A stretch of 64,000 nucleotides of DNA, taken from positions 1,302,001 to 1,366,000 of the forward strand of contig NZ_FQWU01000001.1 of the NCBI RefSeq assembly GCF_900129765.1. Direction: 5' to 3'. Below, piece by piece: positions 1 through 64,000 of this stretch. Numbering within the stretch: position 1 is the stretch's first letter; each line of letters opens with the position of its first letter. A program made the position numbers and the translations under genes. The notes under the pieces are model-generated. The model searched no databases, had not been told where the DNA came from, and worked only from the letters and a program-made list of their open reading frames with translations. Origin of the DNA: Massilia sp. CF038. Its GTDB lineage: Bacteria > Pseudomonadota > Gammaproteobacteria > Burkholderiales > Burkholderiaceae_D.

Positions 1-214
1 GCAGAACGCTGCCGGCGCGTTTGCTCTTGAGCAGACGCGGGGTGGCGTCGTACAGTGCCACGCACAGCGCATCGAGCAGCGTGCTTTTTCCAGCGCCGGT
101 GGGGCCGCTGATCGCGAACAGGCCGGATGAGGCCAGCGGCTCCTGTTCAAAGTCGATGCAAAATTCACCCGCCAGCGAAGCGAGATTCTTGCCGCTGATT
201 TTCAGGATCTTCAT
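1..214 (-). CDS. sbcC: SbcC exonuclease subunit, N-terminus only (cut by window edge)
   Basis: Only the first ~71 codons are present; the gene runs off the left edge. The reverse-strand translation begins MKILKISGKNLASLAGEF and contains a Walker A loop, GPTGAGKST, near residue 38, as expected for the ATPase head of the SMC-like SbcC. SbcC and SbcD form the nuclease that opens DNA hairpins and processes ends at stalled forks. The start codon overlaps the sbcD stop codon (ATGA), so the two are translationally coupled. Identity rests on the N-terminal motif plus the sbcD neighbour. Confidence 0.9.
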   Translation of the reverse strand, partial: MKILKISGKNLASLAGEFCIDFEQEPLASSGLFAISGPTGAGKSTLLDALCVALYDATPRLLKSKRAGSVL

Positions 215-1461
215 GCGCCTTCACCGGGCAGCATCAATTCCGCAAAGGCACTGAGTTGATCATCGGGGGCATCTTCGCCAAATTTTTGCAGATACAGGCG
301 GCGAAAGATATCGTCCGGCTGCAACTGGGCCAACTGATCGAGCGACAGCGCAGCTGCCTCGCCGGTGGCGCCTTCCAGTTTGCGGGTGGGTTCAATTTTC
401 GCCAGCCGTACCGGCTTGCCGGCCAGCGCAGCCTCGATCCGCCCGCGCAGACCGGGTTCCGGCGCATCGAGCAGCACGCGTACCTCAAGAAACGGCTGCG
501 TGTGCAGCGGCCGCTCGGGCAATTCAAGGGCGCCCAGCGCCGTGAGTACCTCATCGAGCGGCGCCGGTTTGGGCGGCACCCGCAGCAGTTCGATTGCGCG
601 CGGCACCAGCAGCGGCGTGACTGTCTGCGCGCGAGCACCATCCAGGTCCACCCGCAGTACCTGGTGCTGATAGCCCACCTCGGAAAATGACAGAGGCAGC
701 GGGCTGCCGCAGTAGCGTATGTGTTCCTTCTGTCCCACGCGCTGCGACAAATGCAAGTGGCCCAGGGCGGTGTAGGCGATGGCAGGGTCGAAGACCGCCG
801 CTGGCAGTGCCTCGGTGCCGCCGATGACAATCCGGCGCTCGGAATCGAGCGAGGCGGCGCCGTCGACCATATGGCAGTGGCCCATGGCGACAATGGCCTG
901 TCCCTCGGTGCAGCGCGCCGCGGCCAGGGCAAAGGCCTGACCGTAAAGCAGGGCGATCCCGGCCAGATAAGGATCGGCGGCCGGCGCTTCGCCCTCGGCC
1001 GCTTCGCTGCGCGGTACATCGCCGGGCCGCAGGAAAGGCACGGCCAGGCACCAGGCCTTGAGCGCGCCGTCGCGGTCATGCAGCGGCACCAGCAGGCGCT
1101 CGAGATCGATGCCGCCATCGTCGTTGCGGACCACATGGCCGATGACGCGGGTGCCATGCGCTTCCAGCAGCGGCCCGGGTGCCTCCAGCCGGCCCGGTGA
1201 ATCGTGGTTGCCTGCAATGATGACAATGTCGAGCTCGGGCGCGCGCGCACGCGCCTGCTGCAAAAAGCGGTATAGCTGTTTCTGAGCGGCAGCTGATGGA
1301 TTGGCGGTATCAAACACATCTCCCGCGATCAACAGCGCATCGGCCTGTTCGGAAACGATGGTGTCGAGCAACCAGTCGAGAAAGCACTGGTGTTCATAGG
1401 CGCGGTCGAACTGGTGCAGAGTCTGGCCGAGGTGCCAGTCGGAGGTGTGAATCAGACGCAT
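211..1461 (-). CDS. sbcD: SbcD exonuclease subunit (Mre11-type nuclease)
   Basis: 416 aa, close to the E. coli length of 400. The N-terminus MRLIHTSDWHLGQ carries the first metallophosphoesterase motif (DxH). It is followed by the GD motif (LIAGDVFDTANPS), GNHDS near residue 84, GHCHM and GHLH, which together bind the two Mn ions. The protein is the nuclease subunit of the SbcCD complex that cleaves palindrome-derived hairpins. It comes first in the operon and overlaps sbcC by 4 bp. The start is the only ATG that keeps the DxH motif intact. Confidence 0.95.
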   Translation of the reverse strand: MRLIHTSDWHLGQTLHQFDRAYEHQCFLDWLLDTIVSEQADALLIAGDVFDTANPSAAAQKQLYRFLQQARARAPELDIVIIAGNHDSPGRLEAPGPLLEAHGTRVIGHVVRNDDGGIDLERLLVPLHDRDGALKAWCLAVPFLRPGDVPRSEAAEGEAPAADPYLAGIALLYGQAFALAAARCTEGQAIVAMGHCHMVDGAASLDSERRIVIGGTEALPAAVFDPAIAYTALGHLHLSQRVGQKEHIRYCGSPLPLSFSEVGYQHQVLRVDLDGARAQTVTPLLVPRAIELLRVPPKPAPLDEVLTALGALELPERPLHTQPFLEVRVLLDAPEPGLRGRIEAALAGKPVRLAKIEPTRKLEGATGEAAALSLDQLAQLQPDDIFRRLYLQKFGEDAPDDQLSAFAELMLPGEGA

Positions 1462-1542
1462 GAATCGCCGGGAAAGAAAAACCAGCCGCCACTATACCTC
1501 GAAACTTTTCCCCAGCGCGCCCAGACCCGGGTTTGAAGGAGC

Positions 1543-4500
1543 TCAGGCGGTGGTGCGGTAGGTGTTGCGGCCGGCTTGCTTGGCCTGGTAGAGCAGGCGG
1601 TCGGCGTCGCGGATCAGGGCGTCGGGGTCGATCGGACCGTCGCTGAAGTAGGCCAGGCCGATGCTGGCCGAGATCTGCACCGTGACGTCGTTTAACTGGA
1701 ACGGCGCCTGCATGGCGCTGACGATTTTTTCGGCCAGGATGGTGGCGTCTTCGCGCCGGCCCAGCTTTTCCATCACGATTGTAAATTCGTCGCCGCCCAG
1801 CCGGGCGATGGTGTCGCTGGCGCGCAGGGTATGCGTCAGGCGCGCCGAGAAGGCTTTGAGCAGGGCGTCGCCCACCTGGTGGCCATGGGTGTCGTTGACG
1901 GGCTTGAAGTGGTCAATGTCCATGTACATCAGGGCCATCAGGCGCGCTTCGTCGGCGTTTTCCTGCATGGCCAGCGTCAGCTTTTGCATGAAACCGGCCC
2001 GGTTGGCCAGCCCGGTCAGGGGGTCGACCTGGGCCAGCTTCAACAGCCGCTTCTTTTCGCGCTTTTGCGAGGTGATGTCCTGGCGCATGACGTGAAAACC
2101 CGTCACGCTGGCGCCGTCGTCGCTGATCTGCGGGATGTAAGTCACTTCCATGGTGCGTTCGACGCCGTCGTGTTCATCCTGCTCTTCGTACATCAGCGTT
2201 TCGCCCGCCAGCGCGCGCTTGATGTAATGCGCCAGCGTGGCGTAGCGCGCCGGCCCGATGGTGGCAAGGATGCTCTGGCCAACCACACTGTCGCCACCGC
2301 GCCCGAATTCGCGGTCGTAGGCGCGGTTCAGGAAGCGGTACACCTGGTCGGCATCGATGTAAGCGACCATGGTCGGCAAGGTGTCGGCAATGGTGCGCAG
2401 GCGCGCTTCGCTTTCGCGCAGCGCCAGTTCGGCTTCGCGCAGGGTGGTGATGTCGTCAATGGTGCCAATGAAACCTTCGATGCGGCCGTTGATGCGGATG
2501 GCTGCGATCTTGGTCGAGGCCCAGATCAACTTGCCGTCGGTGTGGCGGCAGCGCGTGATCTTGACGAAGGGTTCATCATGGCGGCGCTGGTGTTCGAACA
2601 CGATCGGCATGTAGTCAACTTCGTCGTTCTGGAACGGTGCCAGCCAGCCGCGCCCGAGCGCCTGCTCGCGCGTGAGCCCGGTGATGGTTTCGAAGCGCTT
2701 GTTGACATAGGTGCAGTTGCCCCACATGTCGGCGCGCACCAGGCCCAGTGGCGAGGCGTTGGTCACCGCCGTCAGGTGCGCTTCACTGGCGCGCAGCGAT
2801 TGTTCCTGTTCTCGCCGCAGGCTGATGTCTTCGGCAATCCAGAGCATGAATTCGGTCTTGCCATTGCCGTCGTAGAGCGGCACGGCCACCGCGTGCAAGT
2901 AGCGCCGGCTGCCGTCGGGCCGTTCGATGAGCATCTCGGGCTGGTCGATCACGCGCGGATTGAGCAGCATCTCGCGCTCGTCCAGCGGGTTGCACAGGGC
3001 GTAATCGGGCGGAAAGGCCTGGCTGTATGGTTTGTCCATGACGTGCGCTGCGCTGTAGCCGGTCACGTCTTCGGCGGCCTTGTTCCACACGATGGCCACG
3101 CCGGCGTCGGCGCCGCGCACGGCGCGCGCATAGATCAGCAAGGGCAGGTGCTCGATCAGCGACTGCAGGAAACTGCGGTTGTTGTGGATCTCGATCTCGG
3201 CCCGCTTGCGCGCGCTGATGTCGCGCGAGGTGACGGCCACGCCGTCTTGCAGCGGGACGATCTGGTGGTGGATCCAGCGCGGCGCGTCGCCGTCGAGGCG
3301 CACTTCGATTTCTTCTTCCAGCGGCTCGCCAGCCGCCAGCGCCGCGCAATAACGCTCGAAGAAACCTGCTGTGCGAAAGCGCGGCATCAGGGAAAATGCG
3401 GCCTGGCCCAGCAGCGCTTCGCGGGTGCGCCCGAACATGGCGGCGGCCTTGTGGTTCAGATCCTCGATGATGAAGTCCTGCGGCGCGCCGTCTGCATCGC
3501 GGCTGGCCTTGAGTATCATGAAGCCATCAAGACTGCCGTCGGCCGCCGCGCGCAGCGTTGCCTGGGCGCGCCGCGCAAGGTGCACGCTGCGCCGCAGCCG
3601 GGTGCTTTGCCGCATCAGGATTGCAATCACGGTGCTGATCAAGATGGTGGCAATGGCGGCCATGGCCAGATACTGGGTCCGGTGGCGCTGGTAGCGCGCC
3701 ATGGCGCCTTGCGCCTCGATACCGACAATCGTCGTCAGCCCGTAACGGGGCATCTCGCTGGCGCTGTAAATGCGGGCCACGCCGTCGAGCGGCACCACCG
3801 GCAGCATCTCCGACGAGGAACCGCCTTTGCTGCGCTGCGGCTCGAACTTGACCCGGTCGCTCACGAACAGACGCTCGCCAGCGCGACCGACCGACAGCCC
3901 GTCCAGGGGATTCATGAGGAGCAGGGCGCCGTTGTCGTCCAGGTTCAGACGGTCGTAGTCGTCCACGAACAGGTCGGGTTCGATGCGGATCACGATGGCG
4001 CCGTCAAAGCGCTGCTGGCGGTCGTGCAGGCGGCGCGCCACCTGAATTTGCCAGCGTCCGCTGCGGGCATCAGTGACCACGGTGGAGAACACGGCCAGAT
4101 CGTTATTATTGGCTGCCAGGGTCTGGAAAAACGATTGGCGGCTGACGTCTGCGGGACCGAAGCCGTTGACGGCATCGATCTGGCCTCCGTTGCGGTCAAA
4201 GCGCGCCATGGGAAGGCCCAGGCGCGCCGGCAGCACGCTGTCGAGCAGGCCGCCGCGCCGTTCGAATTCGGCCAGACTCCAGGGCCGCGTGCCGGCAGCG
4301 GGGGCGGCGCCCTCATGCCGCAGCCGGTACAACTGGGTGGCATGGTCGGCCTGGCGCAGCACATGGCTGACATGGGCCGACAGTACGCGCGCCAGCGATT
4401 CGCTGCGCGCCACCGCTTCGGCATGGCTGGCCTGGCGCTCGGCGCTGGTTTCGATCAGCACCGCGCTCCACATGGAGATGAGCAGGGCCAGCGCGAACGC

Positions 4501-4563
4501 CGGCAGCAAGACCACCCGCGACAGGCGTCTTCCCAGTTTGCCCAAGCTGCCCGCAATCTTCAT
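1543..4563 (-). CDS. Membrane-anchored diguanylate cyclase with tandem PAS domains
   Basis: 1006 aa. A transmembrane helix at about residues 16-38 and a second at about 297-316 (YLAMAAIATILISTVIAILM) enclose a periplasmic Cache-like sensor region. Four PAS/PAC-type repeats follow between roughly residues 330 and 835, then a GGDEF domain. The active site is intact, GGDEF at 923-927, with the inhibitory-site RxxD (RASD, 914-917) exactly five residues upstream, so product inhibition is expected. The role is cyclic-di-GMP synthesis in response to an envelope or cytoplasmic signal; the signal itself cannot be read from the sequence. There is no EAL domain. It is transcribed alone, divergently from ycaQ. 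Confidence 0.9.
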   Translation of the reverse strand: MKIAGSLGKLGRRLSRVVLLPAFALALLISMWSAVLIETSAERQASHAEAVARSESLARVLSAHVSHVLRQADHATQLYRLRHEGAAPAAGTRPWSLAEFERRGGLLDSVLPARLGLPMARFDRNGGQIDAVNGFGPADVSRQSFFQTLAANNNDLAVFSTVVTDARSGRWQIQVARRLHDRQQRFDGAIVIRIEPDLFVDDYDRLNLDDNGALLLMNPLDGLSVGRAGERLFVSDRVKFEPQRSKGGSSSEMLPVVPLDGVARIYSASEMPRYGLTTIVGIEAQGAMARYQRHRTQYLAMAAIATILISTVIAILMRQSTRLRRSVHLARRAQATLRAAADGSLDGFMILKASRDADGAPQDFIIEDLNHKAAAMFGRTREALLGQAAFSLMPRFRTAGFFERYCAALAAGEPLEEEIEVRLDGDAPRWIHHQIVPLQDGVAVTSRDISARKRAEIEIHNNRSFLQSLIEHLPLLIYARAVRGADAGVAIVWNKAAEDVTGYSAAHVMDKPYSQAFPPDYALCNPLDEREMLLNPRVIDQPEMLIERPDGSRRYLHAVAVPLYDGNGKTEFMLWIAEDISLRREQEQSLRASEAHLTAVTNASPLGLVRADMWGNCTYVNKRFETITGLTREQALGRGWLAPFQNDEVDYMPIVFEHQRRHDEPFVKITRCRHTDGKLIWASTKIAAIRINGRIEGFIGTIDDITTLREAELALRESEARLRTIADTLPTMVAYIDADQVYRFLNRAYDREFGRGGDSVVGQSILATIGPARYATLAHYIKRALAGETLMYEEQDEHDGVERTMEVTYIPQISDDGASVTGFHVMRQDITSQKREKKRLLKLAQVDPLTGLANRAGFMQKLTLAMQENADEARLMALMYMDIDHFKPVNDTHGHQVGDALLKAFSARLTHTLRASDTIARLGGDEFTIVMEKLGRREDATILAEKIVSAMQAPFQLNDVTVQISASIGLAYFSDGPIDPDALIRDADRLLYQAKQAGRNTYRTTA

Positions 4564-4692
4564 CGGCTGCGCTGACCTTTTGTCTGACTCACAATAAAAC
4601 TATTCTGCACGCAAAAGCTCTTGTTTTTTCATCTTGAAAAAAATAATCCCCCGCCCGTGCCGCAGGGGCCATTGGCCCTCTAAAATGGGGGG

Positions 4693-5931
4693 ATGACCGA
4701 ATTGATTCTTTCGCAATCTTCTGCCCGCGCGCTGCACCTGGCAGCCCAGGGCATGCTGCAGCCGCGCCGGCGCAAGGCCGCCAAGGTTGACGTGCTGGAG
4801 GCGATCGTCCGTATGGGCGTGCTGCAGATCGATACGATCAGCGTGGTGGCGCGTAGCCCGTACCTGGTGTTATGGAGCCGCCTGGGCGACTACGACCAGG
4901 ACTGGCTGGGCGAGCATCTGGCCGAAGGCGCGTTGTTCGAATACTGGGCCCACGAAGCCTGTTTCGTGCCGATTGATGATTACCGCCTGCTGCGCCACCG
5001 CATGCTCGACCCCAGCGCCATGGGCTGGAAGTACTCGGCCACCTGGATGCGCGAGCGTGCCGCCGAGGTCCAGGCCGTGCTGGCGCATATCCGCCAGCAC
5101 GGGCCCACCCGTTCGTCCGACTTTGAGCGCACCGACGGGCAAAGCGGCGGCTGGTGGGAGTGGAAGCCCGAAAAGCGTTCGCTGGAAGTGCTGTTTACCT
5201 CGGGTGCTCTGATGATCGCGAAGCGTCATAATTTTCAGCGTATCTACGATCTGGCCGAGCGCGTGCACCCCAGCTGGGACGATACCCAGCTGCCGCCAAT
5301 GGAGGAAACCCGGCGCCATCTGGCCCTGAAAGCGGTGCGCGCCATGGGCCTGGCCAGGGCTGGCTGGGTGCCCGACTATTACCGCACGCGGCGCCCGCAT
5401 GCGGATCTGGAGGCGCTGGTGGCCGATGGCAGCTTGCTGCGCGCGCGCGTGCAGGGCTGGGACGACGCCGTCTACATCCACGCCGAGCACCAGGCGCTGG
5501 CCGAACAGGCCGCCGCCGGCGCGCTGACGCCCACCCTGACGTCGCTGCTGTCGCCGTTCGACCCGATTGTGTGGGACCGGCGCCGCGCGCTGGAACTGTT
5601 CAACTTCGATTACCGGCTTGAATGCTACACGCCGGCCCCCAAGCGCCGTTACGGCTATTTTGTGCTACCCATTTTGCGCCGCGGTGTGCTGGTGGGCCGG
5701 GTCGACGCCAAGGCGCACCGGCGCGAAGGCGTGTTTGAACTTAAATTGATCGAACTGGAAGCGGGCGTGCGCCTGAGCGAGCGCCTGGTGGCCGACATTG
5801 CCCTGGCGGTGCGCCGCTGCGCCAACTGGCATGGCTGCGCGCAGGTGCTGGTCACGCGCGCCGTGCCCGAGTCCCTGGAGGGCTGGCTGGTGGCCGCGCT
5901 GGGGCAGGGCGACGCGGAGCAGGCCGCGTGA
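4693..5931 (+). CDS. ycaQ: YcaQ/AlkX-type DNA glycosylase (winged-helix HTH_42 family)
   Basis: 412 aa, typical for the AlkZ-like family (formerly winged helix DNA-binding domain proteins). The segment VLQIDTISVVAR near residues 36-47 contains the QxD catalytic motif of the YcaQ branch; the Streptomyces AlkZ branch has QxQ. Characterised family members unhook interstrand crosslinks and remove alkylated bases. The start is fixed by a strong GGGGGG ribosome site immediately before ATG 4693. It overlaps the following DUF2804 gene by 4 bp. Family membership is clear from the sequence; substrate range is inferred. Confidence 0.85.
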   Translation: MTELILSQSSARALHLAAQGMLQPRRRKAAKVDVLEAIVRMGVLQIDTISVVARSPYLVLWSRLGDYDQDWLGEHLAEGALFEYWAHEACFVPIDDYRLLRHRMLDPSAMGWKYSATWMRERAAEVQAVLAHIRQHGPTRSSDFERTDGQSGGWWEWKPEKRSLEVLFTSGALMIAKRHNFQRIYDLAERVHPSWDDTQLPPMEETRRHLALKAVRAMGLARAGWVPDYYRTRRPHADLEALVADGSLLRARVQGWDDAVYIHAEHQALAEQAAAGALTPTLTSLLSPFDPIVWDRRRALELFNFDYRLECYTPAPKRRYGYFVLPILRRGVLVGRVDAKAHRREGVFELKLIELEAGVRLSERLVADIALAVRRCANWHGCAQVLVTRAVPESLEGWLVAALGQGDAEQAA

Positions 5932-6914
5932 CGCTGGCAGCGGCGCCGCGCGCCGTCGTCGATGCCGCCGGTCAGCCCGTGCTGGGCAAGTTCGCCGGCC
6001 TGGCCGGCCAGTTCGACTGGCCAGCCCTGGCGCCGCCGTGGCAGCGCAGTGCTTGGTGGCGCCGCTTTCATCACAAGCGTTGGCACTATGCGGCGCTGGC
6101 CTGTGACGAGGTGTTCTGCGCCGTTGCCATCGTCGACCTGGGCTGGACCAGCACCGCCTTTGCTTACGCATTCGAGCGGCCCACGCGCAGCCTGATCGCC
6201 AGCTTTGCGCAAGATGGTTTGCCGGGCATGGGCGCGCGCGTGGCCGACCATGCGGCCGGCGAGAGCCGGTTTCGCTTTGGCGCAAGCCGGATCGCCCTGC
6301 GCACCGACAGCGCCGGCGTGTATGCGCTGACGCTGCGCTGCAAGGAATTCGAAATCGATGCCAGTTTTGGCGGGCCTGCGCCCCAGTTGCTGGCCGTTGG
6401 GACGGTATCGGGCGGCTCGGTGCATGCAACCCAGAAGTCGGGCGGCATGGCCCTTACAGGTGCGCTGCGGGTCGGCAGCCGCCAGATCGCGCTTGACGGC
6501 GGGGTCGCCAGCGTCGATTACTCCAACGGTCTGCTGGCCCGCGAGACCGACTGGCGCTGGGCCTGTGGACACAGTCTGGCGCTGGGCTTCAATTTGCAGG
6601 CCGGGTACTTTGGCGCGCACGAGAATGCCCTGTGGCTGGACGGCCAGTTGCATGCACTGGGGCCGGCGCGTTTCGAGTTCGATGCACGCGACCCCATGGC
6701 GCCCTGGCAGCTCGAGACCGAGGATGGCTTGCTCTCGCTCTTGTTTACGCCGGAAGGCATGCGCCACCAGGACAAGAACCTGATCGTGGCTGCCAGCCAT
6801 TATGTGCAGCCGATCGGGACCTTCAGCGGCTGGGTGCGCGCCCGTCCCGGCGCCGCGAAAGTGCCTGTCAGTGGCTTGCCGGGAGTGACCGAGGATCACC
6901 GCTCGCGCTGGTAA
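5928..6914 (+). CDS. DUF2804 domain-containing protein
   Basis: 328 aa, starting with GTG inside the stop region of ycaQ (GTGA overlap), so it is probably co-translated. The protein matches the DUF2804 pattern: an N-terminal GKFAGLAGQFDWP segment, a WHYAALACDE stretch, and a C-terminal region rich in Trp, Tyr and Gly typical of a beta-sandwich. No signal peptide or membrane helix is visible. DUF2804 has no assigned enzymatic function that I can name with certainty. Pairing with a repair glycosylase may be incidental. Confidence 0.8.
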   Translation: MTLAAAPRAVVDAAGQPVLGKFAGLAGQFDWPALAPPWQRSAWWRRFHHKRWHYAALACDEVFCAVAIVDLGWTSTAFAYAFERPTRSLIASFAQDGLPGMGARVADHAAGESRFRFGASRIALRTDSAGVYALTLRCKEFEIDASFGGPAPQLLAVGTVSGGSVHATQKSGGMALTGALRVGSRQIALDGGVASVDYSNGLLARETDWRWACGHSLALGFNLQAGYFGAHENALWLDGQLHALGPARFEFDARDPMAPWQLETEDGLLSLLFTPEGMRHQDKNLIVAASHYVQPIGTFSGWVRARPGAAKVPVSGLPGVTEDHRSRW

Positions 6915-7117
6915 AAATACGGTAGTCTTCCCTCAAGGCTTGCGATAGATCAAACTGGGGTTGTCGGCCTTCTTTACACTAGTCTCTCCGGGTTCATGAA
7001 AAAGTTCATAAAGAACAACACCAAACCCGACCATAAAATGACGACTCCGGCCAGGCCCATCCCGCATTGCAGTGCGGGAGGCGTTTGCGCATGCGGGGCA
7101 CTTTCTGAGGAGAGAGT

Positions 7118-7711
7118 ATGTTAACGGCGACATATACCCTGGTTGCACTGTCTGTCGAGCAAGCCAAGGTTCGGGTGAGTCTGCAATCTCTACAACAACT
7201 ACTTCAAACCAACTTCATTCACCAGAGCACGCTGACCGCAGGCCAGGTCAATTACGCGTGCGACATCGTCAAACGCCTGTACGAGAGCTGCCACTGGCGC
7301 AAGCTCGACATGTTTCTCATCCCCGCCATCCGTCACGCCACCAGCGAGGCCGCCACGCTGCTGCAAGACCTCGACGAACTGGGCCGTGCCGCTGCCGATG
7401 CCGTGGGCGTGCTGGCCATCAAGCTGGGCGCCACCGCGGTCGACACGGCCAGCAAGGTGGCGCAGTTCTGCAGTACCGTTGAAGCCTTCTGCAGCGCCAC
7501 CTTGCGCCGGCTTGAGCTCGAAGAACAACAATTGTTTCCCGTCGCGCGCTCGGTCATTTCCGGCGAAGCCTGGTTTTCAATCGCCAACCAGATGCTCGCG
7601 CACGACGCCTACGTGCAGGAATCGCGGCCCGCGCGCGCCTCGGAACCCTACACCGAAGAACCGTACGAGCAGGCCCGCCGGCAAAGGGTGGCAGCGAACC
7701 TGGTCAATTGA
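7118..7711 (+). CDS. Hemerythrin-like alpha-helical protein
   Basis: 197 aa, predicted almost entirely helical, preceded by a good ribosome site (GAGGAGAG) 5 nt before ATG. The C-terminal helix has the pattern LELEEQQLFPVARSVISGEAW, which resembles the metal-binding helix of hemerythrin HHE proteins (E-x-x-x-LFP-x-A followed by W-x-x-I). The usual HHE histidines earlier in the chain are not convincing, so metal binding is uncertain. It is a stand-alone gene between DUF2804 and DUF349. The function is not known. Confidence 0.6.
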   Translation: MLTATYTLVALSVEQAKVRVSLQSLQQLLQTNFIHQSTLTAGQVNYACDIVKRLYESCHWRKLDMFLIPAIRHATSEAATLLQDLDELGRAAADAVGVLAIKLGATAVDTASKVAQFCSTVEAFCSATLRRLELEEQQLFPVARSVISGEAWFSIANQMLAHDAYVQESRPARASEPYTEEPYEQARRQRVAANLVN

Positions 7712-7834
7712 CAGGTAGCGCCGTGTAATACCGGCGGAATCGGCATCTGCGGCGATCGGGCGGCCAGCGCGGGAAAGCGCGCCAGGCTGCCCGTTCTTGC
7801 TATGATGGCGGTTTTGAATCGTTGGTGGCGCGTC

Positions 7835-10372
7835 ATGTTCGAATTCCTCTTCAAACGACCGGGTGACAAACCCGCCGACTCCCCGGCAGGACAGACTGCG
7901 CCGGCAGATGGCGGCAAGCCAGCTTCCCCAACAGCGGCAGCGCGCGAGCAGCAGGCGCAGCAGGTGGCCGGCCTGCGTGGCGACGAGGCTGGCGCTGCCG
8001 ACTTCATCCTGCAATGCGATTTTTCCGAACTGCGCCTGGCGGCGGCCGAATTCGTGCACAGCCGGGCCCAGCTCGAACGGGTGCATGCCGGCGTGCGCAA
8101 TACCGACCGCCGTGTCGCCAAGCTGATGCAGGCGCGGCTGGACGCCATCCGTCACCACGAGGCCGAACTCGAACGCGGCCAGGCCTGCATCGCCCAGGCC
8201 GAAACCCTGCTGCGCGACGAGCGTCTGACGCCGAACCTGGTGGCCGATCTGGACCACGCCTGGGCCGTCATCAAGGCACCGGAACTGGCGTCCCAGTTCG
8301 AGGCGCTGCGCGCCCAATTGGGCCAGCGGCTCGAAGCGCAGGTGGTGCTGCAGCGCGCCATGATCGACCGGCTGGGGCAGATTCGCGCCCTGGCTGGCAG
8401 CGCCTTGCCAGCGGCCGACATCGCCGCCCAGCTGCGCCAGATCGACCAGGAACAGCAGCAAGCCCTGGCCGCGCCCGAACACAGCTCGCTGCCGCGCAGC
8501 CTGACCAACGAAGTGGCCAACGAAATGACGCGCGTGTCAGCCTCGCTGGCCGACCTGGAACTGGGCCAGGCTGCCATTGCGCGGCGCGACGCCCTGCTGG
8601 CCGAGTGGCAGGGCGTTGCCCCCGAGTCGCTCAATGCCGACCTGCTGAACAAGGCATGGCGCCAGTTGCCGCCTGTGCCCGAGCCGGCGGCGGCCCAGCT
8701 GCGCCAGCGCTTCGATGAACTGCTGGCCACCTTGCCGGCCACGGTCGACAAGCCTGCCGCGCCCAAGTCGCGTAGCCATGCAAGCGCACAGGCGCCTGAC
8801 CAGAGCTTCCTCGACAAGGTCGACGCCATGGAGGCGGCATTGCAGCACGGGTCGCTGGGCGCAGCTGCGGAGCTGGACAAGGAACTCAAGGACAGCAAGG
8901 GCGTGCGTCTGGCGCCGGCGCTGGCCGAGCGCCTGGCCCACGCCCGCGCGGAACTCAAGCGCCTGTCGGACTGGGCGCGCTGGGGCGGCAATGTCTCGCG
9001 CGAAGAGCTGATCAAGGCGGTAGAACAGCTCAGCACCCAAAGCCTGGCCATGAGCGAACTGGCCAAGAAGGTCGGCAGCATGCGCGAGCGCTGGAAAGCG
9101 CTCGACACTTTGTCCGGTGCCGCCCCCAAGAGCCTGTGGGAGCGGTTTGATGCCGCCTGCAGCGCCGCGTATGCCCCGGCCGCAGCCCACTTCAAGCATC
9201 TGGCCGAAGAACGCCACGCCAATGCCGCCAAGGCCGAGGTGCTGATCGCCCAGGCCGTGGCCGAAGGCGCCACTTTGGGCGAGGGCGCGGTGGACTGGAA
9301 GCAGATGGCCACCAAGGTGCAAGGCTTGCGTCTGGCCTGGAGTCACCTGGGCGCGATTGACCGCAAAGATAAAAAACGCCTGGACCAGGCCTTTACCGAT
9401 GCCCTGAACGTGCTGCAGGCGCCGCTGGAACAGCAGCGCAAGGGCGAGGTCTCGGTGCGTGAAGACCTGATCGCCAAGGTGGCCGCGCTCAACCCGGGCG
9501 ACCGCCACACGCTCGATACACTCAAGTCGCTGCAGGAGCAATGGCAGGAACATGCACGTGCCTTGCCGCTGGAACGCAAGTCCGAGCAGGCGCTGTGGCA
9601 GCGCTTCCGCGCGGCCTGCGACGCCGTCTTCGCCAAGCGCAAGGAGAGCGCGCACGCGGCAGACGCGGAGCGGCGCGCGCACCAGCACGCGAAAGAAGCG
9701 CTGTGCGAACGCCTCGAACAAGCTGCTGCAGCGGCCGACGCCAGCTCCGCCGGCAAGCTGCTGCGCGAAGCGGCCGCCGAATGGCATGCCATCGGCCCCG
9801 TCCCGCGTGCCAACGAGGCGCGCGTCGACAAACGCTATCAAAGCGCCGTCGCAGCGCTGCAGCACCACCTCGATACCGCCAAGCGCGATGCTAGCCGCGC
9901 CCAGGCCACGGCCTTGCGCGACAAGCTGCACCTGTGCCGGACACTCGAAGCGCAACTGGCCGACGCCTCGGCCGATCCGGCCGCCACCGACTGGAACGGG
10001 CGCTGGGCCGCGCTGCCTGCTGTCGGTAGCGATTACGACAAGGCGCTGCATGCGCGCCTGCTGGCAGGCCAGACTGCCATTACAGGCGATCGCCAGGCCT
10101 ACGCCGCCAAGCTCGAATCGAACCGCGCCGCGTTGATGCACGAAGTGCTGCGTCTCGAAATTGGCGCCGGCATCGACAGCGGCAGCGAGTTTGCGCGCGA
10201 GCGTCTCAAACTGCAGGTGGAAACGCTGCAGTCTTCGCTCAAGTCGGGCCAGAAGCCGGCCGGTGCGGCCACCCAGTTCCTGCATCTGTGCGCCTTGCCG
10301 GCGCTGGCCGACCAGCGTACCACCAGCCGCATCGAGCACCTGTTTGCACGCGTGACGAAAGACGGCAAATGA
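7835..10372 (+). CDS. DUF349 domain-containing protein
   Basis: 845 aa from ATG 7835 (MFEFLFKRPGDKPAD). An in-frame ATG at 7802 would add 11 residues but lies in TATGAT, which could itself be a -10 element, so the later start is preferred. The protein is Ala/Gln/Leu-rich with repeated helical units of the DUF349 type (for example LWQRFRAACDAVFAKRKE and SLWERFDAACSAAYAPA), suggesting a long coiled or alpha-solenoid protein. No catalytic motif is evident. Its last base pairs overlap the start of moaE (ATGA). Confidence 0.8.
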   Translation: MFEFLFKRPGDKPADSPAGQTAPADGGKPASPTAAAREQQAQQVAGLRGDEAGAADFILQCDFSELRLAAAEFVHSRAQLERVHAGVRNTDRRVAKLMQARLDAIRHHEAELERGQACIAQAETLLRDERLTPNLVADLDHAWAVIKAPELASQFEALRAQLGQRLEAQVVLQRAMIDRLGQIRALAGSALPAADIAAQLRQIDQEQQQALAAPEHSSLPRSLTNEVANEMTRVSASLADLELGQAAIARRDALLAEWQGVAPESLNADLLNKAWRQLPPVPEPAAAQLRQRFDELLATLPATVDKPAAPKSRSHASAQAPDQSFLDKVDAMEAALQHGSLGAAAELDKELKDSKGVRLAPALAERLAHARAELKRLSDWARWGGNVSREELIKAVEQLSTQSLAMSELAKKVGSMRERWKALDTLSGAAPKSLWERFDAACSAAYAPAAAHFKHLAEERHANAAKAEVLIAQAVAEGATLGEGAVDWKQMATKVQGLRLAWSHLGAIDRKDKKRLDQAFTDALNVLQAPLEQQRKGEVSVREDLIAKVAALNPGDRHTLDTLKSLQEQWQEHARALPLERKSEQALWQRFRAACDAVFAKRKESAHAADAERRAHQHAKEALCERLEQAAAAADASSAGKLLREAAAEWHAIGPVPRANEARVDKRYQSAVAALQHHLDTAKRDASRAQATALRDKLHLCRTLEAQLADASADPAATDWNGRWAALPAVGSDYDKALHARLLAGQTAITGDRQAYAAKLESNRAALMHEVLRLEIGAGIDSGSEFARERLKLQVETLQSSLKSGQKPAGAATQFLHLCALPALADQRTTSRIEHLFARVTKDGK

Positions 10373-10827
10373 GCGTGGTACGGGTCCAGAGCGCCGACTT
10401 CGACCTGAACGCCGAACTGGCCGCCTTGCGCGGGCAGGATGCGCGCATTGGCGCCGTGGTCAGCTTTGTTGGCACCGTGCGCGACATGAACGATGGCGCC
10501 AGCGTGGCGGCCATGGAGCTGGAACACTACCCGGGCATGACGGAGCAGTCGATCGAGCAGATCGTCGCGCAGGCGCGCACGCGCTGGCCGCTGTTTGGGG
10601 CGCTGGTGGTACACCGCGTCGGCCCCCTGGCGCCACTGGACCAGATCGTGCTGGTGGCATGCAGTGCGGCGCACCGCGGCGAAGCTTTCGCGGCCTGCGA
10701 GTTCATCATCGATTACCTCAAGACCGAGGCCCCGTTCTGGAAGAAGGAACAAACGCCCGAGGGTGCGCGCTGGGTTGATGCCCGCGTCAGCGACGATCAG
10801 GCCTTGCGCAAGTGGGCGGCCCAATGA
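10369..10827 (+). CDS. moaE: Molybdopterin synthase catalytic subunit MoaE
   Basis: 152 aa. MoaE transfers sulfur from thiocarboxylated MoaD to cyclic pyranopterin monophosphate to form molybdopterin. The sequence shows the family hallmarks: GAVVSFVGTVRDMN near residue 28, LEHYPGM, VHRVGPL, and the catalytic-lysine segment APFWKKE near residue 120. The ATG at 10369 overlaps the DUF349 stop, and the moaE stop overlaps the crcB start. The partner moaD and moeA are not adjacent, which is unusual because they commonly sit next to moaE. Confidence 0.95.
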   Translation: MSVVRVQSADFDLNAELAALRGQDARIGAVVSFVGTVRDMNDGASVAAMELEHYPGMTEQSIEQIVAQARTRWPLFGALVVHRVGPLAPLDQIVLVACSAAHRGEAFAACEFIIDYLKTEAPFWKKEQTPEGARWVDARVSDDQALRKWAAQ

Positions 10828-11198
10828 ATTTTGTGGCAGTGGGCCTGGGCGCGGCGCTCGGTGCCTGGCTGCGCTGGGGCCTGGCCTTGTGGCTAGGCGG
10901 TGCCCACGCCAAGCTGCAGGCAGGCACGCTGGCGGCCAATCTGGGCGGCGGCTACCTGATCGGGATCGCGCTCGGCTTCTTTGCCAGTTACCCGCATCTG
11001 TCGCCCGAATGGCGGCTGTTTGCCATCACCGGGTTTCTGGGTGGGCTGACCACGTTCTCGACGTTTTCGGGCGAGTCGATGGTGCTGCTCCAGCGTGGTG
11101 AATATGGCTGGGCGCTGGCGCATTCGGCGCTGCATTTAATCGGTTCAGTTTCCTGTTGTATCGCCGGCTATGCCAGCTGGCGCGCTTTGTCGACGTAA
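10824..11198 (+). CDS. crcB: Fluoride ion channel Fluc/CrcB
   Basis: 124 aa with four predicted membrane helices. The segment [15 protein letters not shown] contains the conserved TTFSTF track of Fluc fluoride channels, and an Asn in AANLGGGY lines the pore in the family. The start is the ATG at 10824 that overlaps the moaE stop codon; an upstream in-frame ATG would extend into moaE. The protein acts as a dimer in the inner membrane to export fluoride. No room for a fluoride riboswitch exists upstream because the gene is translationally coupled to moaE. Confidence 0.95.
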
Positions 11199-11224
11199 GT
11201 CATTTATCTCTGAAGGAGAATCGC

Positions 11225-11653
11225 ATGTCCAAACAACTGTCGCCGCGGCCTACCGCAGCATTCGTCGGCGCGTCCTGGCTGGCCTTGATCGTGGGCGGGG
11301 CGACCTTTCTGATCGGTCTGTGGAACGCCCAGATGCAGCTTAACGAGCGGGGTTACTATTTCACGCTGCTGTTGTACGGTCTGTTTTCCGCAGTGTCTCT
11401 GCAAAAATCGGTGCGCGACCGGCTGGAAGGCATCAAGGTCACCGGGATTTATTACGGCATGTGCTGGTTCTCGCTGCTGATGGCGGTGCTGCTGCTGACG
11501 GTGGGCCTGTTCAACGCCACCATCGCCCCGAGTGAAAAAGGCTTCTTCGCCATGTCATTCTTGCTGAGCCTGTTTGCAGCGGTGGCGGTGCAGAAGAACG
11601 TACGTGACATTGCCCAGGCAGATGATGTGGGCGGCAGTTTCGTCAAGGATTGA
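11225..11653 (+). CDS. YiaA/YiaB family inner membrane protein
   Basis: 142 aa starting at ATG 11225 after a clear GAAGGAG ribosome site. Four hydrophobic helices occur in two repeated pairs ([20 protein letters not shown] with its partner, then [21 protein letters not shown] with its partner). This is the duplicated two-helix arrangement of the YiaAB domain. Family members are inner membrane proteins of unknown biochemical role. A strong terminator follows. Confidence 0.85.
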
Positions 11654-11685
11654 TTTCCCGTCCCGCGCCAGCGGGTACAGCTCAG

Positions 11686-11714
11686 AATGGCGCCGCTTGG
11701 CGCCATTTTCTTTT
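11686..11714 (+). terminator. Rho-independent terminator after yiaA-like gene
   Basis: A perfect 9-bp stem (AATGGCGCC / GGCGCCATT) with a 4-nt loop is followed by TTCTTTT. It closes the DUF349-moaE-crcB-yiaA unit and separates it from the heat-shock promoter of clpB. Confidence 0.9.
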
Positions 11715-11737
11715 ATATTCTGCCAACAGGCGTCGTT

Positions 11738-11765
11738 CTTGAAAAAGCGCCAACCATCCCAATCT
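11738..11765 (+). promoter_or_regulatory. Candidate sigma-32 (RpoH) promoter of clpB
   Basis: CTTGAAA at 11738-11744 matches the RpoH -35 consensus exactly. About 13 nt later the run CCCAATCT (11758-11765) resembles the -10 consensus CCCCATNT. It lies 40 bp upstream of the clpB start, the expected place for a heat-shock promoter. Confidence 0.75.
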
Positions 11766-11805
11766 TGCTTGTAACTTAGAAATTACTCTTTTTGGGAGCT
11801 TTACC

Positions 11806-14421
11806 ATGCGCCAAGACAAAATCACCACCAAACTGCAGGAAGCGCTGTCGGATGCGCAAAGCCTGGCAGTCGGTGGCGACAATCAATACATCGAGCCGGT
11901 CCATTTGCTGCTGGCCTTGCTCAACCAGGACGATGCCGGCGCCCGCTCGCTGCTGCAGCGGGCCGGTGTGAACGTCGGCGGCCTGACCACCAATCTGAAA
12001 AATGCACTTGAACGCCTGCCCAAGGTATCGGGCACGGGCGGCGAAACGCAGGTCAGCCGTGAACTGATGAACGTGCTCAATCTGGCCGACCGCGAAGCGC
12101 AAAAACGCAGCGACCAGTTCATCTCCAGCGAAATGGTGCTGCTCGCGCTCACCGACGACAAGTCCGAGGCCGGCAAGCTGGCGCGCGAGCATGGCTTGTC
12201 GCGCAAGGCGCTGGAAGCGGCCATTCAGGCGGTGCGCGGTGGCGAATCGGTCAACTCAGCCGAATCCGAAGGCCAGCGCGAGGCGCTTAAAAAATACACG
12301 CTGGACCTGACCGAGCGCGCCCGCATGGGCAAGCTTGATCCGGTGATCGGGCGTGACGATGAAATCCGCCGCGCGATCCAGGTGCTGCAGCGCCGTACCA
12401 AGAACAACCCGGTCCTCATTGGCGAGCCAGGCGTGGGCAAGACCGCGATTGTGGAAGGCCTGGCGCAGCGCATCGTCAATAATGAAGTGCCTGATTCGCT
12501 CAAGGGCAAGCGCGTGCTGTCGCTGGACATGGCCGCGCTGGTGGCAGGCGCCAAATTCCGCGGCGAGTTCGAGGAACGCCTCAAGTCGGTGCTGAAGGAG
12601 CTGGCCCAGGATGAAGGCCAGACCATCGTGTTCATCGACGAGATGCACACCATGGTCGGCGCCGGCAAGGCCGACGGCGCCATGGACGCAGGGAACATGC
12701 TCAAGCCAGCCCTGGCGCGCGGCGAGCTGCATTGCGTCGGCGCGACCACCCTGGACGAGTACCGCAAGTACATCGAGAAGGATGCAGCGCTGGAGCGGCG
12801 CTTCCAGAAAATTCTGGTGGACGAACCCAGCGTGGAGGCGACCATTGCCATCCTGCGCGGGCTGCAAGACAAATACGAACTCCATCACAAGGTGGAAATC
12901 ACCGACGCTGCCATCATTGCTGCGGCCGAACTGTCGCACCGCTACATTACCGACCGCTTCCTGCCGGACAAGGCCATTGATCTGATCGACGAAGCCGCCT
13001 CCAAGATCAAGATCGAGATCGACTCCAAGCCCGAGGTCATGGACAAGCTGGAACGCCGCATCATTCAGCTGAAAATTGAAAAGGAAGCCGTCAAGAAGGA
13101 GAAGGACGAAGCCTCGCGCCGCCGCCTGGACCTGATCGACGAGGAAATAGCGCGCCTGGAACGCGAGTACAACGACTTCGAGGAAGTGCTCAAGTCCGAA
13201 AAAGCGATGGTGCAGGGGACCACCCACATCAAGGAAGAAATCGAGCGCATTCGCCACGAGATGGAGGAAGCGACCCGCGCTAGCAACTGGCAGAAAGTAT
13301 CGGAGCTGCAGTACGGCCGCCTGCCCGAGCTGGAAGCGCAGCTTAAAAGCGCCGAGTCTGACGCCGCGCGCCAGGAAAACGCGGCTCAGCCGAAATTGCT
13401 GCGCACCCAGGTGGGCGCCGAAGAAATCGCCGAAGTGGTGTCGCGCGCAACCGGCATTCCCGTCTCGCGCATGATGCAGGGTGAGCGTGACAAGCTGCTG
13501 CACATCGAGGAAAAGCTGCACGAACGTGTGGTGGGGCAGGACGAGGCGATCGTCGCCGTGGCCGATGCCATCCGCCGTTCGCGCGCCGGTTTGTCGGATC
13601 CGAACCGGCCGTATGGTTCATTCATGTTCCTGGGGCCCACCGGCGTCGGCAAGACAGAGCTGTGCAAGGCGCTGGCCAACTTCCTGTTCGATACCGAGGA
13701 ATCGATGATCCGCATCGACATGAGTGAATTCATGGAGAAGCACTCGGTCGCGCGCCTGATCGGGGCGCCGCCGGGTTACGTGGGCTACGACGAAGGTGGT
13801 TACCTCACCGAAGCGGTGCGCCGGAAGCCTTACAGCGTGATTTTGCTCGACGAAGTGGAAAAGGCCCACAGCGATGTGTTCAACGTGCTGCTGCAGGTGC
13901 TTGACGATGGCCGCATGACGGACGGGCAGGGGCGCACGGTCGACTTCAAGAATACCGTGATCGTCATGACCTCGAACCTGGGTTCACACAAGATCCAGTC
14001 GATGGACAGTGACGATCCGGGCGTGGTCAAGCTGGCCGTGATGGCCGAGGTACGGTCGCATTTCCGGCCCGAGTTCATCAACCGCATCGACGAGATTGTG
14101 GTGTTCCATGCGCTCGACGAGAAGAACATCGGCGCCATCGCCAAGATCCAGCTGCAGCATCTGGAGCAGCGCCTGGCCAAGATGGAAATGACGCTCGACA
14201 TCAACGACGCGGCGCTGCAGAAGATTGCCGAGGCTGGCTACGATCCCGTGTATGGCGCGCGTCCGCTCAAGCGCGCGATTCAGCAGCAGATTGAGAATCC
14301 GCTGTCGAAGTTGATCCTCGCGGGCAAGTTCGGACCGAAGGACACCATCCCGGTACGGGTTGAGCATGGCAATCTGGTGTTTGAGACCAAGGCGGGGGCG
14401 GTGGAACTCGACAAGGTTTGA
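11806..14421 (+). CDS. clpB: ATP-dependent disaggregase ClpB
   Basis: 871 aa, full length for ClpB. Domain order: N-terminal Clp_N repeats (about 1-145), first AAA+ domain with Walker A GEPGVGKT at 206-213 and Walker B VFIDEMH, a coiled-coil middle domain (about 405-525) rich in Glu/Lys/Arg, and second AAA+ domain with Walker A GPTGVGKT at 610-617 followed by the C-terminal D2-small domain. It has the ClpB middle domain and lacks a ClpP-binding loop that I can see. ClpB works with DnaK to resolve protein aggregates in the cytosol. Heat-shock control is supported by the RpoH-like promoter upstream. Confidence 0.97.
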
Positions 14422-14428
14422 GCGTGCT

Positions 14429-14499
14429 ATGGGTCCCCGCCTTCGCGAGGACGATGTGCTGAGTAGCCACACATCGTCCTCGCGCAGGCGGGGACCCAT
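14429..14499. repeat. Long near-perfect palindrome (REP-like)
   Basis: Two 30-bp arms (14429-14458 and 14470-14499) are reverse complements with one mismatch, separated by an 11-nt loop. The arms carry GGGTCCCCGCC and GAGGACGATGTG. The element lies 8 bp after the clpB stop. There is no T-run, so it is more like a mobile palindromic repeat than a simple terminator, though it could still end transcription or protect mRNA. Confidence 0.8.
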
Positions 14500-14544
14500 T
14501 CCAAGCGTCTGACTACGGCAATGCCCGCATAGCGCTAACGCTCG

Positions 14545-14727
14545 TCAGCGCGGCTCCCCCAACACCCTGCTCAAATCCGGTATCCGCGGCCCCACCTCCT
14601 GAATCGCCGCCGCCAGCCTTTCCCGCGTCACCCCAAACGCCTTGGTCCAGTACACCAGTTCAGCCTCCACCAGCACATTGATACGGTCATAGTCCTGCGG
14701 ACCCGGTTCCAGTACGCTTTCCGACAC
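14545..14727 (-). CDS. DUF3606 domain-containing small protein
   Basis: 60 aa from a GTG start at 14727, chosen because GGGAG lies 6 nt upstream; a longer reading from 14814 adds 29 Cys-rich residues that look non-coding. The core PQDYDRINVLVEAELVYWTK followed by FGVTRERLAAAIQEVG matches the DUF3606 pattern (RINV...E..YWTK.FGV....L..A...VG). The function is unknown. It is divergent from rraA. Confidence 0.7.
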   Translation of the reverse strand: MSESVLEPGPQDYDRINVLVEAELVYWTKAFGVTRERLAAAIQEVGPRIPDLSRVLGEPR

Positions 14728-14857
14728 AGTATTCTCCCAGCAGCAAAAACCACAGCCTCGCACGACATGCATGTTGGGTCGGTTCGCTGACGCACCCTGT
14801 CCGTGCGCGTGCAAATCCGCATAGAATTGTCATTCCCTTATCCTCGCGGAAGCCACC

Positions 14858-15352
14858 ATGACCTTTGCCACCACCGACCTGTGCGACGACCACCCCCAAT
14901 TGCTTGACGACGGCCGCCTCGCCATTCTCCCTCCCGGGTACAAGCACTACGGCCGCCAGGTCACGTTTTCCGGCCGCGTCACCACCTTGAAGGTATTTGA
15001 AGACAACGCACTGGTCCGCTCGACGCTGGAAGCGCCTGGCAATGGCAATGTACTGGTCATCGATGGCGGCGCCAGCATGCGGCGCGCGCTGGTGGGCGGC
15101 CAACTGGCGCTGCTGGCCCAGGACAATGGCTGGGCCGGCATTGTGGTCGACGGCTGTGTGCGCGACAGCGATGAAATCAATGCTTGCGAGATCGGCGTGC
15201 GTGCCCTTGGCGTGCACCCACAAAAAAGCGCCAAGAAGGGCGTGGGCGAGCGCAACATACGCGTCGCCATTGGCGGTGTGTTCGTGCAGCCGGGCGATTG
15301 GCTGTATGCCGATGCGGACGGTGTTTTGATCGCCCAGCAAAAACTGGCTTGA
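14858..15352 (+). CDS. rraA: RraA family protein (regulator of RNase E activity A)
   Basis: 164 aa, the usual RraA length. The N-terminus MTFATTDLCDDHPQ, the central GGASMRRALVGGQLA, and GWAGIVVDGCVRDSDEI are hallmarks of the family. In gammaproteobacteria RraA binds and inhibits RNase E; many homologues in other bacteria instead act as 4-hydroxy-4-methyl-2-oxoglutarate aldolases, and this sequence alone does not decide between them. The gene stands alone upstream of aceA. Confidence 0.9.
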   Translation: MTFATTDLCDDHPQLLDDGRLAILPPGYKHYGRQVTFSGRVTTLKVFEDNALVRSTLEAPGNGNVLVIDGGASMRRALVGGQLALLAQDNGWAGIVVDGCVRDSDEINACEIGVRALGVHPQKSAKKGVGERNIRVAIGGVFVQPGDWLYADADGVLIAQQKLA

Positions 15353-15370
15353 GCGGCGGTCTTTTTCATC

Positions 15371-15387
15371 AGGCGCAGTCGCCTTTT
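15371..15387 (+). terminator. Weak terminator-like hairpin after rraA
   Basis: A 5-bp stem (AGGCG / CGCCT) with a 4-nt loop is followed by TTTTC, 18 nt after the rraA stop. The stem is short, so termination efficiency is uncertain. Confidence 0.4.
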
Positions 15388-15511
15388 CACATTATGGGAA
15401 TGGGCTTGGGCGAACCCATGTATTAGCCTCCCATTTGGAGAAATTCTCTCCCGTATGGCGAAAAATAACGCTCAAGCCTTTGATTTTAATTAAGATATTT
15501 TTACTTATGTA

Positions 15512-15555
15512 TCTTATATAAGACCATTGTTGCGTTGCGCAGTTGGGCCTATGAT
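15512..15555 (+). promoter_or_regulatory. Candidate aceA promoter with adjacent palindrome
   Basis: Within the 250-nt AT-rich leader between rraA and aceA there is TTGTTG (15527-15532), a 17-nt spacer and TATGAT (15550-15555), a reasonable sigma-70 promoter 47 bp before ATG. Immediately upstream is a perfect 12-bp palindrome, TCTTATATAAGA (15512-15523), positioned as an activator or repressor site. No regulator is identified. The rest of this gap shows no gene. Confidence 0.5.
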
Positions 15556-15602
15556 TTAGCCAGGGGATTCACTATCTCAATCAGCAATCACAGGAGACCA
15601 TC

Positions 15603-16901
15603 ATGGCCACGCGCGAGCAGCAAGCAGCAGTCCTGCAGCAAGACTGGGACACCAATCCACGTTGGAGAGGTGTTGTCCGCAACTACAGCGCCGCCGACGT
15701 GGTGCGATTGCGCGGCTCGCTGGCCATTGAACACACGCTGGCCAAGCGCGGTGCCGACAAGCTATGGCATTTGCTCAATAACGAGCCTTACGTCAATGCT
15801 CTGGGCGCAATGACGGGCAATCAAGCCATGCAGCAGGTCAAAGCCGGCTTGAAAGCAATTTATCTCTCGGGCTGGCAGGTTGCGGGAGATGCGAATGTGG
15901 CCGGCGAAATGTATCCCGACCAGTCGCTGTACCCCGCCAACTCGGTGCCGCTCGTAGTGCGCCGCATCAACAATACCTTCCAGCGCGCTGACCAGATTCA
16001 ATGGGCCGAAGGCAGGGACGACATTGATTACTTTGCCCCCATCGTGGCCGATGCCGAAGCCGGTTTCGGCGGCGTCCTCAATGCCTATGAATTGATGAAG
16101 TCCATGATTGATGCGGGCGCGGCGGGCGTGCACTTTGAAGACCAGCTGGCATCGGTGAAGAAATGCGGCCACATGGGTGGCAAGGTGCTGGTTCCGACGC
16201 GCGAAGCAGTGGAAAAGCTGACCGCGGCGCGCCTGGCAGCCGATGTGATGGGCACCCCGACCCTGGTCATTGCCCGCACTGACGCCGAAGCGGCCGACTT
16301 GCTGACTTCCGATGTGGACGAGAACGACCGCCCGTTTTGCACGGGCGAACGCACCGTGGAGGGCTTCTACAAGGTGCATCCCGGCATCGAACAAGCGATT
16401 GCCCGGGCCGTGGCCTACGCGCCGTTTGCCGATCTGGTCTGGTGCGAAACCGGCAAACCGGACCTCGCGTTTGCCAAACGCTTTGCCGAAGCCGTCCACG
16501 CCAAGTTCCCCGGCAAAATGCTCGCTTACAACTGCTCGCCGTCGTTTAACTGGAAAAAGAACCTGGATGACGCCACCATCGCTAAATTCCAGAAGGAATT
16601 GGGGGCCATGGGTTACAAATTCCAATTTATTACCCTGGCCGGCTTCCACGCCTTGAATTACGGCATGTTCAACCTGGCCCATGGCTATGCGCGGCGCCAG
16701 ATGTCCGCCTTCGTGGAACTCCAGGAAGCCGAATTTGCCGCTGCCAGCAAAGGATTCACAGCCGTCAAGCACCAGCGTGAAGTTGGTACGGGCTACTTCG
16801 ATTCGGTCACCCAGACCATTCAGCAGCATCAAAGTTCAACCACAGCACTCCATGGTTCGACCGAAGATGCGCAATTCTTCGACGAGAAGAAGGTTGCGTA
16901 A
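15603..16901 (+). CDS. aceA: Isocitrate lyase
   Basis: 432 aa. It cleaves isocitrate to succinate and glyoxylate, the first step of the glyoxylate shunt used on acetate and fatty acids. The catalytic loop KKCGHMGGK near residues 189-197 is intact, and the family segments [15 protein letters not shown] and [12 protein letters not shown] are present. The ribosome site is AGGAGA before ATG 15603. Malate synthase is not adjacent. A terminator follows. Confidence 0.97.
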
Positions 16902-16923
16902 ATAGTATTTACGTTATCCCCTG

Positions 16924-16960
16924 AAAGCCGTGCCGGCCATAAGCCAGGCACGGCTTTTTT
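16924..16960 (+). terminator. Rho-independent terminator after aceA
   Basis: An 11-bp perfect stem (16924-16934 with 16947-16957, AAAGCCGTGCC / GGCACGGCTTT) ends in a T-run. Confidence 0.9.
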
Positions 16961-17034
16961 ACGTCCGTTCCGCGGAACTAGTGGATAATGATGGTTATAA
17001 CGCTGTCATCACCTTATTTCATTGGAATTCCCTT

Positions 17035-18156
17035 ATGTTGAGCTATCGCCACGCCTTTCACGCGGGCAATCACGCCGACGTCCTCAAGCATTTCGTGCAA
17101 ATTCAGTTGCTCGAGTACATGAACCAGAAGGACACGGCCTACACTTATATCGATACCCACTCCGGCGCCGGCGTGTATGCGCTCGATGGCGGTTATGCCT
17201 CCAAAAACGCCGAATACGAGACCGGTATCGGTCCCCTGTGGGAGCGTAAGGACTTGCCCAAGGGTCTGGAGCAGTACCTGGCCCTGGTCAAGGAAATGAA
17301 TCCGAGTGGCAAGATGCGTTATTACCCCGGCTCGCCTTACGTGGCCGACAAGGTGGCGCGCGAGCAAGACCGTCTGCGTCTGTTCGAACTGCACCCGGCC
17401 GACAGCAAGATTTTGGCGGACAACTTCCGCAAGGTGGAAGCGCACGCGGCCGAGCAGGGCCAGCGCGCCAGCACGCGCGGCCGTCGTGTTCTGATCGAGC
17501 GTGGCGATGGCTTTCATGCGCTGAAAACCTTGCTGCCGCCGCCATCGCGGCGCGCGCTGGTGCTGATCGACCCACCGTACGAGGACAAGCAGGATTACCG
17601 CAAGGTGCGCGACGCGCTCGATGAAGCGCTGGGCCGTTTCCCGGCTGGCATGTATGCAGTCTGGTATCCGGTGCTTCAGCGCATGGAATCGCGCCAGTTT
17701 GCCGACAAGCTCAAGCGCTTGCCAGCGAAGGAGTGGCTTAACGTCACCCTGACCATCACCACCCCTGGGCCGGATGGCTTTGGCTTGCACAGCAGCGGCA
17801 TGTTCATTCTCAATCCGCCATACACGCTGGAACCGCTGCTGCGCCAGGTCATGCCGTATCTGGTCCAGGTGCTGGGCAAGGATGCGGGCGCGACCTTCGT
17901 GATTGAAAAAGGTACCCAGGTCACCGGCGCAGCTGGCGCGCGCGCTGTCAATGGTGCGCCGCGTATGCCGGTCGGTAATGCCCGCCGTGCCAGCCCCACC
18001 TCGGGTACCGGCAGCTTGCGTCTGCCAGGCCAGGCACCGGCCGGTACGCCAGCCGCGGCAGGTCCGCGCCCCGCAGCAGGCACGAGCGGACGCAGTGCGC
18101 GGCCAGGTACCACGCGCGCAGCCGGCACCGGCAAGACCGGTCCACGCCGTCCTTGA
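17035..18156 (+). CDS. rlmJ: 23S rRNA (adenine-2030-N6)-methyltransferase RlmJ with C-terminal extension
   Basis: 373 aa from ATG 17035 (MLSYRHAFHAGNHADVLKH), the conserved N-terminus of RlmJ. The SAM-methyltransferase catalytic motif IDPPYEDKQDY is present near residue 178. RlmJ methylates A2030 of 23S rRNA. E. coli RlmJ is about 280 aa; here about 85 extra residues rich in Ala, Gly, Pro, Arg and Thr follow the catalytic domain and look disordered and basic. Longer upstream in-frame starts lack RlmJ similarity. Confidence 0.92.
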   Translation: MLSYRHAFHAGNHADVLKHFVQIQLLEYMNQKDTAYTYIDTHSGAGVYALDGGYASKNAEYETGIGPLWERKDLPKGLEQYLALVKEMNPSGKMRYYPGSPYVADKVAREQDRLRLFELHPADSKILADNFRKVEAHAAEQGQRASTRGRRVLIERGDGFHALKTLLPPPSRRALVLIDPPYEDKQDYRKVRDALDEALGRFPAGMYAVWYPVLQRMESRQFADKLKRLPAKEWLNVTLTITTPGPDGFGLHSSGMFILNPPYTLEPLLRQVMPYLVQVLGKDAGATFVIEKGTQVTGAAGARAVNGAPRMPVGNARRASPTSGTGSLRLPGQAPAGTPAAAGPRPAAGTSGRSARPGTTRAAGTGKTGPRRP

Positions 18157-18202
18157 TCATGCATTTACCGAATAGTTACAGCACGTTTCAGGATCGTTTT
18201 TC

Positions 18203-19471
18203 ATGCTCACAGAAGTAGTTAGCGAAGTCACGCTGCCGACTGACGACTTTTTCCTTGCCCGTCAACCGATTCTGGGACGCAACCAGCGACTGGTTGCCTA
18301 TGAGCTCTTGTTCCGTAGCGCAGACGCACCCGAGGCCAATGTGGTCGATCACGCCGCCGCCACAGCCGCGGTGATTTCGCACGCCTCGCAACTGGGCATG
18401 CAGCGCGTGGTGGGCGAGCGCCTGGCCTTCGTGAACGTGGACGATATCGTCCTGATGAGCGACTTCGTGCGTTTTCTTCCGCATGACAAGGTGATTCTGG
18501 AAATCCTGGAAACCGTCAACGCCACGCCCGAGCTGATTGCCCGCGTGACCGAACTCAAGTCGTTTGGCTTCAAGTTCGCGCTGGACGATGTGGTGGCCCA
18601 ATCGGAGGACGTGCGCAGGCTCACTTCCCTGGTCGATATCATCAAGATCGATGTGCAGGCAGTGCAGCCCGGTGCGTTGGCGCCGCTGGTGGCGTCGTTC
18701 CACGGCCTGGGCAAAAAGCTGCTGGCTGAAAAAGTTGAGACCGTGGACGAATTCGACACCTGCATGGCACTGGGTTTCGAGTATTTCCAGGGCTATTACT
18801 TTGCCCGTCCGGCTATCCTGAGCGGCAAGAAAATTGCCCCTTCCGAGCTGGTTATTCTGAACCTGCTGCAATTGCTGCGCAGCGAAGCGGACAACCGCGA
18901 GATTGCCATGTCGGTCAAGCGCGATCCGCTCATCAGCCTGAACCTGCTGCGCCTGGTCAACACACCAGCAGCAGGCGCGCGCCGTCACATCGATTCGCTA
19001 TCCGAAGCGCTGGTGGTGCTGGGGCGCGACCAGTTGCAGCGCTGGCTGCAGATTTTGCTGTATGCCACACCGGGCGTCCAGGTCGAGTTCAATTCGCCGC
19101 TGCTGCAAATGGCCACCACGCGCGGCAAGCTGATGGAATTGATGGCGCGCCGCATGCAGAACATGCAGGGGCCGTGCGCCGAGGCCGGCTTCACGGTTGG
19201 CATCATGTCGCTGATGGATGCGCTGTTCTCGATGTCGATGGCCGACATTCTCGACAGCGTGGCGGTGGCGCCCGAGGTCAAGGCCGCGCTGCTCGAGCGC
19301 GAAGGTCATCTGGGCGAGATGCTCAGGATCGTCGAACTGGTCGAAAACCCGAAGCGCGGCGCACAGCTGGGCAAGTCGCTGAAAGCGATTGGCCTGTCGG
19401 TCAAGGAAATGCGCGAGATCGAACTGGAAGCCTTTAGCTGGGTCAACGAAATGGCCCAGGAAGTCGCATGA
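18203..19471 (+). CDS. EAL-HDOD signalling protein with degenerate EAL motif
   Basis: 422 aa. The N-terminal half (about 10-210) is an EAL domain: FFLARQPILGRNQRLVAYEL at the start, LDDV near residue 127, AEKVET near 174 and a GFEYFQGYYF end. The signature is YELLFRS rather than EALLR, suggesting weak or absent phosphodiesterase activity. The second half (about 220-410) is a HDOD domain with NLLRLVN and GRDQLQRWL. EAL-HDOD (YuxH-type) proteins are signalling scaffolds. It overlaps the next small membrane gene by 4 bp. Confidence 0.9.
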   Translation: MLTEVVSEVTLPTDDFFLARQPILGRNQRLVAYELLFRSADAPEANVVDHAAATAAVISHASQLGMQRVVGERLAFVNVDDIVLMSDFVRFLPHDKVILEILETVNATPELIARVTELKSFGFKFALDDVVAQSEDVRRLTSLVDIIKIDVQAVQPGALAPLVASFHGLGKKLLAEKVETVDEFDTCMALGFEYFQGYYFARPAILSGKKIAPSELVILNLLQLLRSEADNREIAMSVKRDPLISLNLLRLVNTPAAGARRHIDSLSEALVVLGRDQLQRWLQILLYATPGVQVEFNSPLLQMATTRGKLMELMARRMQNMQGPCAEAGFTVGIMSLMDALFSMSMADILDSVAVAPEVKAALLEREGHLGEMLRIVELVENPKRGAQLGKSLKAIGLSVKEMREIELEAFSWVNEMAQEVA

Positions 19472-19692
19472 ACATCCACGACGACCATCACGTTGACAAG
19501 TGGGAGCAAATCATCCGCCTGGTGTGCGGCGCGTTCCTGGGTCTGGTCGTCGCATTGGTATTCATGTTGCGCGCCGGGCCGTTTCACCCGTTCATGGCAA
19601 CGCTGATCGTGCTGGGCACGGCGCTGGGCTGCGCGCTGGGCGCGCTGTATGGCGGCGATCGCTTCTGGTACCTCGTGTTCCGCCGCCGCTAA
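19468..19692 (+). CDS. Small two-helix membrane protein
   Basis: 74 aa. The start overlaps the EAL-HDOD stop (ATGA), so it is translationally coupled. A charged His/Asp-rich N-terminus precedes two hydrophobic segments (about 17-35 and 41-62), ending in a basic FRRR tail. I do not recognise the family. Coupling suggests it could anchor or report to the EAL-HDOD protein; that is inference. Confidence 0.7.
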   Translation: MNIHDDHHVDKWEQIIRLVCGAFLGLVVALVFMLRAGPFHPFMATLIVLGTALGCALGALYGGDRFWYLVFRRR

Positions 19693-19696
19693 GGCC

Positions 19697-20449
19697 TCAA
19701 CCCTGAGCCAGCAGTAAAAACACGGTCGGCTTCTTGTGGAAGTCCGGCGCCTTGCCCGAGGCCAGCTGCGCCTTCCATCTTGCCCCGTTCTGGGTGCGGA
19801 TGGTTTCACTGGGCAAGCTCAAATCGGTCGCCACGCAAATCAGCGTACCCGGCTGACAGGCGCCCACCAGTGCTTCGAGCATGGCGCCGTTGCGGTAGGG
19901 CGTCTCAATCAACAGCTGGGTTTGCTTTTCGGTGCGCGAACGGGCTTCCAGCTCCTTGATGCGCTTGCTGCGCTGGACCGCGTCCGTGGGCAGGTAACCA
20001 TTGAAGGCAAAGCTCTGCCCGTTCAGGCCGCTTGCCATGACGGCCAGCAGCAGCGAGGAGGGTCCCACCAGCGGCCGGACCGGAATGCCATGCTGGTGCG
20101 CCAGGCGGACCAGGTCGGCGCCGGGGTCGGCCACCGCCGGCACGCCTGCTTCCGATACCAGGCCGGCGTCGCGTCCGGCCAGCAAGGGTTCGAGCAAGCC
20201 CTGCAGTGCCTGGGCGGGGGTATTCACGTTCAGCTCCGCAATCTCGATTTCCTGCAGCGGGCGCGCCAGCGGATGGCCGATCGCGATCAGCTTCAGAAAG
20301 CCGCGCGCGGTCTTGGCATTTTCGGCAACAAAGTAATCAAGCTGGGCCGTAATGGCTTGCACTTGCTCGGGGATGATGTGCGACAAGGCGCCAGGAACGG
20401 CGTCGGTGCTGCCCAAGGTATTGGGAATCAGATAAAGGGTACCGGGCAT
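19697..20449 (-). CDS. SAM-dependent methyltransferase of the tetrapyrrole methylase/RsmI-like family
   Basis: 250 aa. The N-terminus MPGTLYLIPNTLGS, the SEAGVPAVADPGADLV motif and the GPSSLLLAVMASGL stretch match a paralogue group of RsmI (16S rRNA C1402 2'-O-methyltransferase). True RsmI is longer and starts with a GTLYVVATPIGN-type motif, so this is the shorter paralogue often found beside maf-type genes. The substrate is not known. It lies 6 nt after the yceF gene and converges on the EAL-HDOD unit. Confidence 0.85.
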   Translation of the reverse strand: MPGTLYLIPNTLGSTDAVPGALSHIIPEQVQAITAQLDYFVAENAKTARGFLKLIAIGHPLARPLQEIEIAELNVNTPAQALQGLLEPLLAGRDAGLVSEAGVPAVADPGADLVRLAHQHGIPVRPLVGPSSLLLAVMASGLNGQSFAFNGYLPTDAVQRSKRIKELEARSRTEKQTQLLIETPYRNGAMLEALVGACQPGTLICVATDLSLPSETIRTQNGARWKAQLASGKAPDFHKKPTVFLLLAQG

Positions 20450-20455
20450 AAACTC

Positions 20456-21064
20456 TTATGAATGAAAGAAATTGAAACCTGCCTGGCGCAGCATGCTGGT
20501 CAGGGCAATCAGGGGCAGGCCGGTCAAGGCAGTAGGGTCGGTGCTGTCGATTTGTTCAAGGATGGCAATACCCAAGCCTTCGTTCTTGGCGCTGCCAGCG
20601 CAATCGTAGGGTTGCTCGATGCGCAAGTAGGCGTCCAGTTCGGCATCGGGCAGGTCGCGAAAGGTCACGAAGGTCTGGATATTTTCCAATTGCACCGTGG
20701 GCGGGCTGGTGCGGCTATCCCACAAGCATAGTGCCGTGTGAAAGATGACGCGCCGCCCGCGCATGGTTTGCAGCTGGGCCAGGGCATTGGCATGGTTGCC
20801 TGGTTTGCCGATCTGGGCGCCATCGAGCGTGGCAACCTGGTCCGACCCGATCACCACGCTGCCAGAGGCACGCGCAGCCACGGCGCCCGCCTTGGCCTGG
20901 GCCAGGCGCAGGGCGGTGGCGTCCGGGGTTTCCGCGGGCAGGGGACGTTCGTCGAGGTCGGGCACCATCACCTCGAACGGCAATTGCAGCCGGCCCAGCA
21001 GGTCGCGGCGGTAGCTGGAGCTTGATGCAAGAATCAGACGCGGGGGCGGGGAAGTTGGTATCAT
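20456..21064 (-). CDS. yceF: Maf-type nucleotide pyrophosphatase, YceF branch
   Basis: 202 aa from ATG 21064 (MIPTSPPPRLILASSSSYRR). The P-loop-like LASSSSYRRDLL, VIGSDQVATLDG and CAGSAKNEGLGI match YceF, which hydrolyses modified nucleotides such as 7-methyl-GTP. A longer reading from 21307 would run through the yceD start region and is not supported. It is divergent from yceD, the same neighbourhood as in E. coli (yceF next to yceD-rpmF-plsX). Confidence 0.93.
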   Translation of the reverse strand: MIPTSPPPRLILASSSSYRRDLLGRLQLPFEVMVPDLDERPLPAETPDATALRLAQAKAGAVAARASGSVVIGSDQVATLDGAQIGKPGNHANALAQLQTMRGRRVIFHTALCLWDSRTSPPTVQLENIQTFVTFRDLPDAELDAYLRIEQPYDCAGSAKNEGLGIAILEQIDSTDPTALTGLPLIALTSMLRQAGFNFFHS

Positions 21065-21155
21065 TGCGGCCCTGAGATGAAAAAACACCGTAAGTCTTTG
21101 ACTCCACAGCGATAAGCCTGTTATTATCGCAGGTTTTCCGGGGAAAATTCCTGAA

Positions 21156-21641
21156 ATGAGTGCTTTTGTCATCGACGCTTTTGAATTTTGTCGAAGCAAC
21201 GGCCATCGCGAGGGCGTCACGCCTGTCGCTGAAATGAGCCGGTTAAACAAGGATTGTGCAGACCATTCGGGCGAGATCGCCTGGAGCGTCGACGGCACGA
21301 CCAGCAAGCAGGGCTATCCGCAAATCACGCTGTCGGTCTCCGGCACCGTGCAACTGGTGTGCCAGCGTTGCCTGACTCCGTATGCTTTTGAAATGGATTC
21401 GTCCACCGTGCTGATGCTTGGCAAGGATGACGAACACGCCGACGAGATCGAAGAGATTCTCGACGACGAAAGCATTGACGTGATTGTCGGCAGCCGCAAC
21501 TGCGACATCCGCGACCTGATCGAGGACGAGGCGCTGCTGGCCTTGCCGCAAGTACCGAAGCATGAGGTTTGCCCGGACAACAAATTGTTGGACGTGCTCA
21601 AGAGCGAGAAGCCATCGCCTTTTGCGGTTTTGAAAAAGTAA
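21156..21641 (+). CDS. yceD: YceD (DUF177), large rRNA accumulation protein
   Basis: 161 aa. It contains the conserved VCQRCLTPY motif near residue 68 and an acidic middle section (DDEHADEIEEILDDESID), both typical of DUF177. The family is needed for normal 23S rRNA levels. The gene begins the yceD-rpmF-plsX-fab cluster and is divergent from yceF. Confidence 0.92.
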   Translation: MSAFVIDAFEFCRSNGHREGVTPVAEMSRLNKDCADHSGEIAWSVDGTTSKQGYPQITLSVSGTVQLVCQRCLTPYAFEMDSSTVLMLGKDDEHADEIEEILDDESIDVIVGSRNCDIRDLIEDEALLALPQVPKHEVCPDNKLLDVLKSEKPSPFAVLKK

Positions 21642-21826
21642 TACCGAATTTGCAGTACGAAAAGAACGTGTCAAACGCGTGCAGTAGTCGAGTATGGCAT
21701 CGAGCAGTGAAGGTAAGACAGCGTTATACATGTCGGTAAGAAGTATTTGCCGCTGGGATACTCGATTCGCATCTATTTGCCAGTCGAATGTGTTAGAATT
21801 TTAGAACTTATGTATTAGGAGTCATC

Positions 21827-22009
21827 ATGGCAGTTCAGCAGAATAAGAAGTCCCCATCCAAGCGCGGTATGCACCGCTCGCACGACTTCCTGGTCGCGCC
21901 GCAACTGGGTATCGAGCCAACCACCGGTGAAACGCATCTGCGTCACCACATCAGCCCGAACGGTTTCTACCGTGGTCGTAAAGTACTCAAGACCAAGAAC
22001 GACGAGTAA
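21827..22009 (+). CDS. rpmF: Ribosomal protein bL32
   Basis: 60 aa: [20 protein letters not shown] at the N-terminus is the standard bL32 start, and the C-terminus has [15 protein letters not shown] strong AGGAG ribosome site precedes ATG. The 185-nt gap from yceD becomes AT-rich just before the gene and probably holds a promoter, but I could not fix a convincing -35/-10 pair. Confidence 0.98.
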
Positions 22010-22034
22010 TCGACGTCTTGCATTGAGTAAGATG

Positions 22035-22078
22035 AAAGCGGTGCAACGTAATCGACTGCGTCGCGCCGCTTTTTCTTT
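22035..22078 (+). terminator. Terminator between rpmF and plsX
   Basis: A 10-bp stem with one wobble pair (22035-22044 with 22063-22072) is followed by TTCTTT. It may be a partial terminator that makes L32 in excess over the downstream lipid genes. Confidence 0.75.
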
Positions 22079-22208
22079 GTTACCGGCTGCAATTCAACTT
22101 TGCACACCGTCATTTCGCATGTCGCAGACTGTGGCTGGCCTTCGCCCGCACGCAGCGCGCATCCTGCCGCCCCGCATCTTGTTCGAGTCGCGGTAAGAAT
22201 CCCACCAA

Positions 22209-23267
22209 ATGACAATTAAAATATCCATCGACTGCATGGGCGGCGATCACGGCCCCTCAGTTACCATTCCTGCGGCAATTGCTTTTGCCAATCGCGTGCC
22301 CGAAGCCGAGTTGATCCTCGTCGGTCTCGAAAACGATTTGCTCGCCGAACTTAAGAAATGCAAGGCCGATCAGCATCCGCGCCTGTCCATCGTGCACGCG
22401 TCCGAGACCGTGGCCATGGATGACCCGATCGAAGTCGCCTTGCGGCGTAAAAAAGATTCCTCGATGCGCGTGGCAATCGAGCTGGTCAAGGATGGCAAGG
22501 CCCAGGCCTGCGTTTCCGCCGGCAACACCGGCGCCCTGATGGCTGTCTCGCGCTACGTGCTCAAGACCATGGCCGGGGTTGACCGTCCCGCCATCTGTTC
22601 CATTTTGCCCAACCAGAACGACGGCCCCACCTACATGCTGGACTTGGGCGCGAACGTCGATTGCGAACCGCATCACCTGCACCAGTTCGCCATCATGGGT
22701 TCGGTGCTGGTGTCTGCCATGGAAGGCAAGGAGCGTCCCACCATCGGCCTGCTGAACGTGGGCACCGAAGAAATCAAGGGCAATGAAGTGGTCAAGGCCA
22801 CCGGCGAACTGCTGCGTGCCGACCACGAAGCGGGCGTGCTCAATTTCTACGGCAACGTGGAAGGCAACGATATCTTCAAGGGCACCACCGACATCATCGT
22901 GTGCGACGGCTTTGTCGGCAACGTGACGCTGAAGGCCGTCGAAGGCCTGGGCCGCTTCGTCAAGAGCGCCCTGACCGCCGAATTCAAGCGCACCCCGCTG
23001 ACCATGCTGGGCGCCTTGATTTCCCGCAGCGCTTTCAAGAACTTCTCGAATCGCTTCAACCCATCGCGTTACAACGGCGCCAGCCTGCTTGGTTTGCGCG
23101 GGCTCGTGTTCAAGAGCCATGGCGGGGCCGATTCGTACTCCTTCGAGTGGGCGATCAAACGCGCCTTCGATGCCGCTAAATACAATGTGCAAGAGCATCT
23201 TTCGAGCAAGATTGCCGAGTTGATGCCGCGCACGCCTGACCCGGAAGTGACAGGCTCACCAACTTAG
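22209..23267 (+). CDS. plsX: Phosphate acyltransferase PlsX
   Basis: 352 aa. PlsX converts acyl-ACP to acyl-phosphate for the PlsY step of phospholipid synthesis. Diagnostic stretches are [18 protein letters not shown] at the N-terminus, [10 protein letters not shown] near residue 101, and [13 protein letters not shown] near 235. It is followed 14 bp later by fabH, the normal arrangement. Confidence 0.97.
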
Positions 23268-23281
23268 TAGGACGGTTCGCA

Positions 23282-24268
23282 ATGACTTTGTACAGCAAAA
23301 TTATCGGCACCGGCAGCTATCTGCCCAAACAGCGTGTGACCAATGACGATCTGACGGCGCAGCTGGCAGCAAAGGGCATCGAAACTTCGGACGAGTGGAT
23401 CGTCTCGCGCAGCGGGATCGAAGCGCGCCATTACGCGGCGCTGGACGAGCAATCGTCCGACCTGGCCGTGGCCGCCGGCAAGAAGGCGCTCGAGATGGCT
23501 GGCCTGCAAGCCGATCAGATCGACCTGGTGATCGTGGCCAGCTCCACGCCCGACTTCCACGGCAGCTTCCCCAGCACCGCCTGCATCGTCCAGCGCAAGC
23601 TGGGCATGCACAACAACAGCGCCGCCTTTGACGTGCAAGCCGTGTGCAGCGGCTTCGTGTATGCCGTCTCGGTGGCCGACGCCTTCATCAAGGCGGGCGC
23701 CCACAAGAACGTGATGGTGATTGGCGCCGAAGTCTTTTCCCGCATCCTCAATTTTGAAGACCGCACCACCTGCGTGCTGTTTGGCGATGGCGCCGGCGCC
23801 ATCATCCTGAGCGCCTCCGACGAGCCGGGCATTCTGGCCACCAAGCTGCATGCCGATGGCCGGCATGCCGATATTCTGTCGATTCCGGGCAACCTGGCCG
23901 GTGGCGCGATTGCCGGCAGCGGCTTCCTGTACATGGATGGCCCGGCGGTGTTCAAGCTGGCTGTTTCGGTCCTGGAGCAGGTTGCCAATGAGGCGCTGGA
24001 ACATGCTGGCATGCAGGCATCCGACATCGACTGGCTGATTCCGCACCAGGCCAATATCCGCATCATGAAAAGCACGGCCAAGAAACTCGACCTGCCGATG
24101 GAAAAGATGGTGGTCACGGTCGATCAGCACGGCAATACCTCGGCGGCATCGATTCCGCTGGCGCTGGACATCGCCGTGCGCGACGGCCGCGTCAAGAAGG
24201 GCGACAACGTCATGATGGAAGGCGTGGGCGGCGGCTTTACCTGGGGCGCCGTGCTCGTCCGCATGTAA
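23282..24268 (+). CDS. fabH: Beta-ketoacyl-ACP synthase III FabH
   Basis: 328 aa. It condenses acetyl-CoA with malonyl-ACP to start fatty acid synthesis. The active-site Cys is residue 122 in [10 protein letters not shown], the His lies in IPHQANIRI and the Asn in [10 protein letters not shown], so the Cys-His-Asn triad is complete. The ribosome site and 14-bp spacing from plsX fit an operon. Confidence 0.97.
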
Positions 24269-24306
24269 ACGACAAAGTTGAAAAGAAATAGAACAAGGAG
24301 ACTTGC

Positions 24307-25254
24307 ATGAATCAGTTCGCATTTGTATTTCCCGGTCAGGGCTCGCAAGCCATCGGCATGCTCAACGGCTTCGCTGGCAACGCCGTGGTCGAGCAGACCA
24401 TTGCCGAAGCCAACGAGGCACTCGGCTTTGACCTGGGTAAATTGATTGCCGAAGGTCCCAAGGAGGACATGGACCTGACCACCAACACCCAGCCCATCAT
24501 GCTGACCGCGTCGGTGGCGGTGTACCGGGCCTGGATTGCAGCCGGCGGCCCGCTGCCACCGGTGGTTGCCGGTCACAGCGTGGGCGAGTATTCGGCCCTG
24601 GTCGCTGCCGGTGTGATCGCCTTCAAGGATGCGGTGCCGCTGGTGCGTTTTCGCGCCAAGGTGATGCAGGAAGCCGTGCCGGTTGGCATGGGCGGCATGG
24701 CCGTCATCCTGGGTCTGGCGGCCGACGATGTGCGCGCGCTGTGCCTGGAAGCAGCAAGCGCCGAGCCGGGCAGTGTGGTCGAGGCAGTCAACTTCAATGA
24801 ACCCACCCAGATTGTGATTGCCGGCCACACTGCCGCGGTCGAGCGCGCCTGCGAACTGGCCAAGGCCAAAGGCGCCAAGCGCGCCATGAAGCTGGCGGTA
24901 TCGGCGCCGTTCCATTCCTCGCTGCTCAAGCCAGCCTCGGACCGCTTGCAGGAATACCTGCAGGGCGTGAGTTTCCATGCGCCTCAGATCGACTTGATCA
25001 ACAATGTCGATGTGGCTATCCTGAACGATCCGGCTGCCATCAAGGATGCCCTGGTGCGCCAGGCTGCCGGTGCGGTGCGCTGGGTCGAAACCATGCAAAA
25101 GCTCGCCGAAGGCGGCACCACCCAGATCATCGAAAGTGCGCCCAGCAAGGTATTGATCGGCATGGCCAAGCGGATTGACCCGCGTCTCGCAGGCGAAGCA
25201 CTGGTTGACCAGGCTGCGCTCGATCGCGTATTGAGCACGCTCAATCAGGCTTGA
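24307..25254 (+). CDS. fabD: Malonyl-CoA:ACP transacylase FabD
   Basis: 315 aa. It begins with FVFPGQGSQAIGML and has the nucleophile elbow GHSVGEYSAL with Ser91. The acyl-binding Arg occurs in VRFRAKVMQEAV and the His in SAPFHSSL. FabD loads malonyl groups onto ACP. AAGGAG precedes the ATG. Confidence 0.97.
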   Translation: MNQFAFVFPGQGSQAIGMLNGFAGNAVVEQTIAEANEALGFDLGKLIAEGPKEDMDLTTNTQPIMLTASVAVYRAWIAAGGPLPPVVAGHSVGEYSALVAAGVIAFKDAVPLVRFRAKVMQEAVPVGMGGMAVILGLAADDVRALCLEAASAEPGSVVEAVNFNEPTQIVIAGHTAAVERACELAKAKGAKRAMKLAVSAPFHSSLLKPASDRLQEYLQGVSFHAPQIDLINNVDVAILNDPAAIKDALVRQAAGAVRWVETMQKLAEGGTTQIIESAPSKVLIGMAKRIDPRLAGEALVDQAALDRVLSTLNQA

Positions 25255-25308
25255 ACCGCGCGCCACTTGATTGGCGTAGCATCTGAACGTTTGAACAAAA
25301 GGACTGCA

Positions 25309-26046
25309 ATGAATCTCGAAAAACAAGTCGCCCTCGTGACCGGCGCCTCGCGCGGTATTGGCAAGGCCATCGCGCTGGAACTGGCGCGCCAGGGTGCGCA
25401 AGTGGTCGGCACCGCCACCACCGAAGCAGGCGCTGCCGCCATCAGTGGCTATCTGGCCGAGTTTGGCGGCAAGGGCCTGGTGCTCAATGTCACCGACGGC
25501 GCCGCTTGCGTCGCTTGTGTCGAGGAAGTGCAGAAAACCTTTGGCGGCCTGGCCATTCTGGTCAATAACGCCGGCATCACCCAGGACCAGCTGGCCATGC
25601 GCATGAAGGACGAGGAATGGGACAACGTCATCGCCACCAATCTGTCGGCCGTGGGCAAACTCTCGCGCGCCGTCCTGCGCGGTATGATGAAGGCCAAGCA
25701 TGGGCGTATCATTAACATTACTTCGGTGGTGGGGGCGTCCGGCAATCCTGGCCAAATGAATTACGCTGCGGCAAAAGCGGGCGTGGCCGGCATGACGCGC
25801 GCGCTGGCCCGGGAAATCGGCAGCCGCAATATCACCGTCAATTGCGTGGCGCCAGGCTTCATTGACACTGACATGACCAAATCCCTGGGCGACGAGCAGC
25901 ACGCCGCCTTGCTGACGCAAATTCCGCTGGCCCGCCTTGGCGCGCCCGAAGATATTGCCTACGCGGTTGCTTTCCTGGCCGGTCCGCAGGCAGCCTACAT
26001 CACAGGCACCGAACTGCATGTGAATGGCGGCATGTACATGAATTAA
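25309..26046 (+). CDS. fabG: 3-oxoacyl-ACP reductase FabG
   Basis: 245 aa from ATG 25309 (MNLEKQVALVTGASRGIG), with AAAGGA as ribosome site; an earlier in-frame codon at 25267 only adds non-conserved residues. NADPH-binding TGASRGIG is at about 11-18, NNAG follows, and the catalytic Tyr152 and Lys156 lie in NYAAAKAG. It reduces 3-oxoacyl-ACP in each elongation cycle. Confidence 0.97.
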   Translation: MNLEKQVALVTGASRGIGKAIALELARQGAQVVGTATTEAGAAAISGYLAEFGGKGLVLNVTDGAACVACVEEVQKTFGGLAILVNNAGITQDQLAMRMKDEEWDNVIATNLSAVGKLSRAVLRGMMKAKHGRIINITSVVGASGNPGQMNYAAAKAGVAGMTRALAREIGSRNITVNCVAPGFIDTDMTKSLGDEQHAALLTQIPLARLGAPEDIAYAVAFLAGPQAAYITGTELHVNGGMYMN

Positions 26047-26153
26047 GTTTCGTTGGCCCTAAACAGCTTTTGTGCGCGCCAGGAAGCGAAAATAGGGTCA
26101 AATATCACCTGTTAGCAGCACGTTCGGTGGAATTTGCATCACACGCTGAAAAT

Positions 26154-26182
26154 AGTTTTTCAACGCGCAAACCTGCTAAAAT
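26154..26182 (+). promoter_or_regulatory. Candidate acpP promoter
   Basis: TAAAAT (26177-26182) lies 38 bp before the acpP start with a weak AGTTTT -35 17 nt upstream, in an AT-rich part of the 174-nt gap after fabG. A separate acpP promoter would fit the high demand for ACP; the -35 is poor. Confidence 0.4.
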
Positions 26183-26220
26183 GCGCGCACTTTCCGTAAC
26201 ACACACAATGGAGCCATAAC

Positions 26221-26460
26221 ATGTCGGATATCGAACAACGCGTTAAAAAAATCGTCGCTGAGCAACTGGGTGTTGCAGAAGTCGACATCAAAATCGAATC
26301 CTCGTTCGTTGACGACCTCGGCGCAGATTCCCTCGACACCGTCGAACTGGTGATGGCACTGGAAGACGAATTCGAAATGGAAATCCCGGACGAACAGGCA
26401 GAAAAAATCACGACCGTGAAACAGGCAATCGACTACGCGACCGCGCACGTCAAGGCCTAA
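26221..26460 (+). CDS. acpP: Acyl carrier protein
   Basis: 79 aa, acidic. The phosphopantetheine site is Ser37 in [10 protein letters not shown], exactly the primary-metabolism ACP signature. It carries growing acyl chains and is activated by AcpS, encoded later in this window (38097). It sits between fabG and fabF. Confidence 0.98.
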
Positions 26461-26486
26461 GTTTTTACAGTTTTCGGGAGAATCGC

Positions 26487-27734
26487 TTGAGCCGTTCACG
26501 CAACCGTCGTGTCGTCATCACCGGTCTCGGCGCTGTTTCACCAATTGGCAATACGATTGCCGAGACGTGGAGCGCCGCCCTGGCCGGCAAGTCGGGCATC
26601 GCCAACATCACCAAATTCGACGCTGAGCCGTTCTCGACCCGTTTCGCGGGCGAGGTCAAAGGCTTCAACATCGAAGACTACATCTCGGGCAAAGAAGCGC
26701 GCCACATGGATACCTTTATCCATTTTGGCATGGCTGCCGGGATCCAGGCCCTGCAGGACTCGGGTCTGGTGGTGACCGAAGAAAATGCCGACCGGATTGG
26801 CGTCATCGTGGGATCGGGCATTGGCGGCTTGCCGCTGATCGAAGAAACCAAAGAGGACTACAGCAAGCGCGGCCCGCGCCGCATTTCGCCGTTCTTCGTG
26901 CCTGCCTCGATCATTAACATGATCTCGGGTAATTTGTCGATCAAGTACGGCTTGCGTGGACCGAATCTGGCCATCGTCACGGCCTGCACCACCGGCCTGC
27001 ACAGCATTGGCGCGGCCGGCCGCCTGATCGAATACGGCGACGCGGACGTGATGATTGCCGGCGGTGCCGAAGCGACCATCTCGCCACTCGGCCTGGGCGG
27101 TTTTGCCTCGGCCCGCGCGCTGTCGTCGCGCAACGATGATCCGGCCACCGCCTCCCGTCCCTGGGACCGCGACCGCGACGGCTTCGTGCTGGGCGAGGGC
27201 GCTGGTGTCATGGTGCTGGAAGAGTACGAGCATGCCAAGGCGCGCGGCGCCAGGATCTATGCCGAGCTGCTCGGTTTCGGCATGAGTGCCGACGCTTACC
27301 ACATGACCTCGCCAGTGGAAGATGGCAGTGGCGCCAGCCGCTGCATGCTGTCGGCGCTGAACAATGCCGGCGTCAATCTGGAACAGGTCGACTACGTCAA
27401 TGCGCACGGCACCTCGACCCCGCTGGGCGATCTGGCCGAAGTGCAGGGCATCAAGAAGACCTTCGGTGAGCATGCGAAAAAGCTGGTGGTCAATTCGACC
27501 AAGTCGATGACCGGTCACCTGCTCGGTGGCGCCGGCGGCCTGGAAGCGGTGTTTACCGTGCTGGCGATGCACCATCAGGTGTCGCCACCGACGATCAACA
27601 TCTTCAACCAGGACCCTGCCTGCGATCTGGATTTCTGTGCCAACACGGCACGTGACATGAAGATCGACGTGGCAGTCAAGAATTCGTTCGGCTTCGGCGG
27701 AACGAATGGCACCCTGATTTTCGGCAAAGCCTGA
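26487..27734 (+). CDS. fabF: Beta-ketoacyl-ACP synthase II FabF
   Basis: 415 aa, with a TTG start at 26487 behind GGGAGA. The catalytic Cys167 is in [11 protein letters not shown], the first His in [11 protein letters not shown] and the second in [13 protein letters not shown]. It elongates acyl-ACP and adjusts membrane fluidity. The family length is 410-415, so the TTG start is right. Confidence 0.97.
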
Positions 27735-27760
27735 TCCTGCCGCTAGCAGAGTGAACCAAA

Positions 27761-27792
27761 GGCGCCCGCTTCTGTCTTAGGAAGTGGGCGCC
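27761..27792 (+). terminator. Inverted repeat after fabF, possible terminator
   Basis: A 12-bp stem (27761-27772 with 27781-27792, one G-T wobble) with an 8-nt loop begins 26 bp after fabF. There is no T-run, so it may act as an mRNA 3' stabiliser or a Rho-linked end. Confidence 0.6.
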
Positions 27793-27870
27793 AATCGAGC
27801 GCTGGCCTCCCTGCCAGTGCCGCATTGCCGGATGCATGCATCTGCGCGCCCGTAGCCCATTTCATTCCCT

Positions 27871-28311
27871 ATGTCCATCGCGGTGTCCGCCGTGCTCAAG
27901 CCGTCGCGCCTGTTGCGTCTGCTGATCACTTCCTACGCTGCCTGCTGCCTGGCCGCCGCCTTCCTGCTGGCCGGTCCGCAGGCGGCGCGCTTTCACCTGC
28001 CCGGCGTCAGCGCAGCCTTGTGTCTGCTGGCCGCGTGGCGCTCTGTGCGCGGCAAACACCCAACCGCGAGCCGGATTGATATATCTGGACCCGGCGCGAT
28101 TCGCCTGTTGGTACAACACGGTATGGCCGGCGCGCCTGTCCTGCACACACTGGCCGCTTGCACCGTGTGGCCGGCATTGCTGGTGCTGGTCCTGCGCAAT
28201 GCCGAGCAGGGCGGCTTGACGGTGGTGCTGGTGTTGCGCGACAGCGTGGCGCCTGCGCAGTTTCGCCAGCTTGCCGTTGCCATCAGAACGATTGCCCTGC
28301 GGGATGAATAA
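27871..28311 (+). CDS. YgfX-like small membrane protein
   Basis: 146 aa. Two adjacent membrane helices (about 13-34 and 41-58) are followed by a soluble C-terminal domain with the pattern GPGAIRLL, the layout of YgfX/CptA proteins. The position directly before rpoE matches several betaproteobacterial genomes as I recall them. Sequence conservation in this family is low, so the name is an inference from topology and place. Confidence 0.5.
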   Translation: MSIAVSAVLKPSRLLRLLITSYAACCLAAAFLLAGPQAARFHLPGVSAALCLLAAWRSVRGKHPTASRIDISGPGAIRLLVQHGMAGAPVLHTLAACTVWPALLVLVLRNAEQGGLTVVLVLRDSVAPAQFRQLAVAIRTIALRDE

Positions 28312-28333
28312 TTTAAGAAATACAAAATATTTT

Positions 28334-28361
28334 GAACTTATTGCAAGGGGCCAACTCCAAG
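28334..28361 (+). promoter_or_regulatory. Candidate sigma-E autoregulatory promoter of rpoE
   Basis: GAACTT (28334-28339) is the core -35 of sigma-E promoters. After a 16-nt spacer comes TCCAAG (28356-28361), an imperfect version of the TCTGA -10. It lies about 40 bp before the preferred rpoE start, as expected for autoregulation. Confidence 0.45.
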
Positions 28362-28401
28362 AACTATGGATGCCCTGCGCTGCAGCCAAGAGGGCAGGTC
28401 A

Positions 28402-29004
28402 GTGACAACAGAACGCGAGTGTGATCAATTGCTGGTCGAACGCGTCCAGGCTGGCGAGCGCCAGGCCTTCGACCTGTTGGTCGGAAAATACCAGCGCCGT
28501 TTGATGCGCCTGGTATCGCGCCTGGTGCACGATCCGGCCGAAGCCGAGGACGTGGTGCAAGAAACATTTATCAAGGCATACCGGGCCTTGCGTCATTTCC
28601 GGGGTGATTCGGCGTTTTATACCTGGCTGTACAGGATAGGAATTAATACAGCAAAGAATTTTCTCGTCACACAGGGCCGGCGTGCCCCGACTTCCACCGA
28701 AGCCGATGCAGAGCGCGCCGAAGCGTTTGACGATGCGGACAGCTTGCGTGACATAAACACCCCGGAGTCGGTGTTGGCCAGCAAGCAGATCGCCTTTACG
28801 GTCAATGCCGCGATGGAAGCGCTGCCGCTGGAACTGCGGACGGCGATTGTCCTGCGCGAAATTGAAGGTTTGAGCTACGAAGAAATATCTGAAGTCATGG
28901 CCTGCCCCATTGGCACGGTGCGCAGCCGGATTTTCCGGGCGCGCGAGGTCATTGCCGAGAAGTTGAGACCCTTGCTCGACTTACCGGTTGACAAGCGACG
29001 TTAG
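28402..29004 (+). CDS. rpoE: RNA polymerase sigma factor RpoE (sigma-24)
   Basis: 200 aa from GTG 28402. The start at ATG 28366 would put the initiation codon at the predicted +1 of the sigma-E-like promoter, so GTG is preferred. Region 2 has VVQETFIKAYRALRHFRGDS and FYTWLYRIGINTAKNFL, and region 4 has LSYEEISEVMACPIGTVRSR, near-identical in pattern to E. coli RpoE. It directs the envelope stress response. rseA and a degP-type protease follow. Confidence 0.96.
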   Translation: MTTERECDQLLVERVQAGERQAFDLLVGKYQRRLMRLVSRLVHDPAEAEDVVQETFIKAYRALRHFRGDSAFYTWLYRIGINTAKNFLVTQGRRAPTSTEADAERAEAFDDADSLRDINTPESVLASKQIAFTVNAAMEALPLELRTAIVLREIEGLSYEEISEVMACPIGTVRSRIFRAREVIAEKLRPLLDLPVDKRR

Positions 29005-29055
29005 GTGTAGCGATGATCGTAACACTCGGTTAAATTTGGCCCTCCACCTGCGCTG

Positions 29056-29469
29056 ATGGAACACCCGATGGACACACACAAAAAGATTCGCGAACACATT
29101 TCCACCCTCAGCGACGGCGAGCTCTCCAGCGCCGACCTCGAGCTGGCGCTGGCGGCCCTGCAATCAGCGGACGGCCAGCAGGCATGGAACACCTACCACC
29201 GCATCGGCGACGTCCTGCGCGCCCAGGCCACAGCCGAGCTGTCCGACGGCTTTGCCGAACGCCTGGCGGCGCGCCTGGCGAGCGAGGCGCCACCGTTGCG
29301 GCGCGCGGCCCGCGCGGCAGCGGCAGCGGCACCCGACAAGCGCCGCCTCGATGCTGGTGATGCAGCCGGCATGGCGGCGGCACCGCGCAGCGCCAGCGGG
29401 GCCGATGAGGGCAGTGTCGAGGCCCTGGCCGTCACGGCTGCCAAGCCGGCCATTGTGTCGGTCTCCTGA
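29056..29469 (+). CDS. rseA: RseA-type anti-sigma factor lacking a membrane segment
   Basis: 137 aa (133 if ATG 29068 is used). The N-terminal 70 residues match the RseA sigma-binding domain: REHISTLSDGELSSADLE and AWNTYHRIGDVLRA. The remainder is Ala/Arg/Gly-rich and contains no hydrophobic stretch long enough to cross the membrane, whereas E. coli RseA is 216 aa with one central helix and a periplasmic domain. No other frame in the region encodes a lost helix. Regulated proteolysis by DegS/RseP therefore cannot work in the usual way. Confidence 0.85.
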   Translation: MEHPMDTHKKIREHISTLSDGELSSADLELALAALQSADGQQAWNTYHRIGDVLRAQATAELSDGFAERLAARLASEAPPLRRAARAAAAAAPDKRRLDAGDAAGMAAAPRSASGADEGSVEALAVTAAKPAIVSVS

Positions 29470-29508
29470 TTGCATTGACCAAGGTAAAAAACATGGGGGC
29501 GGCACCGC

Positions 29509-29542
29509 GTCTTGCCAATATGGCTTACCATAAGCGCAAGAC
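29509..29542 (+). other. Hairpin in the rseA-degP gap
   Basis: GTCTTGC (29509-29515) pairs with GCAAGAC (29536-29542), and an inner ATGG/CCAT can pair as well. There is no T-run. It could modulate read-through or mRNA processing before degP. Confidence 0.4.
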
Positions 29543-29562
29543 CAACTTCCGGATCCCCTGAC

Positions 29563-31017
29563 ATGACTTTTCGCTTAGGCCGTACGTTCTTTTGCTCGAT
29601 GGTGCTGGCCAGTGCCGGTCTGCTTGCACTGCAGGCGCCGCTGCATGCCGCGCCCGTGGCCACGCCGCTGGTGACCGGTCTGCCGGACTTTACCGACGTC
29701 ATCGACAAAGTCGGCCCCGGCGTGGTCAATATCCGTACCAGCGCCAAGGCCAAGCCCACGCCGGGCGGCCCCACCGAAGAGCAGATCCAGGAATTCTTTC
29801 AGCGCCGTTTCGGCATTCCACTGCCGCAAGCCCCACGCGGGCGCCGCGGCCAGCCCCAGGACGAAGAGGTCCAGCGCGGCGTGGGCTCCGGCTTCATTAT
29901 TTCCAACGACGGCTATGTGCTGACCAATGCCCATGTGGTGGAAGGGGCCGATGAAGTGCTGGTCACCCTGACCGACCGGCGCGAATTCAAGGCCAAGGTA
30001 CTGGGCGCCGACGCGCGCTCGGACGTGGCGCTGCTCAAGGTGGAGGCCAGCAATCTGCCCCACCTGCAGATTGGCGACTCCGACAAGATCCGGGTGGGCG
30101 AGTGGGTGATCGCCATCGGCTCGCCCTTCAACCTCGAGAACACCGTCACGGCCGGCATCATTTCCGCCAAGGCGCGCGACACGGGCGACCTGCTGCCCAT
30201 GATCCAGAGCGATGTGGCCGTCAATCCCGGCAACTCCGGCGGCCCCCTGATCAATATGTACGGCAAGGTCATTGGCATCAATTCGCAGATTGCCACCTTG
30301 TCGGGCGGCTATAACGGCATTTCCTTCGCGGTGCCCATCGACGAAGCCATGCGCGTGTCCGAGCAGCTCAAGCAGAGCGGCAAGGTGACACGGGGCCGGA
30401 TCGGCGTGCAGATTCTCGAAATCGGCAAGGACCTGGCCGAATCGCTGGGCCTGGGCCAGGCGCGCGGACTGGAAGTGGTGCGGGTCGAGGCGGGCGGTCC
30501 GGCCGACAAGGCTGGCATCAAGGTGGGCGACATCATCCTCAAGTTCAATGGCAAGGCCATCGAAAAAAATGGCGATCTGCAGCGCCTGGTGGGCAGTCTG
30601 CCGATAGGCAGCACTGGCACGGTCACGCTGTGGCGCCGCGGCGCCCAGCAAGACCTGGCTGTCAAGGTCAGCGACCTTGACGGGCAAGCCAAGGGCAAGG
30701 ACAAGTCCGACGCGCCCAAGGCGCCCAAGCCGGAACAGGCGGCCAATGCCATCGGCCTGAAGGTCAGCGATCTGACCGAAGCGCAGCGCGAGGAGCTCGG
30801 CGTCAAGGGCGGGGTGCTGGTTGAGGCCAGCGAGGGCGCGGCCGCACGGGCTGGCTTGCAGGAAGGCGATGTGATCTTGCAGCTGAACACGGCCGAGGTG
30901 AAGGATGCCAAGCAGTTCAATGCCCTGATCAGCCGCCTGGAAGCGAGCAAAACGGTCGCGCTCCTGGTGCGCCGTGACGAGACCACGCGCTATGTCGTGA
31001 TTCGTCCACGCAAGTAA
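29563..31017 (+). CDS. degP: Periplasmic serine protease DegP/MucD (Do family)
   Basis: 484 aa from ATG 29563, chosen because it begins a signal peptide (hydrophobic 9-24, cleavage after HAA at about 30). The trypsin-like domain has His124 in TNAHVVEG, Asp154 in SDVALLK and Ser225 in GNSGGPL. Two PDZ domains follow (about 265-355 and 385-475). It degrades or refolds damaged envelope proteins. The place after rpoE-rseA fits the mucD position in Pseudomonas-type clusters, but rseB/mucB is absent between them. Confidence 0.95.
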   Translation: MTFRLGRTFFCSMVLASAGLLALQAPLHAAPVATPLVTGLPDFTDVIDKVGPGVVNIRTSAKAKPTPGGPTEEQIQEFFQRRFGIPLPQAPRGRRGQPQDEEVQRGVGSGFIISNDGYVLTNAHVVEGADEVLVTLTDRREFKAKVLGADARSDVALLKVEASNLPHLQIGDSDKIRVGEWVIAIGSPFNLENTVTAGIISAKARDTGDLLPMIQSDVAVNPGNSGGPLINMYGKVIGINSQIATLSGGYNGISFAVPIDEAMRVSEQLKQSGKVTRGRIGVQILEIGKDLAESLGLGQARGLEVVRVEAGGPADKAGIKVGDIILKFNGKAIEKNGDLQRLVGSLPIGSTGTVTLWRRGAQQDLAVKVSDLDGQAKGKDKSDAPKAPKPEQAANAIGLKVSDLTEAQREELGVKGGVLVEASEGAAARAGLQEGDVILQLNTAEVKDAKQFNALISRLEASKTVALLVRRDETTRYVVIRPRK

Positions 31018-31068
31018 GTTCCACCTGGCAGCCGGGACACGCCCGGCTGCCAGCTCGTTCACCCGACC

Positions 31069-31335
31069 ATGCCACCGATGCACTTTACCCTCTATTCGCG
31101 CAGCTACTGCCATCTGTGCGACGACATGCTGGCCGCCTTGCTGGCCTTGCAAACTGCCACCTTGCGCTTCACTGTCGACGTGGTCGACGTGGATGCCGAT
31201 CCCGCTCTGGTGGCGCGCTTCGATGAACTGGTGCCAGTCCTGTTTGGCGACCTGGGCCAGCCCGAGCTGTGCCACTATTTCCTCGACGAAGGGGCCGTGC
31301 GGGCCTACGTGGGTACGCAGCCTGTGTCTAATTAG
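31069..31335 (+). CDS. Glutaredoxin-like thioredoxin-fold protein (DUF836 type)
   Basis: 88 aa. It opens with FTLYSRSYCHLCDDMLAAL, a thioredoxin-fold strand followed by a CxxC redox motif (Cys-His-Leu-Cys). A conserved PVLF (cis-Pro) follows in ELVPVLFGD. It is a small cytosolic thiol-disulfide protein of unassigned partner. The gene regularly precedes lepA in related genomes. Confidence 0.85.
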   Translation: MPPMHFTLYSRSYCHLCDDMLAALLALQTATLRFTVDVVDVDADPALVARFDELVPVLFGDLGQPELCHYFLDEGAVRAYVGTQPVSN

Positions 31336-31443
31336 CAATGTTTTGGCCGGATTCCGCATAAACCGGGCTTTCTACCCCGAAATCCGGTAAAATGCGGGGT
31401 CGGAAAAGCTTCTGTTTTATTCACGCAGTTTCTCCTTCTTGAT

Positions 31444-31489
31444 AAGGCGCTCGCCTGGGGATTGGATGCCCCCCTTGGAGCGCTTTTTT
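31444..31489 (+). terminator. Terminator or attenuator upstream of lepA
   Basis: GGCGCTC (31446-31452) pairs with GAGCGC (31478-31483), with an inner TGGGG/CCCC stem, followed by a TTTTTT run. It lies 77 nt before lepA. It can end the rpoE-degP-grx transcript, or act as a leader attenuator if lepA transcription starts in the preceding AT-rich stretch. Confidence 0.75.
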
Positions 31490-31565
31490 CGTATGGCCCG
31501 CGCCTTGCCGCGGAGCCGGGCCCGGCCCGAATGTCGTCCCTCCACCTTGGTTTTGAATTGCTTTA

Positions 31566-33359
<1,794 letters not shown>

Positions 33360-33361
33360 CC

Positions 33362-34279
33362 GTGCAAGCAATCTTAAGCAACTTTGCCCTGATTCTGTTT
33401 GTCCTGATGGTCCTGACCGGGATCATCTGGTGTCTCGACGTGTTTGTGCTGGCCAAGCAGCGGCGCCGCCTGGCCGACAGCGCGCTGGCCGAATTTGACC
33501 AGCGCAGCGCGCGCCTGGTCGCTGACGGCGTCAAGCCGGACAGCAATGTGCATGCGCGCAGCGAGCTCGAGCAGCGCATCCTGCGCCAGCCGGTGTGGAT
33601 CGAGTATTCGGGCAGCTTCTTCCCCGTCATTGCCCTGGTCTTCATCTTGCGCTCCTTCCTGTACGAGCCATTCAAGATTCCGACCTCATCGATGGTGCCG
33701 ACCCTGCTGGTAGGCGACCTGATCCTGGTGAATAAATACACCTATGGCATTCGTTTGCCGATTCTCAACGAGAAAATCATTGAGGTGAACGATCCCAAGC
33801 GGGGCGACGTGATGGTCTTCAAATATCCAAAAGATATGAGCCAGGATTACATCAAGCGCGTGATCGGGGTGCCAGGTGATAAAATCGTGTATGAAAACAA
33901 ACGCCTGACGGTCAATGGGAATGTCATTACGTACACACCAATGGATGACTACCTGGACGATGAAGGGGGCTTTTCCTATCACAAGCAATTTGTGGAAAAC
34001 TTGCCAGAGAAGAAACACCGGATCCTGAACTGGGATGAGCGGCCCATCTTCAACCGCGCATCGGTGGAAAATTTCCCTGGCCACGAGGCGTGCACTTTCT
34101 TAGAAGAAAAATTTACCTGTACCGTACCTGCGGGCAATTACTTTATGATGGGGGATAACCGGGACAACAGTCAGGACAGCCGCTATTGGGGATTCGTTCC
34201 CGATAAGAATATCGTCGGCAAGGCATTCTTTGTCTGGATGAACCTGGGGAACCCCAAGCGTATTGGTGGCATTGACTAA
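33362..34279 (+). CDS. lepB: Signal peptidase I
   Basis: 305 aa with a GTG start. Two N-terminal membrane helices (about 5-24 and 80-98) precede the catalytic region: Ser in IPTSSMVPTLLVGD and the general-base Lys in DYIKRVIGVPGDKI. The box GDNRDNSQDSRYWGFVP is intact. It removes signal peptides on the periplasmic face. It is cotranscribed with lepA as usual. Confidence 0.97.
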   Translation: MQAILSNFALILFVLMVLTGIIWCLDVFVLAKQRRRLADSALAEFDQRSARLVADGVKPDSNVHARSELEQRILRQPVWIEYSGSFFPVIALVFILRSFLYEPFKIPTSSMVPTLLVGDLILVNKYTYGIRLPILNEKIIEVNDPKRGDVMVFKYPKDMSQDYIKRVIGVPGDKIVYENKRLTVNGNVITYTPMDDYLDDEGGFSYHKQFVENLPEKKHRILNWDERPIFNRASVENFPGHEACTFLEEKFTCTVPAGNYFMMGDNRDNSQDSRYWGFVPDKNIVGKAFFVWMNLGNPKRIGGID

Positions 34280-34296
34280 GACCTAAAGGACATACT

Positions 34297-34704
34297 ATGT
34301 ACAGCACCAAACCAGTTTCTCTGCAGTCCCAGCGCGGCATCACGATTACCGGCCTGGTGGTCAGCCTGGGCCTGATTCTCTTCGTCGGCCTGTTCGCCAT
34401 GAAGGTATTCCCGTATGTCCTGGAATACCGCGCAGCGAAAAATGCGATCCAGAGCGTCAAGCATAGCGACGGCACCCCGCAAGTGCAGCGTTACGCCTTT
34501 GACAAAACGGCCGACATCAACGGCATCAAGTCGATCAGCGGCAGCGACATCATCATTTACAAGGTCAATGGACAGACGGAAGCGGCGTTCGACTACGAAA
34601 CCAAGATCGACCTGTTTACCAATGTCTACCTGGGCGTGCGCTGGATGGCCACGACCGACCCAAGCGGCAAAATGCCAGCCCCGAAAACGCCCGAACAACC
34701 CTGA
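34297..34704 (+). CDS. DUF4845 domain-containing membrane protein
   Basis: 135 aa. The N-terminus QSQRGITITGLVVSLGLILF resembles a class of pilin-like single-helix proteins: a short basic start, one membrane helix (about 12-32), then a soluble domain with AAKNAIQSVKHS. This matches DUF4845, which in beta- and gammaproteobacteria sits between lepB and rnc. The function is unknown. Confidence 0.85.
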   Translation: MYSTKPVSLQSQRGITITGLVVSLGLILFVGLFAMKVFPYVLEYRAAKNAIQSVKHSDGTPQVQRYAFDKTADINGIKSISGSDIIIYKVNGQTEAAFDYETKIDLFTNVYLGVRWMATTDPSGKMPAPKTPEQP

Positions 34705-34731
34705 CAGGCTGTGCAGCCCGCAACCACGACA

Positions 34732-35594
34732 ATGAATCTTCAGTTATTGCAGTCTCGCTTAGGTTACACGTTCCAGGATGCTGGCCTGTTGCAGCAAGCC
34801 TTGACGCACCGTAGCCACAGCAGTCTGCACAACGAGCGCCTGGAGTTTTTGGGCGATTCGATTCTGAACTGTGTGGTGGCATCGGTGCTGTACGAACGGT
34901 TTGCCGCCATTGACGAGGGCGACCTGTCGCGGCTGCGCGCCAACCTGGTCAAGCAGCAATCCCTGTACGAAATCGCCCAGAAACTGGAACTGTCGCAGTT
35001 TTTGCGTCTGGGCGAAGGCGAGCTCAAATCCGGGGGCTTCCGGCGCCCGTCGATTCTGGCGGACACGCTGGAAGCCTTGCTGGGCGCAATCTTTCTTGAC
35101 GCGGGCTTCAATGCCGCGCGCGACGTGATCCGCGCCTTCTACATTCCCATCCTTGACTCGGTTGACCCGCGCACACTGGGCAAGGATGCCAAGACGCTGC
35201 TGCAGGAATTTTTGCAGAGCAAAAAAATCTCGCTGCCGACCTACAACGTGGTGGCCACCCATGGCGCCGCGCACAGCCAGGAATTCGAGATCGAATGCCT
35301 GGTGCCCAAGCTGGGCATCCAGGTCTACGGCCGCGGCGGCAGCCGCCGTGCCGGCGAACAGGCTGCGGCCAAGCTGGCCCTTGAGGTCGCCCAGCAGGCG
35401 CTGGTCAAGACACCGGGCGCCAGCCGCAAGACCAAGCCGCGCGCGGCCCAGCTCAAGCTGGCCGGCATCGCCACCATCCAGAGTGACGGCGATGGCGAAG
35501 GCGAGGGCGCCGTCGCGCTTGCCGCGCCGGTCGCCGCAAGCAAGCCGGCCGACACCAAGGCCCCCAAACAAACGCAACCTGAAACGAAGTCCGC

Positions 35595-35598
<4 letters not shown>
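34732..35598 (+). CDS. rnc: Ribonuclease III
   Basis: 288 aa from ATG 34732 ([14 protein letters not shown]); a GTG at 34711 with CAGG upstream would add 7 residues and cannot be excluded. The signature [14 protein letters not shown] carries the catalytic acids, and the second catalytic region is [11 protein letters not shown] dsRNA-binding domain covers about 155-220. An Ala/Lys-rich tail of about 60 residues follows, longer than in E. coli. It cleaves double-stranded RNA in rRNA maturation. It overlaps era by 4 bp. Confidence 0.96.
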
Positions 35599-36497
<899 letters not shown>

Positions 36498-36521
36498 GCG
36501 CGGCAGGAGAGCGCCGAGCGC

Positions 36522-37322
36522 ATGAGCAAGCTCGAAGCAGACCCGGCCTCTGCGGCGCCTGTCGCGCCGCCGCCCCGGCGCCCCCGCGCGCCGCAACGTG
36601 CCAACGGCCCCACGGGCCGCGTGACGGGCCAGCCCGCCTTCGTGCTGCACAGCTACCCCTACAAGGAAACCAGCCTGATCGTGGACATGTTCACGCGCGA
36701 TCACGGCCGCGTTGGCCTGGTGGCCAAGGGCGCCAAGCGGCCCCATTCGCAGCTGCGCGGCGTGCTGCAAACCTTCCAGCCCCTGCAGGCGTCGTGGAGC
36801 GGCAAAGCCGAACTGCGCACCATGATCGACGCGGAATGGGTGGGTGGCATGCTGCCACTGGAAAAGACTGCGCTACTGTGCGGCTTTTACCTCAACGAGT
36901 TGCTGGTCAAGCTGCTGGCGCGCGACGATCCCCATCCCGCCTTGTTTGACCATTACGTCTCGACCCTGAACCAGCTGGCCCACCAGGAACCGGCCCCCAT
37001 CGTCTTGAGAAAATTCGAACGGGCCTTACTTAAGGAAACAGGGGTGGCGGCCGACCTGACGCGCTGCACCAGCACACGTGCGCCGGTCGACCCCAATGTG
37101 GACTACGTGGTCGATCCGGAACGCGGCCCGCGCCTGGTCCGCGCTGCCGACCAGTGGCCCGTGGTCAGTGGCAAAACATTGCAGGATGTCGAGCGCGAAG
37201 ATTACGCCGACCCTGCCACCGTCGCCCAGAGCAAGCAGCTGATGCGTTTTCTGCTGGCCCACCAACTCGGCGGCGCGCCGCTGAACACGCGCCAGATCCT
37301 GATCGACCTGATGCAGTTATAA
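36522..37322 (+). CDS. recO: DNA repair protein RecO
   Basis: 266 aa. After a Pro/Ala/Arg-rich N-terminal tail of about 35 residues comes the OB-fold domain starting [19 protein letters not shown], with [13 protein letters not shown]. The C-terminal half has [11 protein letters not shown] and ends in [10 protein letters not shown]. RecO loads RecA with RecR. It is followed 16 bp later by pdxJ, the expected order. Confidence 0.95.
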
Positions 37323-37338
37323 ACGAAAGAATCGCCCC

Positions 37339-38100
37339 ATGAGCTTCCTGCAACCGAACGGCCCTGTCATTGACCTGGGCGTTAACATCGACCACGTGGC
37401 GACCTTGCGCAATGCGCGCGGCACCGTGTACCCGGACCCGATTCGCGCCGCGCTGCTGGCCGAGCAGGCCGGCGCCGATGTGATTACCCTGCACCTGCGC
37501 GAAGACCGGCGCCACATCAAGGATGCCGACGTGCTGGCGCTGCGTCCGCAACTGATGACGCGCATGAACCTGGAAGCGGCCGTGACTCAGGAGATGATCG
37601 ACTTCGCCTGCGCGGTCAAACCGCAGGACGTGTGCCTGGTGCCCGAGCGGCGCGAGGAAGTCACCACCGAAGGCGGCCTGGACGTGATCCGCTACTACAA
37701 GGAAGTGGAAAAGGCCGTGCGCCAGCTGCAGGCCGAAGGCATCCGCGTGAGCCTGTTCATCGACGCCGATGAAGCCCAGATTGGGGCCGCGGCCGACGTG
37801 GGTGCACCCGTGATCGAACTGCATACGGGCCGCTACGCCGAGGCCGAAGGCGCCGCGCTGGCGCAAGAACTGAAACGGATCCGGGCCGGCGCCCGCTTTG
37901 GCGTGGGACGCGGCATGAAGGTCAATGCCGGCCACGGTCTGCACTACACCAATGTGCAGGCAGTGGCGGCCATCGCCGACATCGGCGAGCTCAATATCGG
38001 CCACGCCATTGTGGCGCACGCCGTGTTTGCCGGCTTCGAAAACGCCGTGCGCGAAATGAAGGCCATCATGGTGGCGGCACGCCTGGGCGCGCGCCCATGA
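37339..38100 (+). CDS. pdxJ: Pyridoxine 5'-phosphate synthase PdxJ
   Basis: 253 aa. It carries [34 protein letters not shown] and [13 protein letters not shown], all hallmark active-site segments of the TIM barrel. It joins 1-amino-3-oxo-4-(phosphohydroxy)propan-2-one with deoxyxylulose phosphate in vitamin B6 synthesis. It overlaps acpS by 4 bp. Confidence 0.97.
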
Positions 38101-38492
38101 TTTATGGGATCGGCACCGATATCGTGCAGATCTCGCGGATTCAGGCGGCGCTGGCGCGCAGCGGCGAGCGCTTTGCCGCCAAAATCCTCGGGCCCGATGA
38201 ACTGTGTACGTTCAAGGAGCGGCGTGCGCTCAACGAGGCGCGCGCCATGCGCTATCTGGCCACGCGCTTCTCGGCCAAAGAAGCGTTTTCCAAAGCGATC
38301 GGCCTGGGGCTGCGCCTGCCCATGCGCTGGCACAGCGCGCAGACCTTGAATGCGCCCAGCGGTCAGCCGCAGATCGTGTGCAGCGGTGCGCTGGACGCGT
38401 TCATGCGCGACAATAAACTCAGTGCGCAGGTAAGCATCAGCGATGAAGCTGACTATGGCGTTGCCTTCGTGATTGTGACGCAAGAGGTATAA
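38097..38492 (+). CDS. acpS: Holo-ACP synthase AcpS
   Basis: 131 aa. The metal-binding N-terminus [12 protein letters not shown] and the second motif [11 protein letters not shown] are intact. AcpS transfers phosphopantetheine from CoA to the AcpP encoded at 26221. A different, Sfp/EntD-type transferase for secondary metabolism is at 57158. Confidence 0.97.
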
Positions 38493-38496
38493 GGGT

Positions 38497-40386
38497 ATGA
38501 GCGAAGGGACAGACAGCAACGCAGAACTCGTCAGCGCCGGGGCCAGTGCGGATGCCCGTGCCCAGGTGCTGGCCACCGTGGCCAAGCTGCCCGGTCTGCC
38601 GGGCGTGTACCGCTATTTCGACGCGCAGGACGCGCTGCTGTACGTGGGCAAGGCGCGCGACTTGAAAAAGCGCGTGTCGAGCTACTTCCAGAAGAATTTA
38701 TCCAGCCCGCGCATCGCCATGATGGTCGAACGCATCGCGCGCCTGGAGACCACGGTCACGCACAGCGAGGCCGAAGCGCTGATCCTGGAAAGTAACCTGA
38801 TCAAGACGCTCAAGCCGCGTTTCAACATCCTGTTCCGCGACGATAAATCGTATCCCTATCTGAAGATCACGGGCCAGGACGTGCCGCGCATGGCGTACTA
38901 CCGGGGCGCGGTCGATAAAAAAAGCCAGTACTTCGGCCCTTTCCCCAGCGCCTGGGCGGTCAAGGAATCGATCCAGATCCTGCAAAAAGTATTCATGCTG
39001 CGCACCTGCGAAGACAGCGTGTTTTCCAACCGCACCCGGCCCTGTCTGCTGCACCAGATCGGGCGCTGCAGCGCACCTTGCGTGGACCTGGTCAGCAAAG
39101 AAGACTACAAGGTCGACGTGGACAACGCGGCCAAGTTCCTGCGCGGACGCCAGAGCGAAGTGATGGCCGACCTGGAAGCGAAAATGCACGCCTACGCGGG
39201 CGAGCTCAAATTCGAGCAGGCTGCGGCGGTGCGCAACCAGATCCAGTCGCTCTCGCGCGTGCTGCACCAGCAAAGCATGGACACCGGTGGCGACGCCGAT
39301 GTCGACATCATTGCCGTGGTGGTGCAGGGCGGGCGTGCCTGCGTCAACCTGGCCATGGTGCGCGGCGGGCGCCACCTGGGCGACCGCGCCTATTTCCCAA
39401 CCCAGGTCAGCGACGCCCAGGTGTTTGCCGAGGCATCCATCGAGGTGGAAGTGCTGGCCGCCTTCCTGGCGCAGCATTACAGCGAAAAGTTCGTGCCCGG
39501 CACCCTGATTCTGAATATCGAATTCGACCAGCCAGCCCTGATGCTGGCACTGACCGAGCAGTGCGGGCACCGCATCAACCTGATCTTCCAGCCGCAGGGG
39601 CAGCGCCGCCAGTGGCTGGAAATGGCGCTCAAGGGCGCCGAAATCTCGCTGGCGCGCCTGCTGTCCGAACAAGGCTCGCAGCAGTCGCGCACGCGCGCCC
39701 TGGCCGAGGCCTTGTCGATCGAATCGGAAGACCTGGACACGCTGCGCGTGGAATGCTTCGACATCAGCCACACCCAGGGCGAAGCGACGCAAGCGTCGTG
39801 CGTGGTGTTCCATCACCACGCCATGCAGAACGGCGAATACCGGCGCTACAACATCAACGGCATCACGCCGGGCGACGATTACGCCGCCATGCGCCAGGTG
39901 CTGATGCGCCGCTACGAGAAAGTCGCCGGCGGCGATGGCGTCATGCCCGACGTGGTGCTGATCGACGGCGGCAAAGGCCAGATTGAAATGGCGCGCCAGG
40001 TGTTTGCCGAACTCGGTCTCGATATCAGCCTGATCGTGGGCGTGGCCAAAGGGGAGGGGCGCCGGGTCGGGCTCGAGACGCTGCTGTTTGTCGACGGCCG
40101 CCCGGCCCAGGAGCTGGGCAAGGAGTCGGCCGCGCTGATGCTGGTGGCACTGATTCGCGACGAGGCACACCGCTTTGCCATTACCGGCATGCGCGCCAAA
40201 CGGGCCAAGACGCGCCAGACCTCGCGCCTGGAAGAGATCGAAGGTATCGGCGCCAAGCGCCGGCAAAAGCTGCTGGCCCGCTTTGGCGGCTTGCGCGGCG
40301 TGGTCGACGCCAGTGTGGAAGACTTGATGTCGGTGGAAGGCATCTCCACCGCGCTGGCCGAAGAGATCTACCGCCAGCTGCATTAA
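38497..40386 (+). CDS. uvrC: Excinuclease ABC subunit C
   Basis: 629 aa, full length. The GIY-YIG nuclease is at the N-terminus ([20 protein letters not shown], about 33-52), the UVR motif at about 235-247 ([13 protein letters not shown]), the RNase H-like second nuclease in the middle ([21 protein letters not shown]), and helix-hairpin-helix repeats at the end. UvrC makes both incisions in nucleotide excision repair. It starts 4 bp after acpS. Confidence 0.98.
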
Positions 40387-40469
40387 CTCTGGCGAACTGG
40401 TGCAATATGCATTAGCAAGGTAGACTAGCGGCGCATGTATCCATAACGCTTAACCAAGTCCGCGCCTTT

Positions 40470-41054
40470 ATGCCTTTTAATATCCCGATTCTTCTGACCT
40501 GGTTGCGTGTTGCCCTGATTCCCCTGGTGGTGGGCGTGTACTACCTGCCGATCCACTGGCTGCCGCGGCATGACCAGGACCTGGCCGCCACGATTGTGTT
40601 TGTGGTCGCCGCCATCACCGACTGGTTCGATGGCTTTCTGGCGCGGCGCTGGAATCAGACCTCTGCCTTTGGCGCGTTTCTCGATCCCGTTGCCGACAAG
40701 CTGATGGTCGCTGGCGCGCTGCTGGTGCTGGTGCATTTGCAGCGGGTCGACTACTTCATCGCGTTCATCATCATTGGGCGCGAGATCACCATCTCCGCGC
40801 TGCGCGAATGGATGGCCCAGATCGGCGCTTCGCGTTCGGTGGCGGTCAGCTCGATCGGCAAAATCAAGACGGCGGCGCAAATGAGCGCCATCCCCATGCT
40901 GCTGTTCGATAACTGGCTGTTTGGCGTGTTCCACACGCGCCGTTTGGGCGACTACCTGATGATTCTGGCAGCCGTGTTGACGGTATGGTCCATGTTTTAT
41001 TACATGCGCCTGGCCTGGCCGCTGATCAAAGAGAAGGCCGGCGATACTTTGTGA
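40470..41054 (+). CDS. pgsA: CDP-diacylglycerol--glycerol-3-phosphate 3-phosphatidyltransferase
   Basis: 194 aa with about four or five membrane helices. The CDP-alcohol phosphatidyltransferase motif is complete: DWFDGFLARRW then GAFLDPVADKL (DG-x2-AR-x8-G-x3-D-x3-D). It makes phosphatidylglycerol phosphate. It follows uvrC and precedes tRNA genes, an arrangement also seen in other proteobacteria. Confidence 0.97.
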   Translation: MPFNIPILLTWLRVALIPLVVGVYYLPIHWLPRHDQDLAATIVFVVAAITDWFDGFLARRWNQTSAFGAFLDPVADKLMVAGALLVLVHLQRVDYFIAFIIIGREITISALREWMAQIGASRSVAVSSIGKIKTAAQMSAIPMLLFDNWLFGVFHTRRLGDYLMILAAVLTVWSMFYYMRLAWPLIKEKAGDTL

Positions 41055-41074
41055 AATTGTCAGGGCCCCTTACC

Positions 41075-41102
41075 TTGACAAGCCGCTCAGATCGTCTATA
41101 AT
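41075..41102 (+). promoter_or_regulatory. Consensus sigma-70 promoter for the tRNA cluster
   Basis: TTGACA (41075-41080), a 16-nt spacer and TATAAT (41097-41102) match the sigma-70 consensus at every hexamer position. It ends 19 bp before the first tRNA-Gly, as expected for strong stable-RNA transcription. Confidence 0.93.
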
Positions 41103-41121
41103 GCCTGCCTGTTGTGACGAC

Positions 41122-41197
41122 GCGGGAGTAGCTCAGTTGGTAGAGCGCAACCTTGCCAAGGTTGAGGTCGAGAGTTCGAGACTCTTCTCCCGCTCCA
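41122..41197 (+). tRNA. tRNA-Gly (GCC), copy 1
   Basis: 76 nt including an encoded CCA (positions 41195-41197). The acceptor stem GCGGGAG pairs with CTCCCGC, and the anticodon loop TTGCCAA has GCC at 41155-41157. It is the first of three identical copies. Confidence 0.98.
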
Positions 41198-41270
41198 GAA
41201 ATTTGGAGCATGTCGTAGGTTATCCTTGGAATGCTGGTCGGTTTCTGCGATAATCGTTGTCTTGCAAAAT

Positions 41271-41346
41271 GCGGGAGTAGCTCAGTTGGTAGAGCGCAAC
41301 CTTGCCAAGGTTGAGGTCGAGAGTTCGAGACTCTTCTCCCGCTCCA
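41271..41346 (+). tRNA. tRNA-Gly (GCC), copy 2
   Basis: Identical over all 76 nt to the copy at 41122, with encoded CCA. The spacer between copies 1 and 2 (73 nt) is unrelated to the spacer before copy 3. Confidence 0.98.
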
Positions 41347-41390
41347 GATTATCTGGGCAGGCAAAAGTGGTAAAAATGTAAGGCTCCAAT

Positions 41391-41466
41391 GCGGGAGTAG
41401 CTCAGTTGGTAGAGCGCAACCTTGCCAAGGTTGAGGTCGAGAGTTCGAGACTCTTCTCCCGCTCCA
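41391..41466 (+). tRNA. tRNA-Gly (GCC), copy 3
   Basis: Identical over 76 nt to the two preceding copies. Three copies in tandem suggest gene dosage for a heavily used GGC/GGT codon pair in this GC-rich genome. Confidence 0.98.
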
Positions 41467-41472
41467 GAATTC

Positions 41473-41500
41473 AAAAGGGAAGCCTGGCTTCCTTTTTTTT
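41473..41500 (+). terminator. Terminator after tRNA-Gly cluster
   Basis: An AAAAGGGAAGC arm pairs with GCTTCCTTTT around a 3-nt loop and runs into an eight-T tract. It separates the tRNA-Gly unit from tRNA-Cys, although read-through into tRNA-Cys 28 nt downstream is possible. Confidence 0.85.
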
Positions 41501-41528
41501 ACTCCGCAAGGAGTAGCGCAAGTCCTCT

Positions 41529-41602
41529 GGCGAGGTAGCAAAGAGGTTATGCAGCGGCCTGCAAAGCCGTTTAGACGGGTTCGATTCCCGTCCTCGCCTC
41601 CA
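41529..41602 (+). tRNA. tRNA-Cys (GCA), integration target
   Basis: 74 nt with encoded CCA. The acceptor stem GGCGAGG pairs with CCTCGCC and the loop CTGCAAA carries anticodon GCA. Its 3' part from position 27 onward, plus the following terminator, is duplicated at 43590, marking it as an integration site. Confidence 0.97.
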
Positions 41603-41648
41603 GAATAAAAATAGCCCACCGATGCGTGGGCTATTTTTTTGTCTGTAG
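41555..41648 (+). repeat. Left direct repeat (tRNA-Cys 3' part plus terminator)
   Basis: 94 bp identical at 92 positions to 43590-43683, 2,035 bp downstream. The two differences are A41584/G43619 in the T arm and G41626/A43661 in the terminator loop. It covers the last 48 nt of tRNA-Cys and its terminator, typical of an attachment-site duplication. Confidence 0.88.
41606..41640 (+). terminator. Terminator of tRNA-Cys
   Basis: AAAAATAGCCCAC pairs with GTGGGCTATTTTT around the loop CGATGC, ending in a T-run. Related stems recur at 43641 and 46329. Confidence 0.92.
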
Positions 41649-41670
41649 GGGTTTCAATTTGCTGCTGCCA

Positions 41671-41797
41671 TTCGGGCTGAAGTACGATTGCCGGGACTGA
41701 CCCCGGTGTTGTTCGGGCTGAAGTACGATTGCCGGGACTGACCCCGGTGTTGCGTTCGGGCTGAAGTACGATTGCCGGGACTGACCCCGGTGTTGCG
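41671..41797. repeat. Three tandem 41-43 bp repeats
   Basis: Copies at 41671-41711, 41712-41754 and 41755-41797 are nearly identical, each with the core CGATTGCCGGGACTGACCCC and a short internal CCGGG/CCCGG palindrome. Two diverged copies and one partial copy occur at 46388-46480. There are no spacers, so this is not a CRISPR array. Confidence 0.9.
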
Positions 41798-42044
41798 CAA
41801 AGGCGAATTTGGACTCGCAGACTATGTATGGTACGCCGGGTTGAATCCAACGCAGCAATTTGTTGGTAGTTATCGCATCGACATCCTCCCTGTAAGGGAT
41901 GAGCAGATCAGGTTCGAGCTCAGCAACAATTCGAGCATGAAGTCATTCCTTTATGGGATTGGTCCTGCTTGGGAGCGTGGGACGGCAGCGCCGTTCGGGA
42001 ACATGCGGCAGACCTATTCTTTGACCGAAGAGGTGAAGCGATGA
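41798..42044 (+). pseudogene. 3' remnant of a truncated gene
   Basis: The reading frame from the end of the repeat array to the stop at 42044 encodes about 80 residues that look protein-like (GLADYVWYAGLNPTQQ; WERGTAAPFGNMRQTY). It has no proper start: upstream the frame runs through the repeats. The stop overlaps the start of the next lipoprotein gene (ATGA), so the pair was once translationally coupled. I do not recognise the domain. Coupling of a large protein to a small lipoprotein resembles toxin/immunity pairs, but that is inference. Confidence 0.55.
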
Positions 42045-42400
42045 AACGGTTGATGATACTGGTGGTCCTAGTGGCGGCCGTGACGGGGTGCTCGAAGCAA
42101 CCTATCACCCCGGTCGGCACGTATTTGCTTGATACCGCAGGGAAGTCAATCACGCTGGCGGTTCAAGGTGATGGTAACTATTCCCTGAAAGTCAGCGAGC
42201 CGGGTAGGCAGACCAACGAAATTCGAGGGCATTGGCAAGACGAAGACGGGACAGGAAGTTCGATTTCTTTCTCTGGAATCATTTGGGAAGGAACCGATCC
42301 GCGAGCAGGGAATGGCTTCTGGAAAGCGACAATTGAAGGGCCATCGCAAAAGATCTGTCTCGATGGCGAAGGGATAGTCTGTTTTGCGCGAAGTAAATAG
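42041..42400 (+). CDS. Small lipoprotein, unknown function
   Basis: 119 aa from ATG 42041 after GAGGTGAAGCG. The N-terminus MKRLMILVVLVAAVTGCSKQ is a clear lipoprotein signal with Cys at residue 17. The mature part is a small, probably beta-rich domain with Trp, Gly and two Cys near the end (ICLDGEGIVCF). It overlaps the truncated frame upstream by 4 bp. It may be an orphaned immunity-type or accessory lipoprotein; I do not recognise the family. Confidence 0.8.
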   Translation: MKRLMILVVLVAAVTGCSKQPITPVGTYLLDTAGKSITLAVQGDGNYSLKVSEPGRQTNEIRGHWQDEDGTGSSISFSGIIWEGTDPRAGNGFWKATIEGPSQKICLDGEGIVCFARSK

Positions 42401-43028
42401 CGCCCAGAACGCGCTTGCCGGTACGGGCCATTTCTTGGGTTACGAAACGGATCTGTCATGGAGTTGCCGAGTTCCGTGCCATGGCAGGATGTCTTGCGCG
42501 ATTTATGAGAACGCCGTGGCATAGCGTGAACCGCACTGCGTGCCCGAATATGGAAGTACAGGGTCTGTGCTGCCGAGTCGAAACAGGCCCGGACATGAAG
42601 AGGCGGCCTCTCCAGCAAAAATTTGGCGCTTTTCGCTAGTGAATTTCGAACTCTTACAGAAAATTTCACCGAGTCAGTGAATTCACAGAAAACTGCAATG
42701 TCAGCGACTACCCTTGCAAAACTTGCGTACATATTAGTTGCCATAACGCTATTGGGAAACGCTACTAGTAATTAGAGGCTGGAAGCCGCATGAGTAAAAT
42801 GAGAACCAAGCTCCGCTTGTGGCCGATCGCTGCCGATTGTATTCGAAGGAGCAGGCGCCTCGAAGATTTTATCGACCGTAACCTGCTGATTTTTCTGACA
42901 GCACAACGGCTAGCCCAGCCGTTGTGTAGTCACCGCTGTTGCCGGCGTGCTATCTCCATAGGCGGCGCGAACGAACATCTACTTTTGATGTAGGACGTTC
43001 TTTTATTGAAGTTATTCGCGAGAGTAAA
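42401..43028. other. No supported gene (628 bp)
   Basis: Only short, low-quality frames occur here. A perfect 10-bp inverted repeat, CACAACGGCT / AGCCGTTGTG with a 5-nt loop, lies at 42902-42926. Base composition is more AT-rich than in the core genome. It is probably decayed island DNA. Confidence 0.6.
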
Positions 43029-43310
43029 ATGGATTTTGCGAAGTTGAGTTTTGAATTGCACTCCAAGATATGCATGGTCCTTGGGCGACAAGTTCTCGAG
43101 TCAGAGAGCAGTGAAGTTGCATCATTCGAAAATTTTTCAGAGAATGATATTAAAGAATTTCGCATGCTAGGTAGAATTAGTGCAGTGTTGGCGATCTCGT
43201 TTATTCGTTTTAGATTGGCCCCAAAGTTCGATTTAAATACGGTTACATCCTATTACGCAACCGTCGTCCAGCAACGGTTTTCCTTGAACGAGTGGCGAGC
43301 GATGGATTAG
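43029..43310 (+). CDS. Small hypothetical protein of low GC
   Basis: 93 aa from ATG 43029 with GAGAG 5 nt upstream. The frame uses AT-rich codons unlike the core genome and encodes a soluble helical protein (MDFAKLSFELHSKICMVLG at the start, RFSLNEWRAMD at the end). I do not recognise it. It lies between the two tRNA-Cys repeats, so it is cargo of the integrated segment; an orphan immunity-like role is possible but unproven. Confidence 0.55.
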   Translation: MDFAKLSFELHSKICMVLGRQVLESESSEVASFENFSENDIKEFRMLGRISAVLAISFIRFRLAPKFDLNTVTSYYATVVQQRFSLNEWRAMD

Positions 43311-43589
43311 GGCACCTCGCAGGTATGTGCGGAGTCATGGGCGCACACCTTCAAGCGTCATCCAGCCGCCGGGTAGGCGACCGCGTCATAATGAATTTAT
43401 ATGGTTTAAGAAGTGTTGTAGCTGCGCGTGGGTAGGCGCATGGGTAAAGGAGTCAATTTTTGTGTCATTCGTCGGGGGGCTAGGCGGAGACGGTCCCCGC
43501 CAAACGATTGGTGGAAGCTGTTTTTGACCGAGCTCAAGAGGCTGAAAGTGTGGTGATCGCCTAACTAGATGATTCAAGAGGAGGGGAAA

Positions 43590-43683
43590 CGGCCTGCAAA
43601 GCCGTTTAGACGGGTTCGGTTCCCGTCCTCGCCTCCAGAATAAAAATAGCCCACCGATGCATGGGCTATTTTTTTGTCTGTAG
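43590..43683 (+). repeat. Right direct repeat: displaced 3' half of tRNA-Cys plus terminator
   Basis: This copy starts inside the anticodon stem (CGGCCTGCAAAGCCG), includes the T arm and CCA, then the terminator stem and GTCTGTAG. It lacks a 5' half, so it cannot make a tRNA. It marks the far boundary of an insertion in the tRNA-Cys gene at 41529. Confidence 0.88.
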
Positions 43684-43774
43684 CGGTTCAATTTGCCACC
43701 GCTCCCATCCGCAATACCTACGCAAATTCCAGACCCAAGGTCTGGCTGTGAGTGAGGTAATAATCGGAGTCAAA

Positions 43775-44083
43775 ATGAAACGGGAAAACGCTGAGTATTT
43801 AACAAAGGCTTTTTTGCAGATAAGCGCGGATTTAAATGCGATTACCTACGACTACAGAGAAGATTGCGGTGAAGCAGACCCGGAATATCTAAAGTTCAGG
43901 AAAAGTGTTGGTCAAGTACTCGGTACCTTTTACATGGATATTATGATGCGCGTCTTCAAGGATTTCCCGGATTTGGAGCCGGAAGAGCTGCGAGACTGTG
44001 ACGAGGACGGTGCAGATAGTGAAGACCAGGAGCGAGCTCGTGGTGGGCTTAGTGTCGACGGGCCCAAGGAAATTGATCTGTAA
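43775..44083 (+). CDS. Small acidic hypothetical protein
   Basis: 102 aa from ATG 43775, with CGGAG 6 nt upstream. The sequence is helical and acidic (MKRENAEYLTKAFLQISADL at the start; FKDFPDLEPEELRDCDEDG toward the end). Codon use is less GC-rich than that of the neighbouring peptidase. I do not recognise the family. It lies just outside the right repeat. Confidence 0.6.
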   Translation: MKRENAEYLTKAFLQISADLNAITYDYREDCGEADPEYLKFRKSVGQVLGTFYMDIMMRVFKDFPDLEPEELRDCDEDGADSEDQERARGGLSVDGPKEIDL

Positions 44084-44120
44084 CCAGCGCGCAAGGACCA
44101 CGCATTGGGATACGCACGCC

Positions 44121-46316
44121 ATGTTTGAGCATGTCAAACTTCTGTTTGCCTTGCTGCTTGCCAGCGGCATATTCAGCCAGGCGCACGCTGCCAACGAGGC
44201 TCTGGTCGATACCGCCCGCCTCTGGAGCACCGTGAAATATACCCATCCCGCGCTGGCCGATGGCCGGATCGATTGGGATCAGGCCTTGGTCGATGCCATG
44301 CCAGCGCTGGCGGGTGCCGACGATCTGCCAGCCTCGACGGCGGCAGTGGCCCGGCTCATGGCGCCACTGGGCGATGCTTCCTTGCGCATCCATGCAGCCG
44401 AAGTCCCGGCGCTGCTGAACTGGCCGGCAGGCAGGCCCGATGTGGAATGGTTGCCTGGGGCTGTCGCGCTGCTGCATTTGCATGGGGGGCAGCCGATCGA
44501 GCTGGCCCGCTTTGACAAGCTGGGCAGTGCCCGCAAACTCATTCTCGACTTGCGTCCTGCCACCGGCGCGCGCCACAGAGGGTGGGAGCGTTCGCTGCAG
44601 GCCCTTTTGTCGCGCTTCATTGATCAAACGGTGGAACTGCCGGCACTGCGCTACCGCCTGGCTTCCGGACCGCGCCCCAGCATCGAAGGCTGGGAGGGTT
44701 TGCCTGGCGCGTTCATCACGACCGAGGCGGACCTGCTGGTGCCGATCGCCGGCAGCAAGGCATGTCCGATGGTGGTAATTGTCAACGACAGCGAGCCGGT
44801 GCCGAAAGCCATTTTGGCCCTGCAACGGGCGGGACGGGCGCAGATCGTCGCGGAAGGGGCGACCCACATTCGCAGCGGCCCGCTGCAAACGGTGCACATG
44901 GGTGGCATGACCGTGGAGTTCAGTGCGGGCGAGCTGGTGTCGCGCGCCGGACGCGTGCGGGTTGCCGCCGATGTCGTGCTGGCACAGGATCGTGGTGTCG
45001 GTGCCGCCAGTGGACCGGTGCGGGCAGCGCTGCGTCTGTTGGGCAGCAAGCGGCGCGCCGCTGGCACTGTCAAGAACGAGGCCGCGGCGTTTCCAGTGCG
45101 TCGCGACGAACCGGAATATCGCGATATGGCCTATCCTGCCCTGGCCTGGCGGAGGCTGGCAGCGATCAAGCTGTGGGCCGTGATGGATCGGCATTTTCCA
45201 GCCAAGCGGTGGATGAGTACGTCTTGGGACGAGGCGCTGGCCACCTGCCTTGAGCGCATGGAAGACGTGCGCGATGCACATGAGTACGGGCGGGCGCTGG
45301 AAGACATGGCCGCCAAACTCGACGATAGTCACGTGGGCGTCTACAGCCGGGCACTGAACCTGGGCCGGGGCAAGGGCATCCTGGGTGTGCGCATTGACCA
45401 TGTCGAGGGCCGCTTTGTGGTTACGGGCTTTGCCGACACGGCGTTAGCGTCTACCGGCACTGTGCATATCGGCGACGAAGTGATGGCAATTGACGGCGAA
45501 CAATTTGGCGAGCGCGTCTCGCGCCTGGCGCCCCGGATCGCCGCCTCTACGGCGGCAGGCAAGATCCGCAAGACCATCGCACGAGTGCTTCTCGGCCCGA
45601 TTGATGGCATCGTTTCGCTTGACCTGGCAGGCGCGGATGGTCAAGTGCGGCGACTCACGCTGCGCCGCGGCGCGGCCATGGACGAGGGTCCGCTGCGCAC
45701 CGCAAGGCCGAGTGTCGAAGTCCTGGATGGCAATGTTGGGTACGTCGACCTGGATCGGCTGATGCCGTCGGAGGTTGACGCCATGTTCGAGACGATCAAG
45801 AACACGCGGGCCGTGATCTTTGACATGCGTGGCTATCCTCACGGTGTGGCCCATGCAATCGCGCCGCGCCTGAATGTCCTCGCGGCGGCCACAGGCGCCG
45901 TCAGTTTCCAGAATCTCGTGACGGCAATGCCGCTTGGCAAAGGCGTTCAGCTGGCGTTCCCATCTGTATTTGAACCGGCCACGGCACCGCTCTACCGGGG
46001 AAAAGTGATCATGCTGATCGACGAACGTACCCAGAGCCAGGCTGAGGACCTGGCTTTGGACTTGGAGGCGGTAGCGCCCATCACATTTGTTGGGACACCG
46101 AGCGCAGGGGCCGATGGTGACCTGCGGCAAATTGCCCTGCCTGGCTGGGTGTATGTCTCGTTTTCCGGTTACGAAGTCACCCATGCAGATGGCGCCCAAT
46201 TGCAGCGTGTCGGCGTGACGCCCCATGTACATGTCGCACCGACCCTGGACGGTATCCGGGCCGGGCGTGACGAAGTGCTGGAGCGGGCGCATGCGATGGG
46301 GGAGCAAGCCCGATAG
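44121..46316 (+). CDS. Secreted S41-family peptidase with PDZ domain
   Basis: 731 aa from ATG 44121. A signal peptide (hydrophobic 7-20, cleavage after AHA near 24) is followed by a long N-terminal region, a PDZ domain at about 416-510 (GILGVRIDHVEG) and a tail-specific-protease core at about 532-715. The core has GYVDLDRL, VIFDMRGYP, IDERTQSQAEDLA with the likely nucleophile Ser639, and GTPSAGADGD. S41 peptidases cleave proteins near the C-terminus in the periplasm. The start lacks a strong ribosome site but is fixed by the signal peptide. An altered terminator stem follows. Confidence 0.85.
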   Translation: MFEHVKLLFALLLASGIFSQAHAANEALVDTARLWSTVKYTHPALADGRIDWDQALVDAMPALAGADDLPASTAAVARLMAPLGDASLRIHAAEVPALLNWPAGRPDVEWLPGAVALLHLHGGQPIELARFDKLGSARKLILDLRPATGARHRGWERSLQALLSRFIDQTVELPALRYRLASGPRPSIEGWEGLPGAFITTEADLLVPIAGSKACPMVVIVNDSEPVPKAILALQRAGRAQIVAEGATHIRSGPLQTVHMGGMTVEFSAGELVSRAGRVRVAADVVLAQDRGVGAASGPVRAALRLLGSKRRAAGTVKNEAAAFPVRRDEPEYRDMAYPALAWRRLAAIKLWAVMDRHFPAKRWMSTSWDEALATCLERMEDVRDAHEYGRALEDMAAKLDDSHVGVYSRALNLGRGKGILGVRIDHVEGRFVVTGFADTALASTGTVHIGDEVMAIDGEQFGERVSRLAPRIAASTAAGKIRKTIARVLLGPIDGIVSLDLAGADGQVRRLTLRRGAAMDEGPLRTARPSVEVLDGNVGYVDLDRLMPSEVDAMFETIKNTRAVIFDMRGYPHGVAHAIAPRLNVLAAATGAVSFQNLVTAMPLGKGVQLAFPSVFEPATAPLYRGKVIMLIDERTQSQAEDLALDLEAVAPITFVGTPSAGADGDLRQIALPGWVYVSFSGYEVTHADGAQLQRVGVTPHVHVAPTLDGIRAGRDEVLERAHAMGEQAR

Positions 46317-46328
46317 GCGTGACACAAG

Positions 46329-46359
46329 AATAGCCCACCGATGCGTGGACTATTTTTTT
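46329..46359 (+). terminator. Diverged copy of the tRNA-Cys terminator
   Basis: ATAGCCCAC and GTGGACTAT (one mismatch) enclose CGATGC and run into TTTTTTT, 12 bp after the S41 stop. The stem, loop and following TGTAGGGTTTCAATTTG closely match 41606-41661, so this is a third copy of that segment rather than an unrelated terminator. Confidence 0.8.
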
Positions 46360-46387
46360 GTGTAGGGTTTCAATTTGTTCCTGCCGT

Positions 46388-46480
46388 TTGAGCTGAAGGA
46401 CGATTGCCGGGACTGACCCCGGCATTTTGACCCCGGCATTGTTGAGCTGAAGGACGATTGCCGGGACTGACCCCGGCATT
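46388..46480. repeat. Second block of the 41-43 bp repeat
   Basis: Two full copies (46388-46426 and 46441-46480) and a partial one between them carry GACGATTGCCGGGACTGACC as in the first block, with TGAGCTGAAGG in place of CGGGCTGAAGT. The preceding leader also matches the first block. Confidence 0.85.
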
Positions 46481-46519
46481 GTTTGCATACTTGCGGAGAT
46501 GCTTTTTAGGGGAACTGAT

Positions 46520-47437
46520 ATGCGAACTAGTCGTCCAGAATGTGCGATCGTGGTCCATGGCGGTGCGGGTGCGGGAAGTGGTTTAAATGATGGTTGTATT
46601 GTCGCGGCAGATGCGGCGCGTTGCGACCTGAATGAGGGCGGTGCTGCGTTGAGCGCTGCCGTGGCAGCGGTGGTATCGATGGAAAACGATGGCCGCTTCA
46701 ATGCAGGCACGGGCGCGGCGCTTGGGCTTGATGGCAAGACGATTGAAATGGACGCGTGCGTGATGGATACGCAGGGCCGCCTCGGTGCGGTGACCTTGCT
46801 GCGCGGCGTGAAAAATCCTGTTTTGGTGGCTCGGCAAATTGCAGATACACCACATTGCCTCATTGGTGGGGAAGGTGCGGTACGTTTCGCGCGCGCAATG
46901 GGGCATGCGCCATATGACAAGGTCAGCGAGCATGCCCGTCAACAATACCGCGAGATGATGGCAAAGCTGGAAAGTGACGACGCTGCCATGCCCGGTGTAG
47001 CAAATGGCGACTTTCTTAAATTCTGGAATTACGCCGATGCGCCAAGGTTTCGTATTCCATCAGCAACCGATACGGTAGGCGCGGTGGTCCGCGACCATGA
47101 CGGTGGGTTCGCCGTGGCGGGTTCCACAGGCGGCTCCGCGCCCTCATTGCTGGGCCGTGTTGGTGACACTCCACTGGTGGGATGTGGCTTTTACGCAGGC
47201 ACGTTTGGTGCGGTTGCCGCGACTGGTGTGGGTGAGTATATGATCCGCACTCTACTGGCCGTCCGGGTGTATCACTGGATCAGCGAAGGCGTCAGCGTGG
47301 CCGAAGCCCTCGCCCGCGGCATTGCGCTTTTCCCCGCTGATGTTCCAGTCGGATTGATTGCCGTTTCTGCGACCGAGGCCGGGGCATGTGCCAACGCGGA
47401 CATGCCTCACGCGATCGTCCGTGGCACTGCTGGGTAA
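46520..47437 (+). CDS. Isoaspartyl peptidase/L-asparaginase (Ntn hydrolase)
   Basis: 305 aa from ATG 46520, with AGGGGA 7 nt upstream (an ATG at 46499 is less likely). N-terminal IVVHGGAGAGSG, RFNAGTGAAL, and the self-cleavage site before Thr185 in SATDTVGAV identify the plant-type asparaginase family; STGG follows. The enzyme cleaves itself into two subunits and then hydrolyses isoaspartyl dipeptides or asparagine. There is no signal peptide. It begins right after the second repeat block. Confidence 0.9.
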   Translation: MRTSRPECAIVVHGGAGAGSGLNDGCIVAADAARCDLNEGGAALSAAVAAVVSMENDGRFNAGTGAALGLDGKTIEMDACVMDTQGRLGAVTLLRGVKNPVLVARQIADTPHCLIGGEGAVRFARAMGHAPYDKVSEHARQQYREMMAKLESDDAAMPGVANGDFLKFWNYADAPRFRIPSATDTVGAVVRDHDGGFAVAGSTGGSAPSLLGRVGDTPLVGCGFYAGTFGAVAATGVGEYMIRTLLAVRVYHWISEGVSVAEALARGIALFPADVPVGLIAVSATEAGACANADMPHAIVRGTAG

Positions 47438-47644
47438 TTGCATGACTAGTGAGCGAGCAAGCACCCGCCCGTGAATTCATCACGTCGTCCGGCAATTCCT
47501 GAATTGCGGGACTCCATTTTCGCTTTCCTCTCTGGTAGCGCAACTTTGCAACCAAGATTCAACAAGTGATGTGACAAATTGTGTTGAAATTCTCCTTCAC
47601 TACGCTGTCGTGTATTCAGACCGATAGGAAGGACTATTTGCTTG

Positions 47645-48091
47645 ATGGATTCAAAAATTGCTTCGGATGAACGGCTGCACTTCCGCGATCGCCTTCAGGC
47701 CGCGTTGCGTGCAGCGAAGGTTCCCGTCAGAGCGTCCACGGTGGCGCAGGAATTCAACTTGCGTGCTGACGGTGCTACGGTCACAACGCATGCCGTACGT
47801 AAGTGGCTGGGGGGCGATGCGATTCCCACGCATGAGCGATTAGTGATCCTGGCAAGCTGGCTTGGCGTACATGCCTCATGGCTATTGTATGGCGATGCCG
47901 AAAATTCTGATTTCACGGAAAAACAGCCTGTGCCCTCGCTTCGCACGCAAGAGCTGCTCTTGTTGCGCGACTTTAACCATCTGTCACCGATCGGTCAGAC
48001 GGTCCTGCGTGAAGTGCTCGACATTCTCATGAAAAACCTGTCATCGGATACTGTCTCTCAGGACACTAAGCGACGCGGCAAAAAACCCTGA
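47645..48091 (+). CDS. Phage-repressor-like helix-turn-helix regulator
   Basis: 148 aa from ATG 47645 (a TTG three bases earlier is in frame). The DNA-binding part covers about 15-75: FRDRLQAALRAAKVPVRAST, VTTHAVRKWLGGDAIPT and LVILASWLGVHASWLLYG, the CI/XRE-type layout common in prophage and island regulators. The C-terminal part is short and lacks a LexA-type protease. It probably autoregulates. The target is not identifiable. Confidence 0.8.
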   Translation: MDSKIASDERLHFRDRLQAALRAAKVPVRASTVAQEFNLRADGATVTTHAVRKWLGGDAIPTHERLVILASWLGVHASWLLYGDAENSDFTEKQPVPSLRTQELLLLRDFNHLSPIGQTVLREVLDILMKNLSSDTVSQDTKRRGKKP

Positions 48092-48157
48092 AGAGATTTT
48101 GCGCAGCTGCAATACTACGCACCCGTGTATGCAATCTTCCTGGAGCAAAGGTGGAAC

Positions 48158-48367
48158 ATGAAAACGCGAACAAATATGGCACAGGCTCACAGCGTCGAAT
48201 CTGGAATACAAATGTGCGCGGTGGAAGGGCGCGCGGCAGCGGAAAAGTACTTACTGCATCTCGCCGTTCCTGATCATGTGATTCTTCGGGTGCTTGATAC
48301 GGCGGCGTTTCGCAGAAAGCCAAGCAGCCCTGCGACCAAAAAAGAGCCCCGATTTCTCGCAAGATGA
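48158..48367 (+). CDS. Small hypothetical protein
   Basis: 69 aa from ATG 48158 with GGTGGA upstream. It contains EGRAAAEKYLLHLAVPDHVI, a pattern reminiscent of short proteins common in Oxalobacteraceae, and a basic C-terminus. It follows the phage-type regulator on the same strand. The function is unknown. Confidence 0.5.
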   Translation: MKTRTNMAQAHSVESGIQMCAVEGRAAAEKYLLHLAVPDHVILRVLDTAAFRRKPSSPATKKEPRFLAR

Positions 48368-48568
48368 GCAAATGCATGTCCGTGATTAGTACAGACTGGT
48401 CGAGGTAGTCGCGTCAGCCATCAGACCCGCGGCGTCATACCTGGGTAACGTTGGACCGCGCAGCCGCCCGGGCGATTTCAAAGGATGGCCGCATGCTCAA
48501 GTAGGCGCGCGGCAGTCACAGGCATTTACTGGTGTTGTTCAGATTCGAGCGCGGCGGACACTTTGTGC

Positions 48569-48703
48569 TTAGCGAATCCAGCGCCGCACCAGCGGGCCGA
48601 TCGAGCCACCTTGCGCCAAAATCGAAAACACCACCACCGCGTAGGTCAGCGTGACAATGGTTTGGCGCTCGGGCGAGGCCGGGATCGACGGCGCCAGCGC
48701 CCC
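48569..48703 (-). pseudogene. C-terminal remnant of a CPA1-type cation/proton antiporter
   Basis: On the minus strand 44 residues ending at a TAA stop read GALAPSIPASPERQTIVTLT then YAVVVFSILAQGGSIGPLVR, which matches the end of sodium/proton antiporters of the CPA1 family (LTYAVVVFSILVQGLTIGPL-type helix). Upstream of this the frame loses similarity, and no start or other antiporter segments are present. It is a remnant left by a deletion or rearrangement. The roughly 200 bp between it and the gene ending at 48367 show nothing. Confidence 0.75.
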
Positions 48704-48713
48704 CGAAACTGAT

Positions 48714-49016
48714 TTACTGCTCAGAGTTATGGTCGACGAGGATGCGCTGTCCACAGGTGAGGTGTCTGCCGCTCCCCCAGCGGTCTGAATCTGCAGCGAG
48801 AAACGAATTTGACACTTCGGACACTGTATCCATCCCGGCATGTACGGCGCGGCTGCTCTCTTGCCACTCCGGGTTGGCCGCCGTCCCCGCGTTCTTGAAC
48901 TCCATGTATCCGTACGTTCCGTCGATTCGACAGAACACGACGACTCGATCGCACTCGTCAACGCTGACTACTTCGTGGTGTATTTTCGTCTCGACAGGTC
49001 GATTGTTTAAAGTCAT
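48714..49016 (-). CDS. Hypothetical protein
   Basis: 100 aa from ATG 49016 on the minus strand. The product is hydrophilic, with VVVFCRIDGTYGYMEFKNAG in the middle, no signal peptide and no membrane helix. There is no strong ribosome site, so the start is uncertain. Codon use is reasonable but not decisive. It ends just before the antiporter remnant. Confidence 0.45.
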   Translation of the reverse strand: MTLNNRPVETKIHHEVVSVDECDRVVVFCRIDGTYGYMEFKNAGTAANPEWQESSRAVHAGMDTVSEVSNSFLAADSDRWGSGRHLTCGQRILVDHNSEQ

Positions 49017-49200
49017 GTGCTGCATCGCACGCGCCAATTTAATCACGACAAAATCGAAACTGCAAAAAAGCGGCGGCGCGATCATTTGACAGCGTGCCCG
49101 ATAGGACAAGCATCAAGCCTGGCAACTACTGCAGTTTCGCATGGGAAAACTTCGCCTCGTGTCGCGATTGACATGGAACACAACATGCAACATACTAAAA

Positions 49201-49214
49201 TGGAAGCGCTTCCA
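49201..49214. promoter_or_regulatory. LacI-type operator upstream of the GH5 gene
   Basis: TGGAAGCGCTTCCA is a perfect 14-bp palindrome with the central CG typical of LacI-family operators. It is close to the CelR/CebR cellobiose-repressor box TGGGAGCGCTCCCA. It lies 26 bp before the cellulase start, where a repressor would block transcription or elongation. No LacI-family gene is in this window. Confidence 0.75.
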
Positions 49215-49239
49215 ACAAAAACATAACGGAGATAAAACG

Positions 49240-51846
49240 ATGGTCAGCATGCGGAACAAATATTGCACTAGCAGCTGGGCCGCGCCATTCGCCAGCACCG
49301 CGCGAGGTGCGCTGCTGGGCGGTCTGATGGCAACGGCACTATTGGGCGGTTGTGGCGGCGGCAGTCCATCGGGCACTACCCCCGGCCCGGCACCGTCTCC
49401 CACGCCCACTCCCACTCCAACTCCCGCTCCAAGCCCGCCCATGTTGAAGTCCGATGGCACAAAGTGGGTTGACGCCGACGGAAAGCAAGTTCTGCTGAAG
49501 GGCACCAACCTCGGGAACTGGCTGGTGCAAGAGTTCTGGATGATGGGCCAGGGCGGCAACGGTGTGACCGACCAGTGCACGCTGGAGGCAAAACTGACCG
49601 AGCGCTTCGGCTATGAGGAGAAGGAGCGCCTGATCAAACTGTTCCGCGACAGCTGGATGAGCGGGCGCGACTGGGATCAGCTGAAGGCCTTTGGCTTCAA
49701 CGTGGTGCGCTTGCCCATCTTGTGGAGCGTCATCGAGGACGAGAAGAAGCCAAAGACCTTGCGCGCGGATGCCTGGAAATACATCGACTGGAGTATCGCC
49801 GAAGCAAAAAAGCGCGGCATCTACGTCATTCTCGATCTGCACGGCGCCGCAGGCGGACAAACGCCAAACGATCACACAGGATGCGCCGGGCAAAACAAAT
49901 ACTGGACTGATGCGGACGCCCAGGAACGTACGCGCTGGCTGTGGCAACAGATTGCAACCAGGTACAAGGATGAACCGGTGGTCGCGGCCTACGACCCGCT
50001 CAACGAGCCGTGGGGTTCGACGCCCGACGCCATGGCCACGCGCGTCGAGGAGCTGTACAAAGTCATTCGGGCCATTGATCCTAAGCACATCGTCCTGCTG
50101 CCCAGCCACTATGGCAGCATTGATGCTTACGGCAATCCGACCGACAAGGGGTTCACCAACGTTGCCTTCGAGCTGCATCCGTATCCCGGCTTGTTCGGCG
50201 ACCGGCCTGGCGACACTCCCTACATGGTACACCGCGACTGGCTGCTGTGCGGACAGACCGGCGCAGCGGGCGTGTGCGCGTACAACAAGCAGCTGAGCGA
50301 CCTGAAAATTCCCTTGCTCATGGGCGAGTTTCAGCCCTGGCAAGGCGCTGGCGTGGAACTGGGTGGACAAATCGGCAGGGCAACCTACGACACGTTTGCC
50401 AGCTACGGTTGGGCATCGACCTCGTGGTCGTACAAAGTGGTCAGCCCAGCAGGCGGGACGGGCAATGGCACGTGGGGAATGGTGACCAATGCGGTGAATG
50501 CCAACTTTGACACGGGCGTCGGCCTGGTCGCCAAGGCCAGCACATGGGACTGCGCCGGCTGGGATGCCAGCTTTGCTAACGCCTGCGCGAAAAACGTCAC
50601 TACCATCAAGGTCGGCGGTAGCGGTCCCAAAACGTACTACTTCATCATCAAGAGCGGCGCCCTGGACGGAAGCGACCCTGATGTGAGCTTCGACAAGATC
50701 AGCATCATCGACACCGCTACCAGCGCCGAGGTCATCAAGAATGGCGATTTTGGCTCAAATACCGATTGGACGACACTTGCTATCGATGGCACTCTTTCCC
50801 TGAACTTCAACGACAAGACTGCTGGAAAGAGCCCGGCAGGTAGTGATGGTACTGTCCTGCGCATCGCTCGTCCCGCCGGCATCACTGGCGCTATCAATGG
50901 TGGCGTTTATCAAGCGATTACGCTGCAAGGCGGCAAAACATACACCTTGAGCGGCGTCTTCAAGGACAACGGCAGCACCAATACCTGGGCCGAGATGTAT
51001 CTGCTCGACAAGCCACCGCTCCCAGGCAAAGACGTCATCGACATGAACGGCAAAGTGGACTTCACCACCGCAACGGTGGCCGAAATCGAGACGCTGTTCA
51101 AGAGCTATGCAACCCAGCCCTACGAAGCGCACCCGGGCTTGGTCAAATGGTTGATCAGCCCAACCGCTCCCGAGGTCTTCAATCTGCCGGCGCGACCTGC
51201 CGGTTTGAAGCTGACAGAAGGGGTGGGAGGCAATGTGCTCGCTTGGAACGCCGTACCGGAGGCGAAGGTCATCGGCTACAACGTCTATCGAAGCACCACC
51301 ATGGGAGGCAACTACGTAAAATTGGCCGACAAGGTTGTTGCGGCCACGTTTACGGATACGACTGCTGCGGTTGACGCCACTTACTTCTACGTTGTGACGG
51401 CTGTCGCAGCTGCCAATGAGAGCTTCTACAGTGACGTTGCGAGCACGACCATCAAGTCCGTCGCGGTGCCGGCGACGCTTCAGGCCGAAGCCTTTACCGC
51501 CATGAGCGGCATCCAGACGGAGACCTGCAGCGATACTGGTGGCGGCTTGAACCTAGGCCACTTTGATGCTGACGACTACGTTGAATACAAGATCAGTATT
51601 GCGACTGCTGGCAACTTCACCATCGACTACCGTGTTGCGAGCGCCAACGGCAGTGCTGGCTTCGAGGTCTGGGTGGATGGTGTGAAAGCTGTCGGTGCGA
51701 TGGCTGTGCCCAACACGGGTGGCTGGCAGACCTGGGTCACGCAGACCAGTGTTCCCGTCGCCCTGACTACCGGCGAGCACACACTGCGTCTGAAGTCCGT
51801 CGGCAAGGAGTGGAATCTGAACTGGCTGAAGGTGAGTGCCCAATAA
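49240..51846 (+). CDS. GH5 cellulase-type lipoprotein with Fn3 and CBM modules
   Basis: 868 aa from ATG 49240 (GGAG upstream). A lipobox LLGGC puts the lipidated Cys at 38, followed by a Pro/Thr/Ser linker. The GH5 catalytic domain (about 68-400) has the acid/base Glu256 in PLNEPWG and the nucleophile Glu363 in LLMGEFQPW. Then come a jelly-roll CBM4/9-like region (about 455-610), a fibronectin type III domain (about 650-740) and a C-terminal CBM6-like domain (about 745-868, LQAEAFTAMSG to WNLNWLKVSAQ). It should hydrolyse beta-glucans at the cell surface; the exact substrate (cellulose, exo-beta-1,3-glucan or mannan) is not decided by sequence. Control by a LacI-type repressor is suggested by the palindrome at 49201. 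Confidence 0.9.
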   Translation: MVSMRNKYCTSSWAAPFASTARGALLGGLMATALLGGCGGGSPSGTTPGPAPSPTPTPTPTPAPSPPMLKSDGTKWVDADGKQVLLKGTNLGNWLVQEFWMMGQGGNGVTDQCTLEAKLTERFGYEEKERLIKLFRDSWMSGRDWDQLKAFGFNVVRLPILWSVIEDEKKPKTLRADAWKYIDWSIAEAKKRGIYVILDLHGAAGGQTPNDHTGCAGQNKYWTDADAQERTRWLWQQIATRYKDEPVVAAYDPLNEPWGSTPDAMATRVEELYKVIRAIDPKHIVLLPSHYGSIDAYGNPTDKGFTNVAFELHPYPGLFGDRPGDTPYMVHRDWLLCGQTGAAGVCAYNKQLSDLKIPLLMGEFQPWQGAGVELGGQIGRATYDTFASYGWASTSWSYKVVSPAGGTGNGTWGMVTNAVNANFDTGVGLVAKASTWDCAGWDASFANACAKNVTTIKVGGSGPKTYYFIIKSGALDGSDPDVSFDKISIIDTATSAEVIKNGDFGSNTDWTTLAIDGTLSLNFNDKTAGKSPAGSDGTVLRIARPAGITGAINGGVYQAITLQGGKTYTLSGVFKDNGSTNTWAEMYLLDKPPLPGKDVIDMNGKVDFTTATVAEIETLFKSYATQPYEAHPGLVKWLISPTAPEVFNLPARPAGLKLTEGVGGNVLAWNAVPEAKVIGYNVYRSTTMGGNYVKLADKVVAATFTDTTAAVDATYFYVVTAVAAANESFYSDVASTTIKSVAVPATLQAEAFTAMSGIQTETCSDTGGGLNLGHFDADDYVEYKISIATAGNFTIDYRVASANGSAGFEVWVDGVKAVGAMAVPNTGGWQTWVTQTSVPVALTTGEHTLRLKSVGKEWNLNWLKVSAQ

Positions 51847-51856
51847 TAATGGCAAA

Positions 51857-51932
51857 ACCGTCCGGGTGCGGCGAGGCGTAGCAGCGGGACGTCAAACTGC
51901 TGTGGCTGCTACAACGCCATGCACCGGACGGT
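51857..51932 (+). other. Long stem-loop after the GH5 gene
   Basis: ACCGTCCGGGTGC (51857-51869) pairs with GCACCGGACGGT (51921-51932), and an inner GGCGTAGCAGC pairs with much of GCTGCTACAACGCC. The whole can fold into one long imperfect hairpin 10 bp after the stop. No T-run follows. It may be a terminator, a palindromic repeat or a structured RNA. The rest of the gap to 52033 shows nothing. Confidence 0.6.
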
Positions 51933-52032
51933 ACGATGGATTCATTCACGCGAGCCTGCTAACGTTCGCGAATGGTCGCTTGTACGCCTTCGTGCAGCCC
52001 CCAGTCGGATTTTTTTGCATCGTCGCGCACTT

Positions 52033-52353
52033 TCAGATTCCGTCCATTCTAGAGCTTAGTACTACGGTGTTGTCGTGTTCAATTTTACATACAACATCAC
52101 CAAATGTAGTTTTTGCCGGTAGGAATATGATCCACGCTCCTTTCTCTTTATCAATTACCTTACTACGCACCCAGTGCGTATCGAGGTGATGATTTTCCGC
52201 GAGCGATGGAAGGGCTATCACAAGCGTACCCGGCTTGGCGTCGCCGCAGAATCCACGCACGCTCCTCACATCCCACCACGACCAGACGGCGAACGAGCCA
52301 ATTAGCACGAAGATCACTAATAAAAATTTCAGAAGTTCTTTCAGGTCTTTCAT
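52033..52353 (-). CDS. Small single-pass membrane protein
   Basis: 106 aa. A charged MKDLKELLK start leads into one membrane helix (about 9-28, LLVIFVLIGSFAVWSWW), then a soluble domain with two Cys. Its AT-rich codons differ from the core genome. I do not recognise the family. It is the first (downstream-most) of three minus-strand genes of similar composition. Confidence 0.7.
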   Translation of the reverse strand: MKDLKELLKFLLVIFVLIGSFAVWSWWDVRSVRGFCGDAKPGTLVIALPSLAENHHLDTHWVRSKVIDKEKGAWIIFLPAKTTFGDVVCKIEHDNTVVLSSRMDGI

Positions 52354-52533
52354 ACTATCCAGATAGTGCGACGGTCGTTGAAATGGCGCATTGTGATCGC
52401 GATGCTCTCCTATTCGCGCAACTGGATGCTCCCCAAAACACCATGAGCAGAAGTCACCTAGCTTACGTCGGCTTCCTGTCGACTTCCGCCGACTCTCGCC
52501 AATCGGCTCACCGAGTTCTGCAAACCCAAGGTG

Positions 52534-53013
52534 CTAATCCGTGTACCTGTTTTGCCCGATCCAAAAATGAACGACGGCTAGGGCATTTGCTGCGTGGTCG
52601 CCCCAATGTATGGTGAACGATTCTTGCCATTGAGAGGCGGCCGCCGCACGGTCACCTGCATCGAACAAGAATAGACCCTTCTTTAGATCGCGCCAAATGT
52701 CGGCGAGATCATCTGCAAGATCCCCAAGTGCGGACTCCGCGGCGGGAACTTCCAAAGGATTACAAATCGTTCCGTAGTATCCAACGGGTAGCTGACCGAA
52801 ACGTTTGAAGGTGACCGTCCAATCGTTCCGTGTGAGCGTACTGTCCACCCATTCGCATTCGCACTCGGGCAAATTCGCTGCCATGGCGTAGAGCGTCGAG
52901 AGGTGCCGCCTTGCGAGCAACATTTCGGACTTCGCGGTCGTTGCTGACGCAGCCAACTCAGCCCAATCGCAGAAGCCGCGTACTGCGATAGCGAAATCAT
53001 CTATAGATGTCAT
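52534..53013 (-). CDS. DUF5063 domain-containing protein
   Basis: 159 aa. It starts FAIAVRGFCDWAE after MTSIDD, and has ALGDLADDLADIWRDLKKGL and WQESFTIHWGDHAANAL, the helical pattern of DUF5063. No catalytic motif is visible. Members of this domain family occur as small accessory proteins of unknown function. It lies in a low-GC segment. Confidence 0.75.
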   Translation of the reverse strand: MTSIDDFAIAVRGFCDWAELAASATTAKSEMLLARRHLSTLYAMAANLPECECEWVDSTLTRNDWTVTFKRFGQLPVGYYGTICNPLEVPAAESALGDLADDLADIWRDLKKGLFLFDAGDRAAAASQWQESFTIHWGDHAANALAVVHFWIGQNRYTD

Positions 53014-53194
53014 ATTTTGCGCGTCACTTTTTCTAGTAAGTACAAGGTCGACTCGTTATAACATGTCGGCTCGTGGCCGCTGTTGGCCCGATGACTGCCG
53101 ATTGTCGTTGACAGCATGACGGCGCTAGCCGGCGGTTGACGCCCCAAAGCCAACGTTCGGCACATCCAGAAAAACGCACAAATGCGATAGTCCA

Positions 53195-53614
53195 CTATGC
53201 TTGTGGCGCCCAGAAACCGCGGACAAACGGACTAAATTGGAGTGCATTCTTGGCGTCGACACCGATGCGTGCCATAACGTCGACAAAGGTAGTCTCAACT
53301 GTTTGTGAATTAGAGTCGTCGATCGGACCGAATTGTTTGCCGTCTTGAACGCCGAGGGCATAGACCGAGTCAATGTTTCCCCACGTGTCATAAGCCAGAT
53401 ATAGCCAAGACTTCGCTTGCGCAATTCCAGTCGCAGCGGCGAGGGCGTTAATTTCATCTGCAGAAGGCGTCATTCCTACTAAAGAGGGAAGTCTGATGCC
53501 CACCCCGACAAAAGGCGTCGTGATTCGCCGGATAAGGGACTCAGCTGGGAGCGCTGAAGAATTGATGATCTCGCCATCTGATGGGGCGAGGAATCCAGCA
53601 AATTGATACGCCAT
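53195..53614 (-). CDS. Hypothetical protein
   Basis: 139 aa, with a GAAAGAGAA stretch before ATG 53614. It begins MAYQFAGFLAPSDGEIINS and contains KSWLYLAYDTWGNIDSVYAL, which reads like a compact alpha/beta fold. There is no signal peptide or membrane helix. I do not recognise it; the shape and place are like those of polymorphic-toxin immunity proteins, but no toxin gene is adjacent. Confidence 0.65.
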   Translation of the reverse strand: MAYQFAGFLAPSDGEIINSSALPAESLIRRITTPFVGVGIRLPSLVGMTPSADEINALAAATGIAQAKSWLYLAYDTWGNIDSVYALGVQDGKQFGPIDDSNSQTVETTFVDVMARIGVDAKNALQFSPFVRGFWAPQA

Positions 53615-54208
53615 TTACGTTCTCTTTCTGTAGGTGCTTCTGGCAGAGCACGGACATCAGAAATGATTCCGGTGCCATTATTTCTTAAATGCCCGTGTTA
53701 ACGAGACTTCGTCCGCGATTCCCAAGAAGGGCGCGTTTGTAGTCCATAGAGTCGGTTGGGGGACAGTTCAGTTTGCGCCTTAACGGGGTCGTTCGCACGA
53801 TCTCAAACGTCAAACCAAAATACCATCCGGGCTTTGTAACAGCGACTCTCAATGAGTTCCATCATGGCTACTGTAGCGTGCACCTCGATGTTTAGCGTCT
53901 CTATCTCACTATGCCTGACGCACGCAAGGAATGCCAAGCCGGGTACGCAACGTAGCCATGCATGTGCGGAAAAGGAAGTGCAAGAGCAGCGCGCGGACAT
54001 GATGTCCGGTGGCGTGAAAAAACCAGCCTCGCTTGTTCGAATAAGTTACCTGGCTTTCGCGGATTTCTATATCGTGTAGTCTCGCCATTCGGGTCTGCGC
54101 ACCTTTAACCAAATGCAGGCTATTGTACTTGACGAAGTCGGGTGCTTTCCGCTCGCCGAAGTTCTTTTGCAACCGCAAGAACCCATCAATCAGCAAAGGG
54201 AGTAGAGC
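53615..54208. other. No confident gene (594 bp)
   Basis: A minus-strand frame across about 53945-54225 reads in part like protein (LDQALLPLLIDGFLRLQKNF, then GERKAPDFVKYNSLHLVKG) but has no credible start and fuses to non-coding sequence at both ends. It may be a remnant. Nothing else is supported. Confidence 0.5.
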
Positions 54209-54835
54209 TTGATCCAGCTTGACAGCCACATTGTTTCGGATATCGCCGCGCTTGAAGGGATTTACGGCAAGCCTGCTGCGGCATCGATAAAAAAAGAAGT
54301 GGCATACATTCATCCACACTATCGAAAATTCATCGAGGCGGCGCCGTTTGCCCTGCTGGCGACAAGCGGATCGGACGGTCTCGATGTGTCGCCCCGAGGT
54401 GACCCCGCCGGCTTTGTCCGGGTCCACGACGAATTGACCTTGCTGCTTCCCGATCGTCGCGGGAACAATCGCATGGATAGCTTGCGCAATGTCCTGCACG
54501 ATCCCCGGGTCTCGCTGATCTTTTTGATACCAGGGATTGGAGAAACCTTGCGCGTCAACGGTACTGCATCAATTCACGTCGACCCAGGTTTGCTTTCAAC
54601 TTTCATTATCGATGGCAAATTGCCGCTTTCCGTATTGGTCGTGAAAGTCAACGCGGTGTTTTTCCAGTGCTCGCGTGCGATACTTCGTTCCCATCTGTGG
54701 GACCTATCCAAGCACCGGCATCGTGGGGATGTGCCGAGCCCGGGAACAATCTTGGGGGATTTGAGCAGTGGCGAAATTGATGGTCAAAAATATGATGCCG
54801 ATTTGCCCGGGCGTTTATCAACCACGCTTTATTGA
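54209..54835 (+). CDS. Pyridoxamine 5'-phosphate oxidase family protein
   Basis: 208 aa with a TTG start at 54209 behind AAAGGGAG. The split beta-barrel flavin fold is shown by FIEAAPFALLATSGSDGLDV, SPRGDPAGFV, LLPDRRGNNRMDSLRN and VSLIFLIPGIGETLRVNGTA. This is the MSMEG_1061-like PPOX branch, which binds FMN or a related flavin. The substrate is unknown. It converges on the AraC gene, 28 bp away. Confidence 0.85.
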   Translation: MIQLDSHIVSDIAALEGIYGKPAAASIKKEVAYIHPHYRKFIEAAPFALLATSGSDGLDVSPRGDPAGFVRVHDELTLLLPDRRGNNRMDSLRNVLHDPRVSLIFLIPGIGETLRVNGTASIHVDPGLLSTFIIDGKLPLSVLVVKVNAVFFQCSRAILRSHLWDLSKHRHRGDVPSPGTILGDLSSGEIDGQKYDADLPGRLSTTLY

Positions 54836-54863
54836 TCCCGATAGCGTTCAGAGCGATACCAGC

Positions 54864-55769
54864 TCACGCAGCCAAAGTTTTGTCTTTCGCAAACTGCGTA
54901 GGCGTGCATCCGACGTGCCGCGAGAAGGCGACACTGAACGTGCTCGTCGAACCGTATCCCACCCGCTCCGCAATTTCAGCAACACCCGCGGAATGTCGCC
55001 GAAGTAGATCTTTTGCGAGCGCCATCCGCCAACTGAGAAGGTATGCCATCGGCGTCACCCCAACCATGCGTTGGAACCGCGTGAAGAATGTTGAGCGCGA
55101 TAGCGCCGCTTCCTTAGCCAGATCCACCACGGTCCAGGCGCGTGTCGGGTCCTTGTGCAGCGCGCGTATTGCAGCGGACAAGCGAATATCGGCCAGACCG
55201 CGCACCAAACCTGGCGACGCTGCCGTCCCCGATGTCGACCGCAAAGCCTCGATGAGCAGGACCTCCAACAGGTGCGCGAGTACAACCTCACGCGCTGGCC
55301 GTTGTTCCAGCGACTCGTCGTTCAACAGTCGGACAAGGAGTGCCAGCCGAGGTTCACCTCGAACATGAACAAGCGCTGGAAGTAAGGAGACCAGCAGTCC
55401 ACCGTCGGGCGAGCCGAAACTGCAGTGACCGGCCAGAATGCGCAGGTCCGTCGGACCGTCTTGCGTCCCTATGCGGAACAAGCCCTGTCCCAATGCGACT
55501 GGCGCTGATTGGATTTCGCTTGCAGGCGGGACAAGACTCGACATGGACACGCCAAAAGCTGCCGGGATCAGGGCAAAGTCGCCCGCCTGGAGCACGATGG
55601 GGTCATGCCCGTCAAGGGCGAGGCGACAGCCGCCTTCCAGCACAACGCAGTAGAAGGGCTGTCCGGCATCGGACCGGCGGCTCTGCCATTGGCCTGCGCC
55701 CACGATGTGTTTCGAAAAGCGGGCAGTTGGCTGGAGTAGCGCAACCACCTCGGCAAGCGGATCAGTCAA
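54864..55769 (-). CDS. AraC-family transcriptional regulator with cupin N-terminus
   Basis: 301 aa. The N-terminal half is a cupin-type sensor (FYCVVLEGGCRLALDG, LQAGDFALIP). The C-terminal half has two helix-turn-helix units, WTVVDLAKEAALSRSTFFTR and VAEIAERVGYGSTSTFSVAF, as in AraC. It is divergent from the SDR gene with a 98-nt shared promoter region, so it likely controls that gene. Confidence 0.93.
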   Translation of the reverse strand: MTDPLAEVVALLQPTARFSKHIVGAGQWQSRRSDAGQPFYCVVLEGGCRLALDGHDPIVLQAGDFALIPAAFGVSMSSLVPPASEIQSAPVALGQGLFRIGTQDGPTDLRILAGHCSFGSPDGGLLVSLLPALVHVRGEPRLALLVRLLNDESLEQRPAREVVLAHLLEVLLIEALRSTSGTAASPGLVRGLADIRLSAAIRALHKDPTRAWTVVDLAKEAALSRSTFFTRFQRMVGVTPMAYLLSWRMALAKDLLRRHSAGVAEIAERVGYGSTSTFSVAFSRHVGCTPTQFAKDKTLAA

Positions 55770-55867
55770 TCTGGACTCTCGCTAAAAATAAGTGGACTGA
55801 GCAGTGTAGCAAGTAGTGGCAAGGCGGTCTATCGTCATAGCTTGTTCAACTTCACGAATCGCTCATT

Positions 55868-56617
55868 ATGAAAACCATCCTGATTACTGGCAGTTCCTCT
55901 GGCTTCGGTCTTGAGACAGCACGCTACTTCCTCGAGCGCGACTGGCGCGTGCTTGCCACCATGCGCACGCCGCAATTGGACCTCCTTCCGCCATCCCGGA
56001 ACTTGCAAGTACTCCAGCTTGATGTGACTGACTTGCAAAGTGTGCACCGCGCAATCGAAGCGGCGGGTCCAATCGATGTGGTGGTCAATAATGCAGGATT
56101 CGGGGCGCCGTCGCCCTTCGAGTTGACCAGTATGGAGGCGGTGCGTGCACTTTTCGAGACCAACACCTTCGGAACCATGGCAGTGACGCAAGCCGTGTTG
56201 CCCCAAATGCGTGAGCGCCAGTCAGGCGTGATTATTAACGTGACGTCAAGCGTGACCTACAAGCCACTGCCTTTGGTTGGGGTTTATCGCGCTGCCAAGG
56301 CTGCCGTGAACGCATTTTCGGAGTCGCTCGCCAGTGAGGTGGCGCAATTCGGGATCCGTGTGCACATGGTGTTGCCCGGCTCGTCGGGCGAAACACGGTT
56401 TCGTGAGACCGCACGCACGCGGCTTCAGGGAATGGATAACGCGATCTACGGCGACTATATGAAGCGCACGATCGCAAGGATGGCGGAATCGACTGGTCCG
56501 GGTACGCAGTCTAAAGATGTTGCGGAAGCGGTGTGGCGGGCGGCAAACGATGACTCGGCGCCGCTGCGGATACCAGCGGGCGCGGATGCCCTGCAATGGG
56601 CGTCGGAAGCAGGCTGA
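55868..56617 (+). CDS. Short-chain dehydrogenase/reductase
   Basis: 249 aa. The Rossmann loop GSSSGFG is at about 8-14, NNAGFG follows near 73, and the catalytic Tyr and Lys are in VYRAAKAAVNAF with Ser in VTSSVT. It is a classical SDR of oxidoreductase type with NADP(H) preference not determinable here. It is divergent from the AraC regulator. Confidence 0.92.
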   Translation: MKTILITGSSSGFGLETARYFLERDWRVLATMRTPQLDLLPPSRNLQVLQLDVTDLQSVHRAIEAAGPIDVVVNNAGFGAPSPFELTSMEAVRALFETNTFGTMAVTQAVLPQMRERQSGVIINVTSSVTYKPLPLVGVYRAAKAAVNAFSESLASEVAQFGIRVHMVLPGSSGETRFRETARTRLQGMDNAIYGDYMKRTIARMAESTGPGTQSKDVAEAVWRAANDDSAPLRIPAGADALQWASEAG

Positions 56618-56694
56618 GCAGTGTCGGGGAACTGGTATAGTTGCTTCAGCCGCTATCCCAAGGGCGAACTCATCACTATGGAGACGGGGATATC

Positions 56695-57150
56695 ATGAAA
56701 AATGCCATCATTACGGCGCTGCTCACCGCTACATTGCTACCAGCCATTTCGGCCGTGGCCGCCAGTCCTGCCGACGCTGCCATCGCCATGGTGGAGAAGG
56801 GCGCTGCCTACTTGTCAAAGAATGGAAAAGACGCGCTGGTCAAGGAAGTCAATAACAAAAATCCCGAGTTCGTGACCGACACCACCTATCTGACCGTGCG
56901 GGCGCTGGACGGCACGCAACTGGCGCATCCGACTAACCCCAAGCTGGTCGGTAAAAACATGGTGGTACTGCCGGACGCCGATGGCAAGCTGTTCCGCAAG
57001 GAGATCATCGACCGCGCCAAGAGCGAGGGCAAGGGCTGGGTCGACTACCGCTATAACAACCCGACCAAGAACGAAATTGAAAAGAAGTCGACCTACTTCG
57101 TCAAGCAAGGCGACGTGATCCTGGAAGCGGGCATCTACAAGGGGAAATAG
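56695..57150 (+). CDS. Secreted single-Cache-domain protein
   Basis: 151 aa from ATG 56695. A signal peptide (hydrophobic 5-20, cleavage after VAA near 23) is followed by a Cache domain of the sCache_2 type: AIAMVEKGAAYLSKNGKDAL, TVRALDGTQLAHP and GWVDYRYNNPTKNEIEKKS, YFVKQGD. The arrangement matches stand-alone periplasmic Cache proteins that bind small ligands. There is no attached signalling domain. Confidence 0.85.
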   Translation: MKNAIITALLTATLLPAISAVAASPADAAIAMVEKGAAYLSKNGKDALVKEVNNKNPEFVTDTTYLTVRALDGTQLAHPTNPKLVGKNMVVLPDADGKLFRKEIIDRAKSEGKGWVDYRYNNPTKNEIEKKSTYFVKQGDVILEAGIYKGK

Positions 57151-57157
57151 ACGGTGC

Positions 57158-57991
57158 GTGATGGGGGAGCATGTGTCAAGCGACGTATTGCTCCCTTTAA
57201 TTTGCTGCGATCCGGCCCGGCTATTTCTATATTATTATTCGCCCACATCAACAACGTCTGGCCGCTGGCCGGCATCGTACATGCTCACAGCGACCCCATC
57301 CGGTGAACTGACCTGCACGCACTGGCCAACAAGTGACTGCAAGATATTCCACACGCGCTTCGACCCGGCGCACTTTTCCCTGCTCCAGTTCGGTAATGCA
57401 GGCATCGACTTACCACCAAAAATCGCCACCGCCGTCCCCAAGCGGCAGGCTGAATTTTTCCATGGACGCTTGTGCGCGCAGGCTGCCTTGCGCGACGCCG
57501 GGGTGGCGCAAGGGCAAGTCGGCGTTGGCGCCCAGCGCGAGCCACTCTGGCCGCAGGGCATTGCGGGCAGCATTACCCATCACGGCGCCATGGCTGCAGC
57601 CGTTGTCCTTCCCGCAGCGCGCTGGGCCGGGGTGGGCATGGATGTGGAAACGGTTGGTTCGGGCCAGCAGTCGGCGGCGCTGCAAGAAACCATCATCATG
57701 CCGCGCGAACGCCTTGTGCTCGCCGCTCACGACAGCGCAATGGGCATGGACACGCTGCTGACCCTGGCGTTCTCAGCCAAGGAAAGCTTTTACAAAGGTA
57801 TCTATGGACTGGTTGGCCGTGTACTGGACTTTGACGTGATCTCGCTGATCGGCATTGAAGCGTCCACCGGCACACTCTGGTTTGAAGTGATGGAAGCGCT
57901 CGGCGGACTCTACCAGCCTGGTTACCGCTTCCAGGTGGCGTTTGCCGCCGAGGCGGGGCAAGTGATGACCCTCTTTCGCAGGGCCGCTTAA
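57158..57991 (+). CDS. Sfp/EntD-type 4'-phosphopantetheinyl transferase
   Basis: 277 aa from GTG 57158, or 236 aa if ATG 57281 is used; the shorter form fits the family length better because the first 41 residues have no similarity. The two signature motifs are present: GVGMDVE near residue 161 and FSAKESFYKG near 205. It activates carrier domains of nonribosomal peptide synthetases by adding phosphopantetheine, and is distinct from AcpS at 38097. It ends tail-to-tail with the porin gene (4-bp overlap) and faces the NRPS operon, whose carrier domain is its likely client. Confidence 0.92.
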   Translation: MMGEHVSSDVLLPLICCDPARLFLYYYSPTSTTSGRWPASYMLTATPSGELTCTHWPTSDCKIFHTRFDPAHFSLLQFGNAGIDLPPKIATAVPKRQAEFFHGRLCAQAALRDAGVAQGQVGVGAQREPLWPQGIAGSITHHGAMAAAVVLPAARWAGVGMDVETVGSGQQSAALQETIIMPRERLVLAAHDSAMGMDTLLTLAFSAKESFYKGIYGLVGRVLDFDVISLIGIEASTGTLWFEVMEALGGLYQPGYRFQVAFAAEAGQVMTLFRRAA

Positions 57992-59004
57992 AAGTTTTGG
58001 TTAAAGCCGACAATGAGGCTGCTGGTCGCGTCACCGTTCTCCACAGCCTCACTGAACGACAGCGCCGATGCCTGGCCATTTTTCAGCCGGGCCACACTAG
58101 CGTACGCTGCCACCGTCCTTGACAGGTTGTAGACATAGGCCACGCCCATCACAGTAGCCGTGTTGCCCACAACCGGCTTGCGCGACGTTTTCGCATAGTT
58201 CAACAGCACCTTGCTGTTGGGCGCAAACTGGTAGCCCATGCCCACGCTGTACTCGACCGTGCGCGCGCCGCTCTGCTTGAAATCGAGGTTTTGCAAGGCG
58301 GCAGTAAGCCGCACCTTACCGTTGTCGTAATTAAATCCAGTCAACAGAACGTCAACGTCGGGGTTGGCCAGCGAAAAGCGCTGATCGCGAATCGCTGTCA
58401 CGCCGACCCGCAAGCCTTTTCTCAGCTCGTAGGTGCCGGACAAAAACACTTGCTCGCCCTCGGGGAAACGCGCTGGATTGTCGTCGCGCTTGGCCACCAT
58501 CAGCTGCAGGTTCAGTGCATTGTCCGGCATGAACCAGCCTTGCACCGACACCGCCTTCGGAATACTCGAATAGCGCTGGCTGGCCTGGAAGATCGCGTAG
58601 GGCGTTCCCCAGAAGGCCGTGCCGAACACGTCGAATTCGTAGCCCATTTGCAGCATGTGCGGGGAAAATTGCCGCCCCAGCGACAGGCGCAGGTTCTTGC
58701 GCTGGATGGCCACGCTGGCGACCCGGTTGAACAGATTGTTGGGATCCATGCGCTCGCCCGTATCGGGCAGCAAACCAGCGCCCAGGGTGGTCAGGACGCG
58801 GGTCTCGTCGTCGATACGCTCTTCCGCGCGGATCACAAGCCGCGACACGGTTTCGCCGCTGCTATCGAGCTTGGTAACGGACTTGCCGGGCACGCGCGTG
58901 TGGTCCACATACAGGTCGACGGCGCCGCTGACCGTCACCGATGCCAGCGCTGGTGCAGCGCAGGCGGCGTACAAACAGGCGCCTCTGGCCAGCGCGCCTA
59001 GCAT
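57988..59004 (-). CDS. Outer membrane porin (betaproteobacterial general porin type)
   Basis: 338 aa. A signal peptide (about 1-21, ending ALAS) precedes SVTVSGAVDLYVDH, the usual start of Gram-negative porins of Burkholderiales. Alternating beta strands run through the rest and the protein ends in Phe (GFNQNF), the outer-membrane insertion signal. It is the last gene of the NRPS operon, overlapping the thioesterase stop by 7 bp. Inclusion in the operon suggests a role in product uptake or release; that is inference. Confidence 0.9.
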   Translation of the reverse strand: MLGALARGACLYAACAAPALASVTVSGAVDLYVDHTRVPGKSVTKLDSSGETVSRLVIRAEERIDDETRVLTTLGAGLLPDTGERMDPNNLFNRVASVAIQRKNLRLSLGRQFSPHMLQMGYEFDVFGTAFWGTPYAIFQASQRYSSIPKAVSVQGWFMPDNALNLQLMVAKRDDNPARFPEGEQVFLSGTYELRKGLRVGVTAIRDQRFSLANPDVDVLLTGFNYDNGKVRLTAALQNLDFKQSGARTVEYSVGMGYQFAPNSKVLLNYAKTSRKPVVGNTATVMGVAYVYNLSRTVAAYASVARLKNGQASALSFSEAVENGDATSSLIVGFNQNF

Positions 59005-59732
59005 GCCGCCTCCGCCGTCACTGATACGTGCGTGGCCAGATCGGCTTGCAGCGCTTCGAGCCAGAGGTCGTCGCCTGCGGGACCAAGCAGGAAGTGGCCC
59101 GCCTCCAGGCTACGCGAGAAAAACTGGCCGCTTTCCCGGCACCATGGCGCAGCATCAGCAGCGGAAATGGCCGGGTCGGCGCTGCCATGGTAGAGATAAA
59201 TCGGGCAGCGCAACGGCGCTTGCCGGGCCGCTTGCAGATAAGTTTCGCTGGCGCGCAGATCGGCACGAATCACGGGCAGGAACAAGTCCAGAAATTCCTC
59301 ATTCATGTTCGCTTCCAGACCATCGATCTGGCGCAGCTTGTCCAGCAGATGCTGCTGATCCATGGCGTGCCAGTTCAACACCGGCGCGGCCGTGGTGGGC
59401 GCGCGCTGGCTGGCCACGAACAGCGCCTCGACCTGGTGGCCGGCCGCCTCCAGCCGCGCGGCCAGATCGTAGGCCAGCAGCGCGCCGTAACTCAGGCCGG
59501 CGATTGCAATCCGCGTGCCTGCCAGTGCGCCAGCGAGCTGCTGCATCACTTCGTCGGTGACCGCGCTGACCTGCTCGTGCGGCAAATCCAGCAGACGGCC
59601 TTCACGGCCTGGCAGGATGGGTAACACCACCTTTACCTGGTCGGGCAGGCTGGCGCGCCAGCTGCGATAGCGCCCCATGCCGCCGCCGGCGTGGGGAAAA
59701 CATATTAAGGACAACGCGGTTGAATCAAGCAC
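58998..59732 (-). CDS. Type II thioesterase (NRPS-associated)
   Basis: 244 aa. LICFPHAGGGMGRYRSW near the start is the type II thioesterase signature. The nucleophile is Ser81 in AGLSYGAL (usually GHSMG), Asp186 is in HGSADPAI and His213 in EAGHFLL. Type II thioesterases remove wrong acyl groups from carrier domains. Since the NRPS end at 63282 has no thioesterase domain, this free enzyme might also take part in product release. Confidence 0.92.
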   Translation of the reverse strand: MLDSTALSLICFPHAGGGMGRYRSWRASLPDQVKVVLPILPGREGRLLDLPHEQVSAVTDEVMQQLAGALAGTRIAIAGLSYGALLAYDLAARLEAAGHQVEALFVASQRAPTTAAPVLNWHAMDQQHLLDKLRQIDGLEANMNEEFLDLFLPVIRADLRASETYLQAARQAPLRCPIYLYHGSADPAISAADAAPWCRESGQFFSRSLEAGHFLLGPAGDDLWLEALQADLATHVSVTAEAAC

Positions 59733-59780
59733 TTCGGGATACCTCGATCAAAATTGGAAAAGTACACGCTGCTGGCGTTG

Positions 59781-60986
59781 TTAGCGGGCCGGGCCCATCC
59801 AGCTCATCAGTTCGTCGAGCGCCTGGTAGAAACCGGCAATCTCGGCTGCGTCGTTGTACAGATACGCCGACACGCGCAGCGTCTCGCCGCCGGCCAGTTT
59901 GCTCACCAGCGGCTGCGCACACAGGTGGCCGCTGCGCACCATGTAGCCGTACGAGTCGCTCATCATCCTGGCCACTTCGCCGGCCACAATGCCATCGGCC
60001 AGGCGCAAGGTGGCAATGCCAATGCGCGCGTCGGTGCTGTGCGGGCCGATCAGACGCAGGTAATCGCGTTCCAGCGCCCCCTGCACCAGTGCGACGCAGT
60101 TATCCTGTTCGATGCGGTGGCGCTCCGGCGTATCGGTCGCGCGCAGGTAGCCGATCGCCGCCGCGCAGCCGATGACCGAGGCGATGGCAGGGGTGCCGGC
60201 CTCGAATTTGTGCGGTATGCGCCGCTCGACGCTGCCCTCCAGATCGACCCAGTCCACCATGCCGCCGCCAACTGCGAGCGGGCGCAAACCCGCCAGATGC
60301 GCGCTACGGCCGAACAGACAGCCAACACCGGTCGGCCCCAGCATTTTGTGCGGTGAAAATGCCATGAAGTCGACGTCCAGCGCAGACACGTCAATACGCT
60401 GGTGCGGCAGCGACTGCGCCGCGTCGAGCACGATGACTGCATCGCAGCAGGCGCGCACTTCGGCGATCAGCTCCTGTACCGGGTGGATGGCGCCCGTCAC
60501 GTTCGAACAGTGCGTCAGGGCCACCACCCTGGGCCGGTCGCGCAGCAGCTGGCGGAAGTGGGCGCGGTCGATTCGCCCTTGCTCGTCCACCTGCGTCAGC
60601 GCCAGCCGGCCGGCGCGGCGCCACGGCAGAATCTGCGAATGGTGCGCATCGAAGCAGCCCACAATGTAGGCATCCGGATTGAGCGTCAGGCCGCTGGCGA
60701 CCAGGTTCAGTGCTTCGGTCGTGTTGCGAGTGAAGACCACTTCGTTGGCGGCCGCCCCGATGTAGGCGGCAATTGCCACGCGCGCAGCCTCGTACGCGTC
60801 TGAAGCATCTTCCGACAGGCGGTGCTTGCCGCGATGGATATTGGCGCCGTTGAAGGCGTAGTAGTTGGTGACCGCATCGATCACGGCCTGCGGTTTGAGC
60901 GTGGTAGCGCCGTTATCGAGGTAGACGATGCGCTGGCCGTCAATGTCGCGGGCCAGTGCGGGAAAATCTTTGCGGAAGGGGTTCAT
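59781..60986 (-). CDS. SufS-like class V aminotransferase/cysteine desulfurase family enzyme
   Basis: 401 aa. The PLP-binding Lys214 is in FSPHKMLGPTG, and YLDNGATTLKPQAVIDA plus NIHRGKHRLSEDASDAYE are standard SufS-family segments. The desulfurase Cys356 is kept in VRSGHLCAQPL (compare RxGHHCAxP in SufS). No SufE, SufU or Fe-S genes are near. It overlaps the adenylating enzyme by 4 bp, so it belongs to the peptide operon. It may supply sulfur, or act as a lyase or aminotransferase on a tethered intermediate. Confidence 0.9.
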   Translation of the reverse strand: MNPFRKDFPALARDIDGQRIVYLDNGATTLKPQAVIDAVTNYYAFNGANIHRGKHRLSEDASDAYEAARVAIAAYIGAAANEVVFTRNTTEALNLVASGLTLNPDAYIVGCFDAHHSQILPWRRAGRLALTQVDEQGRIDRAHFRQLLRDRPRVVALTHCSNVTGAIHPVQELIAEVRACCDAVIVLDAAQSLPHQRIDVSALDVDFMAFSPHKMLGPTGVGCLFGRSAHLAGLRPLAVGGGMVDWVDLEGSVERRIPHKFEAGTPAIASVIGCAAAIGYLRATDTPERHRIEQDNCVALVQGALERDYLRLIGPHSTDARIGIATLRLADGIVAGEVARMMSDSYGYMVRSGHLCAQPLVSKLAGGETLRVSAYLYNDAAEIAGFYQALDELMSWMGPAR

Positions 60987-62269
60987 GCGCGCGTCTCCGC
61001 TGAAATATGCGACGTCACGGGCTGGAATTTGCCGCTGCGTTCGCAGGCGATGTAGTTGACTGCCTGTACCTGCAGTGGATTGGGGGCGAGCAGTGCAGTC
61101 ACGCGTTCCACCATGGCTGCCAGATCTCCGGCCTGCAGCTGCTCGTTGGCGATGTAGCGCAGATTGCAGGCGCCGCTCTTGTCCTGTTCCAGCTTCCAGA
61201 CATCAATACCTGGGGCGTCGCCCACTGCCGCATCCACCGCGCCGGGCGTGACGATGCGCCCGTCAGCCAGTTCGATCAGGTGTGTCGCGCGCCCTTCGAT
61301 GCGTACCAGCGGCAAATCGCTGCCGCAGCTGCATTTGCCAGGCAAAGGCGTGAACATGTCGCCGGTGGCGTAGCGGATGCGCGGCACCAGCGCGTCGTCA
61401 ATGGTGGTGACGATCAGCTGCCCGGCCTGGCCGGGCGCGACGGGATCACCGGCTGCATCGATGAACTCGACGTGAAAGTCGACGTCATTGATATGCCGCT
61501 GGCCATGATGGCATTCAAAGCCCAGGTAGCCGATTTCGGACATGCCGATCATGTCACCAATGGGGAAATCGGCGCCCAGGAAGGCTTCGATCTGGCGCCG
61601 CGCCACGCGGGTCATGAGCGTGTAGCCGGACACCAGGTGCAGCTTGCGCGGCGAGGCGATGCGGCGGCCCAGCTGCTGTGCGCGCCGGATCAGAAACGCG
61701 AAATGGGTCGGGTCCACCACCAGCAAGTCGGGTTCGTGCGCGGCGATTTCGTCCAGGGCCTTGATCACTTGCCACTCTGGGGTGGCCAAGACGTCATGCG
61801 CCACGGCCAGCACCAGGGTGCCGTCGGGCAGGGTGCGCTCCTCCATGGTCGAAAAGCCGGTCGCGCATTCAACGTCCGAGCAGTTGGGCGGCGCAAAGCG
61901 GCAGGTCTTGGGACGGCTGCCTGGGCGCCACAGCGTATCGAAGCGGCGGTTCACGCCCAGCGCGGTGGCCTGGCGGCGCGACAGGTCGAACGACAGGATC
62001 GCACTGTTCAGGCGTTCGCCCGAGGTCCCCGAACTTTGAAAGCGCATCACGTGCGGCGAATTGAGTGTGTAGCCGCGCGCCAGCACGCCGGCCGGGAAAT
62101 TGCGCCGGTAGTGGGGCTTGGAAGTGGGCGGAATGCGCCGGAAATCGTCCAGGCTGCGGATCTCGTCCACGGCAATGCCGCTCGCTTCCATGTGCTTGCG
62201 GAAGAAGACGGTGTGTTCAAACGCGTAGGTGATTTCCTCGCGTACTGCTTCAAATTGCGCGTTATTCAT
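60983..62269 (-). CDS. PaaK-like adenylate-forming enzyme
   Basis: 428 aa from ATG 62269 (MNNAQFEAVREEITYAFEHT). The AMP-binding P-loop SSGTSGE is at 79-85. GMSEIGYLGFECHHGQRHIN, RYATGD and CSCGSDLPLVRIEGR resemble phenylacetate-CoA ligase and related acyl-adenylating enzymes, and the Cys-rich segment CSCGSDLP is shared with the PaaK branch. It overlaps the SyrP-like gene and the SufS-like gene by 4 bp each. The substrate is unknown. Confidence 0.87.
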   Translation of the reverse strand: MNNAQFEAVREEITYAFEHTVFFRKHMEASGIAVDEIRSLDDFRRIPPTSKPHYRRNFPAGVLARGYTLNSPHVMRFQSSGTSGERLNSAILSFDLSRRQATALGVNRRFDTLWRPGSRPKTCRFAPPNCSDVECATGFSTMEERTLPDGTLVLAVAHDVLATPEWQVIKALDEIAAHEPDLLVVDPTHFAFLIRRAQQLGRRIASPRKLHLVSGYTLMTRVARRQIEAFLGADFPIGDMIGMSEIGYLGFECHHGQRHINDVDFHVEFIDAAGDPVAPGQAGQLIVTTIDDALVPRIRYATGDMFTPLPGKCSCGSDLPLVRIEGRATHLIELADGRIVTPGAVDAAVGDAPGIDVWKLEQDKSGACNLRYIANEQLQAGDLAAMVERVTALLAPNPLQVQAVNYIACERSGKFQPVTSHISAETRA

Positions 62270-63285
62270 GTCATTGCTACCAGAATCGAGCGCGGGCCGG
62301 TGTAAGGGCGGCGGCCGTGCGCAAATTGTTCGTTGTCGACGACGACCACGTCGCCGGCCTGCCAGGGCGTCGCGATCTCCTCGGCCTTGTAGGCGGCGCG
62401 GATGTCCGCCAGCTCGTGCGCCGTGAACGGCGTGCCGTCGCCATGCATGGCGTTGCGCGGCAGCTCGTCCTCGGCGAAGTCGGCCCGCAGTTCCTGCTCC
62501 ACCTCGTGCGGCAGGGAACTGACGTGGAACAGGTGGCCCTGATTGAACCAGACCCGCTCCCCGGTGGCCTGGCACAACAGGCTGGCCTGCACCACATGGC
62601 GCGTACGCAATCGTTCGCCGCCCAGCCATTCAGCGGCAATGCCGTGCGCTTTGCAGTAGGCATCGACCTGGCTGCGGTCGCTGGTCTGGAAGACTTCTTG
62701 CCAGCTCAGGTCCAGACCCAGTCCGAAATTGCGCACGTACATGACGCCGTCGCGCTCGAAGCGTTCCCGCACGTCCGGCGCAATGCGTGCATACACGCGC
62801 GCGCTGTCGGCCAGTGGCGTTTCGCCGCCCGTGACCGAAGGCTGCACGCAGGCCAGGAACAGCAGCGCCGGCCAGGCGTCGGTGTACGACATCTCGTTGT
62901 GCATCGGGATGGTCTGGTCGGCCGGGTATTCGGTGGAGGTGAACACGCGCCCGCTTACCTGGGTGCGTGGCGTGGAGCGGTTGTCGTACTCGCGCAGCGC
63001 GCCCGCATGCAGCGTGGCCAGCTCGCCCAGCCCTGCGGCATCGAGCGCGCCAAAGCCGCGCAGCAGCACCGCGCCGCGCTCCTTGAGGAGGCGGCCCAGC
63101 AAGCCATCGGCACGGCGCAGCCAGTCGCGCGCGTCCATCCCGGGAATGGTTGGCGTGCACAAGGCGATGCGTGAGCCCTCCTGCAGTGCGCTCACGCGCA
63201 CCAGCTCCCCGCTGCCAACGGCGATGGCCTGGCGCCGTCCGGCAAACGGGGTGGCGCGTGGGGCGGCGACCGAATCGGCGCTCAT
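62266..63285 (-). CDS. SyrP-like Fe(II)/2-oxoglutarate-dependent hydroxylase
   Basis: 339 aa, TauD/TfdA superfamily. Iron ligands His129 and Glu131 are in IPMHNEMSY, and the distal His323 is in AHGRRPYTGPRS, where the Arg binds 2-oxoglutarate. STPRTQVSGRVFTSTEYPAD and VWFNQGHLFHVSSL match SyrP, the syringomycin aspartyl beta-hydroxylase that acts on carrier-bound amino acids. The Glu in place of Asp is normal for that branch. It overlaps the NRPS stop by 4 bp. Confidence 0.9.
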   Translation of the reverse strand: MSADSVAAPRATPFAGRRQAIAVGSGELVRVSALQEGSRIALCTPTIPGMDARDWLRRADGLLGRLLKERGAVLLRGFGALDAAGLGELATLHAGALREYDNRSTPRTQVSGRVFTSTEYPADQTIPMHNEMSYTDAWPALLFLACVQPSVTGGETPLADSARVYARIAPDVRERFERDGVMYVRNFGLGLDLSWQEVFQTSDRSQVDAYCKAHGIAAEWLGGERLRTRHVVQASLLCQATGERVWFNQGHLFHVSSLPHEVEQELRADFAEDELPRNAMHGDGTPFTAHELADIRAAYKAEEIATPWQAGDVVVVDNEQFAHGRRPYTGPRSILVAMT

Positions 63286-64000
63286 GCTTGCCCCGCTTTC
63301 GCAGCCACGCGCGCGTCAATCAGCTCGGCCAGTTCCGACACGACGGAGCGCTCGAACAGGCTACGCAGCTTCAGATCAATCTGGAAGGCTTTGCGCAGGC
63401 GCGCGATCAGCTGCGTCGCCAGCAGCGAGTGTCCGCCGATATCAAAGAAATCATCCTCGGCGCCCACCCGCTTGAGCAGCAGCAGCTCGGCGATGATGCC
63501 GGCAAGCGCCGTTTCGGTCGGGGTGCGCGGTTCCACATATGGCTGGCCGCTGTCGCCGACGGCACCGGGTTCGGGCAGCATGGCGGCGTCAATTTTGCCT
63601 GCGCTGGTCAGCGGGAAGCGGTCGAGCGCGACAAAATGCGTGGGAATCATGAAGTCCGGCAGATGCTCGGACATGAAGCTGCGCAGCCAGTCTGCATTGC
63701 CGCGCGAGCCTTCCGCGTCCACCAGGTAGCCAACGATGTGGGTGGCGCTGCTTTCGCCAGCTTCAATGGCCAGACTGGCGCTCACGCGCGGATGCAGGCG
63801 CATCACCGCTTCAATCTCGCCCAGTTCCACACGGAAGCCGCGCACCTTGACCTGGCGGTCGATCCGGCCCAGGAATTCGATGCTGCCATCGGGCAGATGA
63901 CGCACCCGGTCGCCCGAGCGGTACATGCGCGCACCGGCTGTCTGACTGAACGGATCGGCGAAGAAGCGCTCGGCCTGGCCTTCGCGCTGACTCAGGTAGC
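63282..64000 (-). CDS. NRPS C-terminus: adenylation domain end plus carrier domain (cut by window edge)
   Basis: At least 238 codons; the gene continues beyond the right edge. Adenylation motifs A7 (MYRSGDRV), A8 (FLGRIDRQVKVRGFRVELGE), A9 (LPDFMIP) and A10 (TSAGKID) are followed by a carrier domain with DDFFDIGGHSLLATQL, where Ser takes the phosphopantetheine. The protein ends about 40 residues after the carrier domain with no thioesterase, reductase or condensation domain. The substrate code lies outside the window. The free thioesterase at 58998 and the PPTase at 57158 serve this enzyme by inference. Confidence 0.95.
   Translation of the reverse strand, partial: YLSQREGQAERFFADPFSQTAGARMYRSGDRVRHLPDGSIEFLGRIDRQVKVRGFRVELGEIEAVMRLHPRVSASLAIEAGESSATHIVGYLVDAEGSRGNADWLRSFMSEHLPDFMIPTHFVALDRFPLTSAGKIDAAMLPEPGAVGDSGQPYVEPRTPTETALAGIIAELLLLKRVGAEDDFFDIGGHSLLATQLIARLRKAFQIDLKLRSLFERSVVSELAELIDARVAAKAGQA

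Follow-up and report, generated by a model that had tools for sequence, protein, structure and literature searches.

A recurring PaaK-like/SufS-like gene pair in nonribosomal peptide synthetase clusters of Massilia and unrelated bacteria, with a possible role in thiocarboxylate formation

In the present study, the PaaK-like and SufS-like genes near the end of a 64,000-nucleotide stretch of DNA from Massilia sp. CF038 (the window) were shown to recur as a pair, with a phylogeny and a family motif of its own, in nonribosomal peptide synthetase (NRPS) clusters of unrelated bacteria. From these features we infer the chemistry, substrate and product of the pair, the probable outcome being an acid group that carries sulfur in an unusual way. 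With a probability of about 0.45, it may be a dedicated two-enzyme sulfur-transfer system of NRPS clusters, in which the group formed would be a thiocarboxylate, likely on a beta-hydroxy-aspartate unit.

The open reading frames at 57158-64000, examined by an ORF check and Pfam and NCBIfam searches, agreed in their overlaps and families with a previous reading of this region made from the sequence only (Table 1). The three ATGA overlaps it had described (NRPS/SyrP-like, SyrP-like/PaaK-like and PaaK-like/SufS-like) were confirmed, as were the thioesterase, the porin and the facing phosphopantetheinyl transferase. The stop codon of the SufS-like gene is followed after 48 bp by the start of the thioesterase gene, the stop of which overlaps the start of the porin gene. 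The PaaK-like frame as listed (548 aa) is over-extended, and the overlapping ATG gives a protein of 428 aa.

Table 1. Features at positions 57158-64000 of the window.
Feature	Position	Strand	Evidence and remarks
Sfp/EntD-type 4'-phosphopantetheinyl transferase	57158..57991	+	Pfam 4PPT_N E 5.5e-23, ACPS E 3.8e-9, FSAKE motif; faces the operon
Gram-negative porin	57988..59004	-	Porin_4 E 8.1e-26; last gene of the operon
Type II thioesterase	58998..59732	-	Thioesterase E 6e-30; GLSYG motif
SufS-like enzyme, 401 aa, cassette clade	59781..60986	-	Aminotran_5 E 3e-101; TIGR01979 391.5 bits
PaaK-like adenylate-forming enzyme (putative), 428 aa, PNCSDVEC	60983..62269	-	NCBIfam PaaK-type models E 1e-28 to 1e-21
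SyrP-like Fe(II)/2-oxoglutarate beta-hydroxylase	62266..63285	-	TauD (PF02668) E 4.8e-38
Stand-alone NRPS module, C-terminal part	63282..64000 (whole: window-equivalent 63282-66398)	-	C-type, A and carrier domains

The extension past 64000 that had been advised allowed the cluster to be followed to window-equivalent 81796. What had been taken for the end of an NRPS is indeed NRPS sequence, and it was found to be part of a separate 1038-aa module, with a gene for a 196-aa DUF6817 protein and two large genes of the NRPS and PKS-NRPS types lying beyond the window. The module consists of a C-type domain lacking HHxxxDG, an A domain and a carrier domain. The code of this A domain, the partner of the SyrP-like enzyme, is DLTKVGHVGK, which specifies Asp. 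The SyrP-like enzyme, a member of the TauD/TfdA family, would make beta-hydroxy-Asp on the Asp module. The assembly line is predicted to be KS-AT-carrier / thiazoline-forming Cys / Ala / Cys-like, and a CysE-type gene is present in the cluster. The GC content of the cluster is 66.0%, compared with 60.5% for positions 1-55000 of the window, and the cluster, which would make a sulfur-rich peptide, was probably imported.

A scan with the PaaK-like protein, using six seed patterns of which PNCSDVEC was one, detected 40 loci in Actinomycetota, Gammaproteobacteria and Corallococcus. At all 40, a SufS-like gene is present downstream of the PaaK-like gene on the same strand, directly after it in 39 and after an intervening SyrP gene in one. 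The gap between the two matches is 11-99 bp in 38 loci, 304 bp in L047, where frames are broken, and 1101 bp in L060, where the SyrP gene lies between. A profile search added three loci, all with both genes, so that the pair is known in 43 loci besides the Massilia one. Grouping by chance is very unlikely because of the co-occurrence in 40/40 loci. The pairwise distances of the PaaK-like and SufS-like proteins were correlated with an r of 0.97 (29 of the 40 loci), and the same test with housekeeping SufS gave 0.56 and 0.55; the former value represents joint inheritance, a pattern that adjacent genes of any kind can display. A cluster of Serratia has the same NRPS line with DUF6817, SyrP, the PaaK-like/SufS-like pair and CysE. 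A beta-hydroxylase of the SyrP or CmlA type is present in 29 of the 40 loci, and none was found in the DNA examined at the other 11, some of which are on short contigs. The A-domain codes close to the pair vary from group to group, and hence an Asp substrate common to all loci is not supported. A full-text literature search found no paper on the pair, in line with the previous failure to match the combination to a described product.

The SufS-like proteins of the pair (the cassette clade) are distinct from housekeeping enzymes. In a tree of 40 usable cassette proteins and 32 SufS/CsdA references, the two sets were split by one branch with a support of 100/100, with the Massilia protein within the cassette clade, also at 100/100. 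The residues H123, K226, R359, C364 and R379 (E. coli SufS numbering) are kept in 40/40 cassette and 32/32 reference rows, and H362 in 34/40 and 31/32, whereas 20 clade-specific columns, including C160, G242, W246 and R255, mark the cassette clade. The TIGR01979 score of the Massilia protein is below the curated cut-off of 475.1 bits, and four relatives scored 376.3 (L037), 400.4 (L044), 328.9 (L065) and 392.4 bits (L054). Its nearest solved structures are SufS-type cysteine desulfurases (E 1e-82 to 1e-83). The enzyme is likelier to act as a sulfur donor than as a PLP lyase, because the tested desulfurase active-site residues are kept; of the two roles considered previously, the donor is the better supported. 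The SufS-like enzyme would be a dedicated cysteine desulfurase.

No Pfam family, not even AMP-binding, was matched by the PaaK-like protein at E 0.001, so that adenylation is assigned to it from NCBIfam and PDB matches and from its fold. The over-extended frame scored 75.6 bits with TIGR02155 (cut-off, 646.3) and 98.7 with NF041878 (cut-off, 700), and four relatives were likewise under the cut-offs, with 41-80 and 75-89 bits, respectively. In a 40-row alignment, S79, S80, G81, R299, Y300, D304, G413 and K414 are invariant, and T82 and T302 are kept at 90% or more; these belong to the SSGT loop, RYxTxD and the C-terminal GK, motifs of adenylate-forming enzymes. The protein also shares with PaaK-family enzymes the CxCG cysteines, which have a zinc role. 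These features suggest an adenylate-forming enzyme acting on a carboxylate. In four alignments with solved PaaK-type enzymes, the profile match ended at residues 86-97 and restarted at 170-172, and PNCSDVEC is located at 128-135 within the unaligned stretch, so that the acyl-pocket stretch of PaaK is replaced by this family motif. The motif was found in 41/41 cassette proteins, an invariance biased by its use as a scan seed, from which only the three profile-found loci are free. Among 22 ordinary PaaK-like loci (3.6-4.2 kb examined per locus for the SufS motif), neither PNCSDVEC nor the SufS motif RxGHxCAQP was found (0/22 each). An AlphaFold model (pLDDT 92.3) has a PaaK-type fold, in which the motif loop is modelled less confidently, with block means of 80 (residues 121-130) and 62 (131-140).

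The pair can be compared with several known systems. It resembles SufS/CsdA type II cysteine desulfurases in sequence family and in all five of the tested active-site residues, but differs in its separate clade with diagnostic columns, its fixed PaaK-like partner and the absence of a SufE (PF02657) match in the Massilia genome, for which 5 of 14 control genomes were positive. With the PaaK family (PaaK1, NatL2, AjiA1 and ClxA), the fold, ATP-loop, C-terminal residues and CxCG cysteines are shared, but residues of about 98-170 are unaligned and contain PNCSDVEC, and the SufS-like partner is fixed. In ThiF/ThiS with IscS, thioquinolobactin, thioplatensimycin and PDTC systems, carboxylate adenylation is followed by the supply of persulfide sulfur, which involves a small sulfur-carrier protein or an E1-type enzyme; unlike these, the Massilia operon has neither. 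The sulfur carrier for which a search had been advised was not borne out, as no ThiS/CysO-like gene was found from the porin to the acetyltransferase gene, and there is no room for one because the genes overlap or have gaps of 67 bp or less. SH domains of the leinamycin family are not known to have an adenylating partner. Such a domain is likewise an assembly-line PLP enzyme installing sulfur, by cleaving a thiocysteine adduct, but lies within the PKS (PMC8479088). Thiotetronate formation requires both the cysteine desulfurase StuS and StuJ for sulfur insertion (PMC5518548); it is similar in joining a desulfurase to an ATP-using partner, but StuJ is thiouridylase-like, not PaaK-like, and the Stu genes are at a separate locus. 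Closthioamide CtaC also inserts sulfur with ATP, on a carrier-bound nonribosomal peptide, but is an AANH-family Fe-S enzyme, and its cluster is reported to have no sulfur-mobilising enzyme (PMC6772006).

As a mechanism, the SufS-like enzyme would transfer the sulfur of L-cysteine to its active-site Cys as a persulfide, and the PaaK-like enzyme would convert a carboxylate and ATP to an acyl-adenylate, as suggested by the intact residues of both. The persulfide sulfur would be passed on, probably via both conserved cysteines of PNCSDVEC, to give the thiocarboxylate, which would correspond to the thioacid among the groups considered previously (thioacid, thioester or thioamide). In Massilia, the carboxylate acted on is likely that of beta-hydroxy-aspartate, either on its side chain or at its terminus. 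The SyrP-like hydroxylase would form this unit on the stand-alone Asp module, and the unit would join the chain from the predicted assembly line, with the CysE-type gene supplying cysteine for both uses. Speculatively, the cluster could yield a sulfur-rich peptide that bears a group derived from a thioacid and is suited to soft-metal binding or thiol reaction. A more far-reaching and rather doubtful proposal is that the PaaK-like enzyme represents a new type of thioacid synthase, of the ANL superfamily, with a built-in PNCSDVEC cysteine relay taking sulfur straight from the SufS-like enzyme without a ubiquitin-like carrier, for peptides with beta-hydroxy-thioaspartate or other thiocarboxylates in Actinomycetota, Pseudomonadota and Myxococcota.

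The sulfur may instead be transient and not retained in the product, the thiocarboxylate serving as a donor for another step (a thiazoline, thiolactone or beta-mercapto residue). This is not likely, although the NRPS lines found with the pair differ greatly, one in Streptomyces having genes that by eye look HPPD-like and type III PKS-like, and those of Pseudoalteromonas, Microbulbifer and Marinibactrum having sulfotransferase and penicillin acylase; neither clustering of ORFs of at least 70 aa nor a seed search found an acceptor or cyclase family common to all loci, which argues against it. We also consider it unlikely that the PaaK-like enzyme acts as an ordinary ligase of the acyl-CoA or acyl-carrier type, for a starter or an ester, and that the SufS-like enzyme only boosts the sulfur supply, with no common molecule. 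Among solved folds, those of PaaK and PaaK-type ligases come nearest to the PaaK-like enzyme; NatL2 and AjiA1 make esters or amides, and no loading module precedes the first PKS module. However, the acyl-pocket stretch is unaligned to PaaK, and the pair is kept together across phyla, is present at loci whose examined DNA yielded neither KS nor AT (e.g., L065, L068 and L071) and is retained in L032 and L033, where NRPS modules precede the KS.

Another improbable reading is that the SufS-like enzyme has lost its desulfurase role and, like UstD and FGM3, serves as a PLP lyase or as an enzyme of C-C bonds, with the hydroxylated amino acid as substrate and an acyl partner given by the PaaK-like enzyme. 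UstD and FGM3, which perform chemistry of this kind, are solved class V relatives (E about 1e-25), and the clade-specific columns would be consistent with a changed reaction, whereas the much stronger matches to desulfurases and the retention of the persulfide Cys with the tested His, Lys and two Arg in 40/40 rows speak against it. Finally, the SufS-like gene could be the host's own SufS for Fe-S clusters landed in the operon, in favour of which the Massilia genome yielded no other full SufS-type gene (two partial matches, 30-31% identical). This is highly improbable, being contradicted by the cassette-clade placement, the TIGR01979 score, the GC content of the cluster and the lack of a SufE match; moreover, the 38 genomes behind 39/40 loci (L052 left out) have at least two SufS-type matches each, one being above the SufS cut-off in 36/38. 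The phylogeny thereby answers the check set by the sequence-only reading, for which a placement with housekeeping SufS would have counted against its proposal.

If the proposed sulfur-transfer system is true, the pair would represent a carrier-free bacterial route to thiocarboxylic acids. It would also provide a two-gene marker for sulfur-rich peptides, in which routine annotation would show just a ligase and an aminotransferase, and it would come down to a claim that experiments can address, involving just two cysteines, two enzymes and one acid.

The sequence-only reading had named an NRPS end and SyrP-like, PaaK-like, SufS-like, type II thioesterase, porin and PPTase genes at 57158..64000, and all of them were found, each in its described place and strand. 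Continuing past 64000 along the contig (window-equivalent numbering) allowed the whole assembly line to be followed, with cluster genes extending to 81796. From the porin to the acetyltransferase, neighbouring genes overlap or are separated by ≤67 bp, leaving no room for an additional carrier-protein gene inside the cluster, and the sulfur carrier protein sought upstream was absent from the operon.

Genes of the Massilia cluster, in window or window-equivalent coordinates
Gene	Coordinates	Strand	Remark
SufS-like	59781-60986	(-)	
PaaK-like	60983-62269 (start 62269)	(-)	428 aa; ATG overlaps SyrP-like stop
NRPS module	63282-66398	(-)	
DUF6817 gene	66374-66964 (L007:10374-10964)	(-)	
NRPS	66965-71947	(-)	
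PKS-NRPS	71944-79539	(-)	
Bcr/CflA-type MFS exporter	79573-80805	(-)	177.7 bits vs cut-off 200.9
CysE-type serine acetyltransferase	80873-81796	(-)	

The domain order was KS-AT-carrier-Cy-A-T-C, then A-T-C-A-T, then (C-like)-A-T, with the motifs ACSTS (KS), GHSIG (AT) and DLLITDAWS (Cy). The A-domain codes, in predicted line order, were DLYNMSLIWK, DLFNNALTYK, DLYDFSLIWK and DLTKVGHVGK, which we take to represent Cys, Ala, Cys-like and Asp, respectively. The C-type domain of the Asp module has no HHxxxDG, the Massilia copy reading SAARMSVDT, and the motif was missing in all 13 copies read (the window and L032-L043, the L036 copy being in two pieces, one of them unreadable); a domain of this sort could have a pseudo-condensation role or serve for hydroxylase docking. 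The Asp module may be a stand-alone loader, in which case the Cys-Asp bond is unaccounted for by any canonical C domain in the cluster. No type I thioesterase was detected in the three NRPS proteins of the cluster, the type II enzyme being the only one. The DUF6817 protein resembles an RSH/SAH-type HD fold, but with HG replacing HD; all 13 sequences compared share H17, H21, H29, H53, H62, D64 and D142.

When 84,980 species genomes were scanned for the PaaK-like protein, using six seed peptides including PNCSDVEC, 48 stretches were retrieved, 40 of which were confirmed as relatives. The SufS-like gene lay downstream on the same strand in 40/40 loci, with a gap between the two matches of 11-99 bp in 38; the others were L047 (304 bp, frames broken) and L060 (1101 bp, with a SyrP gene in between). 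For 29 of the 40 loci, those in which both proteins gave usable rows and a housekeeping SufS had been retrieved, the distance correlation between the PaaK-like and SufS-like proteins was 0.97 (partial, 0.96), and that of each pair member with housekeeping SufS was 0.56 and 0.55, which shows that the two proteins travel together, not that they touch. Because PNCSDVEC was a seed peptide, the search was repeated by profile, in subsets of larger groups for Streptomyces, the Pseudoalteromonas order and the host's order, with up to four candidates scored per genome among the matches listed. It found the protein in 6 of 392 Streptomyces genomes, including three new loci, all with PNCSDVEC and a SufS-like neighbour; in one genome of a two-genome genus of another relative, at a previously known locus; and in 4/394 of the Pseudoalteromonas order, three known and one a partial match without the motif. 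In the host's own order, 8/399 genomes gave matches, full length only in the host itself, the other seven beginning at residue 164 or later.

The proposed phylogeny of the SufS-like protein, a 72-row tree (40 cassette proteins from the window and 39 loci, 30 SufS loci from relatives' genomes, and E. coli SufS and CsdA), separated the cassette proteins from all others by a single branch with a support of 100/100, long branches such as EcCsdA being flagged. H123, K226, R359, C364 and R379 (E. coli numbering) were retained in 40/40 cassette proteins, whose clade is distinguished by 20 columns, and the SufS-like score was below the SufS family cut-off. The host genome gave neither a second SufS-type gene nor a SufE match. 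The PaaK-like protein reached no Pfam family at E 0.001 and matched NCBIfam PaaK-type models, but far under their cut-offs. Its predicted model (pLDDT 92.3 overall, weaker in loop 131-140) retrieved PaaK-type enzymes on top in the fold comparison (PaaK1, E 6e-25, TM 0.70), and adenylation residues are kept in the family. In the four listed alignments to solved PaaK-type enzymes the profile matched at both ends, leaving an unmatched stretch from 86-97 to 170-172 within which PNCSDVEC lies (128-135). The motif occurred in 41/41 of the scanned family, a figure biased by its use as a seed, and in 0/22 ordinary PaaK-like and 0/30 housekeeping SufS loci.

DUF6817, the Asp module, SyrP and the pair occurred together in 12/40 loci (L032-L043). 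The Serratia cluster has the same NRPS line as Massilia, KS-AT-T-Cy-A(Cys)-T-C-A(Ala)-T-C-A(Cys)-T, DUF6817 and C-like-A(Asp)-T, followed by SyrP, PaaK-like, SufS-like and CysE; genes for an MFS protein and a type II thioesterase lie upstream, and neither porin nor PPTase was seen. The CysE-type gene common to both could serve cysteine supply or, less likely, be a resistant target copy. A SyrP- or CmlA-type beta-hydroxylase (CmlA assigned by Pfam in two representatives) was present within the DNA examined around 29/40 loci and not seen around L048-L053, L056, L057, L059, L066 and L067. Small sets at L065, L068 and L071 comprise a PLP fold-II enzyme, the pair, A-T or A, SyrP, an EamA transporter and a thioesterase, a composition suggesting a carrier-made amino acid as the substrate of the pair. 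In these sets (L065:8938-17200), the PLP enzyme is of the PALP type, the A-domain code is DFWHYGQVDK and EamA is the exporter; the product of the pair is possibly amino-acid-sized. An NRPS protein with a thioesterase-like GxSxG tail was found in 6/11 loci examined (L055, L056, L057, L060, L063, L069), meaning that release at these loci may be independent of the pair.

In Pseudoalteromonas luteoviolacea H33-S (L066:8035-13879), a type III PKS (by Pfam; DpgA-like by eye) and an enoyl-CoA-hydratase-type gene flank the pair on one side and a second such gene on the other. One Streptomyces cassette (L138, L142-L145; G428:C1:7020700-7120200) lies beside an 11,061-aa NRPS reading frame and a CmlA-type hydroxylase, with HPPD-like and type III PKS-like genes named by eye and an Asp code in one of nine A-domain codes read. 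At L046:885-12150, and in L044, L045 and L070, the cassette accompanies a penicillin acylase, a sulfotransferase and a CmlA-type hydroxylase, along with an AMP-binding start that by eye resembles a fatty-acyl-AMP ligase. This content hints that an acylated pro-form is made first and trimmed afterwards.

The data establish that the two genes are constantly paired, that the SufS-like proteins form a separate clade, that the residues for desulfurase action and for adenylation are intact and that the cysteine motif is specific to the family, with no SufE match and no carrier in the operon. A sulfur-transfer reading, to which we assign a probability of about 45%, would have an acyl-adenylate react with a persulfide to give a thiocarboxylate, the PNCSDVEC cysteines relaying the sulfur and the acid being an Asp-derived unit. 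The acid substrate is the weakest link, because the A-domain codes adjoining the pair vary between groups. E1/IscS systems are a precedent for acyl-adenylate and persulfide chemistry. StuS/StuJ (PMC5518548) and CtaC (PMC6772006) are precedents in spirit. The PaaK and SufS enzyme families are each already known; a full-text literature search, with most subscription journals outside its coverage, returned no description of the pair, its clade or its motif.

The nearest PaaK-like relatives, with 69-76% identity over the 11 aligned, come from Streptomyces, Kitasatospora, Spongiactinospora and Actinokineospora, followed by Serratia sp. PL17 (58%), and those of Pseudoalteromonas, Microbulbifer, Marinibactrum, Corallococcus and others share 35-50%. 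The GC content of the cluster is 66.0% vs 60.5% in window 1-55000. This difference, the rarity of the protein among the kin of the host and the close Streptomyces copies together point to gain of the cluster by horizontal acquisition.
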